Below are positions 1 through 64,000 of a stretch of DNA of 64,000 nt, one piece after another. The stretch lies in assembly GCA_009695205.1 (NCBI GenBank), contig SIBK01000001.1:62001-126000 (forward strand), in the 5' to 3' direction. This DNA comes from Pedosphaera sp. Its GTDB lineage: Bacteria; Verrucomicrobiota; Verrucomicrobiia; Limisphaerales; UBA9464. The translations under genes were made by a program, and so were the position numbers. The first letter of the stretch is position 1. The number at the start of each line of letters is the position of its first letter. Below the pieces are notes generated by a model that made no database searches, had not been told where the DNA came from, and saw only the letters and a program-made list of their open reading frames with translations.

Positions 1-1
1 C

Positions 2-631
2 ATTGGACACACAGGCGGGTGGACCACCGATCTGCCCGACAGCGACCTGAACCTGTCGTTTCGCTTGCGGCAGATGACTTCACTGATGGTGGATCCAGAC
101 GGCCGCCTGCTCCGGGCCACCAATGTAGATCTGGTTAATTACCCCTTCCTGTTCGCGTCCGCGCCCGGGGCGCTACATCTGACGGAGCCAGAGGCCACCG
201 CACTCAAGAAATACCTTCTCAACGGCGGCTTCCTCCTCATGGACGATTTCTGGGGTGAACGGGAATGGGCTAACTGCGAGACTGTGATGAAACTGGTCTT
301 CCCGGACCGCAGTTTTTTTGAATTGCCCCTGGTTCATCCACTCTACCACGGTGTTTTTGAGATCAAAGCAAAGTATCAAAATGCCAACGTCGGGATGGGA
401 ATTCGCAGTGAACATACGGGCGTGACGTGGGAACGGCCGGACGCCAAGGAAGTACACCACCGAGGCATCGAGGACGACAAAGGCCGCCTTATGGTGCTCA
501 CGCTGCACAATACCGACACGGCGGACGGCTGGGAGCGGGAGGGCGAAAGCGACTATTACTTCCACAACTTCTCCGAGAAAATTGCCTACCCACTGGGTGT
601 GAACATCATCTTCTATGCAATGACCCACTGA
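2..631 (+). CDS. DUF4159 domain protein, C-terminal part (5' end outside window)
   Basis: The reading frame is open from base 2, so the start lies upstream of the window. The visible part begins with a motif typical of DUF4159, GWTTDLPDSDLNLSFRLRQ, and continues through LLNGGFLLMDDFWG and a carboxy end with YPLGVNIIFYAMTH. DUF4159 proteins are found in Verrucomicrobia, Planctomycetes and Bacteroidetes. They often sit beside MoxR ATPase and von Willebrand-type genes, and their biochemical role is not established. No partner genes are visible because the upstream side is cut off. About 180 non-coding bases separate it from xdhC. Family assignment is good; function is unknown. Confidence 0.8.
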   Translation: MGHTGGWTTDLPDSDLNLSFRLRQMTSLMVDPDGRLLRATNVDLVNYPFLFASAPGALHLTEPEATALKKYLLNGGFLLMDDFWGEREWANCETVMKLVFPDRSFFELPLVHPLYHGVFEIKAKYQNANVGMGIRSEHTGVTWERPDAKEVHHRGIEDDKGRLMVLTLHNTDTADGWEREGESDYYFHNFSEKIAYPLGVNIIFYAMTH

Positions 632-811
632 CCGGCGTTAGCGAGAAGTCAAGAACCACGATTGGCACGACTCTCACTCAAGTAGCCGCGTCGTTGAACG
701 CGGTGTTCGGCTGATCGCTCCCGCAGACGCCAATTCTTTTTTTCGGCTGATCGGAACTCAGATTGTGTCGCCGCCTCTCGTTTCCGGTCCCACCTTGAAG
801 GCATCTAATCA

Positions 812-1840
812 TTGGTGAACGAACTCAGCTCCATTCTGAAGGTCTGGTGGGACGACAGACCCGGCTGTGCGACTTCCATGCTCGCCACGGTGGTTCACGT
901 CGTCGGTTCCGCCTACCGGCGTCCCGGGGCGCGCATGCTTATCCTGCCGGACGGACGGCGACTCGGCACTATCAGCGGCGGATGCCTCGAGGGCGATGTC
1001 GCCCGCAAGGCTTCCAGGTGGACTTCAAACACAGGTAAGGCGCTCCGCGTCTTCGACAACACCACCGAGGATGCTGCCTGGGAATTTGGCTTGGGATGCA
1101 ATGGGGTAATTTCCGTTCTGCTCGAAAGACTCGAGAACGGGCAAGTCGGAGCAATGCTTGATTTCCTGGATGCCCGGCAGGCAGCCAAGCAGCCCGCGGT
1201 CGTGGCGACCGTCATTCGCTGTGCCAACGAGCACGATTGCGAAGTAGGCGACCGACTCCTCTGCGATGCGGAAGGGTCCGTTGGCGGAGCACTTGACGGC
1301 TCGGATCTTGAGACCGATCTTTCTCCGGCAATCCAGGCTGCGTTCCGCGATCGCACCCACCGGCTCGTCAATCTTTCGTCGATGGAAATCTTCGTGGAGT
1401 GGGTTGGCGCCCCTCAAAGGCTGGTGATCGTTGGGTCCGGCCATGATGTGATGCATTTGGTAAGCATCGCGAATCTCATGGGCTGGAGCGTGACGGTTGC
1501 CGACCGACCCTCCGCTTACGTCCAGCCTAATCGCTTCCCAGGCGCGGCGAAGGTGATCGCCCTGCCAGCGTCGGGCGGGATTGATGCCCTTGAAATCGAC
1601 ACCGAGACGGCCGTCGTCGTCATGACTCACAACTTTCCGCAGGACCGATTGTTGTTGCCACATCTGCTTCGGAAGCGCCCCCGTTATCTCGGACTTTTGG
1701 GACCCAAAAGCCGGGCAGAGAATCTCTTCCTGGAGAACGGTGAGGATCTTCGTCAGTGGGACGTGCACGCCCCGATCGAACTGGATATCGGGAGCGACCA
1801 TCCTCAGACGGTGGCGCTGTCGATTGTCTCGGAAATTTAA
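812..1840 (+). CDS. xdhC: XdhC/CoxI family molybdenum-hydroxylase maturation factor, C-terminal tail lost
   Basis: XdhC proteins bind the molybdenum cofactor, help its sulfuration and insert it into xanthine dehydrogenase-type enzymes. The N-terminal XdhC domain is seen at residues about 10-85 (GSAYRRPGARMLI, ISGGCLEGD). A Rossmann-type C-terminal domain follows from about residue 205 (VIVGSGHDVMHLV, RPRYLGLLGPKSR). The start is TTG at 812 or GTG at 815. The frame stops at a TAA (1838-1840) after SIVSEI. The bases directly behind still read, in the same frame, SVLTGRPSGSLRHRHGPIHG, which is the usual XdhC ending. A CAA-to-TAA change would explain this. The protein is therefore about 20 residues short. 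Its substrate enzyme, at 3982-4467, is a wreck. Confidence 0.85.
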   Translation: MVNELSSILKVWWDDRPGCATSMLATVVHVVGSAYRRPGARMLILPDGRRLGTISGGCLEGDVARKASRWTSNTGKALRVFDNTTEDAAWEFGLGCNGVISVLLERLENGQVGAMLDFLDARQAAKQPAVVATVIRCANEHDCEVGDRLLCDAEGSVGGALDGSDLETDLSPAIQAAFRDRTHRLVNLSSMEIFVEWVGAPQRLVIVGSGHDVMHLVSIANLMGWSVTVADRPSAYVQPNRFPGAAKVIALPASGGIDALEIDTETAVVVMTHNFPQDRLLLPHLLRKRPRYLGLLGPKSRAENLFLENGEDLRQWDVHAPIELDIGSDHPQTVALSIVSEI

Positions 1841-1911
1841 TCCGTCTTGACGGGCCGACCTTCGGGTTCATTGCGCCATCGCCACGGCCCCATTCACGGC
1901 CCTCCCACGGA

Positions 1912-2571
1912 GTGGGGCAACCCAGGCGCGGGGGGATCGAGCAGTCCCCGGAGAGATCGTCATTCCGTCCTGCTCCACCGACGTCTATATCCATTATACC
2001 TAATATTGGACTCATCCTTTTGGCTGCGGGCGAGTCCTCGCGAATGGGGCAGCCGAAACAGTTGATGGAGTTTCAAGGAAAACCTCTGATTCGCCATGCC
2101 GCCGAAACGGCCTTGGCCTCCGTGTGCCGGCCGGTTGTGGTCGTGCTGGGCGCATTCGCGGAGGGGATCGCGCCTGCTCTTGCAGGACTCCCGGTCGAAC
2201 TTGTATACAACCGAAACTGGGAGCTGGGCATTGGCACCTCGATCCATGCTGGAATCGAGGCCGTCGCAAAACACGATGTGCAAGGCGCAATCCTATGCCT
2301 CGCGGATCAACCGCTGATCTCCGCAGCCATCTATAATTGCCTCGTTGCCACCCATGCCACGGCTGGCCGCGACATTGTCACGTCGGAATACTCCGGAACG
2401 GTCGGTGTTCCAGTTTTGTTCGGACGGGCGCTTTTTCCACGCCTGACTGGACTGGCGCCAGACAAGGGGTGCAAGGGGGTCAACCTGGATCACCTCGAAC
2501 AGACCTTGCGAATCCCGTGTCCGGAGGCGGAAACGGATATAGACTCGCCCGGAGATTTGGAGCGGCTTTGA
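1912..2571 (+). CDS. mocA: MocA-like molybdenum cofactor cytidylyltransferase (start codon uncertain)
   Basis: This family transfers CMP to molybdopterin-Mo to give the cytosine dinucleotide cofactor used by molybdenum hydroxylases. The nucleotide-binding signature is [18 protein letters not shown], followed by [10 protein letters not shown] and a [17 protein letters not shown] block. The length after the signature fits the family. Normally a Met precedes the LILLAAG strand by a few residues. Here the nearest ATG, GTG or TTG in frame upstream is GTG 1912, about 90 bases before it. The codons at the expected place (1987-2006) include two ATAs. Either an unusual start is used or the start codon has been lost. 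The neighbours xdhC and cysteine desulfurase fit the same pathway. Confidence 0.7.
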
Positions 2572-2638
2572 ACGCGATGACCCGTCGCTGCCGCCCGGCC
2601 TCGTGCCACTCAGTACCGTCGTGAAGCCGTCCATCTAC

Positions 2639-3781
2639 ATGGATTACCATTCCACGACGCCGGTCGATCCGCGCGTCTTCGAAGCCATGCGTCCATACTT
2701 CATGTAGCTTTTTGGAAATCCTTCCAGCCGCAGTCACCGCTTTGGCTGGGAGGCGGAGGAAGCGGTTCAGCGAGCCAGCCAGCAGGTGGCGGACCTGATT
2801 GGCGCCACACCCCAGGAGATCGTGTTCACGAATGGCGCCACCGAATCGAACAACCTGGCTCTCAAGGGCGTCTTCGAAATGATTCCCAGCCGCGGACGTC
2901 ATCTGATCACGGTTGCGACGGAGCACCGCTCGGTGCTCGATGCCTGCCAGACGCTGGAACGGCGAGGCCCGCGCATCACGGTCCTCCCGGTAGATCGAGA
3001 GCGCCGGCTTGATCTGGATCAGATTCGGACCGCGGTGCTCCCGGATACGGCTCTCATCAGTGTGATCTATGCGAACAACGAAATTGGCGTGCTGCAACCG
3101 ATCGGGAAGATCGGACGCATCGCCAGCGAGTGCGGAGTGCTGTTCCATTGCGACGCCGTCCAGGCCGCCGGCCAACTGTCGGTCAATGTCCAGCGTGACG
3201 AGATCGATCTCCTTTCGTTGAGCGCCCACAAGATCTACGGGCCGAAAGGTGTGGGAGCGCTCTATGTGCGCAAACGGGACCCTCCGGTGGAACTGACAGC
3301 ACAGATTGACGGCGGAGGCCATGAACGCGGGTTGAGGTCTGGCACGTTGAATGTTCCGGGCATCGTCGGATTCGGTGAAGCCTGCCGGATCGCCCGACTA
3401 ACGATGCACGATGAAGCGAAGCGGATCGGAGTCCTGCGAAATCGACTTCGAGACCGACTGCTGGCGGGCCTCGATGGTATATATATCAACGGCAGCCTTC
3501 GGGACCGTTTGCCTAATAATCTCAGCATGAGTTTTGCCGGCGTGGACGGGGAAGCATTGCTGATGAGCTTGGGCGACATCTCGGTGTCGCGCGGTTCAGC
3601 CTGTTCTTCCGCCCGGAAGGAAATCAGCCACGTGTTGAAGGCTCTGGGTGTTGAGGACTCCCTGGCCCAAGCGACCCTGCGTTTCGGTTTGGGCCGTTTC
3701 ACGACGGAACAGGAAGTGGATGTGGCCACCGAGAGAACGCTTGAGGCCGTGCGGAATCTGCGTGCGAATCCCAGGGATTGA
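2639..3781 (+). pseudogene. Cysteine desulfurase (NifS/IscS class V) with one in-frame amber stop
   Basis: The family takes sulfur from cysteine through a PLP-bound persulfide. Next to xdhC it is probably the sulfur donor for the molybdenum cofactor, as known for a NifS paralogue in Rhodobacter. The frame opens at ATG 2639 ([16 protein letters not shown] 2621 also possible). It runs to TAG 2705-2707 and then continues in the same frame with LFGNPSSRSHRFGWEAEE. Downstream are the PLP lysine motif SLSAHKIYGPKG, the persulfide cysteine region SVSRGSACSSA and a complete C-terminus. Only one codon is wrong. A CAG-to-TAG change would produce it. The rest of the protein is well preserved, so the lesion is recent, is read through, or is a sequencing error. 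Confidence 0.8.
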
Positions 3782-3981
3782 GAATTTCCACCTGGAAACC
3801 GCATGAGTTTCTTGAATTTTTGTATGGGCCGGAAAGATCGGCTCGGCTTTTTTGAAGTGCTCCGCTTCCATCGGTGGATGTCAGCCCTGTTTCATTCGTA
3901 TGCGAAAACCATGCGTTGGTTTTGGGGTTCAGGCGTTTCCTCCACCGGTGAATGACCGAAAAACCTTGAGAAAGCTCCCCA

Positions 3982-4270
3982 ATGTCGACGTACAAACTCA
4001 TTGTGAACGGATCCCCTCGCGAAGTTGAGGCGGATTCCAAGACAAAGTTGCTCTGGGTCCTGCGCGATACGCTCGGACTCACCGGCACAAAATTCGGCTG
4101 CGGAATCAGCGAATGCGGGGCTTGTTCCGTTCACATCAATGGAGAATCCATGCGCTCCTGCTAGAAGACCATTGAGTTCGCTTATGGAAAAGAGATCACG
4201 ACAATTGAAGGGCTCTCTCCGGATCGAAACCACCCTCTTCAGCGTGCTTGGATGGATCTGGAAGTTCCCC
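3982..4270 (+). pseudogene. Remnant of molybdenum hydroxylase [2Fe-2S] small subunit (IorA-like)
   Basis: The ferredoxin half is clear: LIVNGSPREVEADSKTKLLW, then the plant-type [2Fe-2S] cysteine motif in CGISECGACSVHINGE. After MRSC there is an in-frame TAG (4162-4164), and the family pattern goes on with [18 protein letters not shown] and [13 protein letters not shown]. The family then expects a second cluster motif, QCGYC. In the next frame the bases give PQCGCCEF and a stop, so the second half of the subunit is gone. IorA works with IorB as isoquinoline or aldehyde oxidoreductase. The substrate here cannot be told. Confidence 0.8.
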
Positions 4271-4467
4271 CAGTGCGGGTGCTGCGAATTCATGAAATGC
4301 CGCAGGTGAACGTGTTTACTGTCAAGAGTGGCGAACCTCCCAGTGGCATGGGGGAGCCAACATTGCCACCGATTGCGCCCGCAGTGGCCAATGCCGTATT
4401 CGCCGCGATTGGCAAACGGATTCGACGGCTTCCCATTCGAAAAGAAGACCTTACCACCGGTGGATAA
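4271..4467 (+). pseudogene. Remnant of molybdenum hydroxylase large subunit C-terminus (IorB-like)
   Basis: Directly behind the small-subunit remnant the frame reads [18 protein letters not shown], then [19 protein letters not shown] and [12 protein letters not shown]. That is the extreme C-terminus of the IorB-type molybdopterin subunit, where [17 protein letters not shown] is the usual ending. IorB proteins are roughly 700 residues or more, so over 2 kb of coding sequence is missing. Everything between the middle of iorA and the end of iorB has been deleted. No catalytic residues remain. The enzyme served by XdhC, MocA and the desulfurase is therefore not made from this locus. Confidence 0.75.
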
Positions 4468-4560
4468 AAGCCCAACCGGGCTTCCAGCGGTGTGGGGACT
4501 TCCGCCGTGCCCTTCAACCGTTCTTGCGCGAATCCACTTTGAAGCGTAGTCAATAGCTCG

Positions 4561-5217
4561 TTGAATCGCTGGCGACCAATCCTGGCCTTGTTCCTCGCGC
4601 TCGCGTGGATGCCAATGTTGCATTCCTGCGAAGTCGCGCATGCGCTGGGTATTGAGTTGCCTCATCAAGACAATTGCGGTCCGTCTCGCGAATCCCCCGG
4701 AGGTAACTGTGATCATTGCAGTTTCTGTCTGACAATGGACTCCGACGGAGTGGTGCCGTCATCAGCGCGAGTGGCCATTCCCAATTTCGATGCAGGCTCT
4801 GTGCAGTGTGAATCTGTGTGGACCGCGCCGTTAATCGAGCCCTCGGCTGCGGCCCGCGTCCTGCCACCGAGTGAGCCCGACCGCCCACCTCAACGGTGGC
4901 GGTTCACCGAACGCGCGGCCATGCCGCCGCCGCCCGCCTGCCCTCCGCCCCTAACTCTGCCTGGCGCAGGTTACCCGTCTGTCCGGACCGCATTCGCGTG
5001 CCCGGATCTCTCCCTTTCCGCCCTATGCCTTTCCTGTTATGCCTCATTTAAAATCCTATCCGCTATCTGCCAAGTTTTCTGCCCTCCTAGTTTCCTGTAT
5101 CGCCAGCATCTTGCTGGCGCGGGCCGCCGATCCAACCCTCATTCCACCGCTAACCCTTTCAGATCTCGTCGACGAAGCATTAACCCATCATCCAGAGCTG
5201 CGATTTTACAAGGCTGA
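4561..5217 (+). CDS. Cysteine/histidine-containing secreted protein ahead of czcC
   Basis: It starts at TTG 4561 with a hydrophobic signal-like segment (RPILALFLALAWMPMLHSC). A short Cys-rich patch, NCDHCSFC, and a proline-rich stretch follow. Small proteins of this kind often precede heavy-metal efflux genes, and a metal-binding role is an inference from position and the Cys/His residues. The frame remains open to 5217, which would overlap czcC by 179 bases. The last 60 residues look unconvincing (LCLSCYASFKILSAIC). Either the natural end is near 5040 and a frameshift extends it, or the czcC start is later. The N-terminal 130 residues are the credible part. Confidence 0.5.
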   Translation: MNRWRPILALFLALAWMPMLHSCEVAHALGIELPHQDNCGPSRESPGGNCDHCSFCLTMDSDGVVPSSARVAIPNFDAGSVQCESVWTAPLIEPSAAARVLPPSEPDRPPQRWRFTERAAMPPPPACPPPLTLPGAGYPSVRTAFACPDLSLSALCLSCYASFKILSAICQVFCPPSFLYRQHLAGAGRRSNPHSTANPFRSRRRSINPSSRAAILQG

Positions 5218-6367
5218 AGTCGCCGTAGCGAAGGCTGGACACCACAATGCTGGGCGGCTGACGAACCCGGAACTTTCCGGGACTCTCGGCCAGAATCGAG
5301 TGCGTGATACGGCCGCAAAAGTATCCGGTGAAGGCGTCGCGTGGTCGGTGGGGCTCATGCAACAGTTCGAATGGCCCGGTCGTATCGGACTTCGCAAGGC
5401 CATCGCCAATCAGAATATCGCGCTCGCCGAACTGGGTTTGGCGCGGTTCAAGGCGGCGCTCGCAAACCGCGTCCGGACACTCGGTTATACGTTGGGTTCG
5501 GCCGTTGAGCAGGCGACGGTAAGCCGCGAGGTTGCAGAACGCCTCCGCGCCCTCCGCGAGGTGCTCGTGCAACGCGACCCATCGGGCCCCACTCCGCTGC
5601 TGGAAACGCGCATCATCGAAGCCACCGAACTCATCGCCCAGCGTGCCGCTTCGGAAGCCGAGCTCGCGGTCACCCACGCGCTCATTGACCTCAACCAGCT
5701 TCGTGGCCGCAGTCCCGGCGCACCGCTCGCTTTGGCGACTTCAACACCGGTGTTCTATCCGGCGCCTGGGCTGGATGGGTTGTTGTCTGCTGCGTACACT
5801 AACAATTTCGACCTGCGCCTCCGCACATCCGAATTGGAGCAGCAGGGATTCCGCGTCGAGTTGGCTCGCAACGAGCGCTATCCCTCGTTCACGGTGGGTC
5901 CGACGTTGACCGAGGAGAACGCAGGGGATCGCCAGCGCATCCTCGGCCTCGCCGTCAGCATCCCTTTACCGCTCTGGAGCAACAACCGGGCGATTGTGGA
6001 CGTGGCCAAGGCGCGACAATTGCAGGCGGAAGCGTCGTTGCAGGCCACCCAACGTGAACTGGACCGACAGATAGCTACGGCCGCGCGAACCTACGAGGCG
6101 AAGCTCGCCGTGCTCTTCCGCTGGCGTGGCGATGCCATTGCTCACTTTCGCGAGGCTGCGGATACCGCCGACAAACATTATCGGTTGAGCGCTGTCCCGA
6201 TGACCACTTACGTCGAATTACAGCGACAATACGTCGACGCTGTGAACGCGTTGCTCTCCACTCGACGCGAAGCTCTCGAGGCTGCTGCACAGCTGGAAAT
6301 TCTCACCGGCCTGACGGAACCACTAGTGGGTTGGAGTCTCGAAACGAAGCAGGAGATCGGGAAATGA
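5039..6367 (+). CDS. czcC: CzcC-type outer membrane efflux protein (TolC family)
   Basis: This is an outer membrane channel subunit of a cation-exporting RND pump. The 442 residues match the usual CzcC length. There is a signal peptide (FSALLVSCIASILLARAAD), then two long coiled-coil repeats typical of TolC proteins (LTLSDLVDEALTHHPELRFY near residue 40; RHPSFTVG-like LARNERYPSFTVGPTLTEEN near 280). The stop codon overlaps the czcA start as ATGA (6364-6367), so the two are translationally coupled. The usual order is czcC-czcB-czcA. Here the periplasmic adaptor CzcB is missing from between them. Confidence 0.88.
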   Translation: MPHLKSYPLSAKFSALLVSCIASILLARAADPTLIPPLTLSDLVDEALTHHPELRFYKAEVAVAKAGHHNAGRLTNPELSGTLGQNRVRDTAAKVSGEGVAWSVGLMQQFEWPGRIGLRKAIANQNIALAELGLARFKAALANRVRTLGYTLGSAVEQATVSREVAERLRALREVLVQRDPSGPTPLLETRIIEATELIAQRAASEAELAVTHALIDLNQLRGRSPGAPLALATSTPVFYPAPGLDGLLSAAYTNNFDLRLRTSELEQQGFRVELARNERYPSFTVGPTLTEENAGDRQRILGLAVSIPLPLWSNNRAIVDVAKARQLQAEASLQATQRELDRQIATAARTYEAKLAVLFRWRGDAIAHFREAADTADKHYRLSAVPMTTYVELQRQYVDAVNALLSTRREALEAAAQLEILTGLTEPLVGWSLETKQEIGK

Positions 6368-9300
6368 TTTCCCGCATCCTGGAATTCTCGCTTCAACAGC
6401 GTGCCGTTGTGCTGCTCGGTGCGGTCGCGTTGCTAGGCGGCGGCCTGTGGTCCGCGTTTCATCTGCCGATGGACGCTGTGCCGGACATTACCGGTGTCCA
6501 GGTCCAGGTAAATACCGAAGTCCCCGCGCTCGCTGCCGAAGAATCGGAAACCCTCGTCACCCAACCGATTGAGTTGGAGCTTGCCGGATTGCCCGGCGTC
6601 GAGGAACTGCGCTCGATCACCAAGTTCGGTCTCTCGCAGGTAACCCTTCGATTCAAGGATGGCACCGATGTCTTTCGCGCGCGGCAATTAGTGACCGAGC
6701 GCTTGTCGGGAGCGCTCGAACAACTTCCGCCCGGCACCCTGCCCAAACTCGCACCCATCAGCACCGGACTCGGCGAGATCTTTTATTACAGTGTCCGTTA
6801 CCGTGAAGATACAACCAACAAGCCGGCGACGGAGCTTGAGCAACTCATCGAGTTGAGCGAACTCCAAACCTATTTCATCAAGCCGATGCTCCGCACGGTT
6901 CCTGGAATCGCGGAAATCAATGAGAGCGGCGGGTATCGCAAACAATTCGTCATCCAACCCCGACCGGACGTGCTCGCGGCGGCGGGCATGACCTTTAGCG
7001 ACCTCGCGGACCTCGTCGGGCAGAACGTCGAGAACGCCGGCGGGGGAATCATCAGCCGGGGTGGCGAACAGCTAACCATCCGCGCCGTCGGCCGCGTGCA
7101 AACCGTGGAAGACATCGCTGGGCTGCCGTTGAAATTCGGCGCGGGCATCAAGCCACTCTTCGTTTCGGACGTCGCGGACGTGAAAATAGGAACGGAATTC
7201 CGCACGGGCGCAGCCACGCTCAATGGCAGGGAAGCTGTCATCGGCACCACGATGATGCTCACCGGCGAGAACAGCCGCGCGGTCGCCGGACGCGTGAAGG
7301 CACGGCTCGCAGAGATTCAGGAGAAGCTACCCGAAGGCGTGGAAATCCAGACGCAATACGACCGATCCGAACTCATCGGCCGCACCACCGGCACGGTGGA
7401 AAATAATCTGTTCGAGGGGGCTGCGCTCGTGGTCGTCGTGCTACTGCTCCTGCTCGGCAACTGGCGGGCAGCGCTCATCGTTTCCTGCGCTATTCCGCTG
7501 GCGTTTCTGTTCGCGTTGACGGGTATGGCGCGCTTCGGCATCTCCGGCAATTTGATGAGCCTGGGGGCGATTGATTTCGGACTCATCATTGATGGCGCGG
7601 TGGTCATTGTGGAGAACATCGTCCGGCAACTTGGCCAGCGTCAGCATCAGCTTGGCCGCGCACTGACGGCAGAGGAACGTGCGCACGCGGTGCTGATGGC
7701 GAGCAAACAGATTGGCTCTCCGATGTTTTTTGGCGTCGTTATCATCATTGTGGTCTATGTGCCGATCCTCGCGCTAACGGGTATCGAGGGGAAAATGTTT
7801 CATCCGATGGCGCTGACGGTGATGCTCGCGCTGGGGGGTGCGCTGGTGCTGGCTCTCACGCTGATGCCGGCGTTGTGTTCGCTCATTTTGCGAGGGCAAA
7901 TTCACGAGGGCGACAATCGCCTTGTCGGTTTTACCAAGCGTCTATACCAACCACTGCTGCACGCTGCCCTCAATCTCCGCTGGCTCGTCGTCCTCACCGC
8001 CGTGCTGCTCTTTGCGGGCTCGCTTTGGCTGTTCACTCGGCTCGGCGCGGAGTTCGTGCCCACCCTCGATGAAGGTTCCATTACCGCCATGCTCTACAAG
8101 CCCGTCGGCATGAGCCTGGAGGAATCGCTCCGCACCGACATCGAGGTGGAGAATAAACTGCTCGAAGACTTTCCCGAACTCACGCGCGTCTTCTCGCGCA
8201 TCGGCACCAGCGATATTGCCACCGACCCGATGCCGGTGAATGAAAGCGACGTTTACATTTTCTACAAACCGCTCAAGGAGTGGCCGGGCACACCGGGCCG
8301 TCCGGCGAGCAAGGCGGAATTGCGCGTTCAAATCGAGACATCGCTCAAGCAAATCAATACCAACTACAACCTCCTTTTCGCGCAACCCATCGAGATGCGA
8401 TTCAATGAAATGCTCGAAGGCACGAAGGCCGAACTGGCCGTGAAGATTTTCGGTAGCGACTACGATGTGCTCGAACCTCTCGCGGAACAAATCAAGGGCA
8501 TTCTCGAAAAAATGCCGGGGACGGCGCAGGTGGAATACGAAACGGAAGGCCGCACGCCCCAGTTGCAGATAAAGGTGAAGCGCGATGTGCTCCGCCGCTA
8601 CAACCTGCAAAGCGGCGAAGTGAACAAGGTCGTCACCGCTGCACTCGCCGGGAGGGTTGTTGGCACCGTCGTCGAGGGCAATCACCGGCACGACATCGTG
8701 GTGCGGATGGCGGAGACGTTGCGCGCGGACGATGAACAAATCAAAAGACTCCCGGTGCGCGTTGGCGAAAGCGGCATCCTTGCGCTCGGCAACGTGGTCG
8801 AGTTCACAAAAGTGAAGGCGGTGGAGCCCATTCAGCGAGACGACGGCCAGCGCCGGGCAGCCCTCATGGTAAACCTCCAGACGCGCGACATCGAAGGATA
8901 TGTCCGCACGGCGGAGCGGAGCATCCAGGAGCAGGTCAGGCTGCCGGAGGGTTACCTCGTGGAGTTCGGCGGACAGTTTAAGAACTTGCAGGATGCCCGC
9001 GCGCGACTCGCCGTCGTGGTGCCCGCCGCACTCGTTCTCATATTTGTGCTCATCTTCCTCGCGTTCGGTTCGCTGCGACAGGCGTTGCTCGTATACTCTG
9101 GCATTCCGCTCGCCGTGACGGGCGGCGTGGCTGCCTTGTGGCTGCGCGGGATGCCCTTCAGCATTACGGCGGCTGTCGGTTTCATCGCGCTGACGGGCGT
9201 GGCGGTTCTTAACGGAATGGTGCTTGTCAGCTACTTCAACCAACTGCGCGAGGAGGGAAAAGCACTGCTCGATTCTGTCATCGAAGGCTCGCTCACGCGG

Positions 9301-9510
9301 CTGCGTCCGGTGTTAATGACAGCCGCTGTCGCCAGCTTCGGTTTTGTGCCGATGGCGATTGCGACGGGCGCGGGTGCGGAAGTTCAACGTCCATTGGCGA
9401 CCGTGGTCATCGGTGGTATTCTGAGTTCCACATTCCTGACATTGGTGTTACTGCCGGTGCTTTATGCTTGGGCGGAGGGAAGAGCCAAGTCGCCGCGCGG
9501 CACCCCGTAG
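6364..9510 (+). CDS. czcA: CzcA-type heavy-metal efflux RND transporter
   Basis: This is an inner membrane proton/metal antiporter of the HME-RND family, 1048 residues, the normal length. ATG 6364 overlaps the czcC stop, and the N-terminus MISRILEFSLQQRAVVLLGA is canonical. Transmembrane helix 4 carries the family motif DFGLIIDGAVVIVEN, with the acidic residues used in proton transfer. The two large periplasmic loops and the second membrane half (FVLIFLAFGSLRQALLVYSG; MTAAVASFGFVPMA) are complete. It exports Zn, Co, Cd or Cu/Ag; the exact ion is not predictable here. It needs a membrane fusion protein, and none lies in the next 115 bases before glyS, so an adaptor must come from elsewhere. 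Confidence 0.92.
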   Translation: MISRILEFSLQQRAVVLLGAVALLGGGLWSAFHLPMDAVPDITGVQVQVNTEVPALAAEESETLVTQPIELELAGLPGVEELRSITKFGLSQVTLRFKDGTDVFRARQLVTERLSGALEQLPPGTLPKLAPISTGLGEIFYYSVRYREDTTNKPATELEQLIELSELQTYFIKPMLRTVPGIAEINESGGYRKQFVIQPRPDVLAAAGMTFSDLADLVGQNVENAGGGIISRGGEQLTIRAVGRVQTVEDIAGLPLKFGAGIKPLFVSDVADVKIGTEFRTGAATLNGREAVIGTTMMLTGENSRAVAGRVKARLAEIQEKLPEGVEIQTQYDRSELIGRTTGTVENNLFEGAALVVVVLLLLLGNWRAALIVSCAIPLAFLFALTGMARFGISGNLMSLGAIDFGLIIDGAVVIVENIVRQLGQRQHQLGRALTAEERAHAVLMASKQIGSPMFFGVVIIIVVYVPILALTGIEGKMFHPMALTVMLALGGALVLALTLMPALCSLILRGQIHEGDNRLVGFTKRLYQPLLHAALNLRWLVVLTAVLLFAGSLWLFTRLGAEFVPTLDEGSITAMLYKPVGMSLEESLRTDIEVENKLLEDFPELTRVFSRIGTSDIATDPMPVNESDVYIFYKPLKEWPGTPGRPASKAELRVQIETSLKQINTNYNLLFAQPIEMRFNEMLEGTKAELAVKIFGSDYDVLEPLAEQIKGILEKMPGTAQVEYETEGRTPQLQIKVKRDVLRRYNLQSGEVNKVVTAALAGRVVGTVVEGNHRHDIVVRMAETLRADDEQIKRLPVRVGESGILALGNVVEFTKVKAVEPIQRDDGQRRAALMVNLQTRDIEGYVRTAERSIQEQVRLPEGYLVEFGGQFKNLQDARARLAVVVPAALVLIFVLIFLAFGSLRQALLVYSGIPLAVTGGVAALWLRGMPFSITAAVGFIALTGVAVLNGMVLVSYFNQLREEGKALLDSVIEGSLTRLRPVLMTAAVASFGFVPMAIATGAGAEVQRPLATVVIGGILSSTFLTLVLLPVLYAWAEGRAKSPRGTP

Positions 9511-9693
9511 TCGCCGACGAAGAGTCCGCGCCAACCTCGTTCCACCAACGGTTCATGGGAGAGATCCTGAAACAGATGGAGGCCCAGTTGAGCGCAGGCG
9601 GGCGTCGGGTCAGAATACGAATGGTTGCGTTGCGCTTGCAGTTGTGTCGCAGTCGTTGACATGTGCCGGGTTACGCCGGAACATGCCCGCTTT

Positions 9694-11493
9694 ATGGCCG
9701 ACCCGAAAGTGAATGAATCGATGGAAAAACTGGTTTCCCTCTGCAAACGACGAGGGTTTATCTTCCAGTCTTCCGAGATTTACGGAGGCATCAACGGATT
9801 CTGGGACTACGGCCCGCTGGGCGCGGAGTTGAAACGGAACGTCAAGGATCTTTGGTGGCGGACGATGGTGCATCATCGCGATGACGTTGTCGGGTTGGAG
9901 GCCACGATTATCATGCATCCCGCCATTTGGAAGGCGTCGGGTCACGTGGACACATTTGCGGACATGATGCGGGAATGTCCTCTGACCAAGAAGCGGGTGC
10001 GGGCGGATCAGGTGGATCCGTTGTCGGGGACGATCTTGCGTTACACGGGCGCCGAGCTGCCCGGGGAAGGCGGTCGGATCGAAACGCCAGTGACGGTTCT
10101 CATGATCAAGGGGGATTACGTGGAGACCGTCCGAAACCGAGCGCGACAGCTCTATGTGGCGGCAGGGAACGACAAGTCGGCGGACCCCGCGCAGGTTAAG
10201 TTGTTGGGGGAAACGACGATTCTAGTTGAAAATTCGACGGATTTCCATCCAGACAGTCGAGTTGAATTGACCGAGCCACGGCCCTTTAATCTGATGTTGC
10301 AGACGTATGTCGGGCCGATTCAGAGCGAGGAGAATATTGCGTATCTCCGTCCGGAAACGGCCCAGGCCATATTCGCCCAGTTTAAGAATGTGACGGAGAC
10401 ATCACGGCAGAAAGTGCCCTTTGGTGTGGCACAGACGGGGAAGGCATTTCGGAACGAAGTGACGCCACGGAACTACATCTTTCGCTCGCGTGAATTCGAA
10501 CAGATGGAGCTCGAGTTTTTTATCAGGCCGGATGAGGCCGTGGAGGCCCTTGCGGGGTCCGTGGCGCGGGCGTCTGACGGAGGGTGGCAAGGGGAGCCGC
10601 AGTCCAACTGGGGGTGGGAGGTATGGCACAAATACTGGGTTGAGCAACGCATCCGGTTTTACGAGGGGATTGGCCTGCCGCGCTTGGTGTTTGAAGAATA
10701 CTGGCAGAAGCCCGAGGAGCTGGCGCATTATGCCCGAGCCTGTGTGGATATTCTCTATAAGTTTCCGTTTGGCACTCAGGAGTTGGAAGGAATTGCAGCG
10801 CGCGGTGATTTCGATCTGACCCAGCACGAGAAGCATTCCGGCAAGGCAATGGGTGTGTTCGATGAAGAATTGCGCGGAGCTTGGGCCCGGCTCGATGCAG
10901 GGGTTAAGAGCCGCATGCATGCCGGGTTTGTCGCGGCCAAGACGGAGGCGTTCTGCAAACGGGGCACTCCGGAAACCGACGCTCAGCAACAGGCAGAGAC
11001 GGAGGCGAAGACCTATTTTGAAAAGCTCGCAAAAGGGCAATTTGTGCCGCATGTAATCGAGCCTTCGGCAGGCGTCGATCGCCTGATTCTTGCCTTGCTC
11101 TGTCATGCCTACACGGAGGTGAGTGAAACGGACGACAAGGGGAAGGTCGAGACTCGTGTACTGCTGCGGTTCCATCCGAAGATTGCCCCGGTTAAAGTCG
11201 GGGTGATGCCCTTGTTGAAGAATAAGCCTAACCTAGTCAAGAAAGCGCTGGAGGTGCGTGATCTGTTGCGGCCACATATGACGGTTTTCTATGACGATTC
11301 GGGATCGATCGGTCGTCGGTATGCACGACAGGACGAGGCGGGTACGCCCTTCTGTTTGACGATTGATTTCGACACACTCGGTGAGAAGCCGGAGATGCTG
11401 GATACGGTAACCCTGCGGCATCGTGATGACGGACGGCAGGAGCGGATTCCGATCAGCGGTCTTGCGGAACGACTACTGCAATGGGTGCGGTAG
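9694..11493 (+). CDS. glyS: Glycyl-tRNA synthetase, homodimeric type
   Basis: It charges tRNA-Gly with glycine. This is the alpha2 class II enzyme rather than the alpha2beta2 type. ATG 9694 gives MADPKVNESMEKLVSLCKRR, which matches family starts; ATG 9661 is a less likely alternative. Class II motifs are visible: GFWDYGPLGAELKRN near residue 30, motif 2 around FRNEVTPRNYIFRSREFEQME, and motif 3 around PHVIEPSAGVDRL. The C-terminal anticodon-binding domain begins near residue 490 (IAPVKVGVMPLLKNK). About 599 residues; intact. It stands alone, with no operon partner visible. Confidence 0.95.
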   Translation: MADPKVNESMEKLVSLCKRRGFIFQSSEIYGGINGFWDYGPLGAELKRNVKDLWWRTMVHHRDDVVGLEATIIMHPAIWKASGHVDTFADMMRECPLTKKRVRADQVDPLSGTILRYTGAELPGEGGRIETPVTVLMIKGDYVETVRNRARQLYVAAGNDKSADPAQVKLLGETTILVENSTDFHPDSRVELTEPRPFNLMLQTYVGPIQSEENIAYLRPETAQAIFAQFKNVTETSRQKVPFGVAQTGKAFRNEVTPRNYIFRSREFEQMELEFFIRPDEAVEALAGSVARASDGGWQGEPQSNWGWEVWHKYWVEQRIRFYEGIGLPRLVFEEYWQKPEELAHYARACVDILYKFPFGTQELEGIAARGDFDLTQHEKHSGKAMGVFDEELRGAWARLDAGVKSRMHAGFVAAKTEAFCKRGTPETDAQQQAETEAKTYFEKLAKGQFVPHVIEPSAGVDRLILALLCHAYTEVSETDDKGKVETRVLLRFHPKIAPVKVGVMPLLKNKPNLVKKALEVRDLLRPHMTVFYDDSGSIGRRYARQDEAGTPFCLTIDFDTLGEKPEMLDTVTLRHRDDGRQERIPISGLAERLLQWVR

Positions 11494-11550
11494 ACCCGAT
11501 GACCCCATTTCACTCCCGAATTCCGTCCTACTAGATCGCGATCATCCTGC

Positions 11551-12048
11551 ATGTCAGCCAAGACTCATGCCCCTACATTGTGGGGGATAATCATATTCAA
11601 ACTGTTCAAGGGTCTGGTGTTCCTTTCCATCGCTTTGGGAATCTACAGCCTTATTGACAACAATATTCCCAAGGATTTTCGCGCGCTTTTGGAGTTTCTG
11701 CACCTCGATCCTGAGAAGAAATTCTGGATCGATATCGCCCGCCTGCTCGAGGCAGTAACTCCGAAACGCCTCCTCTGGATCGGTTCGGGCACCGTTCTAT
11801 ACGCATCCATTTCACTTGTGCAGTCGTTCGGGTTGATGTTTCGCCGGAAGTGGGCGAGCTGGCTTGCGATTTCAGAGGGCGCATTCTTTATTCCGATCGA
11901 AATCTTTGAACTGGGACACCATTATTCCGTTGGCCTTGCGGTAGTCCTATTCTTGAACATCGTGATCGTTTTCTACTTGTTTCGTAACCGGGAACGGTTG
12001 TTCGATCATAGCGGGGCGAAGCCGGCTTCGAAGCGGCCTACGGGCTAA
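11551..12048 (+). CDS. DUF2127 family membrane protein
   Basis: A 165-residue protein with four predicted membrane segments: LWGIIIFKLFKGLVFLSIAL, LLWIGSGTVLYASISLVQSF, a segment around WASWLAISEGAFFIPIEIFE, and VGLAVVLFLNIVIVFYLF. The pattern of helices and the central ARLLEAVTPKRL-like stretch match DUF2127. No reaction is known for this family. The ATG at 11551 follows glyS by about 57 bases on the same strand, so cotranscription is possible. The C-terminal tail is short and basic. Confidence 0.75.
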   Translation: MSAKTHAPTLWGIIIFKLFKGLVFLSIALGIYSLIDNNIPKDFRALLEFLHLDPEKKFWIDIARLLEAVTPKRLLWIGSGTVLYASISLVQSFGLMFRRKWASWLAISEGAFFIPIEIFELGHHYSVGLAVVLFLNIVIVFYLFRNRERLFDHSGAKPASKRPTG

Positions 12049-12145
12049 CCTGGAGAGGCTGTTTGAAATCTCCGGACGGACGGCAGCGGGACAATTCAGC
12101 TGAATTCAGCGCCGCCCCGCGACAGCCGGCAGTGGTGGAGAGACT

Positions 12146-12871
12146 CTATTCTCCAGCAAGATGTTCCTGCTGTATAATTAATTCACTGGCGATGATCGGA
12201 TCCACACTCCAACGGCGGGCCAGCGGGACCACTCGTTCGGAGTTGGTCTGTTCGGGCGACATCTCCCCATAGGCTGGGGATACGGCTTCTTCGCCGTAGC
12301 TGCGAATCCGTAATCCGAGTAATCTCTCATCAAGGGTCACTCGGCCTTCGTTCCACTCCGTTGTGCCTGCCCACGCGTAGGCCCTCACCACCAGACCGTC
12401 TCGTAGGCGAATCCACGAATGGTAGTTCAATACCCGGTCCGCGCTGAACAGTTGAACTTCGCCGATCTCCCGGCTGAGGCGGGTCAGAAAATGAAAACAA
12501 AAATCAACGTCCTGAGCGGGATCCGGCAGGGCACCCCCAATCACCAGGGACCATCCATCGACGGGTGGCGAAAGGAAAAGCGATCGCTCACGGAAGCGCG
12601 AGAGCGCCTCGGACCAGAGACGGACGGCAGCTGGATCCAGCCGGAGCAATTCTCGAAGCAACGCAGTGTTCGTGCTGCGGATGGCGAGCCACCGAGGAGG
12701 CGGCTGACCGCCGAGAACACCCCGGTGTAACGTCAGGGCCGCAAGTTGATCGAAGCCGCGGTTCAGCCGTCGCAATTGCCGGACATGGCGGCGGTACAGG
12801 GCGACAAACACGGCACCCAAACCGACTACCAAGCCGAATGCACTGAGAAACGCTAAAAGAAACAGTTCCAC
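12146..12871 (-). CDS. Membrane-anchored protein of unknown function
   Basis: It has 241 residues. One N-terminal transmembrane helix (LLAFLSAFGLVVGLGAVFVA) is followed by a basic stretch (RRHVRQLRRLNRG), which suggests the body lies in the cytoplasm. The soluble part is rich in Leu and Arg, with WSLVIGGALPDPAQDVDFCF and SWIRLRDGLVVRAYAWAG. I recognise no named family and no catalytic motif. Codon usage resembles the neighbours, and the frame is clean over 726 bases on the minus strand, so it is very probably a real gene. It lies convergent to the DUF2127 gene. Confidence 0.65.
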   Translation of the reverse strand: MELFLLAFLSAFGLVVGLGAVFVALYRRHVRQLRRLNRGFDQLAALTLHRGVLGGQPPPRWLAIRSTNTALLRELLRLDPAAVRLWSEALSRFRERSLFLSPPVDGWSLVIGGALPDPAQDVDFCFHFLTRLSREIGEVQLFSADRVLNYHSWIRLRDGLVVRAYAWAGTTEWNEGRVTLDERLLGLRIRSYGEEAVSPAYGEMSPEQTNSERVVPLARRWSVDPIIASELIIQQEHLAGE

Positions 12872-13077
12872 AATTCTCGGGTCCCATGTTCACGTTCGGA
12901 ATGCCTCCGAATTTCGGGTGGAGCTGCAATCGATGCAACTTTCGTTCCCACTGGCACCGATAACGTCAGAACACAATGCCCCCAGTTAGCATGGGTTGAT
13001 GTCGGCTGGCAAATCGGAAGTTTCGGGCAGCCTCGCAGCGGGTGCCGCCCGGTACCCGGGTCTCGTCACTCCAGGGT

Positions 13078-16000
13078 TCATGGAATGATCCGGACGCGGT
13101 AGAATTGAATGACGTCGGCCGATTGTGGGGGAAATTGAACTGTGGTGGTGGTAGCGGTCACCTGGGCCGCAATTGTCCATCCGGTTGGTTCCAAGTTTCC
13201 ACGGGATTCAAGCAGATAAATATGTCCCACGACTGCCGGGGATGCTTCGACTACGAGCAATCGGGTGAGTTGGGCGAGGGTTGCTTGGAGGATCGGAGAC
13301 GGCGCGGGTGCCGGCGTGGTGGAGGTATTCAGCGCACCGGGAGTTGGCGCAAGTTCCGAATTCACGAAAGGTCCCGTGCCATCCGGAACCCGGGCAAGCG
13401 AGTGATCGGTGGTCTGGGAGTTCCAAGCGACCGCATCGATCACTGAACCGGAACCGTCGGAAAAATAGACAGCGCCAAATTCAGATTCGAATTGAAGTCG
13501 ACTGCCATCCGCCTGCTTGAGCATCGCCTGGACACTACGTCCCGAGATGGCGGTCAATGGCGGTAGGGGAAATTGTCGGAGGACGAGTGGGGCGGCGGAC
13601 AGAGAGAAATTGTTGAGCAGCACTGGCAGATCGTTTTGATTGAAGAGTTCGACGAATTCACCAACCGGGGCACCATCCTTCTTGGTGTACAGTTCGTTGA
13701 TGACGATCCGCCTTGGATTTCCAAGAGCCATTCGGTTGTTGGCTGCACCGAAGGTCGGTTGGCCCAATCCCCAGGATCCGTTGTCCTGGCGCACCAGAGA
13801 AACTCCGGGAATTTGAGGTCCAAACACAATGCGATCCAGCACCGCTCCGCCCCGTGGAGTGCTGTCATATAGCAGGACCGACTCGCCGTCGACATCCAGC
13901 CCGAAACCCGTGTGGAATCCCAGCGGGGTCGCCAGCTTGTCGCAGAACACCGTGAGATAGCCGCCGGCGGGCAGCACCGTTCCGGCTGGGAAGACAAACT
14001 TGCGGGGCTTGGCGGGATCGTCGGTGAGACTGGTGCCCTCCAATGCGAACGGCAGGTTTCCGGGATTATAAAGTTCGATGAGATCCGGGCGGGTGACACC
14101 GAAAGGTGCGTCGTTCGTGTTGGATGCGAGAATTTCGTTGATCCGAACGTCGCCGAAATCGGCGGCAATTTGCCAGGTGGAGACGGTTCCCGGCTCGGCT
14201 TGCCAATCGCCCGCGGAGTTCTGTCCGAAGACCTGAAGGGAATGACTCCCGGTGGACAGCCCCGTGAGCAAAAGCGGCTCGTCCATGAGTCGGTCGGCGC
14301 TGAGAACTCCGCCGTCAATACGGAACCGGTATCGGCTTAGGCCGGGGCCGTACACACGACCGAGAATCGAGTGACGGGTGGTGGGGGCCTCAGGAATGCC
14401 TGTGACGATCGCGCCTGCGGGAACAAATGCTCCGAGATCAATCCCGCCGGGAGCCAGTCCGGCGGCAGAAGAACCAGTCTGTAGGTGGTAATCTTCGGGA
14501 GGAGAAATAAAGGCGGGATCTGCTGAAAAATCACCCACACCCGGCCACACAACCGTCTGGTCAAACAGAGAATTTTCGACCTTCAATTGAATCGTACCGT
14601 TCTCCAAGAGACGGGGGTCGAGATGCGCGATCACCGCGTTGTACTGAGACCATATATTATTCTGAAGAATGGCGCCGGCGGGCGGTGCTTCCCCTGGGCG
14701 GAGCGGTTCGGATACGGCCAGGGAGCCGTGTCTTCCGTGGACAAACGTATTATTGATTGCGGTGACGAATGAGCCCTCCTTGGCGATGAAATCGTAGTCA
14801 TTGTCCACGAAGAGATTTCGTACGGCAACCCAGTGGCCATTTCGCGTGACGCCCCCGTAGGAGTGGTTCCCTCCGGAAATTGCGCCCGCTTCGCTGCCGT
14901 CGGAATTGGCTTTGTTGCAGTTCATGAAGAGGTTCCCCTCGATATGGGCATCCGTGCCGTCGAGATCTAGGATGTCATCACTGCCACCGAGGAAAACGTT
15001 GTCGATGAAGCGGGGAATAGGGCCTGGCCGGATGCCGCCGCTGAAGTCGATGATGTCAGCATAGCCCACCGTGCTTCCAAAGGTGTTGCCTTCAAAAAGC
15101 ACCTGCCCTCCCGGCGGCCATGTCACATTTTCGCCGCGAACCGGTTCGATATACGCGACGGCCGGGAACGTGCAGTGGCGGACCACGATCGAGCTGTCCG
15201 TAATCCAAATGATCTGTGTTCCAATTTCAGTAATTTTCTCAAAGTTTACGTCTTCCAGTAGGAGAAACGAATTTGTGATCCCTATCACTCCGGTGCGGTT
15301 TTCTCCGAAATCCGCGTATCGAATTCGAGTTTCAGTCGTGGTGTGATTCAGTTTAATGCCGGCCCAGTTGCCTGTCCCCAGGCGGTCAAAACGGATCCGG
15401 TTGGAGGCGGTTCCCTCCGCAATCAGCTGTCCCTTGACCTCCAGACCCGCTTTATTGTTGAACGAGACGCTCGTGCCGGGGGCAATTGTCAATACTCCAC
15501 CAACCGGGATTACGGTCGGCCCTGTCACCTGTATAGCGCCGTCGGATGGCTGCCAATGAGTGCTGCCACCGAGCGTGCCTTCAACCGGTCGGATGGCAGT
15601 CGAAGCGCGGGCCATGCGCGCGGATCCTCGAGAGACGACTTGTCCACCCACATCGAGCGCCTCGATTGCGAGCGTATTGATTCCGGGAAGGAGGGGGACG
15701 GTTGCCTCCCATTTTCCTTCGAATCCATTCCAATCGGCTGGAATGCCGTTGACCCGAATGGCGCGCGCAAACTGGGGATTTGCGAGACCTTCGACCGTGA
15801 CGGTATCCGCCGTGGTGGAACCGGTGCTCCCACCGGTGAGCGACGGAGTGGTGACACTGACCTTCTGAAGCAATGCCAGTTGCGCCGTCACGAAATCAAA
15901 GCGCTTTTGGGCAGAAACCTTCATCCGGTTGACCACCTCGGCCGGGACATGAGGACGAAGGAGTTGATCCAGCACGGCGGCCACGCGGTCCGGGCGAAAT

Positions 16001-17913
16001 ACCGACGACATCAGGCGATGCAATTCGAGGTGGTACTGTTCTCCGATGCCAGGGGATCGCAGGAGTTTTCCAGGAGTCCCCTGTTTATTCAATCGGTTGT
16101 AAGCGGCTCGGTATAGAGAACTGCCAGTGCCATCGATATCGGTTCCAAGAACTGAATCGAGATCATATGGAATCAACTGGAAGCGGGGATTATTGGGGCC
16201 GTGATAGACGTAGAATTCACCGGCCTCGCCCGAGCCCAGTGATGTTTCCGTGTCCCCGAGCAGTGTGTTGACCGCAAAATAGCGCATCCACCCGGGGATG
16301 TCGGTGATTTTGCCGACTTCGGAGGTGTAATTCGTCGCGGGAGTAAAGTTTAGCACCCGAAGCAGTTCAAACAGATCCGACCAGTCATTTTCAGTCGTAT
16401 TGCTCGCCTTGGTCACCCATCCGATCGTGAGGAATTCGTTCACATTGGTGCCCAACCATTCCAGCCCCATCCCACCGCAGTCGTATAGATTACCTCCTGG
16501 ATTGTCTGGGAACTCCGCCCGAGTATAGTCGGAGTCCAGGACCTCGTTGTGGGCCAGGAGGCCCGCAACCGGGCTTTCATTTCCAGTAGGAGCCACATTG
16601 TTTTCGCGCACCTCCACGAGCCGGGAACGCGCAGCCGCCAATCCCGCCAAGCGTGCAAGAGCCGACCCGGCAACCTGCGAGTGCGGGCGGACGCCGTTGA
16701 GGTTGATTTCGATAACACCCGCCCAGGAATGATCGTCTGGAAACAGAACTCGCCGTGACTTCGGCGCGAAAAGTCGTGAGGTCGACCCGCGAAGTCTCAG
16801 TCCGGTTGTATAGCGAATATGGTATGAATTATCCTCGTAGGAGACAAACGTGGTGTTCATTTTTGCATTGCTGCTCGCAGACCATATTTGTCCATCGATC
16901 TGAGCCAGATCAGCCCGCTCGGCCGCCATCATTATAAGGCGGAATCGCGGTAGAATTCCAACGGTAGAATCATCCACTTGGTAGAGCGCATTGGCCAGTT
17001 GAGCGTTGGCGGGTTGCGTTGGCGCCGGCCACGAGCGCGCGCGGCCGCCGATGTCGACCGCTCGGATGTAGAATTCCACGATGGCTCCGTTGGTTTGAGG
17101 AGGAAGAACGGCCCGATATATTCCCCCGGAGAGTGAGCCATCGCCCGTCGCGGGGTCGATATCCATTGGCAGTGTCGTAAAGGTCGGGGCTCCGTCCAGT
17201 CGGTACGCGACCGATACGACCGATCCCGCGATCTCATCTGCGACGCGTGCGGTGATCGTGACCGGGTTAGAGGAGCTGGGAACCGGTGGCTGATGCTGAA
17301 CGTTACTGATATAAGGGGCGACTTCTGTGGCGGACACCCCATTGACGGAGCCGGGGGTGCCTCCGGCCGTGCTGCTGGTTCTCCAGTTCTGGCCGGAATT
17401 GCCATCCCGCCTGGGACTAATTCGTTCAAGGGTGTAACCGCCACCGTCGTGCAGCGCAAACCATTCCCATCCCTGAAATTCGTGGTCCAATGGCCCACGA
17501 CGTCGTTCAGCCCAGTCGCCCTGCGTGTGAAATTCAAGAGAATCCGAGACGGCCCCCTTGGAATCGACCAGAGTAAGCGTTTCACCGTGCTGCCCTAGCG
17601 ACCCAATCCAGTCACCCACCACGTTTCCGACAGTGGGATGAAGTTTGGAGAAGATAGATTTGTTGGCAGCGACGAGGAGGAATTGTCCAGGTGCGACGAA
17701 TACATTCGGGAAATCGTAGGTCACTCCTCGACTTATTTTCCATCCCGCTAAATTCACGGTTTTTGTTCCCGTGTTATGAAGTTCGAGGAATTGCTCCCCA
17801 CGTATCCCGGACGGAGAGTGATAATAAATTTCGCTGATCACGACATCACCCGCCAGGGTCGAGGCGGCGGTGGCAACGGTGGCGGCAAGAGCCAGCCAGA
17901 GAAAAAGGTGCAT
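13078..17913 (-). CDS. Giant secreted lamin-tail / CotH-like / beta-helix protein
   Basis: 1611 residues with an N-terminal signal peptide (LFLWLALAATVATAASTLAG). A first lamin-tail domain lies at about 23-190 (VVISEIYYHSPSGIRGEQFL, LELHNTG). A CotH-kinase-like domain spans about 320-680 and ends in FQLIPYDLDSVLGTD, the acidic motif where metal binds in this family. A right-handed beta-helix runs from about 800 to 1080 (DADILDLDGT-like repeats, NNTFVHGRHG). Two more lamin-tail domains follow near 1245 and 1400 (VRINEILASNTND, IVINELYTKKDGAPVGEF). The C-terminus YRVRIIP resembles the end of the next protein upstream, YQMRLLP. A surface or secreted role is likely; the substrate is unknown. It lies 33 bases behind the related gene at 17947-22404. 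Confidence 0.85.
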   Translation of the reverse strand: MHLFLWLALAATVATAASTLAGDVVISEIYYHSPSGIRGEQFLELHNTGTKTVNLAGWKISRGVTYDFPNVFVAPGQFLLVAANKSIFSKLHPTVGNVVGDWIGSLGQHGETLTLVDSKGAVSDSLEFHTQGDWAERRRGPLDHEFQGWEWFALHDGGGYTLERISPRRDGNSGQNWRTSSTAGGTPGSVNGVSATEVAPYISNVQHQPPVPSSSNPVTITARVADEIAGSVVSVAYRLDGAPTFTTLPMDIDPATGDGSLSGGIYRAVLPPQTNGAIVEFYIRAVDIGGRARSWPAPTQPANAQLANALYQVDDSTVGILPRFRLIMMAAERADLAQIDGQIWSASSNAKMNTTFVSYEDNSYHIRYTTGLRLRGSTSRLFAPKSRRVLFPDDHSWAGVIEINLNGVRPHSQVAGSALARLAGLAAARSRLVEVRENNVAPTGNESPVAGLLAHNEVLDSDYTRAEFPDNPGGNLYDCGGMGLEWLGTNVNEFLTIGWVTKASNTTENDWSDLFELLRVLNFTPATNYTSEVGKITDIPGWMRYFAVNTLLGDTETSLGSGEAGEFYVYHGPNNPRFQLIPYDLDSVLGTDIDGTGSSLYRAAYNRLNKQGTPGKLLRSPGIGEQYHLELHRLMSSVFRPDRVAAVLDQLLRPHVPAEVVNRMKVSAQKRFDFVTAQLALLQKVSVTTPSLTGGSTGSTTADTVTVEGLANPQFARAIRVNGIPADWNGFEGKWEATVPLLPGINTLAIEALDVGGQVVSRGSARMARASTAIRPVEGTLGGSTHWQPSDGAIQVTGPTVIPVGGVLTIAPGTSVSFNNKAGLEVKGQLIAEGTASNRIRFDRLGTGNWAGIKLNHTTTETRIRYADFGENRTGVIGITNSFLLLEDVNFEKITEIGTQIIWITDSSIVVRHCTFPAVAYIEPVRGENVTWPPGGQVLFEGNTFGSTVGYADIIDFSGGIRPGPIPRFIDNVFLGGSDDILDLDGTDAHIEGNLFMNCNKANSDGSEAGAISGGNHSYGGVTRNGHWVAVRNLFVDNDYDFIAKEGSFVTAINNTFVHGRHGSLAVSEPLRPGEAPPAGAILQNNIWSQYNAVIAHLDPRLLENGTIQLKVENSLFDQTVVWPGVGDFSADPAFISPPEDYHLQTGSSAAGLAPGGIDLGAFVPAGAIVTGIPEAPTTRHSILGRVYGPGLSRYRFRIDGGVLSADRLMDEPLLLTGLSTGSHSLQVFGQNSAGDWQAEPGTVSTWQIAADFGDVRINEILASNTNDAPFGVTRPDLIELYNPGNLPFALEGTSLTDDPAKPRKFVFPAGTVLPAGGYLTVFCDKLATPLGFHTGFGLDVDGESVLLYDSTPRGGAVLDRIVFGPQIPGVSLVRQDNGSWGLGQPTFGAANNRMALGNPRRIVINELYTKKDGAPVGEFVELFNQNDLPVLLNNFSLSAAPLVLRQFPLPPLTAISGRSVQAMLKQADGSRLQFESEFGAVYFSDGSGSVIDAVAWNSQTTDHSLARVPDGTGPFVNSELAPTPGALNTSTTPAPAPSPILQATLAQLTRLLVVEASPAVVGHIYLLESRGNLEPTGWTIAAQVTATTTTVQFPPQSADVIQFYRVRIIP

Positions 17914-17946
17914 AGCGGGAGTTGAGGGCGGCGGTGGGCTTTGACG

Positions 17947-20900
17947 CTAAGGAAGGAGCCGCATCTGATAAAACTGTGCCGGGGCGCCTACGGAATTGTG
18001 CTTTAGTTCCGCGGCGCCAGACGCATCCGAAACGCCCGATTTCACCTGTAGCCATTGTCTGAGATCGGTGGATGCAAAGAGGCCGACAGCCCGATTTGAA
18101 GGGCCGTCGAAGCGAATTGTCACCGTGCCAGCGGCGAGGTTGAAATGGCCGAAGCTGGTTTTAGTGGGCACGAAGGTGGAGCCGGCCGTAACGAGGATGT
18201 TGTCGACTCGCAATTCGGGTCTCCCTCCCGAGGCGGAGTTAGGGAGCGCATAGTATTTCCAACGGAGCTGGATGACCGGTTGATTCTCTGCAGCGGCCGG
18301 CAGCGGGATCGGTCCAAAAGGTTGAGAATGGCCCGGTGTGCTGCTGGCAATGTATTCGACGGGCAACCCGTTCTGACCCAACACCGAATTGAACGGTGTG
18401 TTGGTGCCGATCCGCCATTGCAGACGGATTGCGTACGGACGCGAGTTCGTAACCGCGGTGCCGCCTATCCAGGAAACCTGTATGTTCGTTGCCTGATCCG
18501 TTCGCAGGGCAAGGAGGGCGCTTCCGGCGTACCCTTCATCCCGGGATTGCAGATCCGAGGTGTTGAGAAAAGCGAATCCGTCCGTGCCGAGTCCAAGGAT
18601 CCTGCTGCGATTTGTCAGGTCGTATCGATTCGTCCAAAATGTTTCCATGCTGGCGGCAATGTCGGGATCTTTCACGGAGGTCTGTAGGAACCGCATGGCG
18701 GCGGGATAAGAACCGGCGGGGGAATCAGGCGCCCAGGCTGTCAACGAATAGGGACCCGTAGCCAGGGTATGCGGATGAGGGACCACTGAGTTGAAATCGA
18801 AGCCGGGATCCACAGTGAATAGCGGCGTGATGAAGGTGTCGCGGTCCATTGCGAAGACGAGTGGGTTGTTGGTTTCGTTCCGGCCCTGCCATCCCGCAAA
18901 GCGATAGCCTGCGGCGGGCGTCGCCCGGGCTTTCACCGGGGATCTCAGGAAATAGAGGCCGGACCAAGGCAGGTTTGTGGGCTGGAAGTGAAGCGTGCTG
19001 AAATGCAGAGAACTGAGGCCGGCACCGGGTGTCGCTCCCAGCGTGACTCGAACCGACCCGTCGATTGGAAGGCGCGCGGAAATCAGCGACCGGAGTACCG
19101 CCGGCCGGTTGTTGAGGAAACTGCGAACAATGTTTACATTCGTCGTCCAGTTATTGAATGACCCAATGGTATCATAGCCAATGAAGGGACCGGCCCAGCG
19201 TTGAATGTGAGCGGGCATGCCTGGGGCGAGGCGGGCCCAGAATTCCTCAAGTCTTGGCAAGGTGTGTTCCGGAGCGAAGGTCGTGTTGAGGAGGTCGGCG
19301 AGACGATTCACAAACAATGTACGCCACGTGTCGTTCTTGACCAAACCACGCGGAAAGGCCACGGACCGTGAGGATTGGCCCGCGACGGGGGCGTCCCCAA
19401 ACACAAAGAGAAACCGATCTTGCTGGCCTGGATTATAGAGCTCGGCGGGAGTGAAGCCCGCGTCCAGATCAATCATCGCCCATCGCCATTTTCCGCCAGG
19501 CCGGTTGTCGCGCCAGGATAAAACATTATGCCCGGGCCAGTCGCCATTGTCGGCGAACAATTCCGTGCAGAGCCAATTGTTGTAATTCTCGATGTCCATG
19601 TGGCTGGAGGCCGCAGCATATAGGGACTCATTTTGAGGGGAACCTCCGAGAGTGTCGAACATGGCGTCGACCTGATCCACGAGGGTATTGTAGTCGCCGC
19701 GGCCGCCTCCGATCACTTCAACTTCATCCTTGAGAAGACTGATATCGGATGCCGGCACGCCCGAATGTCGGGCAATATGAGAAACATCATCGCGTTCGCG
19801 GATTTCATGAATTCCCCAATACTGGCCGTTGATATAGACATGAGCTGGGCGATATCCCTGGGTTTCGAGTCCGACTTCAGCGCCCAAGGATTGAGCGAGT
19901 CCGTCGCGAAGCATCGCTTCAGGCCAGTCGTTGCCGCTGTTTCGGAGGATTAGAGCGTCGAATTGATCAACCGACGAGCCTGGGAAGAGGGGATACTTCA
20001 AGCTTTGGCTACCATAACGGTCCCGTAAATGGAGGCGGAGGGATTTTTGGGGGAGGTAGCGCGTATACCCTCCGTGAATTCGCAATCCGCATTCAAAATC
20101 GAAGCCCGCCACGCCGTTGGTTTCAAAAAATTCCACGTGGACGGGACGTTCCCAGTCCTGGTTCCAGTTCTCGGATCCGAAGCCGGGCTGTGCCGGAGAA
20201 GGTGAGGGTCCCGCCACATACATTCCCCACGTGGGGTCGAACAGATTGGAACTGGTGGTGGCGAGCGAAACCACAGGCAGTCCCGGGGGAGTGTTCAATA
20301 AGTACGTGGCGGTGGCAGCCCGGCTGGCGACTCGGTTTGGGAAAACGGCCCGCGCGCGGACCACCGTGCTGTTAACAAACGTCAACGCCTGGCTAAGGGT
20401 CCGGGTGGAGGAATTACCCGGTCCGGGTAGTGAACCGTCCGTGGTATATTCAATCGTGCTGCCGGGCGGAAGGTTGGTGGTGATGAAGCCGACCTTGACC
20501 TGCCCCGCATACATCCCGGGAGCCGGAGTGAAGATGGGTTTTGGAAGAACGCCTGTCGTGACTCCTCCGGAATTTGCGCCATTCGGGCTCGGAGTGGTAT
20601 ACCATTGCCACGAAGGGCTGCCCAGAGCGCGCCCAAACGAAACATCCGACCGAGTTTCTATAGGCGGGGTCGAGTCGGCAATCGAGCCGTTAGGCCTCGT
20701 CAGTTGCAGGATGTCACCGTTGCCTTTCAGCTTGAAGTTCGTGTGAAGATTTTGAGAGGGGAGGTGCCACTTCCTGCTGAGATAGGTCTCCATCTGCACC
20801 CGTTCCACGTCGGTCAGTTGGCGGTTAAATGCAAGGATTTCATTGATCTCCCCGTCCCAGAAGCGACCGAGAAGTAACCCAGGGCGGTCCGCTGCCAAAT

Positions 20901-22404
20901 TGTCGGCACTGGTGTCGCGGGTCGTCTTTACGCTGAGCAGAACGCGTCCCGGTGGAAACGGAGTGTTGTAGGGGACAACGGATTGTCCGTTGACCCAGAC
21001 GGAATGTCTAGCGTCATAGAAAATATAGTGATTGGGACCGCGCACGAAGTCCCCTCCGACGCTGCCGCCCAGGATGGGGCGGTAGTTGTCACTTGCGGTT
21101 TCCGCCTCGCGCCCAACCCAGAATATTGTTCTGAGGTGGCTTAATTCCATTCCCATGGCGTCGTTAATTCCGTCGAATAGGATGCCGGTCTGGCCGGTGA
21201 GGGGATCCATGACCGGCACGGGCTGAAATTCAGCGATAGATTGGTAGGGGTTCGCGGCAGCTGCTGGAAGGGAATTGGGAGTTCCCCATTTCTGCTGCAG
21301 GTATTTTTCAATTCCGGCCACCTCGGAATCCGCCAGCTCACGATCGAAGCAGAGAATCTCCGCCATGTCGCCGTTCCATACTTGGTTAATATTGCCGCCT
21401 TTTACTATAAATCGTTCCGAACTGAGGTTGTTCGCCCGCATGTTAGCCGGCGCCACCAGTGACACGAGGTTCAAGCCGGAGTCCGCGCCTGCTGGGAACG
21501 GAGTGGTCAACGGTGGGACGCGCGCGCCGTTCAGACGCCACGCGCCATTGGTTCCACCCGGACTCGATCCCCGATAATTCCCAATCAGTTCACCCAGTTT
21601 GCCCCGTGCAAAATCATAGAACTCACTGTCACCCAGGAACGGACGAAGAACACCATCCCGTTGAGCCGCCTCCCTTCCTACGAAGAACATTGTGCGGATT
21701 GTCTCCATCCTCTGCTTGAACACGAGGTAGTCGTTCCTTCCATCAAAGCGGACCAGACCTCCCGTCCCCGTCGTGGCCGCCAGACGGAGCGGACGATTAT
21801 CGTTGGTCGACTGGGAGGCATCATTGCCGAGTCCGCTCTTGTCCTTCCATACCGAGACGGCGGACTGCACAAGTGTGAAACGGGCTAAGTCAGCGGCGTC
21901 GAGCCACAAGATTTTTCCTGAAACATTTTTTGGATCGAGTACCGTGATGTTGACATTGATCGTCTCCCGAGGAGTCTTGTCTTTCCACTCCGATAGCCGA
22001 CCATTTGTCAACCGAAGGGTGGAGGTTTCGGACGCATCAATCCACCAGTTCAATCCGAGCAGATTGGTCGGGCTAAACCCTGGGGGCGGAGGAGTCCCAT
22101 CGGGTGGCACTCGACGATCTTTGCCATCGATGAAGACGATCAAGCGCCCGCCGGGGGCTAAATCGACAGCGGGAAAGGTCCAGCGAAACGGATTTGCCGG
22201 ATCATCGCTCAGGCCATAACCGGTCAGGGTTGCGTTGGTTGAGCTCGGGTTGTGGAGCTCGACCCAACCACGATGGTCATTGTCTTCATCGGCGAGGACG
22301 GTGCGATCCTCCGGCAGAACTTCATCGATTCGGACTTCGGCTGCTGCAACACCTATAAAAAACAGAATAAGGGCTGGCAGAAAAGTTGTGAAAAGCAGCT
22401 TCAT
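17947..22404 (-). CDS. Giant secreted lamin-tail / nested LamG / chitobiase-C / CotH protein
   Basis: 1485 residues with a signal peptide (LFTTFLPALILFFIGVAAA). A lamin-tail domain starts at 24 (VRIDEVLPEDRTVLADEDND), is interrupted near residue 98, and resumes at about 553 (LHTNFKLKGNGDILQL). The interruption contains a LamG/concanavalin-like module (116-155 plus 384-550) that itself holds a second complete LamG (163-383). A CHB_HEX_C-like segment (STIEYTTDGSLPG) lies near 650. A CotH-kinase-like domain covers about 760-1100, with LRIHGGYTRYLPQKSLR, GIHEIRERDD and the acidic WAMIDLDAGF. It probably works outside the cell or on the surface. It forms a pair with the 13078-17913 gene. Confidence 0.88.
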   Translation of the reverse strand: MKLLFTTFLPALILFFIGVAAAEVRIDEVLPEDRTVLADEDNDHRGWVELHNPSSTNATLTGYGLSDDPANPFRWTFPAVDLAPGGRLIVFIDGKDRRVPPDGTPPPPGFSPTNLLGLNWWIDASETSTLRLTNGRLSEWKDKTPRETINVNITVLDPKNVSGKILWLDAADLARFTLVQSAVSVWKDKSGLGNDASQSTNDNRPLRLAATTGTGGLVRFDGRNDYLVFKQRMETIRTMFFVGREAAQRDGVLRPFLGDSEFYDFARGKLGELIGNYRGSSPGGTNGAWRLNGARVPPLTTPFPAGADSGLNLVSLVAPANMRANNLSSERFIVKGGNINQVWNGDMAEILCFDRELADSEVAGIEKYLQQKWGTPNSLPAAAANPYQSIAEFQPVPVMDPLTGQTGILFDGINDAMGMELSHLRTIFWVGREAETASDNYRPILGGSVGGDFVRGPNHYIFYDARHSVWVNGQSVVPYNTPFPPGRVLLSVKTTRDTSADNLAADRPGLLLGRFWDGEINEILAFNRQLTDVERVQMETYLSRKWHLPSQNLHTNFKLKGNGDILQLTRPNGSIADSTPPIETRSDVSFGRALGSPSWQWYTTPSPNGANSGGVTTGVLPKPIFTPAPGMYAGQVKVGFITTNLPPGSTIEYTTDGSLPGPGNSSTRTLSQALTFVNSTVVRARAVFPNRVASRAATATYLLNTPPGLPVVSLATTSSNLFDPTWGMYVAGPSPSPAQPGFGSENWNQDWERPVHVEFFETNGVAGFDFECGLRIHGGYTRYLPQKSLRLHLRDRYGSQSLKYPLFPGSSVDQFDALILRNSGNDWPEAMLRDGLAQSLGAEVGLETQGYRPAHVYINGQYWGIHEIRERDDVSHIARHSGVPASDISLLKDEVEVIGGGRGDYNTLVDQVDAMFDTLGGSPQNESLYAAASSHMDIENYNNWLCTELFADNGDWPGHNVLSWRDNRPGGKWRWAMIDLDAGFTPAELYNPGQQDRFLFVFGDAPVAGQSSRSVAFPRGLVKNDTWRTLFVNRLADLLNTTFAPEHTLPRLEEFWARLAPGMPAHIQRWAGPFIGYDTIGSFNNWTTNVNIVRSFLNNRPAVLRSLISARLPIDGSVRVTLGATPGAGLSSLHFSTLHFQPTNLPWSGLYFLRSPVKARATPAAGYRFAGWQGRNETNNPLVFAMDRDTFITPLFTVDPGFDFNSVVPHPHTLATGPYSLTAWAPDSPAGSYPAAMRFLQTSVKDPDIAASMETFWTNRYDLTNRSRILGLGTDGFAFLNTSDLQSRDEGYAGSALLALRTDQATNIQVSWIGGTAVTNSRPYAIRLQWRIGTNTPFNSVLGQNGLPVEYIASSTPGHSQPFGPIPLPAAAENQPVIQLRWKYYALPNSASGGRPELRVDNILVTAGSTFVPTKTSFGHFNLAAGTVTIRFDGPSNRAVGLFASTDLRQWLQVKSGVSDASGAAELKHNSVGAPAQFYQMRLLP

Positions 22405-22534
22405 TACAAAAAATTCACGATCATGTCATCGGGAAGGGAGCAGAAATCACGCCAGCTTCAAGGCGGATCTACCAGAGATGGATCTGCCTCAGGAGCTCAG
22501 TCCGCTGGATCAAGGTGGTACTCCGGGAGCGCGC

Positions 22535-23254
22535 TCATTTGATCCCCGCCAAACGTTCCTTCCATAGCTTGAAAAGATCCACCGTGGCTCGCACATCCCG
22601 CAGGCAGTACTCCGCGATCTTGCGATATTCACCGGCGGCCAGAAGGTCATTGACATCCATGCCGGTCACGCCGTGGCTTTTTGGCGATTCAATTCGGAAC
22701 GCTTTGCAGTAGAAATCCAAGTTGAATCGGCGAGCAGCCCCATCCCGCCCGCTGACGCCGTAGAAGGTGAGCTGTTCGGCCAGATCACAATGAGGGTCCG
22801 TTTGGTAACGGTATCCCAACCAGTCCTTCCGGCTGATGGGCACGCTGAGCAAAGCGGAGCGAAGGTAGAGGAATGGGACGTCAAATCCGCGACCATTGAA
22901 CGTGCATACGTTGTCGTAGTGCTTCGCAACATCCCAAAAGGCCGTGAGCAATTCGTTTTCGTCGACGCATGGCACAAACTCAACCGGCGCATTCTCGAGG
23001 GTCTCCTCTTCAAAATCGTCAGCTTGAAACAGCACCTGTCCACGTCCGGTTTCGGCGTTGAGCATGGCGATGCAGACCACCTGGGCGGTGAACGGCCAGA
23101 GGCTGAAATGCTGCTGAATTTCCGCACGCTTCAGCGCCTTCGCCGTCTCATCAGGCTGCCGCTCCGCGTCGCGAAACAGATACTCCTGCTGGACGTCATC
23201 AAAATGCTCCAGGCCCAGGGATGAGGTTTCAATGTCGAATACGAGACGCGGCAT
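22535..23254 (-). CDS. DEDDy-type 3'-5' exonuclease (PolB-like RNase H fold)
   Basis: A 239-residue predicted exonuclease of the DnaQ/PolB superfamily. The first acidic motif is LVFDIETSSLG at residues 4-14, the second is VCTFNGRGFDVPFLYLRSAL around 115-135, and the third is YCLRDVRAT near 217 with the Tyr that marks the DEDDy group. It cleaves nucleotides from DNA or RNA 3' ends using two metal ions. It is a stand-alone domain rather than part of a polymerase. Such proteins are known in many bacteria, and a repair role is only inferred. The stop lies at 22535-22537. Confidence 0.85.
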   Translation of the reverse strand: MPRLVFDIETSSLGLEHFDDVQQEYLFRDAERQPDETAKALKRAEIQQHFSLWPFTAQVVCIAMLNAETGRGQVLFQADDFEEETLENAPVEFVPCVDENELLTAFWDVAKHYDNVCTFNGRGFDVPFLYLRSALLSVPISRKDWLGYRYQTDPHCDLAEQLTFYGVSGRDGAARRFNLDFYCKAFRIESPKSHGVTGMDVNDLLAAGEYRKIAEYCLRDVRATVDLFKLWKERLAGIK

Positions 23255-23514
23255 GCGGACCTTGTTCTAACCCGTGTCGCCGCATCCGGAAAGTGCAACG
23301 TTTGCCGGATTTGAAGGCAAGCATTGCCGGAACACCGCATTCCCACGTCACTTTTCGCATCCAAATGATACTTTGTCGCAGTTTTGAATGTTTCTGAGCC
23401 GAATGTCATCACTCGCGGCTCATCGGCTATCGCAGCAGGCACCTCAATGCCGTCAGACTTGGCGTGTCATTGCAGTTGGATCCGTTGGGCAGGATACGGT
23501 AGAGTCCCCAAACA

Positions 23515-24369
23515 ATGAACTCTCCCCACCTTCTCGCACGGATCGCCATCGCTTTGTTCTCCCTTAATTGGGCGGGGCTCGCGGCGACGACGGACGATCC
23601 AGGACTTCAGCTTGTTCGAGAGGGGCATTGGCTCACCATTCGCGGACCACGATTGCCGGGTGAGATTCGGATCAATTATCTGGAAGCGTATTGTCGCGCA
23701 GGCTCTACCGAGGCCGATTGGGTGAAGCATACAACCATCAAGCATAAGAATGAGTTGGTGTCGATGAGCGCCGATGGGAAAGTGCTGAAACTGAAGGATA
23801 CGCTCGAAGACGGAGTCATTGTCGAACACACCATCACGGCAAAAAGGGACGAAGTTGATTTTCGACTCACCGCGCACAACCCAAGCGCCGTTCGCTCCGA
23901 GGCTCATTGGGCTCAACCCTGCGTTCGACTCAGTGCGTTCATGGGATTCGACGAAAAGACGGCAGGTAACGCCACGGATTATCTGCCGCGTTCGTTTATT
24001 TTCCTTGATGGCAAACTCACGCGCATGCCCACGCCGGATTGGGCAACCCAGGCGCGCTATATGCCTGGGCAAGTGTGGTGTCCTCAAAACATCCCGCGCA
24101 CCGATGTGAATCCACGTCCCTTGAGTCCACTCGTCCCTAGCAACGGTCTTATCGGGTGTTTCAGCGCGGACGATAAACTCGTCTACGCCACGGCATGGGA
24201 GCCGTATCAGGAATTATTTCAAGGGGTCATCCGCTGTTTGCATAGCGACTTCCGTCTGGGCGGCCTGAAGCCCGGTGAGACCAAACAGATCCGAGGGAAA
24301 ATCTACCTCGTTCCGAATGACATCCCAGCACTGATGAAGCGCTACCAGAAGGATTTTCCGGCGCAGTGA
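23515..24369 (+). CDS. Secreted protein of unknown function
   Basis: 284 residues with an N-terminal signal peptide (LARIAIALFSLNWAGLAAT). The mature part begins with GLQLVREGHWLTIRGPRLPG and has a beta-rich look (VKHTTIKHKNELVSMSADGK). Blocks such as SAFMGFDEKTAGNATDYLPR and CFSADDKLVYATAWEPYQEL follow, with GLKPGETKQIRGKIYLVPND near the end. The last block resembles the closing strands of galactose-mutarotase or DUF-type beta sandwiches in Planctomycetes and Verrucomicrobia, but I cannot name the family. No catalytic motif is evident. It faces the exonuclease gene divergently across about 260 bases. Confidence 0.6.
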   Translation: MNSPHLLARIAIALFSLNWAGLAATTDDPGLQLVREGHWLTIRGPRLPGEIRINYLEAYCRAGSTEADWVKHTTIKHKNELVSMSADGKVLKLKDTLEDGVIVEHTITAKRDEVDFRLTAHNPSAVRSEAHWAQPCVRLSAFMGFDEKTAGNATDYLPRSFIFLDGKLTRMPTPDWATQARYMPGQVWCPQNIPRTDVNPRPLSPLVPSNGLIGCFSADDKLVYATAWEPYQELFQGVIRCLHSDFRLGGLKPGETKQIRGKIYLVPNDIPALMKRYQKDFPAQ

Positions 24370-24378
24370 AGGGTAGGT

Positions 24379-26265
24379 TCAATGGGCGCTCTCGTGCTCT
24401 CTGATATACTCTTGCTTTAAGCCAAGTTTCTCCGGGGCATGCAACACCAGCATCTTCATTCGTATATCCAGCGGTATCGAGGATGTCGTCAGCTTTGATA
24501 CAACCACCATCAAGGTGATTGCCAAGGGGACCGCCCACAAAGCCGGTTGTTCGCACAAAATCCGCTGCAGCGGATGCGCAGCCCAAAATGCTTCGAGCGA
24601 ATGGGCCTTCATCCACGCGAGCCAGTCGGGCATCGGCTTGCCTGAATATTTCGCCGACATCGTCGTGACGAATGTCGTAAAACTCGTCATCGAGATCGCG
24701 ATCATCGCGAAGAGTCCGCCCGTCAACATTCCGGTCGCGGCACCTTGAACGGTCATTCCTCGCCACCAGATGCTCATAAATAGAAGCGGAAAATAGCTCG
24801 CTGCCGCGATGGCGAAGGCTTGTCCGACCATGAAGTTAATCTCGAAATCTTCCGCCAGACACCCCAACCCGACCGCGACCACACCGACAGAGATGGCGCA
24901 CCATTTAAACATCCGCATTCGGTCTGCCGCGGAGGCGCTGGGCCGGAGTATGCGGCCGTACACATCATGGGCCAGCGCGCCCGTCATGCTTACCAACAAG
25001 CCGGAAAAAGTGCTCATGAACGCGGCGAACGCGCCCGCGCATGTAATACCGCTGAGCACCGATCCAAGCACGCCGAAGCGCTCGCGCAAGATCGTTGGGA
25101 GCCGCAACACGATCCCGTCGGTGCCTTTCACTCCCGTCAATCCATTATATAGCTCAGGCATCAGATTGCGGCCCAAAACACCGAACATCGGTGGGAAAAT
25201 ATAAAAGACTCCAATCAGGATCATCACCCACATCGTGGTCCGCTTCGCAGCCATGCCATCGGGATTGGTATAAAAGCGGACCAGGATGTGAGGCAATCCG
25301 GCGGTGCCGCACACGAGCGCGATGATCAGGGAATAGGTGTAGAGCAGAGCAAGTCTACGGGAGGATTGAGGATCCAGCTTTGCGGCTCTAGCCGCTTTGG
25401 TTGTCAGCGGACCGAACGGCGCGAGCCATGTTGCATCGGGTGGCGCCTTTGCGGGGAGTATTCGAGCGGGTTGAGGTCCTGTTCGGGTGGAATTCCCGCT
25501 CGTTTCAATTTTTTCCTGAAACGGAGGGTTTGCTCCCGGACTTGCGGCTAACTGTTTCGACTGCACGGAAGGATCGGCGACGTTTACTCCGAGCTGCTTC
25601 CCATATCCGCCGTACACCGACAGGAGCACAAATACCGGCACAGCGATGGCAAACATTTTCATCCAGTATTGGAATGCCTGCACCAGCGTAATGCCCTTCA
25701 TGCCGCCCAGGGCCACGTTAAAGGTGATCACCGCCCCAACCATGACAACGCCGACCCAATACGGCAGACCCCTCTGGCCAAACCAGGCGATGTCTTGAAA
25801 AATGTACGCCAAAGTCGTCCCGGCACCCTTCATTTGCGGCATTGTATAGAAAAATCCGATGAACAGGACGAAAACGATCGCGATCTTCCGGAACATCGGC
25901 GAATCGTAGCGGCCTTCGGCGAAATCCGGGATGGTATAGGCCCCAAACCGCCGCAAGGGCCCGGCTATGAACAGCAGGAGAAACAAATAGCCGCAGGCAT
26001 AACACACCGGATACCACAGGGCGTCATAGCCGGAAGACATCACCATGCCCGCAACTCCCATGAACGAGGCAGCACTTAGGTATTCGCCGGAGATGGCGGA
26101 CGCATTCCAACCGACACTGACGCCGCGGCCCGCGACGAAAAAGTCGGAAGCGGTCCGGGAACGGCTCGCAGCCCAGAACCCCACCACAATTGTGGCGAGC
26201 ACCGTGAAGCTGCTGCAGGCAAGAATCCAGGAATCTACAGCAGCGAGGAGTAGGGAAGTCGGCAT
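24379..26265 (-). CDS. Sodium:solute symporter, acetate permease-like (SSS family)
   Basis: 628 residues with about 13 membrane segments. The SSS signature region reads FVAGRGVSVGWNASAISGEY, then LSAASFMGVAGMVMSSGYDA, matching the ActP/monocarboxylate subgroup. A hydrophilic insert near residues 230-290 (PSVQSKQLAASPG...) is typical of this subgroup. It imports a small carboxylate such as acetate or propionate with sodium. A DUF485 gene lies 51 bases upstream on the same strand, as in the yjcH-actP operon of Escherichia coli. The exact substrate is not determined by sequence alone. The stop is at 24379-24381. Confidence 0.9.
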   Translation of the reverse strand: MPTSLLLAAVDSWILACSSFTVLATIVVGFWAASRSRTASDFFVAGRGVSVGWNASAISGEYLSAASFMGVAGMVMSSGYDALWYPVCYACGYLFLLLFIAGPLRRFGAYTIPDFAEGRYDSPMFRKIAIVFVLFIGFFYTMPQMKGAGTTLAYIFQDIAWFGQRGLPYWVGVVMVGAVITFNVALGGMKGITLVQAFQYWMKMFAIAVPVFVLLSVYGGYGKQLGVNVADPSVQSKQLAASPGANPPFQEKIETSGNSTRTGPQPARILPAKAPPDATWLAPFGPLTTKAARAAKLDPQSSRRLALLYTYSLIIALVCGTAGLPHILVRFYTNPDGMAAKRTTMWVMILIGVFYIFPPMFGVLGRNLMPELYNGLTGVKGTDGIVLRLPTILRERFGVLGSVLSGITCAGAFAAFMSTFSGLLVSMTGALAHDVYGRILRPSASAADRMRMFKWCAISVGVVAVGLGCLAEDFEINFMVGQAFAIAAASYFPLLFMSIWWRGMTVQGAATGMLTGGLFAMIAISMTSFTTFVTTMSAKYSGKPMPDWLAWMKAHSLEAFWAAHPLQRILCEQPALWAVPLAITLMVVVSKLTTSSIPLDIRMKMLVLHAPEKLGLKQEYIREHESAH

Positions 26266-26316
26266 GAGAGAAAAGTGTGGGTTAACTAGACGCCTTCGAT
26301 GAGGTTGTTGCGGTTC

Positions 26317-26634
26317 TCAGCGATTCTGAGACGGAGTCTGCCGACTGTCTGCGGCATCACGGACTTCCGCGTTCTCCAGGTCGATGGACCGGCGGATGAA
26401 GAAGCCTGAAATGATCCAAACCAGTGGGAAAAAGAGGACGCCAAGCAGGAGCCAGGTCCGTGTGAATCCGCCAATTCGTTGGGCCATGAATTCCGGGGCG
26501 AAGTAGTTGCAAAGTGGCAATCCCAGCAAGGCAACGAGAAATGCGGCGGCACAGGAAATGGACAGGCGGAGTTGCCGGGACATCAATTGGCGAAGGAACG
26601 TCTCGCTGTGAACACGATCAGGCGGGGTTTGCAC
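26317..26634 (-). CDS. DUF485 family small membrane protein
   Basis: 105 residues with two membrane helices (LSISCAAAFLVALLGLPLCN and TWLLLGVLFFPLVWIISGFF) and polar ends. The C-terminal IRRSIDLENAEVRD is typical of DUF485 proteins, which accompany acetate-type sodium symporters. It is probably an accessory subunit; its exact role is unknown. It is transcribed first, followed by the symporter gene 51 bases later. The ATG at 26634 gives the longest form; MSRQLRLS at residue 18 is an alternative start. A 32-bp palindrome lies about 270 bases upstream. Confidence 0.8.
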   Translation of the reverse strand: MQTPPDRVHSETFLRQLMSRQLRLSISCAAAFLVALLGLPLCNYFAPEFMAQRIGGFTRTWLLLGVLFFPLVWIISGFFIRRSIDLENAEVRDAADSRQTPSQNR

Positions 26635-26830
26635 CCGGGTGGTGTATCAGGGAGGGACCGATGTCACAAGCCGGGCGGTTATCTGGAGCGGCGATTGGGC
26701 CTTCCCGATGTTGTGGGTGCTTCCAATCCTCACGGCTCGCGATTTACCGATTTTTCAAGTGTTGCCAACACGTTGGGGGTGCTCGGAGCAAAGCTACGGA
26801 GCAGCGCCAGAGAGCAGCCCCAGGACTCCG

Positions 26831-26880
26831 GACTCCGTGAATCTAAAGGGTCCGTCTCCCGGCATCGCGGCAACTGCACA
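26831..26880 (+). repeat. Intergenic repeat, copy 1 (divergent)
   Basis: The segment with ATCTAAAGGG followed by TCCGTCTCCCGG matches the start of the copies at 43970 and 46813. It is shortened, and the GCATCGGATG hairpin part is not clear. Confidence 0.45.
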
Positions 26881-26905
26881 CGTTTCATTGCCTCGGATTA
26901 AACCA

Positions 26906-26937
26906 CAACCTTTTGTTGCATATGCGACAAAAGGTTG
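26906..26937. promoter_or_regulatory. 32-bp palindrome, copy A
   Basis: Two 15-base arms, CAACCTTTTGTTGCA and TGCGACAAAAGGTTG, are separated by TA. There is one mismatch in the symmetry. The copy near paaX at 36983 is perfect. It lies about 270 bases upstream of the DUF485/symporter operon start. It is probably an operator for a dimeric regulator. Confidence 0.6.
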
Positions 26938-26969
26938 CGTGAGCGATTGATTGATTGATTGAACCGTAA

Positions 26970-27030
26970 AGCGGCGATGGGCACCCTTCCCTCAACCGAT
27001 ACGGAGAGAGCGGCCGGGAGAGGGGCCTTT
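26970..27030 (-). repeat. Intergenic repeat, copy 2
   Basis: On the minus strand it reads AAAGGCCCCTCTCCCGGCC, then CTCTCCGTATCGGTTGAGGG. This matches the first half and the hairpin part of the copies behind rlmN and the P450 gene. It lies about 60 bases behind the glycosyltransferase stop, in the same orientation as that gene. Confidence 0.5.
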
Positions 27031-27090
27031 CAGTGTCACGTTTTTTCCGAGTCGACAAAAATTCTCGGACCGATATCAGGAGTTCTGAGC

Positions 27091-28023
27091 TCAGGGTGGG
27101 AGCCAACTCATTTCTCCGGACAGCCAATGCAGAATCTCCGGTATGGCATCGGTCTCCGAGCGCGCCCCTGCCTCCACCAACCGGAATCGATCGCTTCGAG
27201 GCCGCCATATCGTTGCATTGGATTCTCTCCACAAGGCAACCCCCGGCAAACCCACTGCGGCAGCTAGGTGCGTGATGCCAGAATCGTGCCCCACAAACGC
27301 GTCGGCGCCGGCGAGTCGCTGCGCGACCTCCGGCAGGGGTCGTCCCGTCAAGACCTCGCAGCGTTCCCTGGGTAGTTCCAAAGACAATTGTTCAAGACGA
27401 TTCCCCTCGGCCTCCCCTCCAATAAACAGGACCCGGCGACGAGGATCGTCTCCCAGATTCCTCATCAAGTGCTGCCAAAACTCCGCTGACCAATTCTTGC
27501 TCGCGCTTCCGCTCCCGGGATGGACTGCCACGAGCCGTTGATCATGATGGGATAGGCTCGGAGAAATTCTTGTCGTGATTCGAGGGATAGGATCCGCCCC
27601 AAAAACGGCCACCCGTTCAAGAGGTCGCAGCATTTGATCCGTCGCGTGCTGTGCGGACGTTTCGTCCGGGCGATGAGGTCCCTGGATCACCTGTGCCCGC
27701 GTCACTCGAGATAAGTTGTCTCGGAAGATTTCGTCCGGATCAAACAAGTAGCTGAAGATTACGTGACATCCGGCGAAATACTCCGACATCGCAGGATCCA
27801 GGGATCCGTTGCGTGCAAAGAAGCCTGCGAGCGCGCGTGACTCAATCGGGATGACGGCATCAACAACTCCCGCCGCATCTGCGAGGCTGGCGATGTGCGG
27901 GTATCCAAGCACTTCGAGGCGTGTGTCGGGAAACGTCGAGCGAAGCGCAGCGAGAGCTGGCAGAGTTAGAATGAAGTCACCGATTGCGCCGCCTCGGATT
28001 ACCAGGATTTTCCCCTGTTTCAT
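27091..28023 (-). CDS. Glycosyltransferase family 9 (heptosyltransferase-like)
   Basis: 310 residues. The N-terminal ILVIRGGAIGDFILTLPAL is the typical GT9 start, and the C-terminal part has VAVHPGSGSASKNWSAEFW, VLFIGGEAEGNRL and GHDSGITHLAAAVGLPGVAL. The last stretch is the nucleotide-sugar binding site of ADP-heptose:LPS heptosyltransferases. It would add a heptose or related sugar to lipopolysaccharide core at the inner membrane. It stands next to rsmE with about 10 bases between, so the two may be cotranscribed. The acceptor sugar is not predictable. Confidence 0.88.
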   Translation of the reverse strand: MKQGKILVIRGGAIGDFILTLPALAALRSTFPDTRLEVLGYPHIASLADAAGVVDAVIPIESRALAGFFARNGSLDPAMSEYFAGCHVIFSYLFDPDEIFRDNLSRVTRAQVIQGPHRPDETSAQHATDQMLRPLERVAVFGADPIPRITTRISPSLSHHDQRLVAVHPGSGSASKNWSAEFWQHLMRNLGDDPRRRVLFIGGEAEGNRLEQLSLELPRERCEVLTGRPLPEVAQRLAGADAFVGHDSGITHLAAAVGLPGVALWRESNATIWRPRSDRFRLVEAGARSETDAIPEILHWLSGEMSWLPP

Positions 28024-28032
28024 TGGTCGAGG

Positions 28033-28791
28033 CTAGATCCGTGTCAACTCGTGCTGGATCACGGCAATGGCGGCGATGGCTGCGGTGTCAGCGCGCAAGA
28101 CGAGCTTGCCCAGCGTTATAGGAATAGCGCCCGCGGATCGGAACTGCTGGAGTTCTTCGGGTGAAAAATCGCCCTCAGGACCGATCGCGATGGCGATGGT
28201 TTTGGGCTGCCGCTGATGCTGTCGAAGAAAATCGGTGAAGGCCGTTCCGATGTGGCGTGCGTTGGATTCCAGGGAACAGAGAAGAACCAGCTCCGGTCGG
28301 CCGTGGGTGGAATTTTTTTGAAGCCATTCCTCGGGCGTCACCGCCATCTCGATTGCCGGTAGCCAGGGCGTTCCGCACTGCTTTGCGGCTTCAATCGTGG
28401 TGGTCCTCCAGCCCGACATTTTGCTGGCTGTGTCGGCGGGGGCTAGCACACGGACGCTTCGGGCGGTGGCAAGGGGAACGATCTGGTGGGTCCCAAGCTC
28501 CGTCGCCTTCTGGAGGATTGTATCCCACGCCTTGGACTTGACGAGCGCTTGTAGGAGCGAGATGGCGGTGGTGGAAGCGGGAAGTTGTTGCCGGCGGAGG
28601 ATACGAGCCGAAACGGCGGATTTGGTGACGCGGCTTACGATGCACTGTAAAAGAGCGCCGGCACCGTCCAGAATTTCGATCGATTCGCCGGGATTGACTC
28701 GCAGGACACGTGCGGCGTGCCGGCTTTGGTCGTTCCCGAGCGTGATGGTCTTCTGCTGGCAGGCTTCTGGTGGCAGAAAGAAGCGATGCAT
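28033..28791 (-). CDS. rsmE: 16S rRNA (uracil1498-N3)-methyltransferase RsmE
   Basis: 252 residues of the SPOUT superfamily. The PUA-like N-terminal domain (MHRFFLPPEACQQ, HAARVLRVNPGESIEILDG) leads to the knotted methyltransferase domain. That domain has SKAWDTILQKATELGTHQIV and the SAM-binding knot IAIAIGPEGDFSPEELQQF, then LGKLVLRADTAAIAAIAVIQ. It methylates U1498 in the decoding region of 16S rRNA. It is full length, with a normal start at 28791. It shares the strand with the glycosyltransferase behind it and dnaJ ahead of it. Confidence 0.95.
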   Translation of the reverse strand: MHRFFLPPEACQQKTITLGNDQSRHAARVLRVNPGESIEILDGAGALLQCIVSRVTKSAVSARILRRQQLPASTTAISLLQALVKSKAWDTILQKATELGTHQIVPLATARSVRVLAPADTASKMSGWRTTTIEAAKQCGTPWLPAIEMAVTPEEWLQKNSTHGRPELVLLCSLESNARHIGTAFTDFLRQHQRQPKTIAIAIGPEGDFSPEELQQFRSAGAIPITLGKLVLRADTAAIAAIAVIQHELTRI

Positions 28792-28850
28792 GGAGGTGGA
28801 GATGACGTAATTTCGGGAAGTCCGATTGGCAACAGATCGGGAGATGGGAA

Positions 28851-30011
28851 TCAGCTGAAGAATTCGCGAGCCCGTTCGAAGAAGGAACGATTGTTGGGGT
28901 TTACGTCGTGGCCGCAGAGGTGGGCGAACTCTTCGAGTTTCTGGCGTTGAGCCGCATTGAGGTTGGTGGGGATTTCGACAACGATGCGAACCATCAGGTC
29001 GCCGGTGCCATGGCTTTGCAGATCCTTTGCACCGCGCCCTTTCAGACGGAATACCGTGCCGTTTTGGGTGCCGGCGGGCACCCGGATTTGAGCACCGCCG
29101 GAAAGTGTGGGGACGTTGACTTCTGCGCCGAGAGCGGCCTGGGAAAACGTGACAGGGACTTCACAGACGAGGTTGCTCCCATCGCGTTGGAATATTTCGT
29201 GTTCCCGGACACGGAGCTGGACGTAGAGATCCCCGGAGGGTCCGGCGCGGAAACCGGCGACACCGTTTCCCGTGGAACGGAGGCGCATCCCGTCGTCCAC
29301 ACCTGCCGGAATCTTCAGCGTGATGGTTGAAGATTGAGTCTTGCGACCCTGTCCACCGCAGGATTTGCAGGGTTTTTCGAGCGTTTGACCGGCGCCACTG
29401 CAGCGTGGGCAAGTTTGCTGGATACTGAAAATTCCTCGAGACATTACGACCCGGCCGCGGCCGCCACATTGGGTGCACGGGATTCGGCGGGATCCTTTTT
29501 CTGCACCGGTCCCGGAGCATGTGTCGCAGGCACCCGGTTTGGAGATGGTGATTTGCTTTTCCGCGCCGTGAATCGCGTCCTCGAGCGTAATCTCGAGGTC
29601 ATAGCGCAGATCTTCGCCGCGTTGCGGTCCACCGGGGTTGGCTTCCTCGCCGCCGCCAAAAAAACTTTCAAAGATGCTGCCGCCGCCACCACCACCGCCG
29701 CTGAACACCTCGCGGAAAATATCCATCGGGTCATGGAATCCTCCGCCACGCCCACCGGCACCGTTTCCAGCGCGAGCGCGGGGATCGAAGGCGGCATGGC
29801 CAAACTGATCGTATGCCGCGCGCTTTTGAGGATCGCTAAGGGCTTCGTAGGCCTGGCTGAGTTCCTTAAACTTGTCCTCAGCCGACTTATCACCCGGGTT
29901 TTTATCCGGATGAAATTTTACCGCAAGCTTGCGGTAAGCCTTTTTGATTTCCTCGTCGGATGCCGAGCGGGCAACGCCGAGAATTTCGTAATAATCACGT
30001 TTACTAGCCAT
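28851..30011 (-). CDS. dnaJ: Chaperone DnaJ
   Basis: Hsp40 co-chaperone of DnaK. The start at 30011 gives [20 protein letters not shown], with the J-domain HPD motif in [21 protein letters not shown] Gly-rich linker follows, then four zinc-binding repeats ([32 protein letters not shown]), and two C-terminal substrate-binding domains. About 386 residues, the usual size. The open frame extends upstream to 30209 but that part overlaps grpE and is not used. It lies 4 bases downstream of the grpE stop, so grpE-dnaJ is an operon. Confidence 0.95.
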
Positions 30012-30015
30012 CGAG

Positions 30016-30606
30016 TCAGTCTTGGGTTGAGCCGGATGGGCATGCCGAGGAAGCGGGGGATTTGGCCACGACGACGCTGGCGGGGCGGAGCAGACGTTCG
30101 CGCAGGCGGAAGCCTTTGCGGAGCTCCTGAACGACCTGTCCTTCGGGTGCGCTCGTGGTCTCGAGTTGCGAGACGGCTTCATGCAACGCGGGGTCGAAGG
30201 GTTGCCCAAGGACGGAGATTTCTTCGAGGCCGAGCTCCGAGAACGCGGCGCGGAGTTGGCCGTGAATCATCAAGACGCCGGCCTTGAGTACGTCGATATT
30301 TGTGTTCGGTTGGTTTGCGGCGGCCATGGCCTTTTCAAAACTGTCGAGAATCGGCAACAGGCGGACGATAACACCTTCGGCGGCTGCCTTGCGGGTTTCG
30401 TCGCGTTCGCGAGCGGCTCTTTTTTTGAAATTATCGAAATCGGCGGTTGTCCGGAGCAACCGTTCAAAGAGCTCGGCTGCCTTGGCGCCCTCAGCCTTCA
30501 ATGCTTGGATCTGTTCGGGGGCCAAGGTTTCGGGTGTGAAGTCTACGAGCGTCGGGGAGGTTTCCCCGGGCTGAACGGTGTTGGGTTCTGTCGGTTCCTG
30601 GCTCAT
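30016..30606 (-). CDS. grpE: Nucleotide exchange factor GrpE
   Basis: 196 residues. It speeds ADP release from DnaK. An acidic N-terminal stretch precedes a long helix ([20 protein letters not shown]) that forms the dimer stalk. The beta domain follows, with the family motif [12 protein letters not shown] and [20 protein letters not shown]. It is next to dnaJ, four bases apart. No dnaK is in the window. A heat-shock operator of the CIRCE type is not evident upstream. Confidence 0.93.
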
Positions 30607-30671
30607 TTCCTCTTAAGTGGTCGGCAAGATAGAAGGGCGAACGGGGCAGAGCAAGTGGGTGAGCCGAGTCG

Positions 30672-31727
30672 TCAAATCAGTCCTGCGGTTTCGGGGTAAC
30701 CGCAGACGATATTCATGCTTTGGACAGCCTGCCCGCTGGCACCCTTGATAATGTTGTCTTCGGCGCAGATGACGATGAGCCGGCCGGTGCGGAGATCGAG
30801 CCGCCAGGCGATTTCCACGACATTGGTGCCGACAACATTCTTGGTATCGGGGAGGGCCTTGCCTTCGAGGATGCGGACGAAAGGTTCCGTTGCGTAGGCG
30901 GCATAGTAGCAGCTCGTAATCATTTCTGCGAGAGCCGCCGCCTCGGCCTTGGAGCTGAAGTGGTGAGCTGGAGCTAAATAGAGGGTGGTGAGGATGCCGC
31001 GGTTCACGGGGATGAGGTGAGGCGTGAACTGGACGGTGACCGGGGTGTCGGCGGCGAGGCTCAATTGTTCCTCGATCTCCGAAAGATGACGATGCTTTGG
31101 GATGCCGTAGGGGCGGACACTCTCGTTGCATTCGCAGAAGAGATAGTCCAGCTCCGCCTTGCGGCCTGCTCCACTGACGCCGCTAAGCGAGTCGGCAATA
31201 ATGCCGGCCGACTTGATGAGTTGGGCTTTGAGGAGTGGAACTGTCGGGATGAGAATGCTAGTGGGGTAGCAGCCTGGCGAGGCGATGAGCGAGGCAGACT
31301 TGATCTGAGATCGGTAAAGTTCAGGGAGGCCGTAAACAGATTTTTCGAGAAGCGACGGGGCGGGGTGAAGATGGCCGTAAAACTCGGCATAGATTTCAGG
31401 GCTCTTGAGACGGAAATCGGCACTGAGATCGATCACCGTGCAACCAGAGTTCAAAAGAGGCACGGCGAACTCGGCGGCGACTCCGTGTGGGAGGGCAAGA
31501 AAAACAAAATCAGCCTGAGTCGCGAGAACGCCGGCGTTGGGTTCCGAAAATCGGAGAACCTTGGATCGCGGGTGGCTAGCAAACCTAGGAAAGACTTGCG
31601 CAACGGTCAGTCCGGCATTTTGTCGCGAGGTGACGGCGGCGAGATGAACGAGGGGATGGTTGAGCAGCAGGCGGACGAGTTCTTCGCCTGAATAACCAGA
31701 CGCACCGACGATTGCGACGTTTTTCAT
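30672..31727 (-). CDS. argC: N-acetyl-gamma-glutamyl-phosphate reductase
   Basis: 351 residues. It reduces N-acetylglutamyl phosphate to the semialdehyde in arginine synthesis, using NADPH. The NAD(P)-binding motif is VAIVGASGYSGEELVRLL at the N-terminus. The catalytic cysteine lies in ASPGCYPTSILIPTVPL, and the region near HRHLSEIEEQL is part of the active site. The C-terminus (NIVCGYPETAGLI) is normal. It follows the ribosomal protein operon behind a terminator, so it is probably expressed separately. No other arg genes are nearby. Confidence 0.95.
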   Translation of the reverse strand: MKNVAIVGASGYSGEELVRLLLNHPLVHLAAVTSRQNAGLTVAQVFPRFASHPRSKVLRFSEPNAGVLATQADFVFLALPHGVAAEFAVPLLNSGCTVIDLSADFRLKSPEIYAEFYGHLHPAPSLLEKSVYGLPELYRSQIKSASLIASPGCYPTSILIPTVPLLKAQLIKSAGIIADSLSGVSGAGRKAELDYLFCECNESVRPYGIPKHRHLSEIEEQLSLAADTPVTVQFTPHLIPVNRGILTTLYLAPAHHFSSKAEAAALAEMITSCYYAAYATEPFVRILEGKALPDTKNVVGTNVVEIAWRLDLRTGRLIVICAEDNIIKGASGQAVQSMNIVCGYPETAGLI

Positions 31728-31806
31728 GGAATGAGGAATTGACCAGGCGCTCGGCGTCCGGAGTGTCTGAGAGACTGGAAGGCGAATTGAGTGGAGTGCA
31801 AAACAA

Positions 31807-31839
31807 AAACCCCGCCGTCGGCAAGGCCGGGCGGGGTTT
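31807..31839 (-). terminator. Rho-independent terminator behind rpsI
   Basis: On the minus strand a 10-base stem, AAACCCCGCC and GGCGGGGTTT, with a 13-base loop is followed by a T-rich run (TTTTTGTTTT shared with the stem base). It lies 16 bases behind the rpsI stop, between rpsI and argC. Confidence 0.8.
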
Positions 31840-31855
31840 GAAGGAGATTGGGCGA

Positions 31856-32254
31856 TTAGCGTTTCGAGAATTGGAAACGAGCACGCGCACCCGGTTGGCC
31901 GTACTTCTTACGTTCCTTCATACGAGGGTCGCGGGTGAGGAGACCCTCGGCTTTGAGGAGAGGACGGTAGGCGAGATCGGCCTTGAGTAATGCGCGAGCA
32001 ATACCGTGGCGGGTTGCGCCGGCCTGGCCGGTGGGACCTCCGCCCTGGACGTTTACGCGCACGTCAAATTTGCCGCTGGTCGATGTCGCCGTAAACGGCT
32101 GCAGCACTGCCATCCGCTGCTGTTCCAGCGGAAAGTAGACTTCGAACGGGCGGTTATTAACGGTGACTTTTCCTGCGCCGGAGGCGAGGCGAACTCGGGC
32201 GACGGATGTCTTGCGGCGGCCGGTGCCGAGAAATTCAGTGACTTTGGTGACCAT
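31856..32254 (-). CDS. rpsI: 30S ribosomal protein S9
   Basis: 132 residues from ATG 32254 ([20 protein letters not shown]). The S9 pattern is complete: [20 protein letters not shown] near the start, [20 protein letters not shown] in the middle and the basic C-terminus [20 protein letters not shown] with KR at the end, which reaches the P-site tRNA. It follows rplM by about 20 bases, the standard L13-S9 operon. A terminator follows. Confidence 0.97.
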
Positions 32255-32273
32255 GATTTGAGTTTGGAAAAAT

Positions 32274-32708
32274 TCAGCCTGCGTACTCGAGCTTGGCCGG
32301 CATTTGAGCGGCATGCGGGTGATCGGAGCCTGCGTAAACCTTCAGTTTCGTCAACAGTCGGTCTGCGAGGCGGTTCTTCGGCAGCATGCCCTTGACAGCA
32401 TGGAGCACGAGACGTTCCGGGTGGGCCGCTCGGACCTGAGCAACCGTGCGGTACTTTTCTCCCCCTTTCCATCCAGAATACGACATGTACTCCTTGGCGG
32501 TTTCTTTCTTGCCCGAGAGCAAAACCTGGGCGGCGTTAATCACGACCACGAAGTCGCCGGCATCAAGGTGCCGCGTGAAGGTCGGTTTGTTTTTGCCGCG
32601 CAGAACGTCGGCCACCTGGACGGCCAATCGGCCCAGGACGGCGCCATTGGCATCAATGATTTGCCACGCGCGTCGCTGCATGTCCGGCTTCGGAAGATAA
32701 GTCTTCAT
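32274..32708 (-). CDS. rplM: 50S ribosomal protein L13
   Basis: 144 residues from ATG 32708 ([20 protein letters not shown]). Family blocks [36 protein letters not shown] and [20 protein letters not shown] are present, along with the ending [20 protein letters not shown]. It binds 23S rRNA early in large-subunit assembly. It is the first gene of the rplM-rpsI operon. Confidence 0.97.
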
Positions 32709-32760
32709 CAAAAGTTCCAATCAAAAGGAGCGAAGGAAGTATCAATCGCCCGGGGACTCG

Positions 32761-34029
32761 TCAACTGTGTTTTCCTGTTGTTTCATCCAAGCAGGTCACC
32801 CCAGGGAGTGGAGTGCCTTCCAGAAACTCGAGACTAGCTCCACCGCCAGTGCTCGCAAAACTTACCTTGTCGCCCAGTCCAGCCTTGTTCACGGCCTTCA
32901 CGGAATCGCCACCACCGATGATGGATTTGGCGCCGTGAGCCTGGGTCGCTTCCACAGCCGCCCGAGCCACCGCAGTGGTTCCAGCAGCGAACCGGGCATC
33001 CTCAAACATCCCCATCGGCCCGTTCCAAAGAATCGTTTTTGCGCAGGCGAGGACGGCGGCGTACTGCTTCGCTGTTTCCGGCCCGATGTCGAACCCTTCG
33101 GCATCTTCCGGAATGTCACCACTAACTACCCGCGGATTCTGGAGGTCATAGACCGGTTTGCCCTTCTTGTTCAATTTTCCGGTGTCAACCGGCGTGGCAA
33201 TCACGGTATCGGAAGGGAGCAGGAACTTTACGCCCCGTTTCCGAGCCTTGTCTTCGGCGGCGAGCGCCGTGCCGATATGGTCTTTTTCAATGAGGGATTT
33301 TCCTGTTCTGCCTCCGTGGGCCAGCTTGAACGTGTACGCCATTGCGCCGCCAATCAGGACGGTATCGGCCTTGTCGAGGAGGCGGTCGATCACTTTGATT
33401 TTGTCAGAAACTTTCGCGCCGCCGAGGATGACGACAAACGGACGAACCGGATGTTCCAGTTCATCACCCAGGAACTTCAGTTCCCGCAGCATGAGAAGTC
33501 CCGCCGCACAGCGGCCACTCCACGCTTTGACGATGCGGGCGACGCCGCAGGTTGAGGCGTGAGCTCGGTGCGCAGCACCAAATGCGTCATTGACGTACAC
33601 ATCCGCAAGGCGCGCGAGGCGGGCAGAAAAAACCGGGTCATTCGCTTCTTCTTCAGGGTGGAACCGCACATTTTCCAGCAGGAGTATCTCGCCGTCTTTC
33701 AGGCCGTTTGCGGCAGCTTCAGCCTTTTCACCGACGCAATCGTCAACGAATTGCACCGGGCGCCCAAACATTTCCCCCAGTTTTTCGGCAACCGGCCGCA
33801 AACTCATGGTTGGTTCCCGTCGGCCCTCGGGACGCCCCAGGTGGGCTGCAAGCACCAGCCGCGCTCCTTTGCTGGCAAGCAGTTCAAGGGTTGGCAGGGT
33901 TTCCCTGATCCGGGTGGCGTCGTTGATGACCATACAACCGTCTTTTTCCTCCATCGGGACATTGTAGTCCACGCGCAGGAAGACCCGCTTACCGGAGACG
34001 TTCAGGTCGGCGACCGAGAGCTTGGCCAT
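32761..34029 (-). CDS. pgk: Phosphoglycerate kinase
   Basis: 422 residues. It transfers phosphate from 1,3-bisphosphoglycerate to ADP in glycolysis. The N-terminal signature VSGKRVFLRVDYNVPMEEKD and the substrate-binding LVLAAHLGRPEGRREPTMSL are visible. The C-terminal nucleotide part shows KTILWNGPMGMFEDARFAAG and IIGGGDSVKAVNKAGLGDKV with STGGGASLEFLEG. The ending LPGVTCLDE is normal. It lies about 50 bases ahead of rplM on the same strand. Complete and undamaged. Confidence 0.97.
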   Translation of the reverse strand: MAKLSVADLNVSGKRVFLRVDYNVPMEEKDGCMVINDATRIRETLPTLELLASKGARLVLAAHLGRPEGRREPTMSLRPVAEKLGEMFGRPVQFVDDCVGEKAEAAANGLKDGEILLLENVRFHPEEEANDPVFSARLARLADVYVNDAFGAAHRAHASTCGVARIVKAWSGRCAAGLLMLRELKFLGDELEHPVRPFVVILGGAKVSDKIKVIDRLLDKADTVLIGGAMAYTFKLAHGGRTGKSLIEKDHIGTALAAEDKARKRGVKFLLPSDTVIATPVDTGKLNKKGKPVYDLQNPRVVSGDIPEDAEGFDIGPETAKQYAAVLACAKTILWNGPMGMFEDARFAAGTTAVARAAVEATQAHGAKSIIGGGDSVKAVNKAGLGDKVSFASTGGGASLEFLEGTPLPGVTCLDETTGKHS

Positions 34030-34203
34030 AAAAAGAAAGGTTGTCGAAAACAGGAATTCAAAAATACGCGACGATCGAGCAGCGATCCGTCATGGTAAAT
34101 CGTAACGCCGATCTTCGCACGCGGAACCCCGAATCCGCAGGAATCGGGCCGCCAATTATAGCGAGCGGCTGTTGGGTGTCCAATCGGTTTTTTGAACTGG
34201 GCA

Positions 34204-35298
34204 ATGTCCGTTAAGCTCGCACCATTGTCAGACATGTCCCGCCCCAGTGCGTCCGCAATACCCATTCAACCGCCCTCAGCCGCTTTCCGCGGCAAATTGG
34301 CTGGAATGGCTGCGCTCGTTTTTCTATCCGCGTCGTTGCTTTTGGCCCGTGAAAGCCGGGTCCGGCCTCCAACGCTACGCCAATTCATGGAGAAACGGGG
34401 ATACACGGTCGTCAAGGTGGACCGTACCCCAGAGCAACATCTCATGGTGAACGGGCGGATCGACGGCAAGCGGGCGCGGTTTGTCGTTGATACAGGATTC
34501 ACTTTTAATGCGGTGGAAACCAACTGGGCCAAGCGTCTGCCGCGGGTGTCATCGCAGGAGGAAGCCGCGCTGACACCGCCGGGAAATCCGCCGGGATCGT
34601 TTCAATTCGCACGCCTCAACCATTTTGAACTGGATGGCCGGCCGTATCCGGCGGAGGTCGCCATGGTGACCCGGTGGTGGCAGCGGGGTCTATTTCTTCC
34701 GTGGATGCCGGTTTTTAGGATGGGGGGCGCGCTCGATTGTGATGCGGTGCTGGGCGTCCCCTTTCTGCAACACCACAGGGCGGTCATCGACTATGGCCAA
34801 CCGCCGGGACTGTTTGTCCGCGGCACGGCGCCTTCCTCGGAGGCGACGCGGGAAATTGAAGAATCGTTCCGTTTGAGTGGGTTTGCACCCGTAGAACCGA
34901 TCTACCTGCCGCCAGGGAAATGGGTGGTATCCGCCCGAGTGAACAACCGGCAGGTGGGGTTATTGGTCGATACAGGCGGATACCGCACTGTCCTTGATCA
35001 GAGATTGGCCGCTGAGCTCGGCGTGAAGATGAGGCCGGGTGTGGATTTGATGCACGGTGTGGAAGGACGGCAGTCCACCATGACGGACGCCAGAATCCAG
35101 CGGCTCGAGTTGGGCGAGTCGGTCTTTACTAACCTCACGGTATCCGTGGCGGATCTTGCACCGTGGAATTTAAGCCCAACCCAGAAGAGTCTGCTTCTTC
35201 CCCGCGGGATTCTCGGCTCCGACCTCCTTACGGAGACCCGAGCGATTCTTGACTGCGAAACGCCGCGAATTTGGTTTTTGAAATCCGCAGTCCGGTGA
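34204..35298 (+). CDS. Secreted retropepsin-like aspartyl protease with two catalytic halves
   Basis: 364 residues from ATG 34204 (34234 also possible). A hydrophobic segment (LAGMAALVFLSASLLLARES) around residues 32-50 is a signal peptide or anchor. Two VDTG catalytic motifs are present: ARFVVDTGFTFNAVE with Asp near 96, and VGLLVDTGGYRTVLD with Asp near 256. Retropepsins normally have one motif per chain and form dimers. Here both halves lie in one chain, as in pepsin, but each resembles the bacterial gag-asp family. Its substrate is unknown. It is divergent from pgk. Confidence 0.8.
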   Translation: MSVKLAPLSDMSRPSASAIPIQPPSAAFRGKLAGMAALVFLSASLLLARESRVRPPTLRQFMEKRGYTVVKVDRTPEQHLMVNGRIDGKRARFVVDTGFTFNAVETNWAKRLPRVSSQEEAALTPPGNPPGSFQFARLNHFELDGRPYPAEVAMVTRWWQRGLFLPWMPVFRMGGALDCDAVLGVPFLQHHRAVIDYGQPPGLFVRGTAPSSEATREIEESFRLSGFAPVEPIYLPPGKWVVSARVNNRQVGLLVDTGGYRTVLDQRLAAELGVKMRPGVDLMHGVEGRQSTMTDARIQRLELGESVFTNLTVSVADLAPWNLSPTQKSLLLPRGILGSDLLTETRAILDCETPRIWFLKSAVR

Positions 35299-35332
35299 TT
35301 ATCGAAGAAGGCCATTAGCCTGCATGCCCATA

Positions 35333-36022
35333 CTATAAAGGTTTGAGTCGGGTATACGGCTCATCCTCCCAGTTGCTACCTGGCCAGAAAAAACTGTCCA
35401 CGGCCCCATCATACCGAAGGGCGAGGTCACGGATGTTGGTCTTCTTCCACAGACCGGGTTGCAGGCGGGCCGTCCACCCGCTGTAGAGATGTCGATGCCA
35501 CGGGCACGCGGCGACGATGAAACGCCCTTGCCAGCGGTTGATTTGATCCTTCAGCCACAACTTTCCCTCGGCGGGCACTTGCTGAGAGGCACCCATATGA
35601 TAGGCGTAGCTCGTGGTGAAATCACCGGGCGCCCCGTAGTACTCCCAGCCCAAGTCGATGGGTATCCGTCCATTAGTACGGTCGGATTTGCAAATAAAGA
35701 CGTTGGTGGTGGCGAGATATTTGGAGCTCTCCAGGTAGTTCGTGCCACCGCCGGAATAGCCGCTCCGAAGGCCTGGGTTTACCAGGAAAAGAGGAGGACG
35801 ATCCTGATTGTCCTCCTGGTAAAGCCGGATGCCGATCCCGATCTGCTTCAAGTTGTTTACGCAATGCATCCTGCGGGCTAGCTCTGTCGAGCGGCCGAGC
35901 GTGGGCAGAAGCATTGACGCGAGAATCGCGATAATTGCGATCACGACCAGCAGTTCGATGAGGGTGAAGCCCGCGGAAGATATTGCCGCAAGGGGGCGGC
36001 GACGGCGGAAACCGGAGTTCAT
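35333..36022 (-). CDS. Prepilin-type N-terminal cleavage/methylation protein (type II pseudopilin-like)
   Basis: The start at 36022 gives a basic leader ([18 protein letters not shown]), then [20 protein letters not shown], the classical prepilin cleavage site and hydrophobic helix with Glu at position 5 after the cut. The body carries [20 protein letters not shown], found in the many pseudopilin-like proteins of Verrucomicrobia and Planctomycetes. A long C-terminal domain contains a WHRHLYSGW stretch. It is processed by a prepilin peptidase in the inner membrane. A 31-bp palindrome lies about 100 bases upstream of the start. Confidence 0.88.
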
Positions 36023-36121
36023 TGTTCGGATCGAATATCCGCCTGGCCCGGAAGTCAATGTTCGAGTGGTGCCAGGACGCGTCCATAAAGCCTCTCAAAG
36101 ATTCATGCGTCGTCGTTTAAC

Positions 36122-36152
36122 CAACTTTTGTTGCACCTGCGATGAAAGGTTG
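36122..36152. promoter_or_regulatory. 31-bp palindrome, copy B
   Basis: Left arm CAACTTTTGTTGCA, right arm TGCGATGAAAGGTTG, with a CC spacer region. It is the most degenerate copy. It lies about 100 bases upstream of the prepilin start and 8 bases beyond the paaX stop, so it could serve either gene. Confidence 0.55.
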
Positions 36153-36160
36153 TTGTGGAG

Positions 36161-36946
36161 CTAGGTGAGGTGGAACGTGTGCAGTTGTCGGCTGGCATCG
36201 CGCAGCACTGCCACTCGCTGTTGCCATGCCTGTTCACCCAAGTACCCGGGGGGGAGTATCGGGTCGGGAAGCATTGGATCGTACGTGACAGCCGCCAACC
36301 AAGCCTTACGTTCCGCCGCCGCCCACCGCAGCAACGCCTTTGCCGCCGCATCGCTTCGAAGAACGCCAACCGGTCGCTCGAAAAGGGTTTTTAGATGTTG
36401 AGAATAGAGTCGATTGATGCGCTCGAAGTCCCATGCGCCGGCGACGATTTCCGCGTCTGATTCGCCGGCACCCGGACGGGCCTCTAGCAGAATGAGCGAT
36501 TTTACATTGATCTTTCCGCCGCCGAGAACCTGCCGTTCCTCGGTCAGCGGGTCGGGTTGAATCCACACGCTGTTTTGGAGACACCCGAAGCTCTTTTGGC
36601 GCAAATAGCGTCGCAGGCGTTCACGCTCGGTGTTTTTTCCCGTGGGCACGTCGAAGAGCACTAGCCTCCACTGGCCGTCCCAAGGTCGTGCCCAGCGTTC
36701 CTGGGGGTCTCGCCCACCCAAGACCCGCAAACGCCCTTGCGCGGATAGCCGATAGAGCCGGTCGTCCTGAGAGCCGGTGCCCCGTTCCAGGAGTTGTTGC
36801 CGCTCCAGCAGGGCGACCTGACGCATGAGTCCGTTGCTGTAAGCCCAGCTTTCGTAGGAATCGGTCAGGTTTCGAAACGTTGGCTGGATCAGCAGTTCGG
36901 CGGACCAGAGCAGCAGATTTAAGAATTCCTCGGTCTTGGGCTGCAT
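36161..36946 (-). CDS. PaaX-family transcriptional regulator
   Basis: 261 residues from ATG 36946 (MQPKTEEFLNLLLWSAELLI). The N-terminal winged-helix region runs to about residue 85 (RNLTDSYESWAYSNGLMRQV, YRLSAQGRLRVLGG). The PaaX central domain, a Cas2-like ferredoxin fold, begins with WDGQWRLVLFDVPTGKNTER and continues with RRYLRQKSFGCLQNSVWIQP. The C-terminal helical domain follows. PaaX represses phenylacetate catabolism and responds to phenylacetyl-CoA; no paa genes are in this window. A perfect 32-bp palindrome lies 36 bases upstream of the start, which fits autoregulation. The frame reads on further upstream through the palindrome, but that part is not coding. Confidence 0.82.
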   Translation of the reverse strand: MQPKTEEFLNLLLWSAELLIQPTFRNLTDSYESWAYSNGLMRQVALLERQQLLERGTGSQDDRLYRLSAQGRLRVLGGRDPQERWARPWDGQWRLVLFDVPTGKNTERERLRRYLRQKSFGCLQNSVWIQPDPLTEERQVLGGGKINVKSLILLEARPGAGESDAEIVAGAWDFERINRLYSQHLKTLFERPVGVLRSDAAAKALLRWAAAERKAWLAAVTYDPMLPDPILPPGYLGEQAWQQRVAVLRDASRQLHTFHLT

Positions 36947-36982
36947 TGGAAAAATTTGGAACAATAATGATAAAAAGCAATA

Positions 36983-37014
36983 CAACCTTTTGTTGCATCT
37001 GCAACAAAAGGTTG
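36983..37014. promoter_or_regulatory. 32-bp perfect palindrome, copy C, paaX operator candidate
   Basis: Perfect 15-base arms, CAACCTTTTGTTGCA and TGCAACAAAAGGTTG, with TC between. It ends 36 bases upstream of the PaaX start codon. A weak AT-rich -10-like region lies between it and the ATG, so a bound dimer would block the promoter. The other copies are at 26906 and 36122. Confidence 0.7.
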
Positions 37015-37187
37015 TTGCGGGTCTTCTTGAAGTCGGATGAGCAGGATTCGTCGCGCGCCTTGGCCACTGAAGGGAGTGGAGGCAGGCGTCTCCTTCACGA
37101 TGCGCCAAGCCTGCTGCTTCACGAATAGACTCCGTATTCAATACGACCGAGGAGATCCTCGACTTCACGGACGCTGAGTTCCGGAAA

Positions 37188-37262
37188 TGGTGCGCGGTAC
37201 AGGGTTCGAACCTGTGACCCCTACAGTGTCAATGTAGTGCTCTACCACTGAGCTAACCGCGC
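37188..37262 (-). tRNA. tRNA-Val, anticodon GAC
   Basis: On the minus strand the acceptor stem GCGCGGT pairs with ACCGCGC. The D-arm is GCTC with GAGC. The anticodon stem-loop is CTACA, TTGACAC, TGTAG with GAC at the anticodon. The T-arm is ACAGG, TTCGAAC, CCTGT. The discriminator is A, and CCA is encoded. All stems pair perfectly. Confidence 0.95.
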
Positions 37263-37282
37263 GTCTGCCAAGAGCGGCCCGG

Positions 37283-37310
37283 AATCTACGGGTCGACCCG
37301 GGTGAGGCAA
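37283..37310 (-). promoter_or_regulatory. Likely sigma-70 promoter of tRNA-Val
   Basis: On the minus strand TTGCCT and TAGATT are separated by 16 bases, and the -10 ends about 20 bases before the tRNA 5' end. A GC-rich spacer is present. Matched by eye only. Confidence 0.4.
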
Positions 37311-37331
37311 GGTCTTTTTCCAAGGTCCGCA

Positions 37332-38288
37332 CTAAAGCTGCAACCCAGACTGCATTTTTTCGGCTAGGCGTTTGGTGAATTCCTCGGCCGCATTGTACCC
37401 GGAAATCTTGAGCTTGGTCTGGAATGCTGCCACTTCAATCAGACGGGCCAGATCGCGACCCGGCCGGACAGGAATCGTCATCCGAGGCACCTGAATCCCC
37501 AACAATTCTTCGTACACCTGATCCAGTCCCAAGCGGTCTACCTCCTTGGCATCGTCCCAATTTTTCAGTTCCACCAGCACGTCGACACGCTTTTCGCGGC
37601 GGACAGCACCGACACCGAACGTTGCGGCAACATTAATAATCCCGATACCGCGCACCTCCATTAGATTGCGGCCCTCTTCCTTCGCAGTGCCGACCAACTC
37701 CCGCCCCTCGCGGAGTTGCAGCAGCACGACGTCGTCAGCGACCAGACTGTAGCCGCGTTCGACCAGGCCCAACACAGCCTCGCTCTTGCCGATGCCGCTC
37801 TCACCCTGGACGATCACCCCCACGCCCTGGATGTCCACCATGCAGCCATGGACCTGTCCGCTTGGGGCAAACATGTCTTCCAGCGCAAGCGTCGCTAGAT
37901 TGATGAATTTCATGGTGATCCATTCGCTTTCAAACACGGGAACGCCTGTCGCATTGGCGGCGTTGATCAAACTTTTCTCCGGCTTGATTCCGCGACAAAA
38001 AACGACGCAAGGAATCCGGTGAGCGAACAGTTCACGGTACCGGGTTTCGCGAGTTTGGCGGTCGAGGGACCCTAAGTAAGCGGTCTCGACATTGCCAACG
38101 ACCTGAACACGGCGCGGGGCGAAGTATTGTTTGAAACCGGCTAGGACGAGGCCGGGGCGATTGACGGTTGGTTCGCGGATTGGGCGTTGGAGACCGGACT
38201 CGCCGGCGAGTTGCCGCATCTTGAGGGCTTCGGAGTGTTTGGCGAAGAATTGTCGGACCGTGATCGGCGGCTGTTTCGGGGAATTCAT
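37332..38288 (-). CDS. hprK: HPr kinase/phosphorylase
   Basis: 318 residues. It phosphorylates a serine in HPr or in HPr-like proteins, linking carbon status to regulation. The Walker A motif is GESGIGKSEAVLGLVE at about 162-177. The catalytic His lies in QVHGCMVDIQGVGVIVQ, and the C-terminal HprK signature follows (VRGIGIINVAATFGVGA, VPRMTIPVRPGRDLARLIEV). The N-terminal domain (VNRPGLVLAGF) is normal. No PTS genes are in the window. It is just downstream of tRNA-Val in position, but separately transcribed. Confidence 0.93.
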   Translation of the reverse strand: MNSPKQPPITVRQFFAKHSEALKMRQLAGESGLQRPIREPTVNRPGLVLAGFKQYFAPRRVQVVGNVETAYLGSLDRQTRETRYRELFAHRIPCVVFCRGIKPEKSLINAANATGVPVFESEWITMKFINLATLALEDMFAPSGQVHGCMVDIQGVGVIVQGESGIGKSEAVLGLVERGYSLVADDVVLLQLREGRELVGTAKEEGRNLMEVRGIGIINVAATFGVGAVRREKRVDVLVELKNWDDAKEVDRLGLDQVYEELLGIQVPRMTIPVRPGRDLARLIEVAAFQTKLKISGYNAAEEFTKRLAEKMQSGLQL

Positions 38289-38347
38289 AGAAGGGGTTGC
38301 AATGTAGGTCGCATGGGCCCGGCACCCGGCTGGTCAGGCCGTTTCAT

Positions 38348-39295
38348 TCAAAAGGCATTCGCGATGCGTGTCGAGCCGGGAGCCATCACGTCCCGGGCTA
38401 GCTCCAGAGCGCCGACGGGTACGGAGTCTTCGCGCAGCTCAGCGAGCGCCACTCGGGGGCCGGGAAGAAAGGAGTCCATGACATAACGTGGGAGCCGGTC
38501 TTGCACGCGGGATCGCAGGGGTTCACCGAGCAGGGAGAGTCCGCCGCCAAGGATGATGATCTCTGGGTGGATCAAATTTACAACATGCGACAACCCGAAG
38601 GCGAGGTCATCGACCGTCTCGTTTAGGAGCCGTGTTGCGAGTTCATCGTGGGCCGTGAGGGCGGCCGTAAGATGGCGTGCCTCGCAACCCGGGGAGCCGG
38701 CACAGAGCTGGCCGAGCGCCGTATTCGGCTCCTGGACGATGGCATTGCGGATACGTTGATCCACGGCCCACCCGGAACACCGCTTCTCAAGGAGAGTTCC
38801 CGTGCGGTCGAGTCGGATGTGGCCGATCTCAGCCTCACCGGGTTTTGCCCCGTGATAGATCCGGCCGTCGACGACAAGCCCGCCTCCCACGCCGCTTCCG
38901 AGTGTGACATAGAAAACTGGGTTTGAACCACGTCCGGATCCATGTCGAGCTTCGCCGAGGGCTCCCGTGTTGCCGTCGTTATCGACGGCTACCGGGAGTG
39001 AAGTCCGCTCGTGCAACCACGATCTCAGGTCGAACTCAGACCATCCCGTCACCTGGTGGGAGCAGCAAATCCGGCCTGTTTGCCAATCCACGGGGCCGCC
39101 GAAGCCGACCCCGACTGCCACGGGGTGCAAGCGTTGGAGCAGGGCTGGAAGTGTCGATGCAATTTGCGATCGAATGCCGGCACCGCCACTGGCGGGATTG
39201 ACGGTGAATCGGTGCCGTTCGACGATCGAGCCGACGTCGTTTCCAGCGACCACCTGCAGTTTGGTGCCGCCGATTTCGATTCCGACGAGATGCAT
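38348..39295 (-). CDS. ROK family sugar kinase
   Basis: Start at ATG 39295 (MHLVGIEIGGTKLQVVAGND). ROK proteins phosphorylate glucose or related sugars, or act as repressors. This one lacks the N-terminal helix-turn-helix, so it is a kinase. The phosphate-binding motif is IEIGGTKLQV, the catalytic Asp lies in LPVAVDNDGNTGALGEARHG, and GSGVGGGLVVDGRIYHGAKP with GEAEIGHIRL follows. The zinc-binding cysteines usual in ROK are partly altered (EKRCSGWAVD, AGSPGC). About 315 residues. The sugar specificity is not predictable. It sits between hprK and the kinase-nucleotidyltransferase fusion. Confidence 0.9.
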   Translation of the reverse strand: MHLVGIEIGGTKLQVVAGNDVGSIVERHRFTVNPASGGAGIRSQIASTLPALLQRLHPVAVGVGFGGPVDWQTGRICCSHQVTGWSEFDLRSWLHERTSLPVAVDNDGNTGALGEARHGSGRGSNPVFYVTLGSGVGGGLVVDGRIYHGAKPGEAEIGHIRLDRTGTLLEKRCSGWAVDQRIRNAIVQEPNTALGQLCAGSPGCEARHLTAALTAHDELATRLLNETVDDLAFGLSHVVNLIHPEIIILGGGLSLLGEPLRSRVQDRLPRYVMDSFLPGPRVALAELREDSVPVGALELARDVMAPGSTRIANAF

Positions 39296-39363
39296 GAGTG
39301 AATTCAGACGACACTGTTTGGAAACATCAAAAAACAAACGACGAATTTTGTGAGGTCGCCGTC

Positions 39364-42300
39364 TCAGACCCAATCGCACATCGATTCGACCGCGGTGGAG
39401 GAACCGTCCCGGAGCCAGCCATCCAATTGAGCGGGATCCTTCAATTGCTGGCCGCGCTGTCGGGAAACTGCCACAAAACGGCAGGCCACCTCGGGCAACG
39501 CGGTGAGGTCTCCCCAAAGTTTTTCGAATTGGAGTACGGGGAAGACGTCTTCCTGGCCGTGCCCCCATCGTTTCTTGACCTCTTTGAGGGTGATGTAGGT
39601 TGGCAACCGGGCGGCGAGAATTCGAACGGCGGCCGTGATTTTTTCAGCCGGCCCAGGGCCCGCGTGCAGATCGTTCCCGGCGAGTATATCCGCCCGTGAC
39701 AGGCCGAAGGCCGACAGGAGGCGGTCGAGATCAATCCAGGTGGTCATCGAGTTGTAGTAGCGGAGGTGGAATTCCTGCTCGTCTCGAGGGAGGGCCAATC
39801 CTTCGATGAGGCGGACCGACCTGTTGATTCGGGCAAGCCCTCCACCTCGGTCTTCGAGACGGCGGGATAACATTTCGAACGAAAGTGCGGCGCCGCATTC
39901 TGCGTGGAGGCCGAGCAATCCAGGGTCGACGGACGCCCCCAACGTATCGATGTTATGAAGGAGAAAATACTTCAGCTGTGGCCGTTCTTGGAGGAGGCCA
40001 GCCAGAACGCCGTTTCGCAGCAGATTCGGGAACTCGTAAAAATGTCCCACTGGGTGCAGACACTGCAAAGGAACGTTGTCGGTATAGTCGGAGGCTTCCG
40101 GACCGGATCGCGCCCAACGGATGAGGGCGGTGCGGAGGCTGTCGCGCACCTTTTGCTGCTGTTCGTCCAGCCGTTGCTGAGGCATCTCCTCCCAGGCAAA
40201 CCGCAAATCGCGCTCGGTCGGAACAAGCCGGAGTCCAACGCTGCGGCCGGGTGAGAGGAGTAATGGCCCGGGATACGTCGGGAAATCTGCCCGGTCGAGA
40301 TATGCGGCAGTCGGGCCGTGCGTAAAATGGCTCGTCGTAAACAAGTGCGGGATCGGAACTCCAGCGAGGCGCGAGCTCCGGCGTGATTTCGCGAGATGCA
40401 CTTCCAGAAACGTGCGATGTCGACCCGCAAACTGGCTGAAAGGACTCAGCGCCTTGCAGATTCCGGCTCCCTGAGTCCAGCGCGATCCCGCCCCGGCCGA
40501 CAGCGTGATCACGGCCACCTCGCCGTTCCGCAGGATTTCTTCACCGCGCCGGCGCCACGCCTCCGCGTCGGACCCTTCCGATGCAATCGTTTGAACATCG
40601 GAATCCTCGACATTCTCAATGTTCGTGTCGGCGCGAAGACGATTCTGTGCGAGGCCGATTCGCCCGCTACGCAGGTCCGCCCGAATCTGCTCGTGTTGCA
40701 CGCGGTCAAATCCGTTCTCGTTGAGCAGGGATATCAATGAATCGCTGCCGGACGCCAAACTCCGCCCACGCGGCAGCAAGACATCGAAGAGGCCCGGCGC
40801 CAATCCGCGGAATGCCTCGACACTCCTGGCTGCATTGCCCACCCGGTCAAGCTCAGCCCGCCGGGTGGCCGACAACTCGTGCCGCTGCTGGCGCAAGAGG
40901 CGGGGAATCGTGAGTGTATAGTATCCGGCCGGCATGAGGGCGTGTTCGCCCATGAGTAAATCCGCCCGGGTGCCGTGTTCGTTAATTGCATAGTCAAAAA
41001 CCACTGGCTCCATTGCGAATGGGAGCGCGTGTTGCAATTCCCGTCGGGTGCGGGAAAGAATCTCTTGCAGGCGCGATTGGGCGGCCTCCTTGCGCCGTGG
41101 ATCGAAAATGAACCCCATGCCTCCGCCCGACATCCCGCCCAACATCCAAAATCCCCAAAAGTCGGCTCCAAATTCGGCCTCCACTCGCGCGATGAGTTGT
41201 TCCGTATAATAATTGGTGGCCCAAGGGATGATTGTCTGGATCGGTCCGCGAAAATTACGTGTCGTGGCCTTCCCTAAAGCCCGGATATCCCCTTGTTTTA
41301 GGGCGAGGAGGATTTCATCCAGAATGTTTAGCGCATCGCGCCGCGCCTCCCATTCTCTCTCGGACCGCAAGAGATATTTCTCGGTGACCATCTCGAGGAT
41401 GGGACCGACGTTTTGAGCCATGCCTCCGTGGACAACCACCAGGGAGTCCTGCAATTTGTGGCGCGTTTCGTCCGACACCGCGTCCAGCCCGAGAATGCGG
41501 TGCTGCGGCATCAGGCGTCCGCGGCTTATCCCCCATTCCGGGTCGCCGTCCGCGGCCAAAACGCCTTCAATAAGTTTCATCCCAGGCCAGACGCCTCCCG
41601 AGTCCTGCCAGCCGCCGCCGGAGCCCCCCAGCCATTCTCCAAGCAATGCCCGGGCAAGAACGAGGCGTCGTTCGGATTCCTCCAAGGGTCCGGTGAGCGA
41701 CGCCGCCTGACCGGTCGCTCGCATACACACGCTGATTAATGAGCCAAGGAGATTCGTGGAAACCGCCAGGCGCGATCCTTTCGGGATGTCGTTTACCGAG
41801 GAAACAATCTCCAGCCCGCGACCCGGCCCGACCAACCGCGCAAGCAGATCTTCCAGCGATTGCCCCGAACCCTCAATCCCGGGTGGCACGATGCCCGATG
41901 CGATGACCGCCGCCTTCAGCAATCCGAGGTAGTCCCGGGCAAAATCGAACACCTCAGCCAACGACGTGATATCCGAGCTTGCAGCCAGATCGACCGACGT
42001 CAGCCGCAACAGCGGTTCATCGAGAACCCGCAACCAGGCGCTTACCGGCGGGCGCGGTTCCGGATCCCGCGCATGCACTCCAAGGTCCACCGAAATATTG
42101 AGAACACGCGCTCCTTCAGGGAAATCCATCCCAAGGAAAAAAATGTCACTCCACGCCGAATGCGTTAGATCCATCCGCACCGGAGTCAGTTCGCGAAGGA
42201 TTGGAAACGAGCCATCCGGACCACAACGCAACAGCTCGGGTCGCAGTCGCAACGGTTGATCGGCGGGATGTCCCATGCGGAACATCCACTGATTGCCCCG

Positions 42301-42738
42301 CACCGTTCGGACACTGCGCCGTACCTGGTCGGCGAGAGTCTGGAATGCGAGCCGTTGGTAGGCCGTGGCGAGGGCTGAACAAAGTCCATCCGACGCCCCG
42401 TCGTTCACCTGCACCGCCAAAAAAGTGTCGATGGCCTCCTCAAACCGGCGGTTGAGCAGTTGTTCGAAACCGAGGAATGGAATGAGCGGGCATCGTGAAT
42501 TATCTGTACCGGGCGCCGCGGTGGCGATGAGCGGTGGTAAATGAAACCGATGGAGGGCGTAGAGGAAAAAAAGGGCGCGGACCCTTTCATATAGGTTGTC
42601 GCTGTTGCGGCGGAAGAGATCCAGTTCGGCGGCGGCATTCAGCAGATCCGATGCGCTCGCTCCGCGACATGCCATCTCCAGCGGTTGATTCCGCACGGAT
42701 GGATCCGAAGAAGTGATGAGGCCGGAAAGACTGCGCAT
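39364..42738 (-). CDS. Fucokinase-like GHMP kinase fused to a UDPGP-type nucleotidyltransferase
   Basis: 1124 residues. Residues about 1-180 are helical and unassigned. Residues about 185-585 are a GHMP kinase close to fucokinase: VRMDLTHSAWSDIFFLGMDF, the ATP loop region IPKGSRLAVSTNLLGSL, GSGGGWQDSGGVWPGMKLIE and the C-terminal GGMSGGGMGFIFDP. Residues about 741-1080 are a UDPGP/UAP-type nucleotidyltransferase (EVAVITLSAGAGSRWTQG, HRTFLEVHLAKSRR, FTTSHFTHGPTAAYL). Together they could turn a free sugar into sugar-1-phosphate and then NDP-sugar. Known fucokinase/pyrophosphorylase fusions (FKP in Bacteroides) carry the transferase first; here the order is reversed. The sugar is unknown. Confidence 0.72.
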   Translation of the reverse strand: MRSLSGLITSSDPSVRNQPLEMACRGASASDLLNAAAELDLFRRNSDNLYERVRALFFLYALHRFHLPPLIATAAPGTDNSRCPLIPFLGFEQLLNRRFEEAIDTFLAVQVNDGASDGLCSALATAYQRLAFQTLADQVRRSVRTVRGNQWMFRMGHPADQPLRLRPELLRCGPDGSFPILRELTPVRMDLTHSAWSDIFFLGMDFPEGARVLNISVDLGVHARDPEPRPPVSAWLRVLDEPLLRLTSVDLAASSDITSLAEVFDFARDYLGLLKAAVIASGIVPPGIEGSGQSLEDLLARLVGPGRGLEIVSSVNDIPKGSRLAVSTNLLGSLISVCMRATGQAASLTGPLEESERRLVLARALLGEWLGGSGGGWQDSGGVWPGMKLIEGVLAADGDPEWGISRGRLMPQHRILGLDAVSDETRHKLQDSLVVVHGGMAQNVGPILEMVTEKYLLRSEREWEARRDALNILDEILLALKQGDIRALGKATTRNFRGPIQTIIPWATNYYTEQLIARVEAEFGADFWGFWMLGGMSGGGMGFIFDPRRKEAAQSRLQEILSRTRRELQHALPFAMEPVVFDYAINEHGTRADLLMGEHALMPAGYYTLTIPRLLRQQRHELSATRRAELDRVGNAARSVEAFRGLAPGLFDVLLPRGRSLASGSDSLISLLNENGFDRVQHEQIRADLRSGRIGLAQNRLRADTNIENVEDSDVQTIASEGSDAEAWRRRGEEILRNGEVAVITLSAGAGSRWTQGAGICKALSPFSQFAGRHRTFLEVHLAKSRRSSRLAGVPIPHLFTTSHFTHGPTAAYLDRADFPTYPGPLLLSPGRSVGLRLVPTERDLRFAWEEMPQQRLDEQQQKVRDSLRTALIRWARSGPEASDYTDNVPLQCLHPVGHFYEFPNLLRNGVLAGLLQERPQLKYFLLHNIDTLGASVDPGLLGLHAECGAALSFEMLSRRLEDRGGGLARINRSVRLIEGLALPRDEQEFHLRYYNSMTTWIDLDRLLSAFGLSRADILAGNDLHAGPGPAEKITAAVRILAARLPTYITLKEVKKRWGHGQEDVFPVLQFEKLWGDLTALPEVACRFVAVSRQRGQQLKDPAQLDGWLRDGSSTAVESMCDWV

Positions 42739-42896
42739 GACAGGGGCAGAGACTCCGCGAAGGCCGGCGAACGGTCAATGTTGGTCGATACTTTCAATCC
42801 GATCGAAGGCGAGCGATTCCACAAAGATCGATCAGCGCGCAATCTGGGCTTACATCGCCTTTCTTCTTCTTCCGGTTTCCTGTATTTCTCCCGACC

Positions 42897-43967
42897 ATGT
42901 TTCAGCACATCGCCCTCGCTGACTTTGATCTCACCACCCTTGCGCAACAATTTGCGATGTGGGGCTACAAACCGAGTCACGCCGCGCGGGTACTCCGGGC
43001 ATTTTATTCCGGCGATGACTTCTTGCCTGCGGTCACGTTCGGTCTGCCCCGGGGTTTGGTCGAGCGGATGCGGACTGGGTTCGCTCCCAGCGCCGCGACG
43101 GTGGTCGAGCGGCAGCTGGCCAGCGATGGAACAACCAAACTGCTGCTCCGTCTGGGCGATCAGCGAACGGTGGAATCGGTGCTGATGCCCGGCTTCCGGG
43201 CGGATCGCGCCGCGGGTTGCCTTTCGTCGCAGGTCGGCTGCGCGATGGGTTGTGATTTTTGCGCCACGACCAAGACCGGCTTCGAACGGAATCTCACCGC
43301 CGCAGAAATCGTCGAACAGTTTTTAGCCCTGCGGCGCGAGGCGTCCGCCGTCGGCCGCAGACTGCAGACCGTGGTCTTCATGGGCATGGGGGAACCGCTT
43401 CTCAACCTCGAACACGTTCTCGCGGCTGTGCATCGGCTTGCAGACAATTCTCTCGGAGCACTCGGCTGGCGGCAGATCACCGTCTCCACGGTTGGTATCG
43501 TGCCTGGGATCGATGCGCTCACGTCCACGGGCCTCAATTTCCACCTCGCGGTTTCCCTTCACGCCCCCGATGACACCACGCGCGCCCGGTTGTTGCCTAT
43601 GGGTAAGCGATTTCCCATCGCGGACATCCTGGCTGCAGCCGATCGTTTCCAAGCTCGCCGCGGTCGGCCGGTGACGATCCAGTACTGTCTGCTTGCCGGC
43701 GTGAATGACTCTCTGGACCATGCCCGTCTCCTCGCCGAATTGCTCGGCACGCGCCGCATGCACATCAACTTGCTTCGCTACAATCCCACCGGCCTGAGTT
43801 TACGGGGCGTCGCCTATGAGCCGGCGTCCGATGAATCCGCCGAGGCGTTTGCAGGGGTGCTGCGCGGACGCCAACTCGTCGTACATTTTCGCCGTTCGCG
43901 CGGCCCTGATATTGACGCTGCGTGTGGCCAATTGCGCCGCAGGGCCGGCATCGCCTCAGAACTCTGA
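42897..43967 (+). CDS. rlmN: RlmN-family radical SAM 23S rRNA / tRNA A2503 methyltransferase
   Basis: 356 residues. It methylates C2 of A2503 in 23S rRNA and A37 in some tRNAs. The radical SAM cluster motif CAMGCDFCATTKTGF, the strand-2 motif VVFMGMGEPLLNLEHVLAAV and the ITVSTVGIVPGIDAL block are all there. The C-terminal cysteine needed for the methyl carrier mechanism lies in the last part (IDAACGQLRRRAG). It starts at ATG 42897. The stop is followed at once by an intergenic repeat. Divergent from the fusion kinase gene. Confidence 0.93.
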   Translation: MFQHIALADFDLTTLAQQFAMWGYKPSHAARVLRAFYSGDDFLPAVTFGLPRGLVERMRTGFAPSAATVVERQLASDGTTKLLLRLGDQRTVESVLMPGFRADRAAGCLSSQVGCAMGCDFCATTKTGFERNLTAAEIVEQFLALRREASAVGRRLQTVVFMGMGEPLLNLEHVLAAVHRLADNSLGALGWRQITVSTVGIVPGIDALTSTGLNFHLAVSLHAPDDTTRARLLPMGKRFPIADILAAADRFQARRGRPVTIQYCLLAGVNDSLDHARLLAELLGTRRMHINLLRYNPTGLSLRGVAYEPASDESAEAFAGVLRGRQLVVHFRRSRGPDIDAACGQLRRRAGIASEL

Positions 43968-44313
43968 CCTCGTGGAATCTAAAGGACCCCTCGCCCGGCC
44001 TCGGCAGCCACGCTGCCCGCATCGGATGCGGGGAGACTGGACTTACACCATTTACTTGCTCAGCGCGATGCGGAACGGCGCTTGCAAAAGTGGAGCCTAC
44101 CCACTACCACTTTCTAAGTGGCCGCGGCCATTTGCAGCGGTGTTTGGAGTTCGCAACCATGACCCTTTGCATAACGGTCAATACAATCGGGCTGAGCTCT
44201 AAGAGCCGGCGACCCCAAATGAAGGGCACGGGATGGGAGCGGCCTCATGGTGTGACGCGACTGACACCTCTGCGGTCGCCGGGCAAAATTGTTGGCGCAC
44301 AACTCGACCTCCG
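43968..44313. other. Non-coding interval behind rlmN
   Basis: 346 bases with no gene on either strand. The first 70 bases are an intergenic repeat with a hairpin. The rest, up to the downstream start codon, has no motif I can name; short open frames in it do not look like protein. Confidence 0.6.
43970..44040 (+). repeat. Intergenic repeat, copy 3
   Basis: Reads CCTCGTGGAATCTAAAGGAC, CCCTCGCCCGGCCTCGG and a hairpin at 44016-44032 (CCCGCA, TCGGA, TGCGGG). Matches the copy at 46813-46895 along its whole length. It begins right behind the rlmN stop. Confidence 0.7.
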
Positions 44314-45340
44314 ATGTCAGCCCGCGGTTTAAATGTCATACTGGCCGTCGTCGCTATAGTATTGGGCAGCGTCGCGGCGAACTTTGGCCTTCGCCTTCGA
44401 CACCTCCAATCACAGGCGGATGCCGTTGCTTTCCGTGACGCTACCATGGATCCCGAAACCACGGCTGGGCCGGTTATCATGGAGTCGTCGACCCTCCCCG
44501 CTTCGAAGGAAAATCGGGAGGAATCCCCGCCGGCACTGGATCGGGCATCTTGGAAGAGGCTCGAGGCCGACGATTACCCAACCTACATCCGTAATCTCCG
44601 GCAGACGGGCTGTCCGGAGTCGACGATCCGCGACATCATCATGGGCAATTTGAACCGGAATTTTGCGTCACAACGGGCGCAATTGACGACTCCCAGTGTC
44701 CCGCCGTTCTGGCAGTCGGTTCCGAAGCTTTCTGGGGGGGAACTCCAGGCTCGAGAGGAGCAGTTGCGCGCGTTGGATCAGAAAAAGAAGGAGATGCTCC
44801 GCAGCCTACTGGGGATCGATCCCGGGATTGAACTGCGCAAGATCCGGGACGGATTTGGCTATACCGACAATCGCCTCGGAGGTCTTTCCGAGGAGAAGCA
44901 GGATCAGGTGAGTCTTGTGCGCGAGGAGCAAAACGAGCTTTGGCGGCAGGTACAGGCGGCCCCCGTGGATCCCGCAGCGTCGCCGGATGCGTTATCGCTG
45001 GAATTGCAGCGGCTGGACGAGGATCGGTTGGCTCGATTGGCGCAGATTCTCAGGCCGGCGGAACTGATTGAGCACGAGCTGCAGACATCCTGGACGGCCA
45101 TCCAACTTCGTGAAAGCCTCGCTGGCTTTCAGACCAGCGCGGCTGAATTCCGGATGCTTTACGATCTGCAGAAGCCGTTCGACGATGAGTATGTTCACAG
45201 GTTTGGCAACCGGACGGACGGACGAGGAAGCCCTGCTCCGCAAACAGTCGGCGGGGCAGCAGCTTGAGGTCCGATACAAAACCGTTCTTGGGGAACAGCG
45301 ATACGCCGAAATCATGGCGGAGCAGAGAAACAAACCCTAG
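44314..45340 (+). pseudogene. Membrane-anchored protein of unknown function, frameshifted near its end
   Basis: The start at ATG 44314 (MSARGLNVILAVVAIVLGSV) gives an N-terminal membrane anchor. A long charged and helical region follows, with LRQTGCPESTIRDIIMGNLN and LRALDQKKKEMLRSLLGIDP. The frame runs to 45267 but becomes unconvincing after FGNRTD (GRGSPAPQTVGG). The next frame continues naturally as EEALLRKQSAGQQLEVRYKT and VLGEQRYAEIMAEQRNKP to a stop at 45340. The change of frame falls in three tandem GGAC units at 45212-45223. Removing one unit joins the two halves exactly. The function is not known. Confidence 0.75.
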
Positions 45341-45412
45341 CTTCAGCTTGCTTCAACCCGGCGAACGGGTCGCCGATCACTGTCAACCAATCACCGGTGC
45401 GCGATCCGTCGG

Positions 45413-46831
45413 ATGCCCTACCGAATCATGCTTCCTATCCCGCCCCGTGTCACCTCGCCCCGTCACTGGTTGCTCGGCCCGGCGTACTATGCCCAACGCG
45501 ATCCGTTGCGCGTGATTCCGCAATGGATCCGTGAGTGCGGCGACATTTTCACGATCACATCCCCGTTGGGAAAGGCAGCCGTGGTCGCCACCCCGGAACT
45601 CGCGCACCAGGTGTTGGTCGCACGCTCAGCCCGGTACCAGAAGAAGAGCCGCGCCTACGCCGTGCTCCGCCTCCTCTTGGGCAACGGCTTGGTCACGAGC
45701 GAAGGAGAATTCTGGCGCGGGCAACGGAAACTCGTGCAACCGGCCTTTCATCGCCGCCGGCTCGACGCGCTCTTCGGCATGATGGTCGAGCGCGTGACCG
45801 ACTGCATCGAACGGCTCGCCCTCGATGCTTCGGGAACCGTCCCCGTCGATATGACTCCGATCCTGTCGCACCTCACACTCGATATTATTGCGCGGGCGAT
45901 GTTCAGCTCCGATGTCGCAGGCTCGGCGGCGGACGTGAGCCGCCACATCGCCATCCTCAATCAGTATGCATTGCGGCTGCTCCGGCAGCCGTGGCTGTTC
46001 TTGTTGCCCCGAGGAATCCCCACGCCGTTCAACGGCGCACAAGTCCGTTCCTTCCGGGGGCTGAACCGGATTGTCGCCGATATCATCCAAGCCCGCCGCA
46101 AGGAACCCGGCGCGCACGATGACCTGCTGGCCATGCTGTTGTCCGCAGTCGAGGAGGGCACAGGGCGCGGCATGACGGACGAACAGCTCCGCGACGAGGT
46201 GATGACCATTTTTGTGGCGGGGCACGAGACGACGGCAAATGCCATGGCGTGGTTGCTCCATCTCGTTTCCCAAAACAGCGCCATCGAGGAGCGATTGCTG
46301 GAGGAGATCGACGCGCACTGGCCGGCCGGCGGGCTGACGCTGGAATCTCTCGGTGCGTTCCCCTACGTGCGCCAGGTCATCGAGGAATCCCTCCGCATCT
46401 ACCCCTCGATCTGGTCGATCGGCCGCCAGTGCACCAAGGAGGATGAACTCGGCGGCTACCGGATTCCGGTAGGGATGAACGTCGTGGTGCCCATCTTTTA
46501 CTTCCACTGGAGCGAACGTTATTGGGATGAACCCGGGGAATTCGAACCGTCACGCTTTGCACCCCGGCACAGGCCGTCCGCGGAGCCCCTGATCTATTTC
46601 CCGTTCGGCGCCGGTCCGCGAAGCTGCATTGGCAACCATTTCGCGCTGCAGGAGCTGATGATCCTGACGATCCTGCTCCATCGCAATTATCAATTCCTAT
46701 CCGTCCCGGGCTTCCGAGTCGAGCCCGACCCGCTCATCACATTGCGGCCGCGCTATGGGATGCAATTGCAGGTCCGTCCGCGTTCGGAGCATCGGACCTC
46801 GCCTCAGGAATCCGAACCTCGTGGAAACTAA
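45413..46831 (+). CDS. Cytochrome P450
   Basis: 472 residues. A heme monooxygenase. The I-helix oxygen-binding motif is VAGHETTANAMAWLLH, the ExxR motif is VIEESLRIYPSIWSIGRQ, and the heme-binding loop is FPFGAGPRSCIGNHFA with the cysteine near residue 405. No membrane anchor is seen, so it is a soluble bacterial type; sequence features are near the CYP102/CYP4-like groups. It needs a redox partner not visible here. The last residues ESEPRGN and the stop are encoded by an intergenic repeat. It is followed by an alpha-oxoamine synthase and an epimerase. The substrate is not known. Confidence 0.92.
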   Translation: MPYRIMLPIPPRVTSPRHWLLGPAYYAQRDPLRVIPQWIRECGDIFTITSPLGKAAVVATPELAHQVLVARSARYQKKSRAYAVLRLLLGNGLVTSEGEFWRGQRKLVQPAFHRRRLDALFGMMVERVTDCIERLALDASGTVPVDMTPILSHLTLDIIARAMFSSDVAGSAADVSRHIAILNQYALRLLRQPWLFLLPRGIPTPFNGAQVRSFRGLNRIVADIIQARRKEPGAHDDLLAMLLSAVEEGTGRGMTDEQLRDEVMTIFVAGHETTANAMAWLLHLVSQNSAIEERLLEEIDAHWPAGGLTLESLGAFPYVRQVIEESLRIYPSIWSIGRQCTKEDELGGYRIPVGMNVVVPIFYFHWSERYWDEPGEFEPSRFAPRHRPSAEPLIYFPFGAGPRSCIGNHFALQELMILTILLHRNYQFLSVPGFRVEPDPLITLRPRYGMQLQVRPRSEHRTSPQESEPRGN

Positions 46832-46895
46832 GTAGCCCCTCACGCGACCTCTGTGGCCACCCTCCCCGCATCGGATGTGGGGAGGGCAGAGGTGA
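46813..46895 (+). repeat. Intergenic repeat, copy 4
   Basis: Reads CCTCGTGGAAACTAAGTAGC, GCCCCTCACGCGACCTCTG and a strong hairpin at 46860-46886 with an 11-base stem (CCCTCCCCGCA, loop TCGGA). An outer CCTCTG/CAGAGG pairing extends the stem. Its first bases form the end of the P450 gene. Confidence 0.75.
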
Positions 46896-46973
46896 GAGGC
46901 CTGGGGGTGTCGCGCTTACGCCAACGACCCCGCGCTTGCCACGCCGACGTGTTTCGCGAAAGCTCGCGTCCAC

Positions 46974-48098
46974 ATGCCGTTCACCTCGCTCATGCAGAGT
47001 GCTCCCGGACCGGAGACCGTCATCGATGGCGCGCGGTATCTCTATTTTGCCGGCACCAGCTATCTCGGCCTCGCCGCGCACCCGGAGGTCATCGAGGCGG
47101 GGTGCGATGCCATGCGCCGCTATGGGGTCCATACGGCGACGACGCGAGCGCGCTTCGGCACCAATCCGCCAGTGCGCGAAGTTGAGCAGCGCGCGGCTGA
47201 GTTCTTTGGCACGGAGGACGCCTTCTACTTCAGCAGCGGCTACGTGGCGAACCACATCATGGTCGCCGCGCTTGCGCCTGAAGCGGAATCGGTGCTGGTG
47301 GACGAGGCGGCCCACTATTGCGTCATGGAAGCGGCGCGCCTGACGGGGCTGCCGGTGGAAATGTTCCGGCATCGCGATGCGAAGGATCTCGCACGGCGGG
47401 CGCAGAATAAGTCCCGCGTGCTCGTGATGGCCGACGCAGTCGGGCCGTCCAGCGGCACGCTCGCTCCAGTTTTGGACTATCTGCAGGCGCTGGCGGGATG
47501 CAACCGGGCGCTGCTGCTGCTCGACGACGCGCACGGCTTCGGCGTGCTCGGCGACAAAGGGCGCGGCCTGCTCGACGAACTCGGTCTCTGGCCTAGGGCG
47601 AACCGCTTGCCCGCGTTGCAAGGCGTGAGCCTCTTCGTCTGTGGCACGCTTGCCAAGGCGCTCGGCGGCTTCGGAGGAATCATCCCCGGCACGCGCGAAT
47701 TCGTGGCCCGGGCGCGGGTGTCATCACACTATTTCGACGGGGCGAGTGCGCCTGCCTCCGCTGTCGCCGGCGCGACGGCAAAGGCGTTGGAAATCGTCGC
47801 CACCGAACCTGGACTACGAACTCGACTGCGTGAAAACACCCTCCGGTTGCGCGCCGGATTGCGCCGGCTGGGACTCGACGTTCCAGCGAGCACGACAGCG
47901 AATCTGGGTGTAACCGTGGGCGATGAGTCCACGATGCGGCGCATCCACGAGGCGTTGAAGGCCTGCGGAATCATGGTTCCTTACGTCGGCACCTACAGCG
48001 GCATTCCTCCCGAGGGCGTGCTGCGGTTCGCGGTGTTCGCCAATCATACGGATGCTCAAATCGACCGACTGCTTGGGGAACTCCGATCCATCCTATGA
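46974..48098 (+). CDS. Alpha-oxoamine synthase family aminotransferase (KBL/AONS/SPT-like)
   Basis: 374 residues. This PLP enzyme family joins an amino acid to an acyl-CoA or acyl-ACP with loss of CO2. The N-terminal YLYFAGTSYLGLAAHPEVIE and ATTRARFGTNPPVREVEQRA are typical. DDAHGFGVLGDKGRG binds the cofactor, and the lysine lies in CGTLAKALGGFGGIIPG, near residue 228. The C-terminal small domain is complete. The start is ATG 46974, with ATG 46992 a shorter option. A TGA overlaps ATGA at 48095, so coupling to the epimerase is likely. The partner acyl group is unknown, but the neighbours include a P450. Confidence 0.85.
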   Translation: MPFTSLMQSAPGPETVIDGARYLYFAGTSYLGLAAHPEVIEAGCDAMRRYGVHTATTRARFGTNPPVREVEQRAAEFFGTEDAFYFSSGYVANHIMVAALAPEAESVLVDEAAHYCVMEAARLTGLPVEMFRHRDAKDLARRAQNKSRVLVMADAVGPSSGTLAPVLDYLQALAGCNRALLLLDDAHGFGVLGDKGRGLLDELGLWPRANRLPALQGVSLFVCGTLAKALGGFGGIIPGTREFVARARVSSHYFDGASAPASAVAGATAKALEIVATEPGLRTRLRENTLRLRAGLRRLGLDVPASTTANLGVTVGDESTMRRIHEALKACGIMVPYVGTYSGIPPEGVLRFAVFANHTDAQIDRLLGELRSIL

Positions 48099-49172
48099 AA
48101 TTCCCGCTGCGCAAGCAGCCCGCACCCCGAAACTAGATCGCACCATAGAACTCCGCCTCCGGGACCTCCGCCTGCCCATGCGTCACGCGTTCACGATCGC
48201 GCTGGGCACGACCACCGTGCAGCACAACCTGCTTGTCGAGCTGCAGCAGGATGGCATGAAGGGCTATGGCGAAGGCGCTTCGTCCCACGCGTACCACGCG
48301 TTCACCGCCGATTCCATGCGCGCGGCGCTCGAAGCAGCCCGTCCGCAGATCGAACACGAATCGCTCGACGACCCCTCAACTCTCTGGGACCGCCTGCTGC
48401 CGGTGCTGGGCCACAACCGCTTCGCGCTCTGCGCGCTCGATCAGGCGGCGCACGACCTGTGGGGCAAGCTGCGCGGCGCGCCCGTCTGGAAGCGATGGGG
48501 GCTGGAGCTGCGCAACCTGCCGTTGAGCAACTACACCCTCGGCATCGATCCGATTGAGAAGATGGTCGCCAAAATGAAGGAATTCGACGGGTGGCCAATC
48601 TATAAGATTAAGCTCGGCACGCCCGACGACCTCGCCGTTGTCCGCGAGCTGCGCCGCCACACCGACGCGGTGTTTCGCATCGACGCGAATACCGCCTGGA
48701 GCGTGGAGCAGACTCTCGCGCTCGCGCCGGAGCTGAAGACGCTAGGCGTGGAGTTCATCGAGCAACCCTTGAAGGCGGATGATTGGGAGGAGATGCGCCG
48801 CGTCTTCCGCGAGTGCCCGCTGCCGGTGTTCGCGGATGAGAGCTGTCTCGTCGAAGAGGATGTGCCGCGCTGCGCCGGATTCTTCCACGGTATCAACATC
48901 AAACTGACCAAGGCGGGCGGGCTCATGCCTGCTCGGCGGATGATCGCTCGCGCCCGGGAGCTCGGTCTGCGCGTCATGGTCGGCTGTATGAACGAGAGCT
49001 CGGTCGGCATCAGTGCCATCGGCCAACTTCTCCCGCTGCTCGATTATGTAGACATGGATGGCGCGGTTCTTATCGCCCGGATATCGCCACCGGTGTATAC
49101 TTGGACAAGGGTCGCGCGATTTTTCCTGACGAGAATGGCAACGGAGTCCGGTTGCTGGATCCTATTGAATGA
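48095..49172 (+). pseudogene. Enolase-superfamily dipeptide epimerase (MR/MLE), two frameshifts
   Basis: Dipeptide epimerases such as L-Ala-D/L-Glu epimerase recycle peptidoglycan peptides. The body is in one frame from about 48131: LRLRDLRLPMRHAFTIALGT, IYKIKLGTPD with the KxK base, DANTAWSVEQ, FIEQPLKADDWEEM, FADESCLVEEDVPRC and KLTKAGGLMPARRM. A start in the ATGA overlap at 48095 (MKFPLRKQPAPRN) sits in another frame and would need a one-base shift near 48131. At 49080 a G is missing; after it the correct frame gives DIATGVYLDKGRAIFPDENG and ends at 49172. The stop again overlaps the next start as ATGA. An alternative in-frame start is ATG 48052. Confidence 0.75.
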
Positions 49173-50375
49173 ACCCGCTCATCCCCGCAACCGATCACAC
49201 CAGCCTCTGGGCTATCATTGCCGTGGGGACGGCCGTGGCGGTCTGGCTGGAGCAGACGTATCGCTGGGCCGCGCGGCTAAGCGGGCCGGTGCTTGCGTTG
49301 ATCATCGCGATAGCGCTGGCGAACACCCGCGTGGTGCCGACGGAATCGCCAGCCTACGAATTCGTCGGCGACTGGCTGGTGCCGCTGGCCATCCCGCTGC
49401 TGCTCTTCCGCGCCAATATTCGTGAGATTTTCCACACCGGCGGGCGGATGTTCCTGGTCTTCCATATCAGCACCGTAGGCACGCTGCTCGGGACATTCCT
49501 CGCAGTCTAGCTGCTGCGCGGGCGGCTCGGCTCGCCGGACACCGAGCACGCCGCGGGTATGATGGCCGCGAGCTATATCGGCGGCGGCGTGAATTTTCTC
49601 GCGCTGAAGGCCAGCTACGGGGTACGCGCCGAGGATCTCAAATCCGCTCATTGTCTCCGACAACTTCGTGATGGCGGGCATCTTTGTCACACTGCTCGGC
49701 ATCGCCGCGAGCCGCTGGTTCCGGGCACGTTTCCCGCATCCGCACTCGCTCGATGCAGACGCCGAGGTCGCGAAGACCCTCGCCGCCTCACACTGGCAGC
49801 GGAAAGGCATCGCGCTGATCGACGTGGCAAAGTCCTTCGCCTTCGTGGCCGTCGCGTTGGCCGGCGTGGCGGGACGCCTGACAAAAAGCGCGTTTGGCGA
49901 TGTGACGCACGGGGGCATGGGCCTTCAGACGATCGCGGTGCTTTGTACGAATAAGTTCGTCCTTCTCACTTTGGTCGCACTGGCGATGGCCACGGTCTTC
50001 TCCCGACCGCTGAAAGAAGTGAACGGCCCCGAGGAGTTCGGCAGCTACCTGCTGTCGCTGTTTCTCTTCACCCTCGGCCTGCCCGCTGATCTCGTAACCG
50101 TGCTGACGCAGGCACCGTTCTTCTTCGTCTTTTGCGGCATTATCGCCGCGGTCAACCTCGCCTTCACGCTCTCCGTCGGAAAACTTCTTCGCCTGAACCT
50201 TGAAGAACTCCTCCTCGCCGTGAACGCCAACCTCGGCGGTGCTCCAAGCGCCGCGGCAATGGCTATCGGCGCCGGATGGTCGCGGCTGGTTTTGCCGGGG
50301 ATCCTTGTGGGCATATGGGGCTACGTGATTGGCACGCCGATCGGGGTGCTGGTGGTGGAGTTGCTCCGGCGTTGA
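49169..50375 (+). pseudogene. DUF819 family membrane protein, one amber stop and one frameshift
   Basis: DUF819 proteins are multi-pass membrane proteins often found beside dipeptide epimerases, perhaps as transporters. The N-terminal part (LWAIIAVGTAVAVWLEQTYR, VPLAIPLLLFRANIREIFHT) ends at TAG 49508-49510, and the frame goes on with LLRGRLGSPDTEHAAGMMAA and SYIGGGVNFLALKASYGV. Near 49634-49641 the frame shifts by one base; the next frame supplies NPLIVSDNFVMAGIFVTLLG and a complete C-terminus ending at 50375. Two lesions in one gene argue for true loss. The start ATG overlaps the epimerase stop. Confidence 0.8.
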
Positions 50376-50462
50376 AATCCATCGCGTCCGGTGGCCGGGT
50401 AGAGCTGAAATTAGAACGGATGGAGTTGGAAATTTTTTCCAACGTCGTGCATCTTACCCAAT

Positions 50463-51473
50463 ATGGCCAATATCATTGCCCCCCCACCTTGGCGGATCCC
50501 CGACTCGCTGGTAACTCCTGAAAGTGTCTATCGCAGCCGCCGCCGGTTCCTCCGTCATTTGGGTTTCGGTGCGGCCGGCACCCTCGCACTTGCCAGTGCA
50601 GGCTGTGGAAATTCCGAATCGGCCGTGCCACCGGTTTCCTCCGGCACGAATTCAGCCGGTGGATTGGACGCCCCTGCTGCTGGAGTCGGAAAATACCCCG
50701 CTCGCCGCAACCCAGATTTCGACCCAAAGTGGAAGCTAAGCGATGAAAAAACGGCTGCCACGTACAACAACTACTACGAGTTTTCGACACAAAAGGACCG
50801 CGTCCACCGACTCGTCGGCGGGTTCGTAATCAGTCCCTGGCCGCTGGAGATTTACGGACTCTGTGATAAGCCTTGGAAGGGCGACCTCAACGACTTGATC
50901 GCCGAATTCGGCCTCGAAGAGCGCATCTATCGGTTCCGGTGTGTCGAGGCCTGGGCCATGATCGTTCCGTGGACCGGCTTTCCGCTCTCCAAGTTGCTCG
51001 AAAAGGTGGCGCCGAAATCGGATGCCCGATTCGTCCGACTCGAAACTGTTAGCCGACCGAACCAGATGCCGTCCTATGCCCGACTCGTAAGCAACGGCTA
51101 TCCCCTGCCCTACAACGAGGGACTGCGTATGGACGAGGCAATGCACCCTCTGACCTTGGTTGCGACAGGTATTTACGGAAAGGCGTTGCCGAAGCAGCAC
51201 GGCGCGCCCGCCCGTCTCGTGGTGCCATGGAAGTACGGCTACAAGAGCATCAAGAGTATCGTGAAAATTGAACTGGTCGCCCGTCAACCGGCCACCCTGT
51301 GGGAGACGCTTGGACCGGATGAATATCCGTTCGAATCCAACGTGGATCCCGCTGTTCCTCATCCGCGCTGGTCTCAGGCGACCGAACGAATGATCGATAC
51401 CGGAGATCGAGTGCCCACGCTGCCCTATAACGGATACGCCGAAGCCGTCGCAAAATTGTACAAAAAGTCCTAA
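50463..51473 (+). CDS. msrP: Protein-methionine-sulfoxide reductase catalytic subunit MsrP (YedY family)
   Basis: 336 residues. It repairs oxidised methionine in envelope proteins with a molybdopterin cofactor of the sulfite-oxidase type. A Tat signal is visible (SRRRFLRHLG at about 25-34, then ALASAGC). The molybdenum ligand cysteine is at residue 160 in RFRCVEAWAMIVPW. The family blocks RLETVSRPNQMPSYA, NEGLRMDEAMHPLTLVATGI and LVVPWKYGYKSIKSIVKIEL follow. It is full length. The membrane partner MsrQ is not next to it. The cofactor does not need MocA or XdhC, which are decaying in this genome. Confidence 0.93.
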   Translation: MANIIAPPPWRIPDSLVTPESVYRSRRRFLRHLGFGAAGTLALASAGCGNSESAVPPVSSGTNSAGGLDAPAAGVGKYPARRNPDFDPKWKLSDEKTAATYNNYYEFSTQKDRVHRLVGGFVISPWPLEIYGLCDKPWKGDLNDLIAEFGLEERIYRFRCVEAWAMIVPWTGFPLSKLLEKVAPKSDARFVRLETVSRPNQMPSYARLVSNGYPLPYNEGLRMDEAMHPLTLVATGIYGKALPKQHGAPARLVVPWKYGYKSIKSIVKIELVARQPATLWETLGPDEYPFESNVDPAVPHPRWSQATERMIDTGDRVPTLPYNGYAEAVAKLYKKS

Positions 51474-51519
51474 CGAGGAAGTTTGAACATCTCTCGCCAA
51501 ACCGGAAACCACTGCTAGG

Positions 51520-52920
51520 TTGTCGTTTGTGTTCCGTCGGTTAAATCCTTGGCACCTGTTCGTTGGCCTCTGTGTATTGATCGGCCCTACCCATGGGATC
51601 GGACTTCTTCATGCGGACGGCACCCCTAGTGTTGCGCCCGGACTCTCCTGGGATCCAGGTTCCCAAAAGCTGAGTGCCAACATCGATGGATGGTCACTTC
51701 CCAAAACCCTCGCCCGCCTGTCTCGCATCACTGGTTGGGAGGTCCGAATCGAACCCGGTGCTGATCAACGGATTGCAACCAGATTCCATCTCCTGGATCC
51801 CAGCGACGCCCTTCAACGGTTGCTGGGCAATCTCAACTTCGCCGTCCTTCCTCGGTCCAATACGGTTCCCCAGCTGTTGATCTATCGGACGTCCGCCACA
51901 CAGGCGACCGAAGTTGTTCCCGCCGCTGGAAAAATCGGTGATGAACTCCTGATCACTCTGAAACCCGGAGACCCCTCGCGAATAGATGCTATCGCGCGTC
52001 AGTACGGCGCCAAAATCATCGGCCAATCCGACAGCCTCAATACCTATCGCCTAAAGTTCGGATCGGACGCAGCCGCAAACTTGGCTCGCGAAACCCTTAA
52101 ATCAAATGGCGACATCGCAGGTGTCGAAAATAATATTCGCTACGATCGACCGGATTTTGGCGAGATAGCCACAGATGCCGCCGTTCCGAGTCTCAATCTG
52201 AAGCCAAAGGGAGTGCTGCCCAAAGATCAATTGGTCGTGGCCTTGATCGACACTGGCATTCAAAAGATCGCTACTCCTTACGATGGCTTCGTGCTGCCAG
52301 CGGTGAAGCTGGAGTCCGCATCGACCGTCGATGAAACGAGCGGCTTGAGCCATGGAACTGGCATGTTGCTGACGTTGTTGAACGGCCTCGGGTACACGCA
52401 GAAGGAAGGCGAATCCAACGTACGCGTCCTTCCAATAAACGTCTTCAATTCGGCCGAGACGACCACCTCATTCGACGTCGCCCTCGGGATCAACGAGGCG
52501 TGGGCGCGCGGCGCTACGGCCTTCAACTTGAGCCTCGGCACGCCCGACCCCAGTCCCCTGCTCGACAACTTGATGCATCAGATTCACGACAAAGGCGGCA
52601 TGTTTATTTCCGCCGCCGGCAATACACCCACGGCCCAGCCCAGCTTCCCCGCAGGTTCTCCCTGGGGGATTTCGGTGACAGCCAGTCAGGGTCCTGGCGT
52701 CTTGGCTTCGTTCGCCAACTTTGCCCCCACCACCGACGTGATGGCTTCGGGAAGAAGCGTCGTCTCCTGGAATGGACAACGCTGGCTGATCACGGGCACG
52801 TCGCCCGCAGCAGCGTCTGTCAGCGGCATTTCGGCCGGTCTCCTGAGCCGCGGATGGACCCCGCAAATGGTGGAAGTGGATCTCAAGAAAAACCTGCCGT
52901 TCACACCGGGCAATAAATAG
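51520..52920 (+). CDS. Secreted subtilisin-like serine protease with STN-like N-terminal region
   Basis: 466 residues; the start TTG 51520 leads to a signal-like segment (WHLFVGLCVLIGPTHG). Residues about 52-125 (IDGWSLPKTLARLSRITGWE, FHLLDPSDALQRLLGNLNFA) resemble an STN/secretin short domain. A propeptide-like domain lies at about 142-206 (ELLITLKPGDPSRIDAIARQ). The S8 domain has Asp 244 (VVALIDTGIQ), His 278 (SHGTGM), Asn 368 (ISAAGNT) and Ser 428 (GTSPAAASVSG), so the catalytic triad is intact. The protease is probably secreted. Its substrate is unknown. Confidence 0.85.
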   Translation: MSFVFRRLNPWHLFVGLCVLIGPTHGIGLLHADGTPSVAPGLSWDPGSQKLSANIDGWSLPKTLARLSRITGWEVRIEPGADQRIATRFHLLDPSDALQRLLGNLNFAVLPRSNTVPQLLIYRTSATQATEVVPAAGKIGDELLITLKPGDPSRIDAIARQYGAKIIGQSDSLNTYRLKFGSDAAANLARETLKSNGDIAGVENNIRYDRPDFGEIATDAAVPSLNLKPKGVLPKDQLVVALIDTGIQKIATPYDGFVLPAVKLESASTVDETSGLSHGTGMLLTLLNGLGYTQKEGESNVRVLPINVFNSAETTTSFDVALGINEAWARGATAFNLSLGTPDPSPLLDNLMHQIHDKGGMFISAAGNTPTAQPSFPAGSPWGISVTASQGPGVLASFANFAPTTDVMASGRSVVSWNGQRWLITGTSPAAASVSGISAGLLSRGWTPQMVEVDLKKNLPFTPGNK

Positions 52921-53009
52921 CGCCAAAGTGGGTCGTGAAGTAGATCGTCTAATTTTTTAAAAATTCGTTTGCTCGAACGCCGACGGCACCCAATCGTCTC
53001 AGAGGTTAC

Positions 53010-53714
53010 ATGCCCACGGCTTACAAGATCATTGGTGGCGACGGACAGGAATACGGTCCAGCCACACTGGACGAACTCCGCAGTTGGATCGTGGACGCGC
53101 GCGTCAACGGACAAACCCTGGTCTGGAATTCCGAGGACGTCCGATGGCGCAAAGCCAGCCAGCGTGAGGAACTTCAGTGGGATCTTCCGACAGCTCTTCC
53201 CGTAATGCCTTCCGTGCCGGGGCTTCGGTTCGTTCCGGCGGGTTTTCTCCTTCGACTGGCGGCGTACTGCCTCGATTTTCTGATCGTGAATATGGCGGCG
53301 TCCGTGTTGTGCATGCCGTTCGCCCCCAAGTTGCGCATCCTCTTGGAGGGGGCGGACCCGGCAATCCTCGGCGCCGACGTGGTACGAATGCTTGAATTCT
53401 ATCAGGAGGCAGGCCCATTGATGCTCCTGGTCACGGGTATCTATTCCGTGGTTAGCGTTGTTTATTATGTATGTTTTCATGGCCACTCCGGATCGACGCC
53501 CGGCAAGCGTCTTTTCGGGATCCGCGTGGTGAATGCCGACGGCTCAGCACTGAACACAAGACGGGCCCTGGTGCGGTACGGAGGCGAGCTTCTGAGCTTT
53601 TTGATCTTGGGGTTCGGATATCTGATGATCGTTCAGGCCCCCGAGAAACGGGCTCTGCACGATCTGCTGGCCAACACCCGTGTGATCCGGCGGGAAGCGC
53701 TTGCAAATCCGTAG
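53010..53714 (+). CDS. RDD family membrane protein with N-terminal GYF_2 domain
   Basis: 234 residues. Residues 1-60 form a GYF_2 (DUF4339) domain, with YKIIGGDGQEYGPATLDELR and WRKASQ. The RDD domain follows with its Arg-Asp-Asp region (GFLLRLAAYCLDFLIVNMAA) and four membrane segments, then GKRLFGIRVVNADGSALNTR and the ending EKRALHDLLANTRVI. RDD proteins are of uncertain function, some being sodium/proton antiporters. The GYF_2-RDD combination is common in Verrucomicrobia and Planctomycetes. Start ATG 53010. Confidence 0.85.
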   Translation: MPTAYKIIGGDGQEYGPATLDELRSWIVDARVNGQTLVWNSEDVRWRKASQREELQWDLPTALPVMPSVPGLRFVPAGFLLRLAAYCLDFLIVNMAASVLCMPFAPKLRILLEGADPAILGADVVRMLEFYQEAGPLMLLVTGIYSVVSVVYYVCFHGHSGSTPGKRLFGIRVVNADGSALNTRRALVRYGGELLSFLILGFGYLMIVQAPEKRALHDLLANTRVIRREALANP

Positions 53715-53730
53715 AACCCGGTTGGCGGAA

Positions 53731-54108
53731 TCACCGCCGCTGCCCCAGCATTAGCAACAGGATGGGAGCCGCCGTTCCGAGGCCGAGCGCAAGCCAGACC
53801 GGCCAACGCGTCCGAGTGAATTTAAACGCTAGAATCAAGCCCAACAGCGTAGAAACGATCATGGCCACGGACATCGCCACGACGAGAACCTGGAAGGCCT
53901 TCGGTGATTGTCGCCGGACGTCGCCACCACCCGGATAAATCTGATCGGTGTGGACTACTCGGAATTTCTGTGCCAACGACTCGGCCTCGGCTGCGGATTT
54001 GAGCCGTGCCGGATTCACTGTCTGATACCAGCCCGATCCGATATAGAACAGGAGCAGCGGTGCGAAGAAAACGCCAAGGTATAGATGAAGTTTTCGGACG
54101 AATTTCAT
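53731..54108 (-). CDS. Small PepSY-associated membrane protein
   Basis: 125 residues with an N-terminal helix MKFVRKLHLYLGVFFAPLLL, typical of the PepSY-associated TM helix family, and two more helices near the C-terminus (FQVLVVAMSVAMIVSTLLGL, WLALGLGTAAPILLLMLGQ). The region between lies outside the membrane and is short. Its start overlaps the M42 peptidase stop by four bases (ATGA), so it is translated with that gene. The function is unknown; related proteins take part in iron or redox handling. Confidence 0.6.
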   Translation of the reverse strand: MKFVRKLHLYLGVFFAPLLLFYIGSGWYQTVNPARLKSAAEAESLAQKFRVVHTDQIYPGGGDVRRQSPKAFQVLVVAMSVAMIVSTLLGLILAFKFTRTRWPVWLALGLGTAAPILLLMLGQRR

Positions 54109-55193
54109 ATTTTAATCCGGAACTCTTCGCCCTTGTGAATCGATTGGGCAAACCCGGCCAGCAGTTCGGGAATCACTTCGAGATCTTTGAGGCTCACAAC
54201 CTCCACCGGCGAGTGCATATATCGCAAAGGCAGACTGACCAGAGCACTGGGAATGCCACCCCGGGTCCAGAAAATCACGTCGGTATCCGTGCCACTGCTG
54301 TTGCTCATGGCCTCGTATTGAAGGGCGATCCGTTTCCGGGCGGCCACCTGCTCGAGGCGGGTAACCACTTCGTGATGATTGGGTCCGCCACGGGTCAGCG
54401 TCGGTCCCCCGCCCAGCTTGATTTCTCCGTGCTGACGCTGATCGATCGTCGGACAATCGGTGGCATGCGTGACATCGACGACGATGGCGATATCCGGTTT
54501 CAGGGAATACGCAATCTGCCGGGCTCCGAAAAGCCCCACCTCTTCCTGGATGTTGGCGACGGCGCAAACCTCGCAATCCAGTTTTTTCTCACCCGCCTTG
54601 AGGATGCGGAGCGCCTCAGCAACCGCCCACGTCCCCGCGCGGTTGTCGAATGCCCGGGCGACAGCCAGATCATCCCGCAGGAACTCAAACTCATCACTCA
54701 GCGTCACCGGATCGCCAATGCGCAGAAGCTTAAGCGCATCCCGTTTACTGGCCACGCCAATATCGATGAACAACTCGTGTATCTTGGGGGGTTTGGGATC
54801 CGTATCGGCTTTGGTTAGGTGAATGGCCACGTTGCCCACCACACCTTTGATCGGGCCGCCCTGGGAATGAATCGTCACTCGTTGCGCTTTGGTGATCGCG
54901 GGATCTACACCCCCGGTTCGTCGCACATGCACAAATCCCTCCGGTGTAATAAAATTCACGGTCATCGCAATCTCATCGGCATGGGCTGCCAACATCACGC
55001 GCGGCCCTCCCCCCTTATTCAATACCGCCACCGTGTTGCCGTAAGCGTCGGAAAAAGTCTCCCCCGCAAACGGTTGCACGTAATCCCGCCAAAGCTTGAG
55101 CCCGCGGGCTTCGTGGCCCGTCGGGCTCGGCGTGTTGACAAGGGATTTCAGAAACTGAAGGGACTCAGGCAGCATGTGTCTAGTTTCATCCAA
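54105..55193 (-). CDS. M42 family aminopeptidase (glutamyl aminopeptidase/FrvX-like)
   Basis: 362 residues. A cobalt- or zinc-dependent tetrahedral aminopeptidase that trims peptides in the cytoplasm. The N-terminal LKSLVNTPSPTGHEARGLKL is typical. Metal ligands lie in MLAAHADEIAMTVNFITPEG, RAFDNRAGTWAVAEAL (Asp), VANIQEEVGLFGARQI (Glu-Glu) and DVTHATDCPTI (Asp), and the final His in LRYMHSPVEVVSLKDLEV. The start at ATG 55193 could also be ATG 55175 (MLPESLQFLKS). Complete. Downstream, the small PepSY-type gene overlaps by four bases. Confidence 0.92.
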   Translation of the reverse strand: MDETRHMLPESLQFLKSLVNTPSPTGHEARGLKLWRDYVQPFAGETFSDAYGNTVAVLNKGGGPRVMLAAHADEIAMTVNFITPEGFVHVRRTGGVDPAITKAQRVTIHSQGGPIKGVVGNVAIHLTKADTDPKPPKIHELFIDIGVASKRDALKLLRIGDPVTLSDEFEFLRDDLAVARAFDNRAGTWAVAEALRILKAGEKKLDCEVCAVANIQEEVGLFGARQIAYSLKPDIAIVVDVTHATDCPTIDQRQHGEIKLGGGPTLTRGGPNHHEVVTRLEQVAARKRIALQYEAMSNSSGTDTDVIFWTRGGIPSALVSLPLRYMHSPVEVVSLKDLEVIPELLAGFAQSIHKGEEFRIKI

Positions 55194-55217
55194 AGAACCG
55201 AAAAGGGGAAAAGAAAA

Positions 55218-55239
55218 AGGCGGGCCCGAAAGCCCGCCT
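55218..55239 (-). terminator. Rho-independent terminator behind pnp
   Basis: Stem AGGCGGGC with GCCCGCCT, loop of six bases, followed on the minus strand by TTTTTCTTTT. It lies about 29 bases behind the pnp stop and before the M42 gene. On the plus strand it is followed by an A-run, so it is directional. Confidence 0.85.
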
Positions 55240-55267
55240 AAAAAACAGTCGATTAACCCAACCCGAC

Positions 55268-57919
55268 TCAGGTCGCCGGCGATGCCGACTGCGCCTTGTC
55301 CCGATCTTCCATCGCAGCCTTTCGTGACAGTCGGATGCGATTCTTCTCGTCGACTCCCAGGACTTTGACCCAGATTTCATCGCCCTCCTGGACGATGTCA
55401 GTGACCTGTTTCACACGGAAATTGGCGAGTTCACTGACGTGACACAACCCTTCCTTGCCGGGGAGGAATTCGACGAAGCAGCCAAATTCTTTGATCGAGA
55501 CAACCTTGCCCCGGTGGATCTTGCCAACCTCAACACCCTCCGCCGGGTTCTCAGTTTCCGAACGGCCCTCGCGGCTGCCTCCACGAGGAGGACGTTGTCC
55601 ACGATCTCCGCCCCGATCACCTCGGCCACCCCGGTCTCCACCGCCACCCCCTCGGTCTCCGCCGCGATCTCCACCGGCACCGCCGCGGTCTCCGCCGCCG
55701 CGGTCTCCTCGAGGTTCCGGACGATCACTGCGGGCAGGCTCCCGCGTCTCGCGAACATCATTTCCCCTGGGTGGCTCACCGGCTTGATCCGCCGCTGCCG
55801 CCACCGATTCGCCGCGCTCCTCCATGGCGGCTCTCCGACTGAGTTTGACGCGACCCTTCTCGTCGACACCGATGCATTTTACCCAGATCTCTTCGCCGAT
55901 CTTGACCACGTCCTCGACGCGATTCACCCGCTTGGCGGACAGTTCGCTCACATGGACGAGGCCATCCTGGCCCGGGAAAACTTCCACAAAAGCGCCAAAT
56001 TCCTTAATGGTGACGACCCGACCCTTATAGACCTTGTTAATCTCGATTTCGGCGCTGATTCCCTCGATCTCTCGCTTGGCAACTTCCATCCCTTCCGGAG
56101 AGACCGAGAAGATCTTCACGGTGCCGTCGTCTTCGATGTTAATCTCGCAACCGGACTCGTCGACGATGCGCTTGATATTCTTACCTCCGGGCCCGATCAA
56201 CGCTCCGATCTTTTCGGGGTTGATCTTCATGGTAATTATCCGGGGCGCATACTTGCTGATATCGGGGCGTGGCACCGCGAGAATGCTCCGCATATGCTCG
56301 AGGATCTTGAGCCGAGCCACACGAGCCTCCTCGATTGTCTCGACCATGACCCCGTGGGAAATTCCCCGCAGCTTCAGGTCAAGCTGGAAACCGGTGATGC
56401 CTTTTTCCGTTCCTGCGATCTTGCAGTCCATGTCGCAGAACGCGTCTTCCCAACCGAGGATATCGGTCAACAGCTGATAGCGGGTGACGTTGTCCTGTTT
56501 GTCACACTCCGTGCAGATACCGATGCTGATACCCGCCACCGGCCGGATGAGCGGCACGCCGGCATCCATCAGAGCTAGGGTCGCACCACAAACGCTCGCC
56601 ATGGAGCTGGAACCGTTGGATTCCGTAATTTCAGAGGTGACCCGCACCGCGTACGGATACTCGGCAAGCGGGATCATCGATTCCACGGACCGTTCCGCGA
56701 GAGCGCCGTGGCCGATTTCTCGCCGGCCCGGTCCGGCAATGCGGCCGGTTTCACCCACGGAAAAATTCGGGAAATTGTAGTGAAGGATGAACTGCTTCTT
56801 CGTCTGACCGCCGGTATAGGAGTCGAAGTCCTGAACATCGTCACTGGTGCCAAGCGTGACCGTGCAGACCGCCTGGGTTTCACCTCGTTGAAACAGCGAG
56901 GAGCCGTGTGCCCGCGGCAGGATTCCCACCTCACTTTGCAACGGACGCAGATCGCGGAAGCCGCGGTTGTCGAGACGTTTCTTGGAATTCAGAATCAAGC
57001 CGCGGACAGCCTCTTTCTGGATGTAGTACTGGAGGTCTTTGAGAACGAATTCCGTGACGCGTGTTGCGCCAAATTTTTCGACCAACGTCGCCCCAACTTC
57101 TGTGAAAACTACTTTCGCGGCGTTCTCGCGAGCAAGTTTTCCAGGCGTCAAAAGGGCGGTTAGGATTCGTTCGCCAGAAAGGGCCTTGGCTTCCTTCAGG
57201 ATGTCGTCCGGGACAACCGTGACCTGGATTTCACGCTTTTTGCGCCCGACCTTGGCCGCGAGTTCCTTTTGAGCTTGAATGATTGGAAGGCACGCCGCCT
57301 GCGCAAACCCGAGGGCCGCCACAAAATCCTCTTCGGAGATTTCCTTGGCAGATCCCTCGTACATGACCACATCCTGCTGGTTGCCGACGTAAATCAGATC
57401 GAGATCACTGGTCAACCTCTGCTCGTTCGTCGGATTAGCCACGAACTGGCCCGCCACGCGCCCGACGCGGACAGCCCCCAAGGGACCGTCCCACGGAATG
57501 TCAGAAACAGTCAGGGCTGCCGAGGCGCCGAGGATGGAAAGGATGTCGGGATCATTCTGGCCGTCGGCGCTGAGCAACACGCTCTGAACCTGGACCTCAT
57601 TGTACCAACCCTTCGGAAAGAGCGGGCGGATCGGCCGGTCACCCAGTCGGCTGGTGAGAATCTCCTTCTCGCTCGGACGGCCTTCTCTCTTAAAGTAGCC
57701 GCCCGGGAATTTTCCGGCCGCGGCCGCCCGTTCGCGATAGTCAACCGTCAGAGGAAAAAATTCCTGGCCGGGCTTCGCCTTGGAGGCGGCTACGGCGGCG
57801 GTGAGGAGTATGGTTTCACCGAGTTGAACCATTACGGCTCCATCGGCTTGTTTGGCAATTTTGCCGGTTTCGATGGTGATCGTCTGACCACCCACTGGAA
57901 TTGTTACTTTTGCGGACAT
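55268..57919 (-). CDS. pnp: Polyribonucleotide nucleotidyltransferase with two S1 domains and an RGG linker
   Basis: 883 residues, against about 700 for the usual enzyme. PNPase degrades RNA from the 3' end using phosphate. It has two RNase PH domains ([40 protein letters not shown]), the KH domain ([20 protein letters not shown]) and an S1 domain ([20 protein letters not shown]). After the S1 domain a Gly-Arg-Asp-rich stretch of about 85 residues (55535-55790, [20 protein letters not shown] type) leads to a second S1 domain ([20 protein letters not shown]). The two S1 domains are very alike, pointing to a recent duplication. rpsO lies upstream on the same strand. Confidence 0.95.
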
Positions 57920-58121
57920 TTCATTGTGGCCCGCCAGCCCCGAGAAACTTCAGTCGGCTGCCCAAACAATCGGTTAGGGAAGCAGAATGAAATCACCCGG
58001 GCCAGCCGGCATTGGTTTGACGCAACTTGGATACAGGAAGGCAGGCAGAACTCCGCGTGCATCGGATTTACGGCGCTCCCACCCGGCATTTTGAAACCGG
58101 ATGGAGCCTGCCCAAAGACAA

Positions 58122-58142
58122 AGCCGGGCGCAGGGCCCGGCT
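58122..58142 (-). terminator. Rho-independent terminator behind rpsO
   Basis: Stem AGCCGGGC with GCCCGGCT, five-base loop, followed on the minus strand by TTGTCTTT. It starts 8 bases behind the rpsO stop and 200 bases before pnp, so the two genes may be partly separated. Confidence 0.8.
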
Positions 58143-58150
58143 CTTTGAAA

Positions 58151-58408
58151 TCACTTGCGGAGCTTCAACTTTTTCGTGATCGCCTGATACCGTTTCTCGT
58201 CCTTTTTGTTCAGGTAATCGAGGAGGCATCGGCGTTTGCCGACCATCATCAACAGACCCCGTCGGGAGCCGTGATCCTTCTTGTTTTTCTGCAGATGCTC
58301 CGTCAGGGAGTTGATCCGCTCGGTCAGGAGAGCCACCTGCACGTCGGCAGAACCGGTGTCACGCTCATGAATCCGAAAATCAGTAATCGTCTTGGACTTT
58401 TCTTGCAT
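58151..58408 (-). CDS. rpsO: 30S ribosomal protein S15
   Basis: 85 residues from ATG 58408 ([20 protein letters not shown]). The S15 pattern is clear: [39 protein letters not shown] and [20 protein letters not shown]. It binds the central domain of 16S rRNA. It sits directly upstream of pnp, the usual arrangement. The upstream MGLAEIQA reading is less likely as the start. Confidence 0.96.
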
Positions 58409-58594
58409 TGCTTGAATTTCAGCGAGGCCCATCCCCGCCGGCAGTTAAACTTAAGAGCAGTCGAAGCTAAACAGCACTCACTTCAGTGTAAAGACTTCTT
58501 TTTTGAACCTGCTGATCGACGACGGCGCATCCCGAAGCGGGTACTGGCACATTGACCGCAAGATCCGTGCGCAGAATCCGTCCATCCCGGGAGG

Positions 58595-60580
58595 CTACGC
58601 TACTGCCGCCAGTCGTTGGCCTGCCGGTTTGGCAGCCAGGGTGGCCTGCACGCCCTCGACCACTTTTGCGACGGTCAATCCGTGCCGTTCGCGGAGATAA
58701 TCCACTGTGGAGGCGTGCTCTACGAATGCGTCCGGCCAGGCGATCCGAACAACCGGTGTCTTGATCCCCGCTTCGTTTAAACACTCCAACACGGCGCTCC
58801 CGTACCCACCCATTGCGACGTGATCTTCGATGGTCACGACCGCCTCGGCTGCCTGCGCGAAAAACTCATGCACGGCGGCATCCAGCGGTTTGAAGAATCG
58901 CGGGTTGATGACGGCGACGTCGCAACCCTGCGCTATCAGCTTTTCAGCCGCCCCACGCGCAAGGCGCAAAATCGGCCCGAGGCCGAACAAGGCGACCTTG
59001 CGGCCGCCGCTATTGCTGAAGTTGCGGACCACTTCGGCCTTTCCTATTTCCATGACTGCGGGTTGGTCCTTTACCGGAACTCCCTCGGCATTGCCACGGG
59101 GATACCGAATCGCGACAGGATGCCTCTGCAACGTGGCCGTGAACATCATGTCCTGAAGCTCGTCTTCGGTGGCGGGCGCCATACCGATGATATTTGGCAG
59201 GCATCGCAGATAGGCGATGTCAAACAATCCGTGGTGCGTGGGGCCGTCGTTTGCGGAAAGGCCGGCCCGGTCCATGCAAAAGATGACGGGCAAATCCTGA
59301 AGGCAGACATCGTGATGAATGCAGTCGTAGGCGCGCTGCAGAAACGTCGAATAGATCGCGACAACCGGGTGAAACGACATCGTCGCCATCCCGGCTGCAA
59401 AAATCACCGCATGCTCTTCGGCAATCCCGACGTCATAAAATTGCTTCGGAACGGCTTGTTCGAGAAGCTTGAGACTCGTGCCACTTGGCATTGCGGCGGT
59501 GATTCCCACCACATTCTTGTTCCTCTCGCACAGCTTTACCATGGTGCGGCCGAAGACCTCCTGCCAGAGGGGTGCAGCGCCCGGTTTGGATGCCGGGGTT
59601 ATTCCGGTCTGTGCGTCGTAAGGTCCCAATCCGTGGAACTTCTCCGGAGCATTCAGCGCCGCGTCGAACCCCTTGCCCTTTTGAGTGAGCACATGGATCA
59701 CCACGGGTTCATTGCACGTCTTGGCAAACTCAAGCGTGCTGATCAGCAGCGGAATGTTGTGTCCATCCACCGGACCGAGGTAGCGGATCCCGAATTCTTC
59801 GAAGAGCAGGGGGCTGCCATGGCCTCCCTTGCCGTCGGCATCCAGAGCCGATGGGGTGTGCTCCAGAGCTACCGCTCCCGCCATTCCCTTCAGGGCCTCC
59901 TCGGTTTTCTGCCCCAACATAGCCACCAAGTCGCCCTTCGGCAGTTTCTTCAACCACGAGGCGAACTCGCGGGTGATCCGGTTGTAGCGCGGACTGGTGG
60001 TAAGTTTCCCGAGGTAGGTCGCCACGGCGCCGACGTTCTTGGCGATGCTAAATTCGTTGTCGTTGAGAATCCCGATGAATTTCTTTGTGGTGGATGACAC
60101 GTTGTTCAGGGCTTCAAAGGAAATGCCGTTGGTCAGCGCTGCGTCACCAAAAATACAAACCACATGCTCCCCTGAATTCCGCTGATCCCGAGCGGCGCAC
60201 ATGCCCAGGGCGGCAGAAAGAGCGGTGCCAGCGTGCCCTGCCCCGTAGCAGTCGTGCTCACTTTCCGTCCGCAAGGCGAAGCCGTTCAATCCGTCGGTGG
60301 TCCGAATTGTCCGGAACCGGCTTTTTCGTCCGGTGAGCAGCTTGTGGACATAAACTTGGTGGCTGACGTCCCACACGAATTTATCCTTCGGCGTATCGAA
60401 GCAGCGATGCAACGCCACAGTCAATTCCACAACCCCCAGATTGGGCCCGAGATGACCGCCATTCTTGGCAAGCCCATCGATGAGCTCTTTTCGGATGTCG
60501 GCAGCCAGTTCAATGAGCTGTTCCAGGGTAAGTTTCTTAACGTGGGATGGATGGTCAACCATTTCAAGATAGCGGCTCAT
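58595..60580 (-). CDS. dxs: 1-deoxy-D-xylulose-5-phosphate synthase
   Basis: 661 residues from ATG 60580 (MSRYLEMVDHPSHVKKLTLE). It makes DXP from pyruvate and glyceraldehyde 3-phosphate, using thiamine diphosphate, in the MEP isoprenoid pathway. The N-terminal transketolase motif HLGPNLGVVELTVALHRCFD, the thiamine motif GDAALTNGISFEALNNVSST and the C-terminal EDHVAMGGYGSAVLECLNEA are visible. Complete. It follows xseB with about 80 bases between, the usual arrangement in many bacteria. Confidence 0.96.
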   Translation of the reverse strand: MSRYLEMVDHPSHVKKLTLEQLIELAADIRKELIDGLAKNGGHLGPNLGVVELTVALHRCFDTPKDKFVWDVSHQVYVHKLLTGRKSRFRTIRTTDGLNGFALRTESEHDCYGAGHAGTALSAALGMCAARDQRNSGEHVVCIFGDAALTNGISFEALNNVSSTTKKFIGILNDNEFSIAKNVGAVATYLGKLTTSPRYNRITREFASWLKKLPKGDLVAMLGQKTEEALKGMAGAVALEHTPSALDADGKGGHGSPLLFEEFGIRYLGPVDGHNIPLLISTLEFAKTCNEPVVIHVLTQKGKGFDAALNAPEKFHGLGPYDAQTGITPASKPGAAPLWQEVFGRTMVKLCERNKNVVGITAAMPSGTSLKLLEQAVPKQFYDVGIAEEHAVIFAAGMATMSFHPVVAIYSTFLQRAYDCIHHDVCLQDLPVIFCMDRAGLSANDGPTHHGLFDIAYLRCLPNIIGMAPATEDELQDMMFTATLQRHPVAIRYPRGNAEGVPVKDQPAVMEIGKAEVVRNFSNSGGRKVALFGLGPILRLARGAAEKLIAQGCDVAVINPRFFKPLDAAVHEFFAQAAEAVVTIEDHVAMGGYGSAVLECLNEAGIKTPVVRIAWPDAFVEHASTVDYLRERHGLTVAKVVEGVQATLAAKPAGQRLAAVA

Positions 60581-60659
60581 GGCAGATAGAATCAGCTGGG
60601 TTAGCGGAATTTGATCGGTACTTACAGGATGTCGGATCCGCGGCCGGATCCATCGGAGC

Positions 60660-60938
60660 TCAGTCGTGAGCGGCCTCCGCAACCGGTGAAAACGCCTGCG
60701 CACTGAGTTCACCCGCCAGGCTCTCTTCAAGTTTCTGAATTTTAAGCTCGGCATCGGCGAGGCGAGTCTGGCACAGGCGAGCCAAACGAGAACCTTCCTC
60801 GTACTTTAGCAGCAGCTGCTCGAGGGAAAGATCCTCCGATTCCATCGCTTCCACAATGGATTCCAACTTCTTTAAGGCCTCTTCGAACGGAGGTTCGTCC
60901 GTAGGCACAGCTTTGGTCGACTTCGACACGTCCGGCAC
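60660..60938 (-). CDS. xseB: Exodeoxyribonuclease VII small subunit
   Basis: 92 residues. Family pattern EEALKKLESIVEAMESEDLS, LEQLLLKYEEGSRLARLCQT, RLADAELKIQKLEESL. It binds to XseA to form the nuclease that degrades single-stranded DNA; xseA is not in the window. Sits ahead of dxs on the same strand. Confidence 0.93.
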   Translation of the reverse strand: MPDVSKSTKAVPTDEPPFEEALKKLESIVEAMESEDLSLEQLLLKYEEGSRLARLCQTRLADAELKIQKLEESLAGELSAQAFSPVAEAAHD

Positions 60939-61006
60939 CCTCGACGAAAAAGTGCCGCCTGCCTAGTACGGATTTTTGCCGGAGAGCCCTGGCAGGGCGG
61001 GGCAGC

Positions 61007-61696
61007 TCACTTGACCACGGGTATCTTCACCGTTTGATCCACAAAAAGCTTCCTCGGATCCTTCAATCGGGGATTTGCCTTCAAGACATCGCTCAGCTTC
61101 ACCTTCATGTCGTACTTCTTGTTGTACGCAGCGATGATTTCACCCAGCGTCTGATTGGCCTCCACCTTGTGCGGGTAGTAGTCCCCCGTAAACTCCGCGT
61201 TGGGAAGATCGTCCGGGGTCGAGGCCTGTTTCTCAGTACGCGCGGGCTTTTCCGTCCGGGCCGGTTTGTCAACACTCGCTCCGGGGCGTGCAGAGCGGGC
61301 TCCATCCATCGGGGCTGGCAATTTGCTCAATTCCCGAACTTCACGAAGGATCAACTCTTTGTCGTCGCCGCGTTTGCGGTCAACCTCCTGAACCTTCTCC
61401 ACAATGGAACGTAATTCCTCACGATTCACGTAGCCGGTGCTCACCCGTCCGAGGGCATCCTTGAGCGCGGCGTTTTCGGCGCGCAACCCGGCGACCAGAT
61501 CCCGCAGCTGGCGGACCTCGCGCTCGAGAACGTCCTGACGTTGTTGTAGCGTTGAAATATCGGAGCGAATCATCTTCTCCGTCTCTTCCAACTCCTGGCG
61601 GGCCGCGATCAGATCTGCTCCCGACAGGTTTTGCGCCTGCAACGTCGCTCTGGTTAAACTCAAACTCAGGACCATTGCCGCGATAAATCGTCTCAT
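61007..61696 (-). CDS. Secreted coiled-coil LysM protein
   Basis: The start at ATG 61696 (MRRFIAAMVLSLSLTRATLQ) is a signal peptide. A long coiled coil follows (IAARQELEETEKMIRSDIST, LQQRQDVLEREVRQLRDLVA), then a Lys/Pro/Thr-rich linker (KPARTEKPARTEKQAS). A C-terminal LysM-like domain closes the protein (VEANQTLGEIIAAYNKKYDM, VLKANPRLKDPRKLFVDQTV). LysM binds peptidoglycan, so the protein is likely anchored in the cell wall or periplasm. About 229 residues. No enzyme domain is seen. It lies upstream of xseB-dxs. Confidence 0.78.
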   Translation of the reverse strand: MRRFIAAMVLSLSLTRATLQAQNLSGADLIAARQELEETEKMIRSDISTLQQRQDVLEREVRQLRDLVAGLRAENAALKDALGRVSTGYVNREELRSIVEKVQEVDRKRGDDKELILREVRELSKLPAPMDGARSARPGASVDKPARTEKPARTEKQASTPDDLPNAEFTGDYYPHKVEANQTLGEIIAAYNKKYDMKVKLSDVLKANPRLKDPRKLFVDQTVKIPVVK

Positions 61697-61769
61697 TGCT
61701 GCAAAGTAAGAATCACCACCCAAACCCCGCAAGGGTAGAATCAGGGAAGAATGGGCGGGTTCTTCACAG

Positions 61770-62708
61770 CTAGGCAGCGATCTCTTCCTGACGGCCACCG
61801 TTGATGAGGAAGAGGACCGCCATCCGGACGGCGAGCCCGTTGGTGACCTGATCGAGTATCACGGATTGGGAACCATCCGCGAAGGAGTTGTCGATTTCGA
61901 CGCCCCGATTGATCGGTCCGGGATGCATGATCAACGCATCGGGTTTGACCAGGTGCCGGCGGCTGTGATTCAGGCCGAACAGACCCGAGTACTCACCGAT
62001 ACTCGGGAACATGGTCTTCCGCTGCCGCTCATGTTGGATGCGCAGCAGGTTGATGACATCGGCATCGCGGATGGCGCTCTCAAGATCCCAGGTCACCCGG
62101 CATCCCAACTGTTCAAAGACCCGGGGCACGAGCGTTGGAGGACCACACAGCGTGACGTGGGCACCGAGCTTTAAGAGCGCCCAGATGTCCGACCGGGCGA
62201 CTCGACTATAAAGGATATCGCCGAGAATGGTTACATTGAGACCCGCAATCCGCCCCTTCTCCTGGCGAATAGTGAAAACATCCAATAACCCCTGAGTGGG
62301 ATGTTCGTGCGCTCCGTCTCCAGCATTGACGATGTGGGCTTTCGCGAATCGGGAAAGGAAATGAGGGGCGCCACTCGCGCTATGTCGGAGGATGATGAAA
62401 TCGGCATTCAACGCCTCAAGGTTACGCACTGTATCCTTGAGCGATTCGCCCTTTTTCAAGGAGGAAGCATCGGCCGAAAACTGGATGACATCCGCGCTCA
62501 ATCGCAGCGCCGCCAGCTCGAAGCTGATGCGGGTCCGGGTGCTCGGTTCGACGAACAAATTCACCACCGTTTTGCCTCGCAAGGCCGGAACCTTCTTGAT
62601 GGACCGTTCGCCGACTGTTTTGAAATGGGCCGCAGTGTCGAGGACCGCGGAGATTTCCTCCGCGCTGAGCGACTGTAGATCTAGTAAATGGTAGCGGGAC
62701 CAGGGCAT
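61770..62708 (-). CDS. pyrB: Aspartate carbamoyltransferase catalytic subunit
   Basis: 312 residues from ATG 62708 ([20 protein letters not shown]). It joins carbamoyl phosphate with aspartate in pyrimidine synthesis. The substrate-binding motif is [20 protein letters not shown], followed by [40 protein letters not shown] and [20 protein letters not shown]. Complete. It follows pyrR by about 50 bases on the same strand. The open frame extends upstream but overlaps pyrR. Confidence 0.95.
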
Positions 62709-62760
62709 GGCTTTCAACAGACTGGACTGGATCCCGACCGGTGGGAATCGATGCCGTTTT

Positions 62761-63294
62761 TCATGACGTTGCGTCCTCGACGAGGACTTCATCCCGTTGC
62801 GAATGCTCTGTCAAATGGACGTCGATCCGCTGGTTCGCCCGAGGACTCGCCGTCTCGCCAACAAAATCCGCGGCAATCGGAAGTTCTCTTCCGCCGCGGT
62901 CGACGAGGACAGCCAGTTGAATCCGCCGCGGCCGTCCGAAATCGTTCAAGGCATCCAGGGCGGCCCGAGCCGTGCGACCGCTGTTCAGCACGTCATCCAC
63001 CAGCACTACCGTCCGGCCGGTGATATCCCCTGGGAGATTGGTGGAGCGCATGATCAACGTGCCGCGCTCATCCAGATCATCGCGGTGCATCGAAACATCG
63101 AGGGTCCCATGCGGCACGTCGCGCTTCCATATCTCTCGCAGGAGCAGGGCAAGCCGTCGCGCAAGATGGATCCCGCCGGATTGCACGCCCACGACAATTA
63201 CACCGTTTTCATCGCCGTTTCGATCGGCGATTTGGTGGGCCATTCGGGTCAGGACCAGCCCCAGGCGGGTTGCGTCAAGCAGTTGGTGACTCAT
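62761..63294 (-). CDS. pyrR: Bifunctional PyrR, pyrimidine regulator/uracil phosphoribosyltransferase
   Basis: 177 residues from ATG 63294 ([20 protein letters not shown]). The PRPP-binding motif is [20 protein letters not shown]. The family blocks [20 protein letters not shown] and [15 protein letters not shown] are there. In Bacillus PyrR binds pyr mRNA to cause termination, and it also has weak uracil phosphoribosyltransferase activity. No obvious binding loop or attenuator could be seen upstream. It forms an operon with pyrB. Confidence 0.93.
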
Positions 63295-63464
63295 TTCTTG
63301 TTTGATTTCAGAGAGGGCAAATCCAACGTACACGCCCGCCCCGACGAGCTCGAATTCCGGCGAACAGCCTGGAGAATTTTTGCCCGTCTGGAAGAAAAAC
63401 CGGAGGGAGGCCCGGCTTGCGCCCGTCCCACTCCACCCCGTTCATCTCCGTGTCCCTCAAGGTG

Positions 63465-63704
63465 CTAGCGACGCCCCCCGGAGAGCGTACACTGCCGGCC
63501 ACGCCGCCAACCCGAGCGATGTTTCGCAATCCAGTCGGTCAACGCCGCCTCGAATCCAACGTCTCGACCGTTCTTTTCAGACTCGATCCATTTGTGTCTT
63601 AGAATCTCATCCCGCTCCGCCTGAAACTCGCGGTACAGGGAGGTGTTTTCGAGGTAAACTCGCGGATCCCGGATTGGGTCAGTGGATTGTCCCATAATAA
63701 TCAC
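63465..63704 (-). CDS. Small conserved-looking protein of unknown function
   Basis: 79 residues. The sequence is strongly patterned (VYLENTSLYREFQAERDEIL, RHKWIESEKNGRDVGFEAAL, TDWIAKHRSGWRRGR), which suggests a real and conserved gene. It is charged and helical, with no membrane segment or signal. I recall similar short proteins in several phyla but cannot name the family. It ends close to the pyrR upstream region and is divergent from fabD. Confidence 0.65.
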   Translation of the reverse strand: MIIMGQSTDPIRDPRVYLENTSLYREFQAERDEILRHKWIESEKNGRDVGFEAALTDWIAKHRSGWRRGRQCTLSGGRR

Positions 63705-63842
63705 AAAGAATTAACGCTGACTTCGCCCAACCGTAGCAATCAAGGCCCAGGAGGCAATGGGGTTTTTACGTAAAGATTTCACAGGGTCGCCATTCAAGCG
63801 CTTCTGGATTTGATTCGTCCGGCCTGATTGACTCACTGGCCG

Positions 63843-64000
63843 ATGACGAAAACCGCGTTGCTGTTTGCGGGCCAGGGTGCCCAGGGGGTAGGAATGGGTC
63901 GGGATCTCGCGGAAACCTACCCGATTGCCAGAACTTTGTTTGATCAGGCAAACGGGGTCCTGGGCTGCGATTTAGCGGTGATCTGCTTTTCCGGACCGGA
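63843..64000 (+). CDS. fabD: Malonyl-CoA:ACP transacylase, N-terminal part (3' end outside window)
   Basis: The ATG at 63843 begins MTKTALLFAGQGAQGVGMGR, the classical FabD start with the GQGAQ motif, and continues DLAETYPIARTLFDQANGVL. FabD loads malonyl groups onto acyl carrier protein for fatty acid synthesis. The window ends after about 52 codons, so the active-site GHSxG lies outside. Only the family start is seen. Confidence 0.88.
   Translation, partial: MTKTALLFAGQGAQGVGMGRDLAETYPIARTLFDQANGVLGCDLAVICFSGP

Follow-up and report, generated by a model that had tools for sequence, protein, structure and literature searches.

The window analysed here is a stretch of 64,000 nucleotides from the genome of a lake bacterium, and the gene of interest is an open reading frame on the minus strand (17947–22404) whose product, 1485 residues long, is predicted from its sequence to be secreted. 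From the N to the C terminus, the protein comprises the first part of a lamin-tail domain (LTD), the first part of an outer LamG domain, a complete LamG, the remainder of the outer LamG, the remainder of the LTD, a CHB_HEX_C domain and a CotH domain. The features are as follows.

17947..22404, minus strand: gene for the 1485-residue putative secreted protein, with an LTD split by nested LamGs, a CHB_HEX_C/Fn3-associated domain and a CotH domain (open reading frame; Pfam CotH, LTD and CHB_HEX_C_1)
22339..22404, minus strand: putative signal peptide, residues 1–22, MKLLFTTFLPALILFFIGVAAA (by eye from the sequence)
22105..22353, minus strand: LTD, N-terminal part, residues 18–100 (LTD HMM, model 5–87, 103 bits)
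21973..22071, minus strand: outer LamG, N-terminal part (X1), residues 112–144, three predicted β-strands (LamG HMM, model 1–33; AF2 strands)
21283..21933, minus strand: inner complete LamG, residues 158–374 (LamG HMM, model 1–224, 128 bits)
20767..21252, minus strand: outer LamG, C-terminal part (Y1), residues 385–546 (LamG HMM, model 38–103 and 186–223)
20566..20760, minus strand: LTD, C-terminal part, residues 549–613 (LTD HMM, model 87–153, 34 bits)
20320..20526, minus strand: chitobiase/β-hexosaminidase C-terminal-like domain, residues 627–695 (Pfam PF13290, 25.8 bits, cut-off 22)
19093..20085, minus strand: CotH kinase-like domain, residues 774–1104 (Pfam PF08757, E 5.1e-43; profile match to 5jd9)

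The adjoining gene (13078–17913, minus strand) also encodes a secreted LTD–CotH protein, with three LTD matches, and in two relatives, one of the same genus (L092) and one of another genus (L093), the nested gene is likewise followed by a gene that opens with a similar LTD. The C-terminal tails of the two neighbors in the window are similar (FYQMRLLP in 17947–18082 and FYRVRIIP in 13078–13220, both minus strand), and F/Y-rich tails are alike at the ends of several relatives; these tails possibly constitute a shared C-terminal module. At least 16 places in genome G000 carry LTDs like that of the nested protein, mostly in open reading frames of 1400–1850 residues. In this large family of secreted LTD proteins within one genome, the window gene alone bears its type of LamG.

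The division of the LTD is evident from profile matches. In the unjoined chain, the Pfam LTD model (PF00932) aligns to residues 21–108 at profile positions 5–74 of 109 with 32.1 bits, below its curated cut-off of 34.3 bits, and joining residues 17–98 to residues 550–625 raises the match to 47.3 bits over profile positions 4–104. The Pfam scan returns no match at all between residues 110 and 550, and the Pfam LamG models match neither the inner nor the outer LamG, including when the pieces are scanned separately. Two further HMMs were used. One was trained on 20 LTDs without interruption, taken from the window's genome and from relatives in the same order; the other was trained on 50 unrelated single LamGs, most of them viral-contig sequences, and excluded the window sequences. 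With the first, residues 18–100 correspond to model positions 5–87 (103 bits) and residues 549–613 to positions 87–153 (34 bits); the joined halves score 151 bits, with no model position missing or repeated. Positions 87–153 are absent before residue 110. The LTD does resume after the outer LamG, as claimed in the initial annotation, but it does so at about residue 549 and not 553.

The LamG model gives a parallel result one level further in. X1 (residues 112–144) matches model positions 1–33 with 24–32 bits, compared with a maximum of 8.1 bits in 2000 shuffles of the 40-residue segment around it. The inner LamG (residues 158–374) matches the complete model, positions 1–224, with 128 bits and is intact from its leader to its KWG.P end, in agreement with the proposal that a whole second LamG fills the gap in the first; residues 145–157 form the linker and this leader. 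Y1 continues the outer domain, with residues 385–445 at model positions 38–103 and residues 509–546 at 186–223, and the two outer halves, once joined, yield one match of 82 bits over positions 1–223. The outer LamG is interrupted, although near residue 145 rather than the 155 first suggested, and both host domains indeed read normally with their inserts removed. The protein therefore has the A1-B1-C-B2-A2 form of a nested insertion: the outer domains are split and become complete when the insert is taken out, the inner domain is whole and uninterrupted relatives exist. Of the 24 sequences in the inner LamG's alignment, 13 match PF13385 at E values up to 0.1 (the best being 5.9e-13); the tie of the inner LamG itself to the LamG family is therefore one of transitive homology only. 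The split LTD, which falls below the Pfam cut-off, and every LamG part of this protein escape annotation pipelines.

The strand order in a structure prediction is consistent with this division. AF2 was given residues 104–554 and an alignment of 54 sequences, and returned a model with mean pLDDT 78.6 and pTM 0.68; a run with only 4 sequences (pLDDT 35.7) was discarded as uninformative. In aligning sequences for AF2, single LamGs fell on the inner LamG and not on the outer halves. The predicted strands of X1 (118–123, 130–133 and 136–140, in a block with pLDDT of ~86–91) are spaced like strands one to three of the inner LamG, which they precede; Y1, which comes after the inner LamG, contributes just the later strands and the terminal helix. 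The LamG parts are predicted to adopt a ConA-like jelly-roll fold. Foldseek retrieves ConA-like lectin domains, including sialidase lectin domains, together with a phage tailspike and many phage LamG proteins, in alignments that do not tell which of the LamGs is covered.

The arrangement recurs in relatives. At least 11 genomes from three families of the order (f1, f15 and f2) carry the doubly nested form along its whole length, and further nested copies are cut off by contig ends. The full-length arrangement occurs in two congeners (75% identity), a different genus within the family (41%) and representatives of two further families; a contig scan with four nested sequences found three nested loci. 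An even sample of 388 genomes across the phylum gave a match to the whole length of the nested model in the window's own genome only. Because the same arrangement occurs in independent genomes of three families, it must be old, and an assembly chimera is ruled out. Two of the congeners with the nested protein (L091 and L092) are deposited as Akkermansia muciniphila metagenome-assembled genomes (MAGs), a label that looks doubtful; by contrast, the MAG of a further nested relative is recorded as uncultured Verrucomicrobia.

Relatives with one insertion and with none, which the initial annotation had proposed to look for, were both found. A single uninterrupted LamG lies between the same two LTD strands in L050, L052, L053, L073, L075–L081, L083–L085 and L087–L090, and uninterrupted LTDs are frequent (L051, L055 and L146–L148). 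Nine of the single-LamG relatives resemble the outer, not the inner, LamG of their nested cousins. In family f2, nested and single-LamG proteins occur together. Compared with the f2 nested proteins, the f2 single LamGs score ~92 with X1 versus ~65 with X2, and ~480 with Y1 versus ~238 with Y2. With its inner LamG left out, the outer LamG of nested protein L066 is 57% identical over 202 columns to the single LamG of L079, and the alignment runs without a gap across the junction (VARWQSKIGQP and ATQSNTAQQP on its two sides in L066, versus VARWQSATGITAAQSDTTRQP). In the LamG tree, the f2 outer and f2 single domains form one clade (98/100) and the f2 inner domains fall elsewhere.

A second, very different class of LamG occupies the same LTD site in other families (L050, L052, L053, L143, L152, L156, L157 and L159), and in the LamG tree L050 and L053 are set off by a branch of 2.25. 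This points to replacement or an independent insertion. Viral contigs (L166–L245) encode many phage LamGs that align with the full extent of the inner LamG at ~25–32% identity, hinting at exchange of LamGs between phage and cell-surface proteins.

Every domain part is maintained by purifying selection. Between congeners, dN/dS is 0.24–0.51 over X1 and ~0.09–0.25 over each of the other domain parts (both halves of the LTD, the inner LamG and Y1); the short linkers diverge faster than the domain parts. Since the ratio is well below 1 across the domains, a decayed gene is ruled out.

Complementary HMM matches, uninterrupted relatives and the AF2 strand order together uphold the original description of a LamG within a LamG within a lamin-tail domain, and confirm that the stacked insertion is real and inherited rather than an ordinary row of domains. 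The protein very probably reflects domain insertion at two levels, in which an LTD is interrupted by a LamG that is itself interrupted by a complete, homologous LamG. The outer LamG occupies a variable loop of the lamin-tail (Ig-like) domain, between the strands ending in ..VFIDGKDRR and beginning with LHTNFKL, and the inner, ConA-like LamG lies within the outer one, in the loop that follows strand three; both insertions are in frame and old. The N- and C-termini of a LamG would lie close together, so that a copy may be tolerated in an LTD loop and again in a LamG loop. Two successive in-frame insertions had been suggested rather than simple tandem duplication. The in-frame and non-tandem character of this proposal stands, and its presumed order of events, with the LTD interrupted first and the LamG second, gives the simplest history.

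In a tree of the CotH backbone, LamG-bearing proteins separate from most uninterrupted ones; in an enlarged tree, a four-member group lacking the nested protein's type of LamG falls inside the LamG-bearing clade. In the CotH tree, the window's family branches first and the nested proteins form a paraphyletic group. Monophyly tests on the LamG tree do not reject a single clade of all inner LamGs (p 0.378) or one that unites the outer LamGs and the f2 single LamGs (p 0.402); the f2 singles are the reason why a clade restricted to the outer LamGs is rejected (p 0.008). One possibility is that the f2 single-LamG proteins have lost their inner LamG, the nested form being ancestral to the LamG-bearing clade and pruned several times. 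The paraphyly of the nested proteins and the survival of both monophyly hypotheses favor such losses, as does the loop of the f2 singles (WQSATGVTAAQ), where the usual W..KSGNG.HASQ loop is longer by two residues. However, the deep branches of the LamG tree are long and weakly resolved, and a separate gain in each family could also account for the pattern; we consider the loss of the inner LamG in f2 to be evenly balanced, and lean only slightly toward a nested ancestor with repeated loss over multiple origins. A broader and rather doubtful suggestion is that LamGs repeatedly enter and leave the loops of LTDs and of homologous LamGs, with nesting depth varying among living lineages, perhaps as exchangeable binding heads fed by a pool of phage and cell-surface LamGs.

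Other routes to the nested topology can be weighed against two-level insertion. The inner and outer LamGs are homologous and have a common leader before the first strand (P..I.GL.LWLDA), as might be expected if nesting arose by partial internal duplications, of the N-terminal part once and the C-terminal part once, or by a recombination slip within a LamG. We regard this as unlikely, because the inner LamG is whole and its f2 representatives form a separate clade, because the two outer halves group with one and the same set of single-LamG relatives, and because one insertion is simpler than two matched partial duplications. The LTD might instead have received a ready-made LamG-in-LamG cassette in one step, with which the CotH tree, in allowing a nested ancestor of the clade, is compatible; yet single LamGs are frequent inside LTDs and no LamG-in-LamG was seen outside an LTD among the order and phylum matches inspected, making such a step improbable. 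It is scarcely credible that these are ordinary tandem LamGs behind a complete or degenerate LTD, with a short chance match mimicking a split. Tandem LamGs do occur commonly across the phylum (three in a row in G529 C133, for example) and X1 is short, but the complementary LTD and LamG matches and the score of X1 above its shuffles exclude a tandem, Y1 begins at model position 38 without the first three strands, LTD positions 87–153 return after Y1 and the single-LamG relatives are contiguous at the point where the outer LamG is split.

In the CotH domain, residues D955, N960, D979 and D981 lie at the active-site motifs, with D955 kept in 22 of 28 aligned sequences and D979 in all 28 (28/28). 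A sequence-only search of the PDB with this domain gave no match, but a profile search matched structure 5jd9 (E 2.4e-12) with the active-site motifs aligned. Bacillus CotH is inactivated by mutation of D228 or D251 (PMC7821199), and in our reading of the alignment these residues would correspond to D955 and to D979/D981, respectively. The LTD could hold the LamG stack, in which both domains are anchored at their two ends, as a compact, rigid, lectin-like head, which would bind a surface glycan or glycoprotein and deliver it to the kinase-like CotH domain. Such a kinase-like protein, secreted or at the surface, with an LTD-displayed head for glycans or glycoproteins, is a tentative proposal, somewhat short of probable.

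The components of this protein have known counterparts. Its LamGs have the fold and the motifs (LWLDA, W.DKSG, FDG, AEI..YNR.L and YL..KWG) of Laminin_G_3/ConA-like domains (PF13385), which occur in bacterial surface and phage proteins, but their divergence puts them beyond the reach of the Pfam models, and one of them is host to the other. The order of LTD, CHB_HEX_C and CotH is that of the secreted LTD–CotH proteins of the order, many of which are encoded per genome; unlike the nested protein, most of these have an LTD that is uninterrupted or contains one LamG. The likeness to the CotH spore-coat kinase (5jd9/5jda) consists of the profile match and the aligned active-site Asp motifs, whereas here the domain is part of a large secreted multidomain protein and kinase activity is predicted only.

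Nested insertion as such is already known. The ECOD catalogue of nested insertions includes a two-level case in ndhH and a six-level case in cyanobacterial RNA polymerase, and 65.8% of the catalogued insertions join different H-groups (PMC13114784). In the literature searched, we found no description of LTD/LamG/LamG self-nesting; such absence is weak evidence, and a homologous LamG-in-LamG-in-LTD with all three states living is, to that extent, apparently new. A domain inserted in its own homologue is easily mistaken for a tandem repeat. The ECOD A1-B1-C-B2-A2 architectures share the topology described here, in which one domain is both inserted module and host, but differ in that the inner and middle domains of this protein are homologous LamGs and that relatives with zero, one and two insertions are extant. 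Because the empty, single and double states are all found in living relatives, the stepwise origin or loss of nesting is testable.
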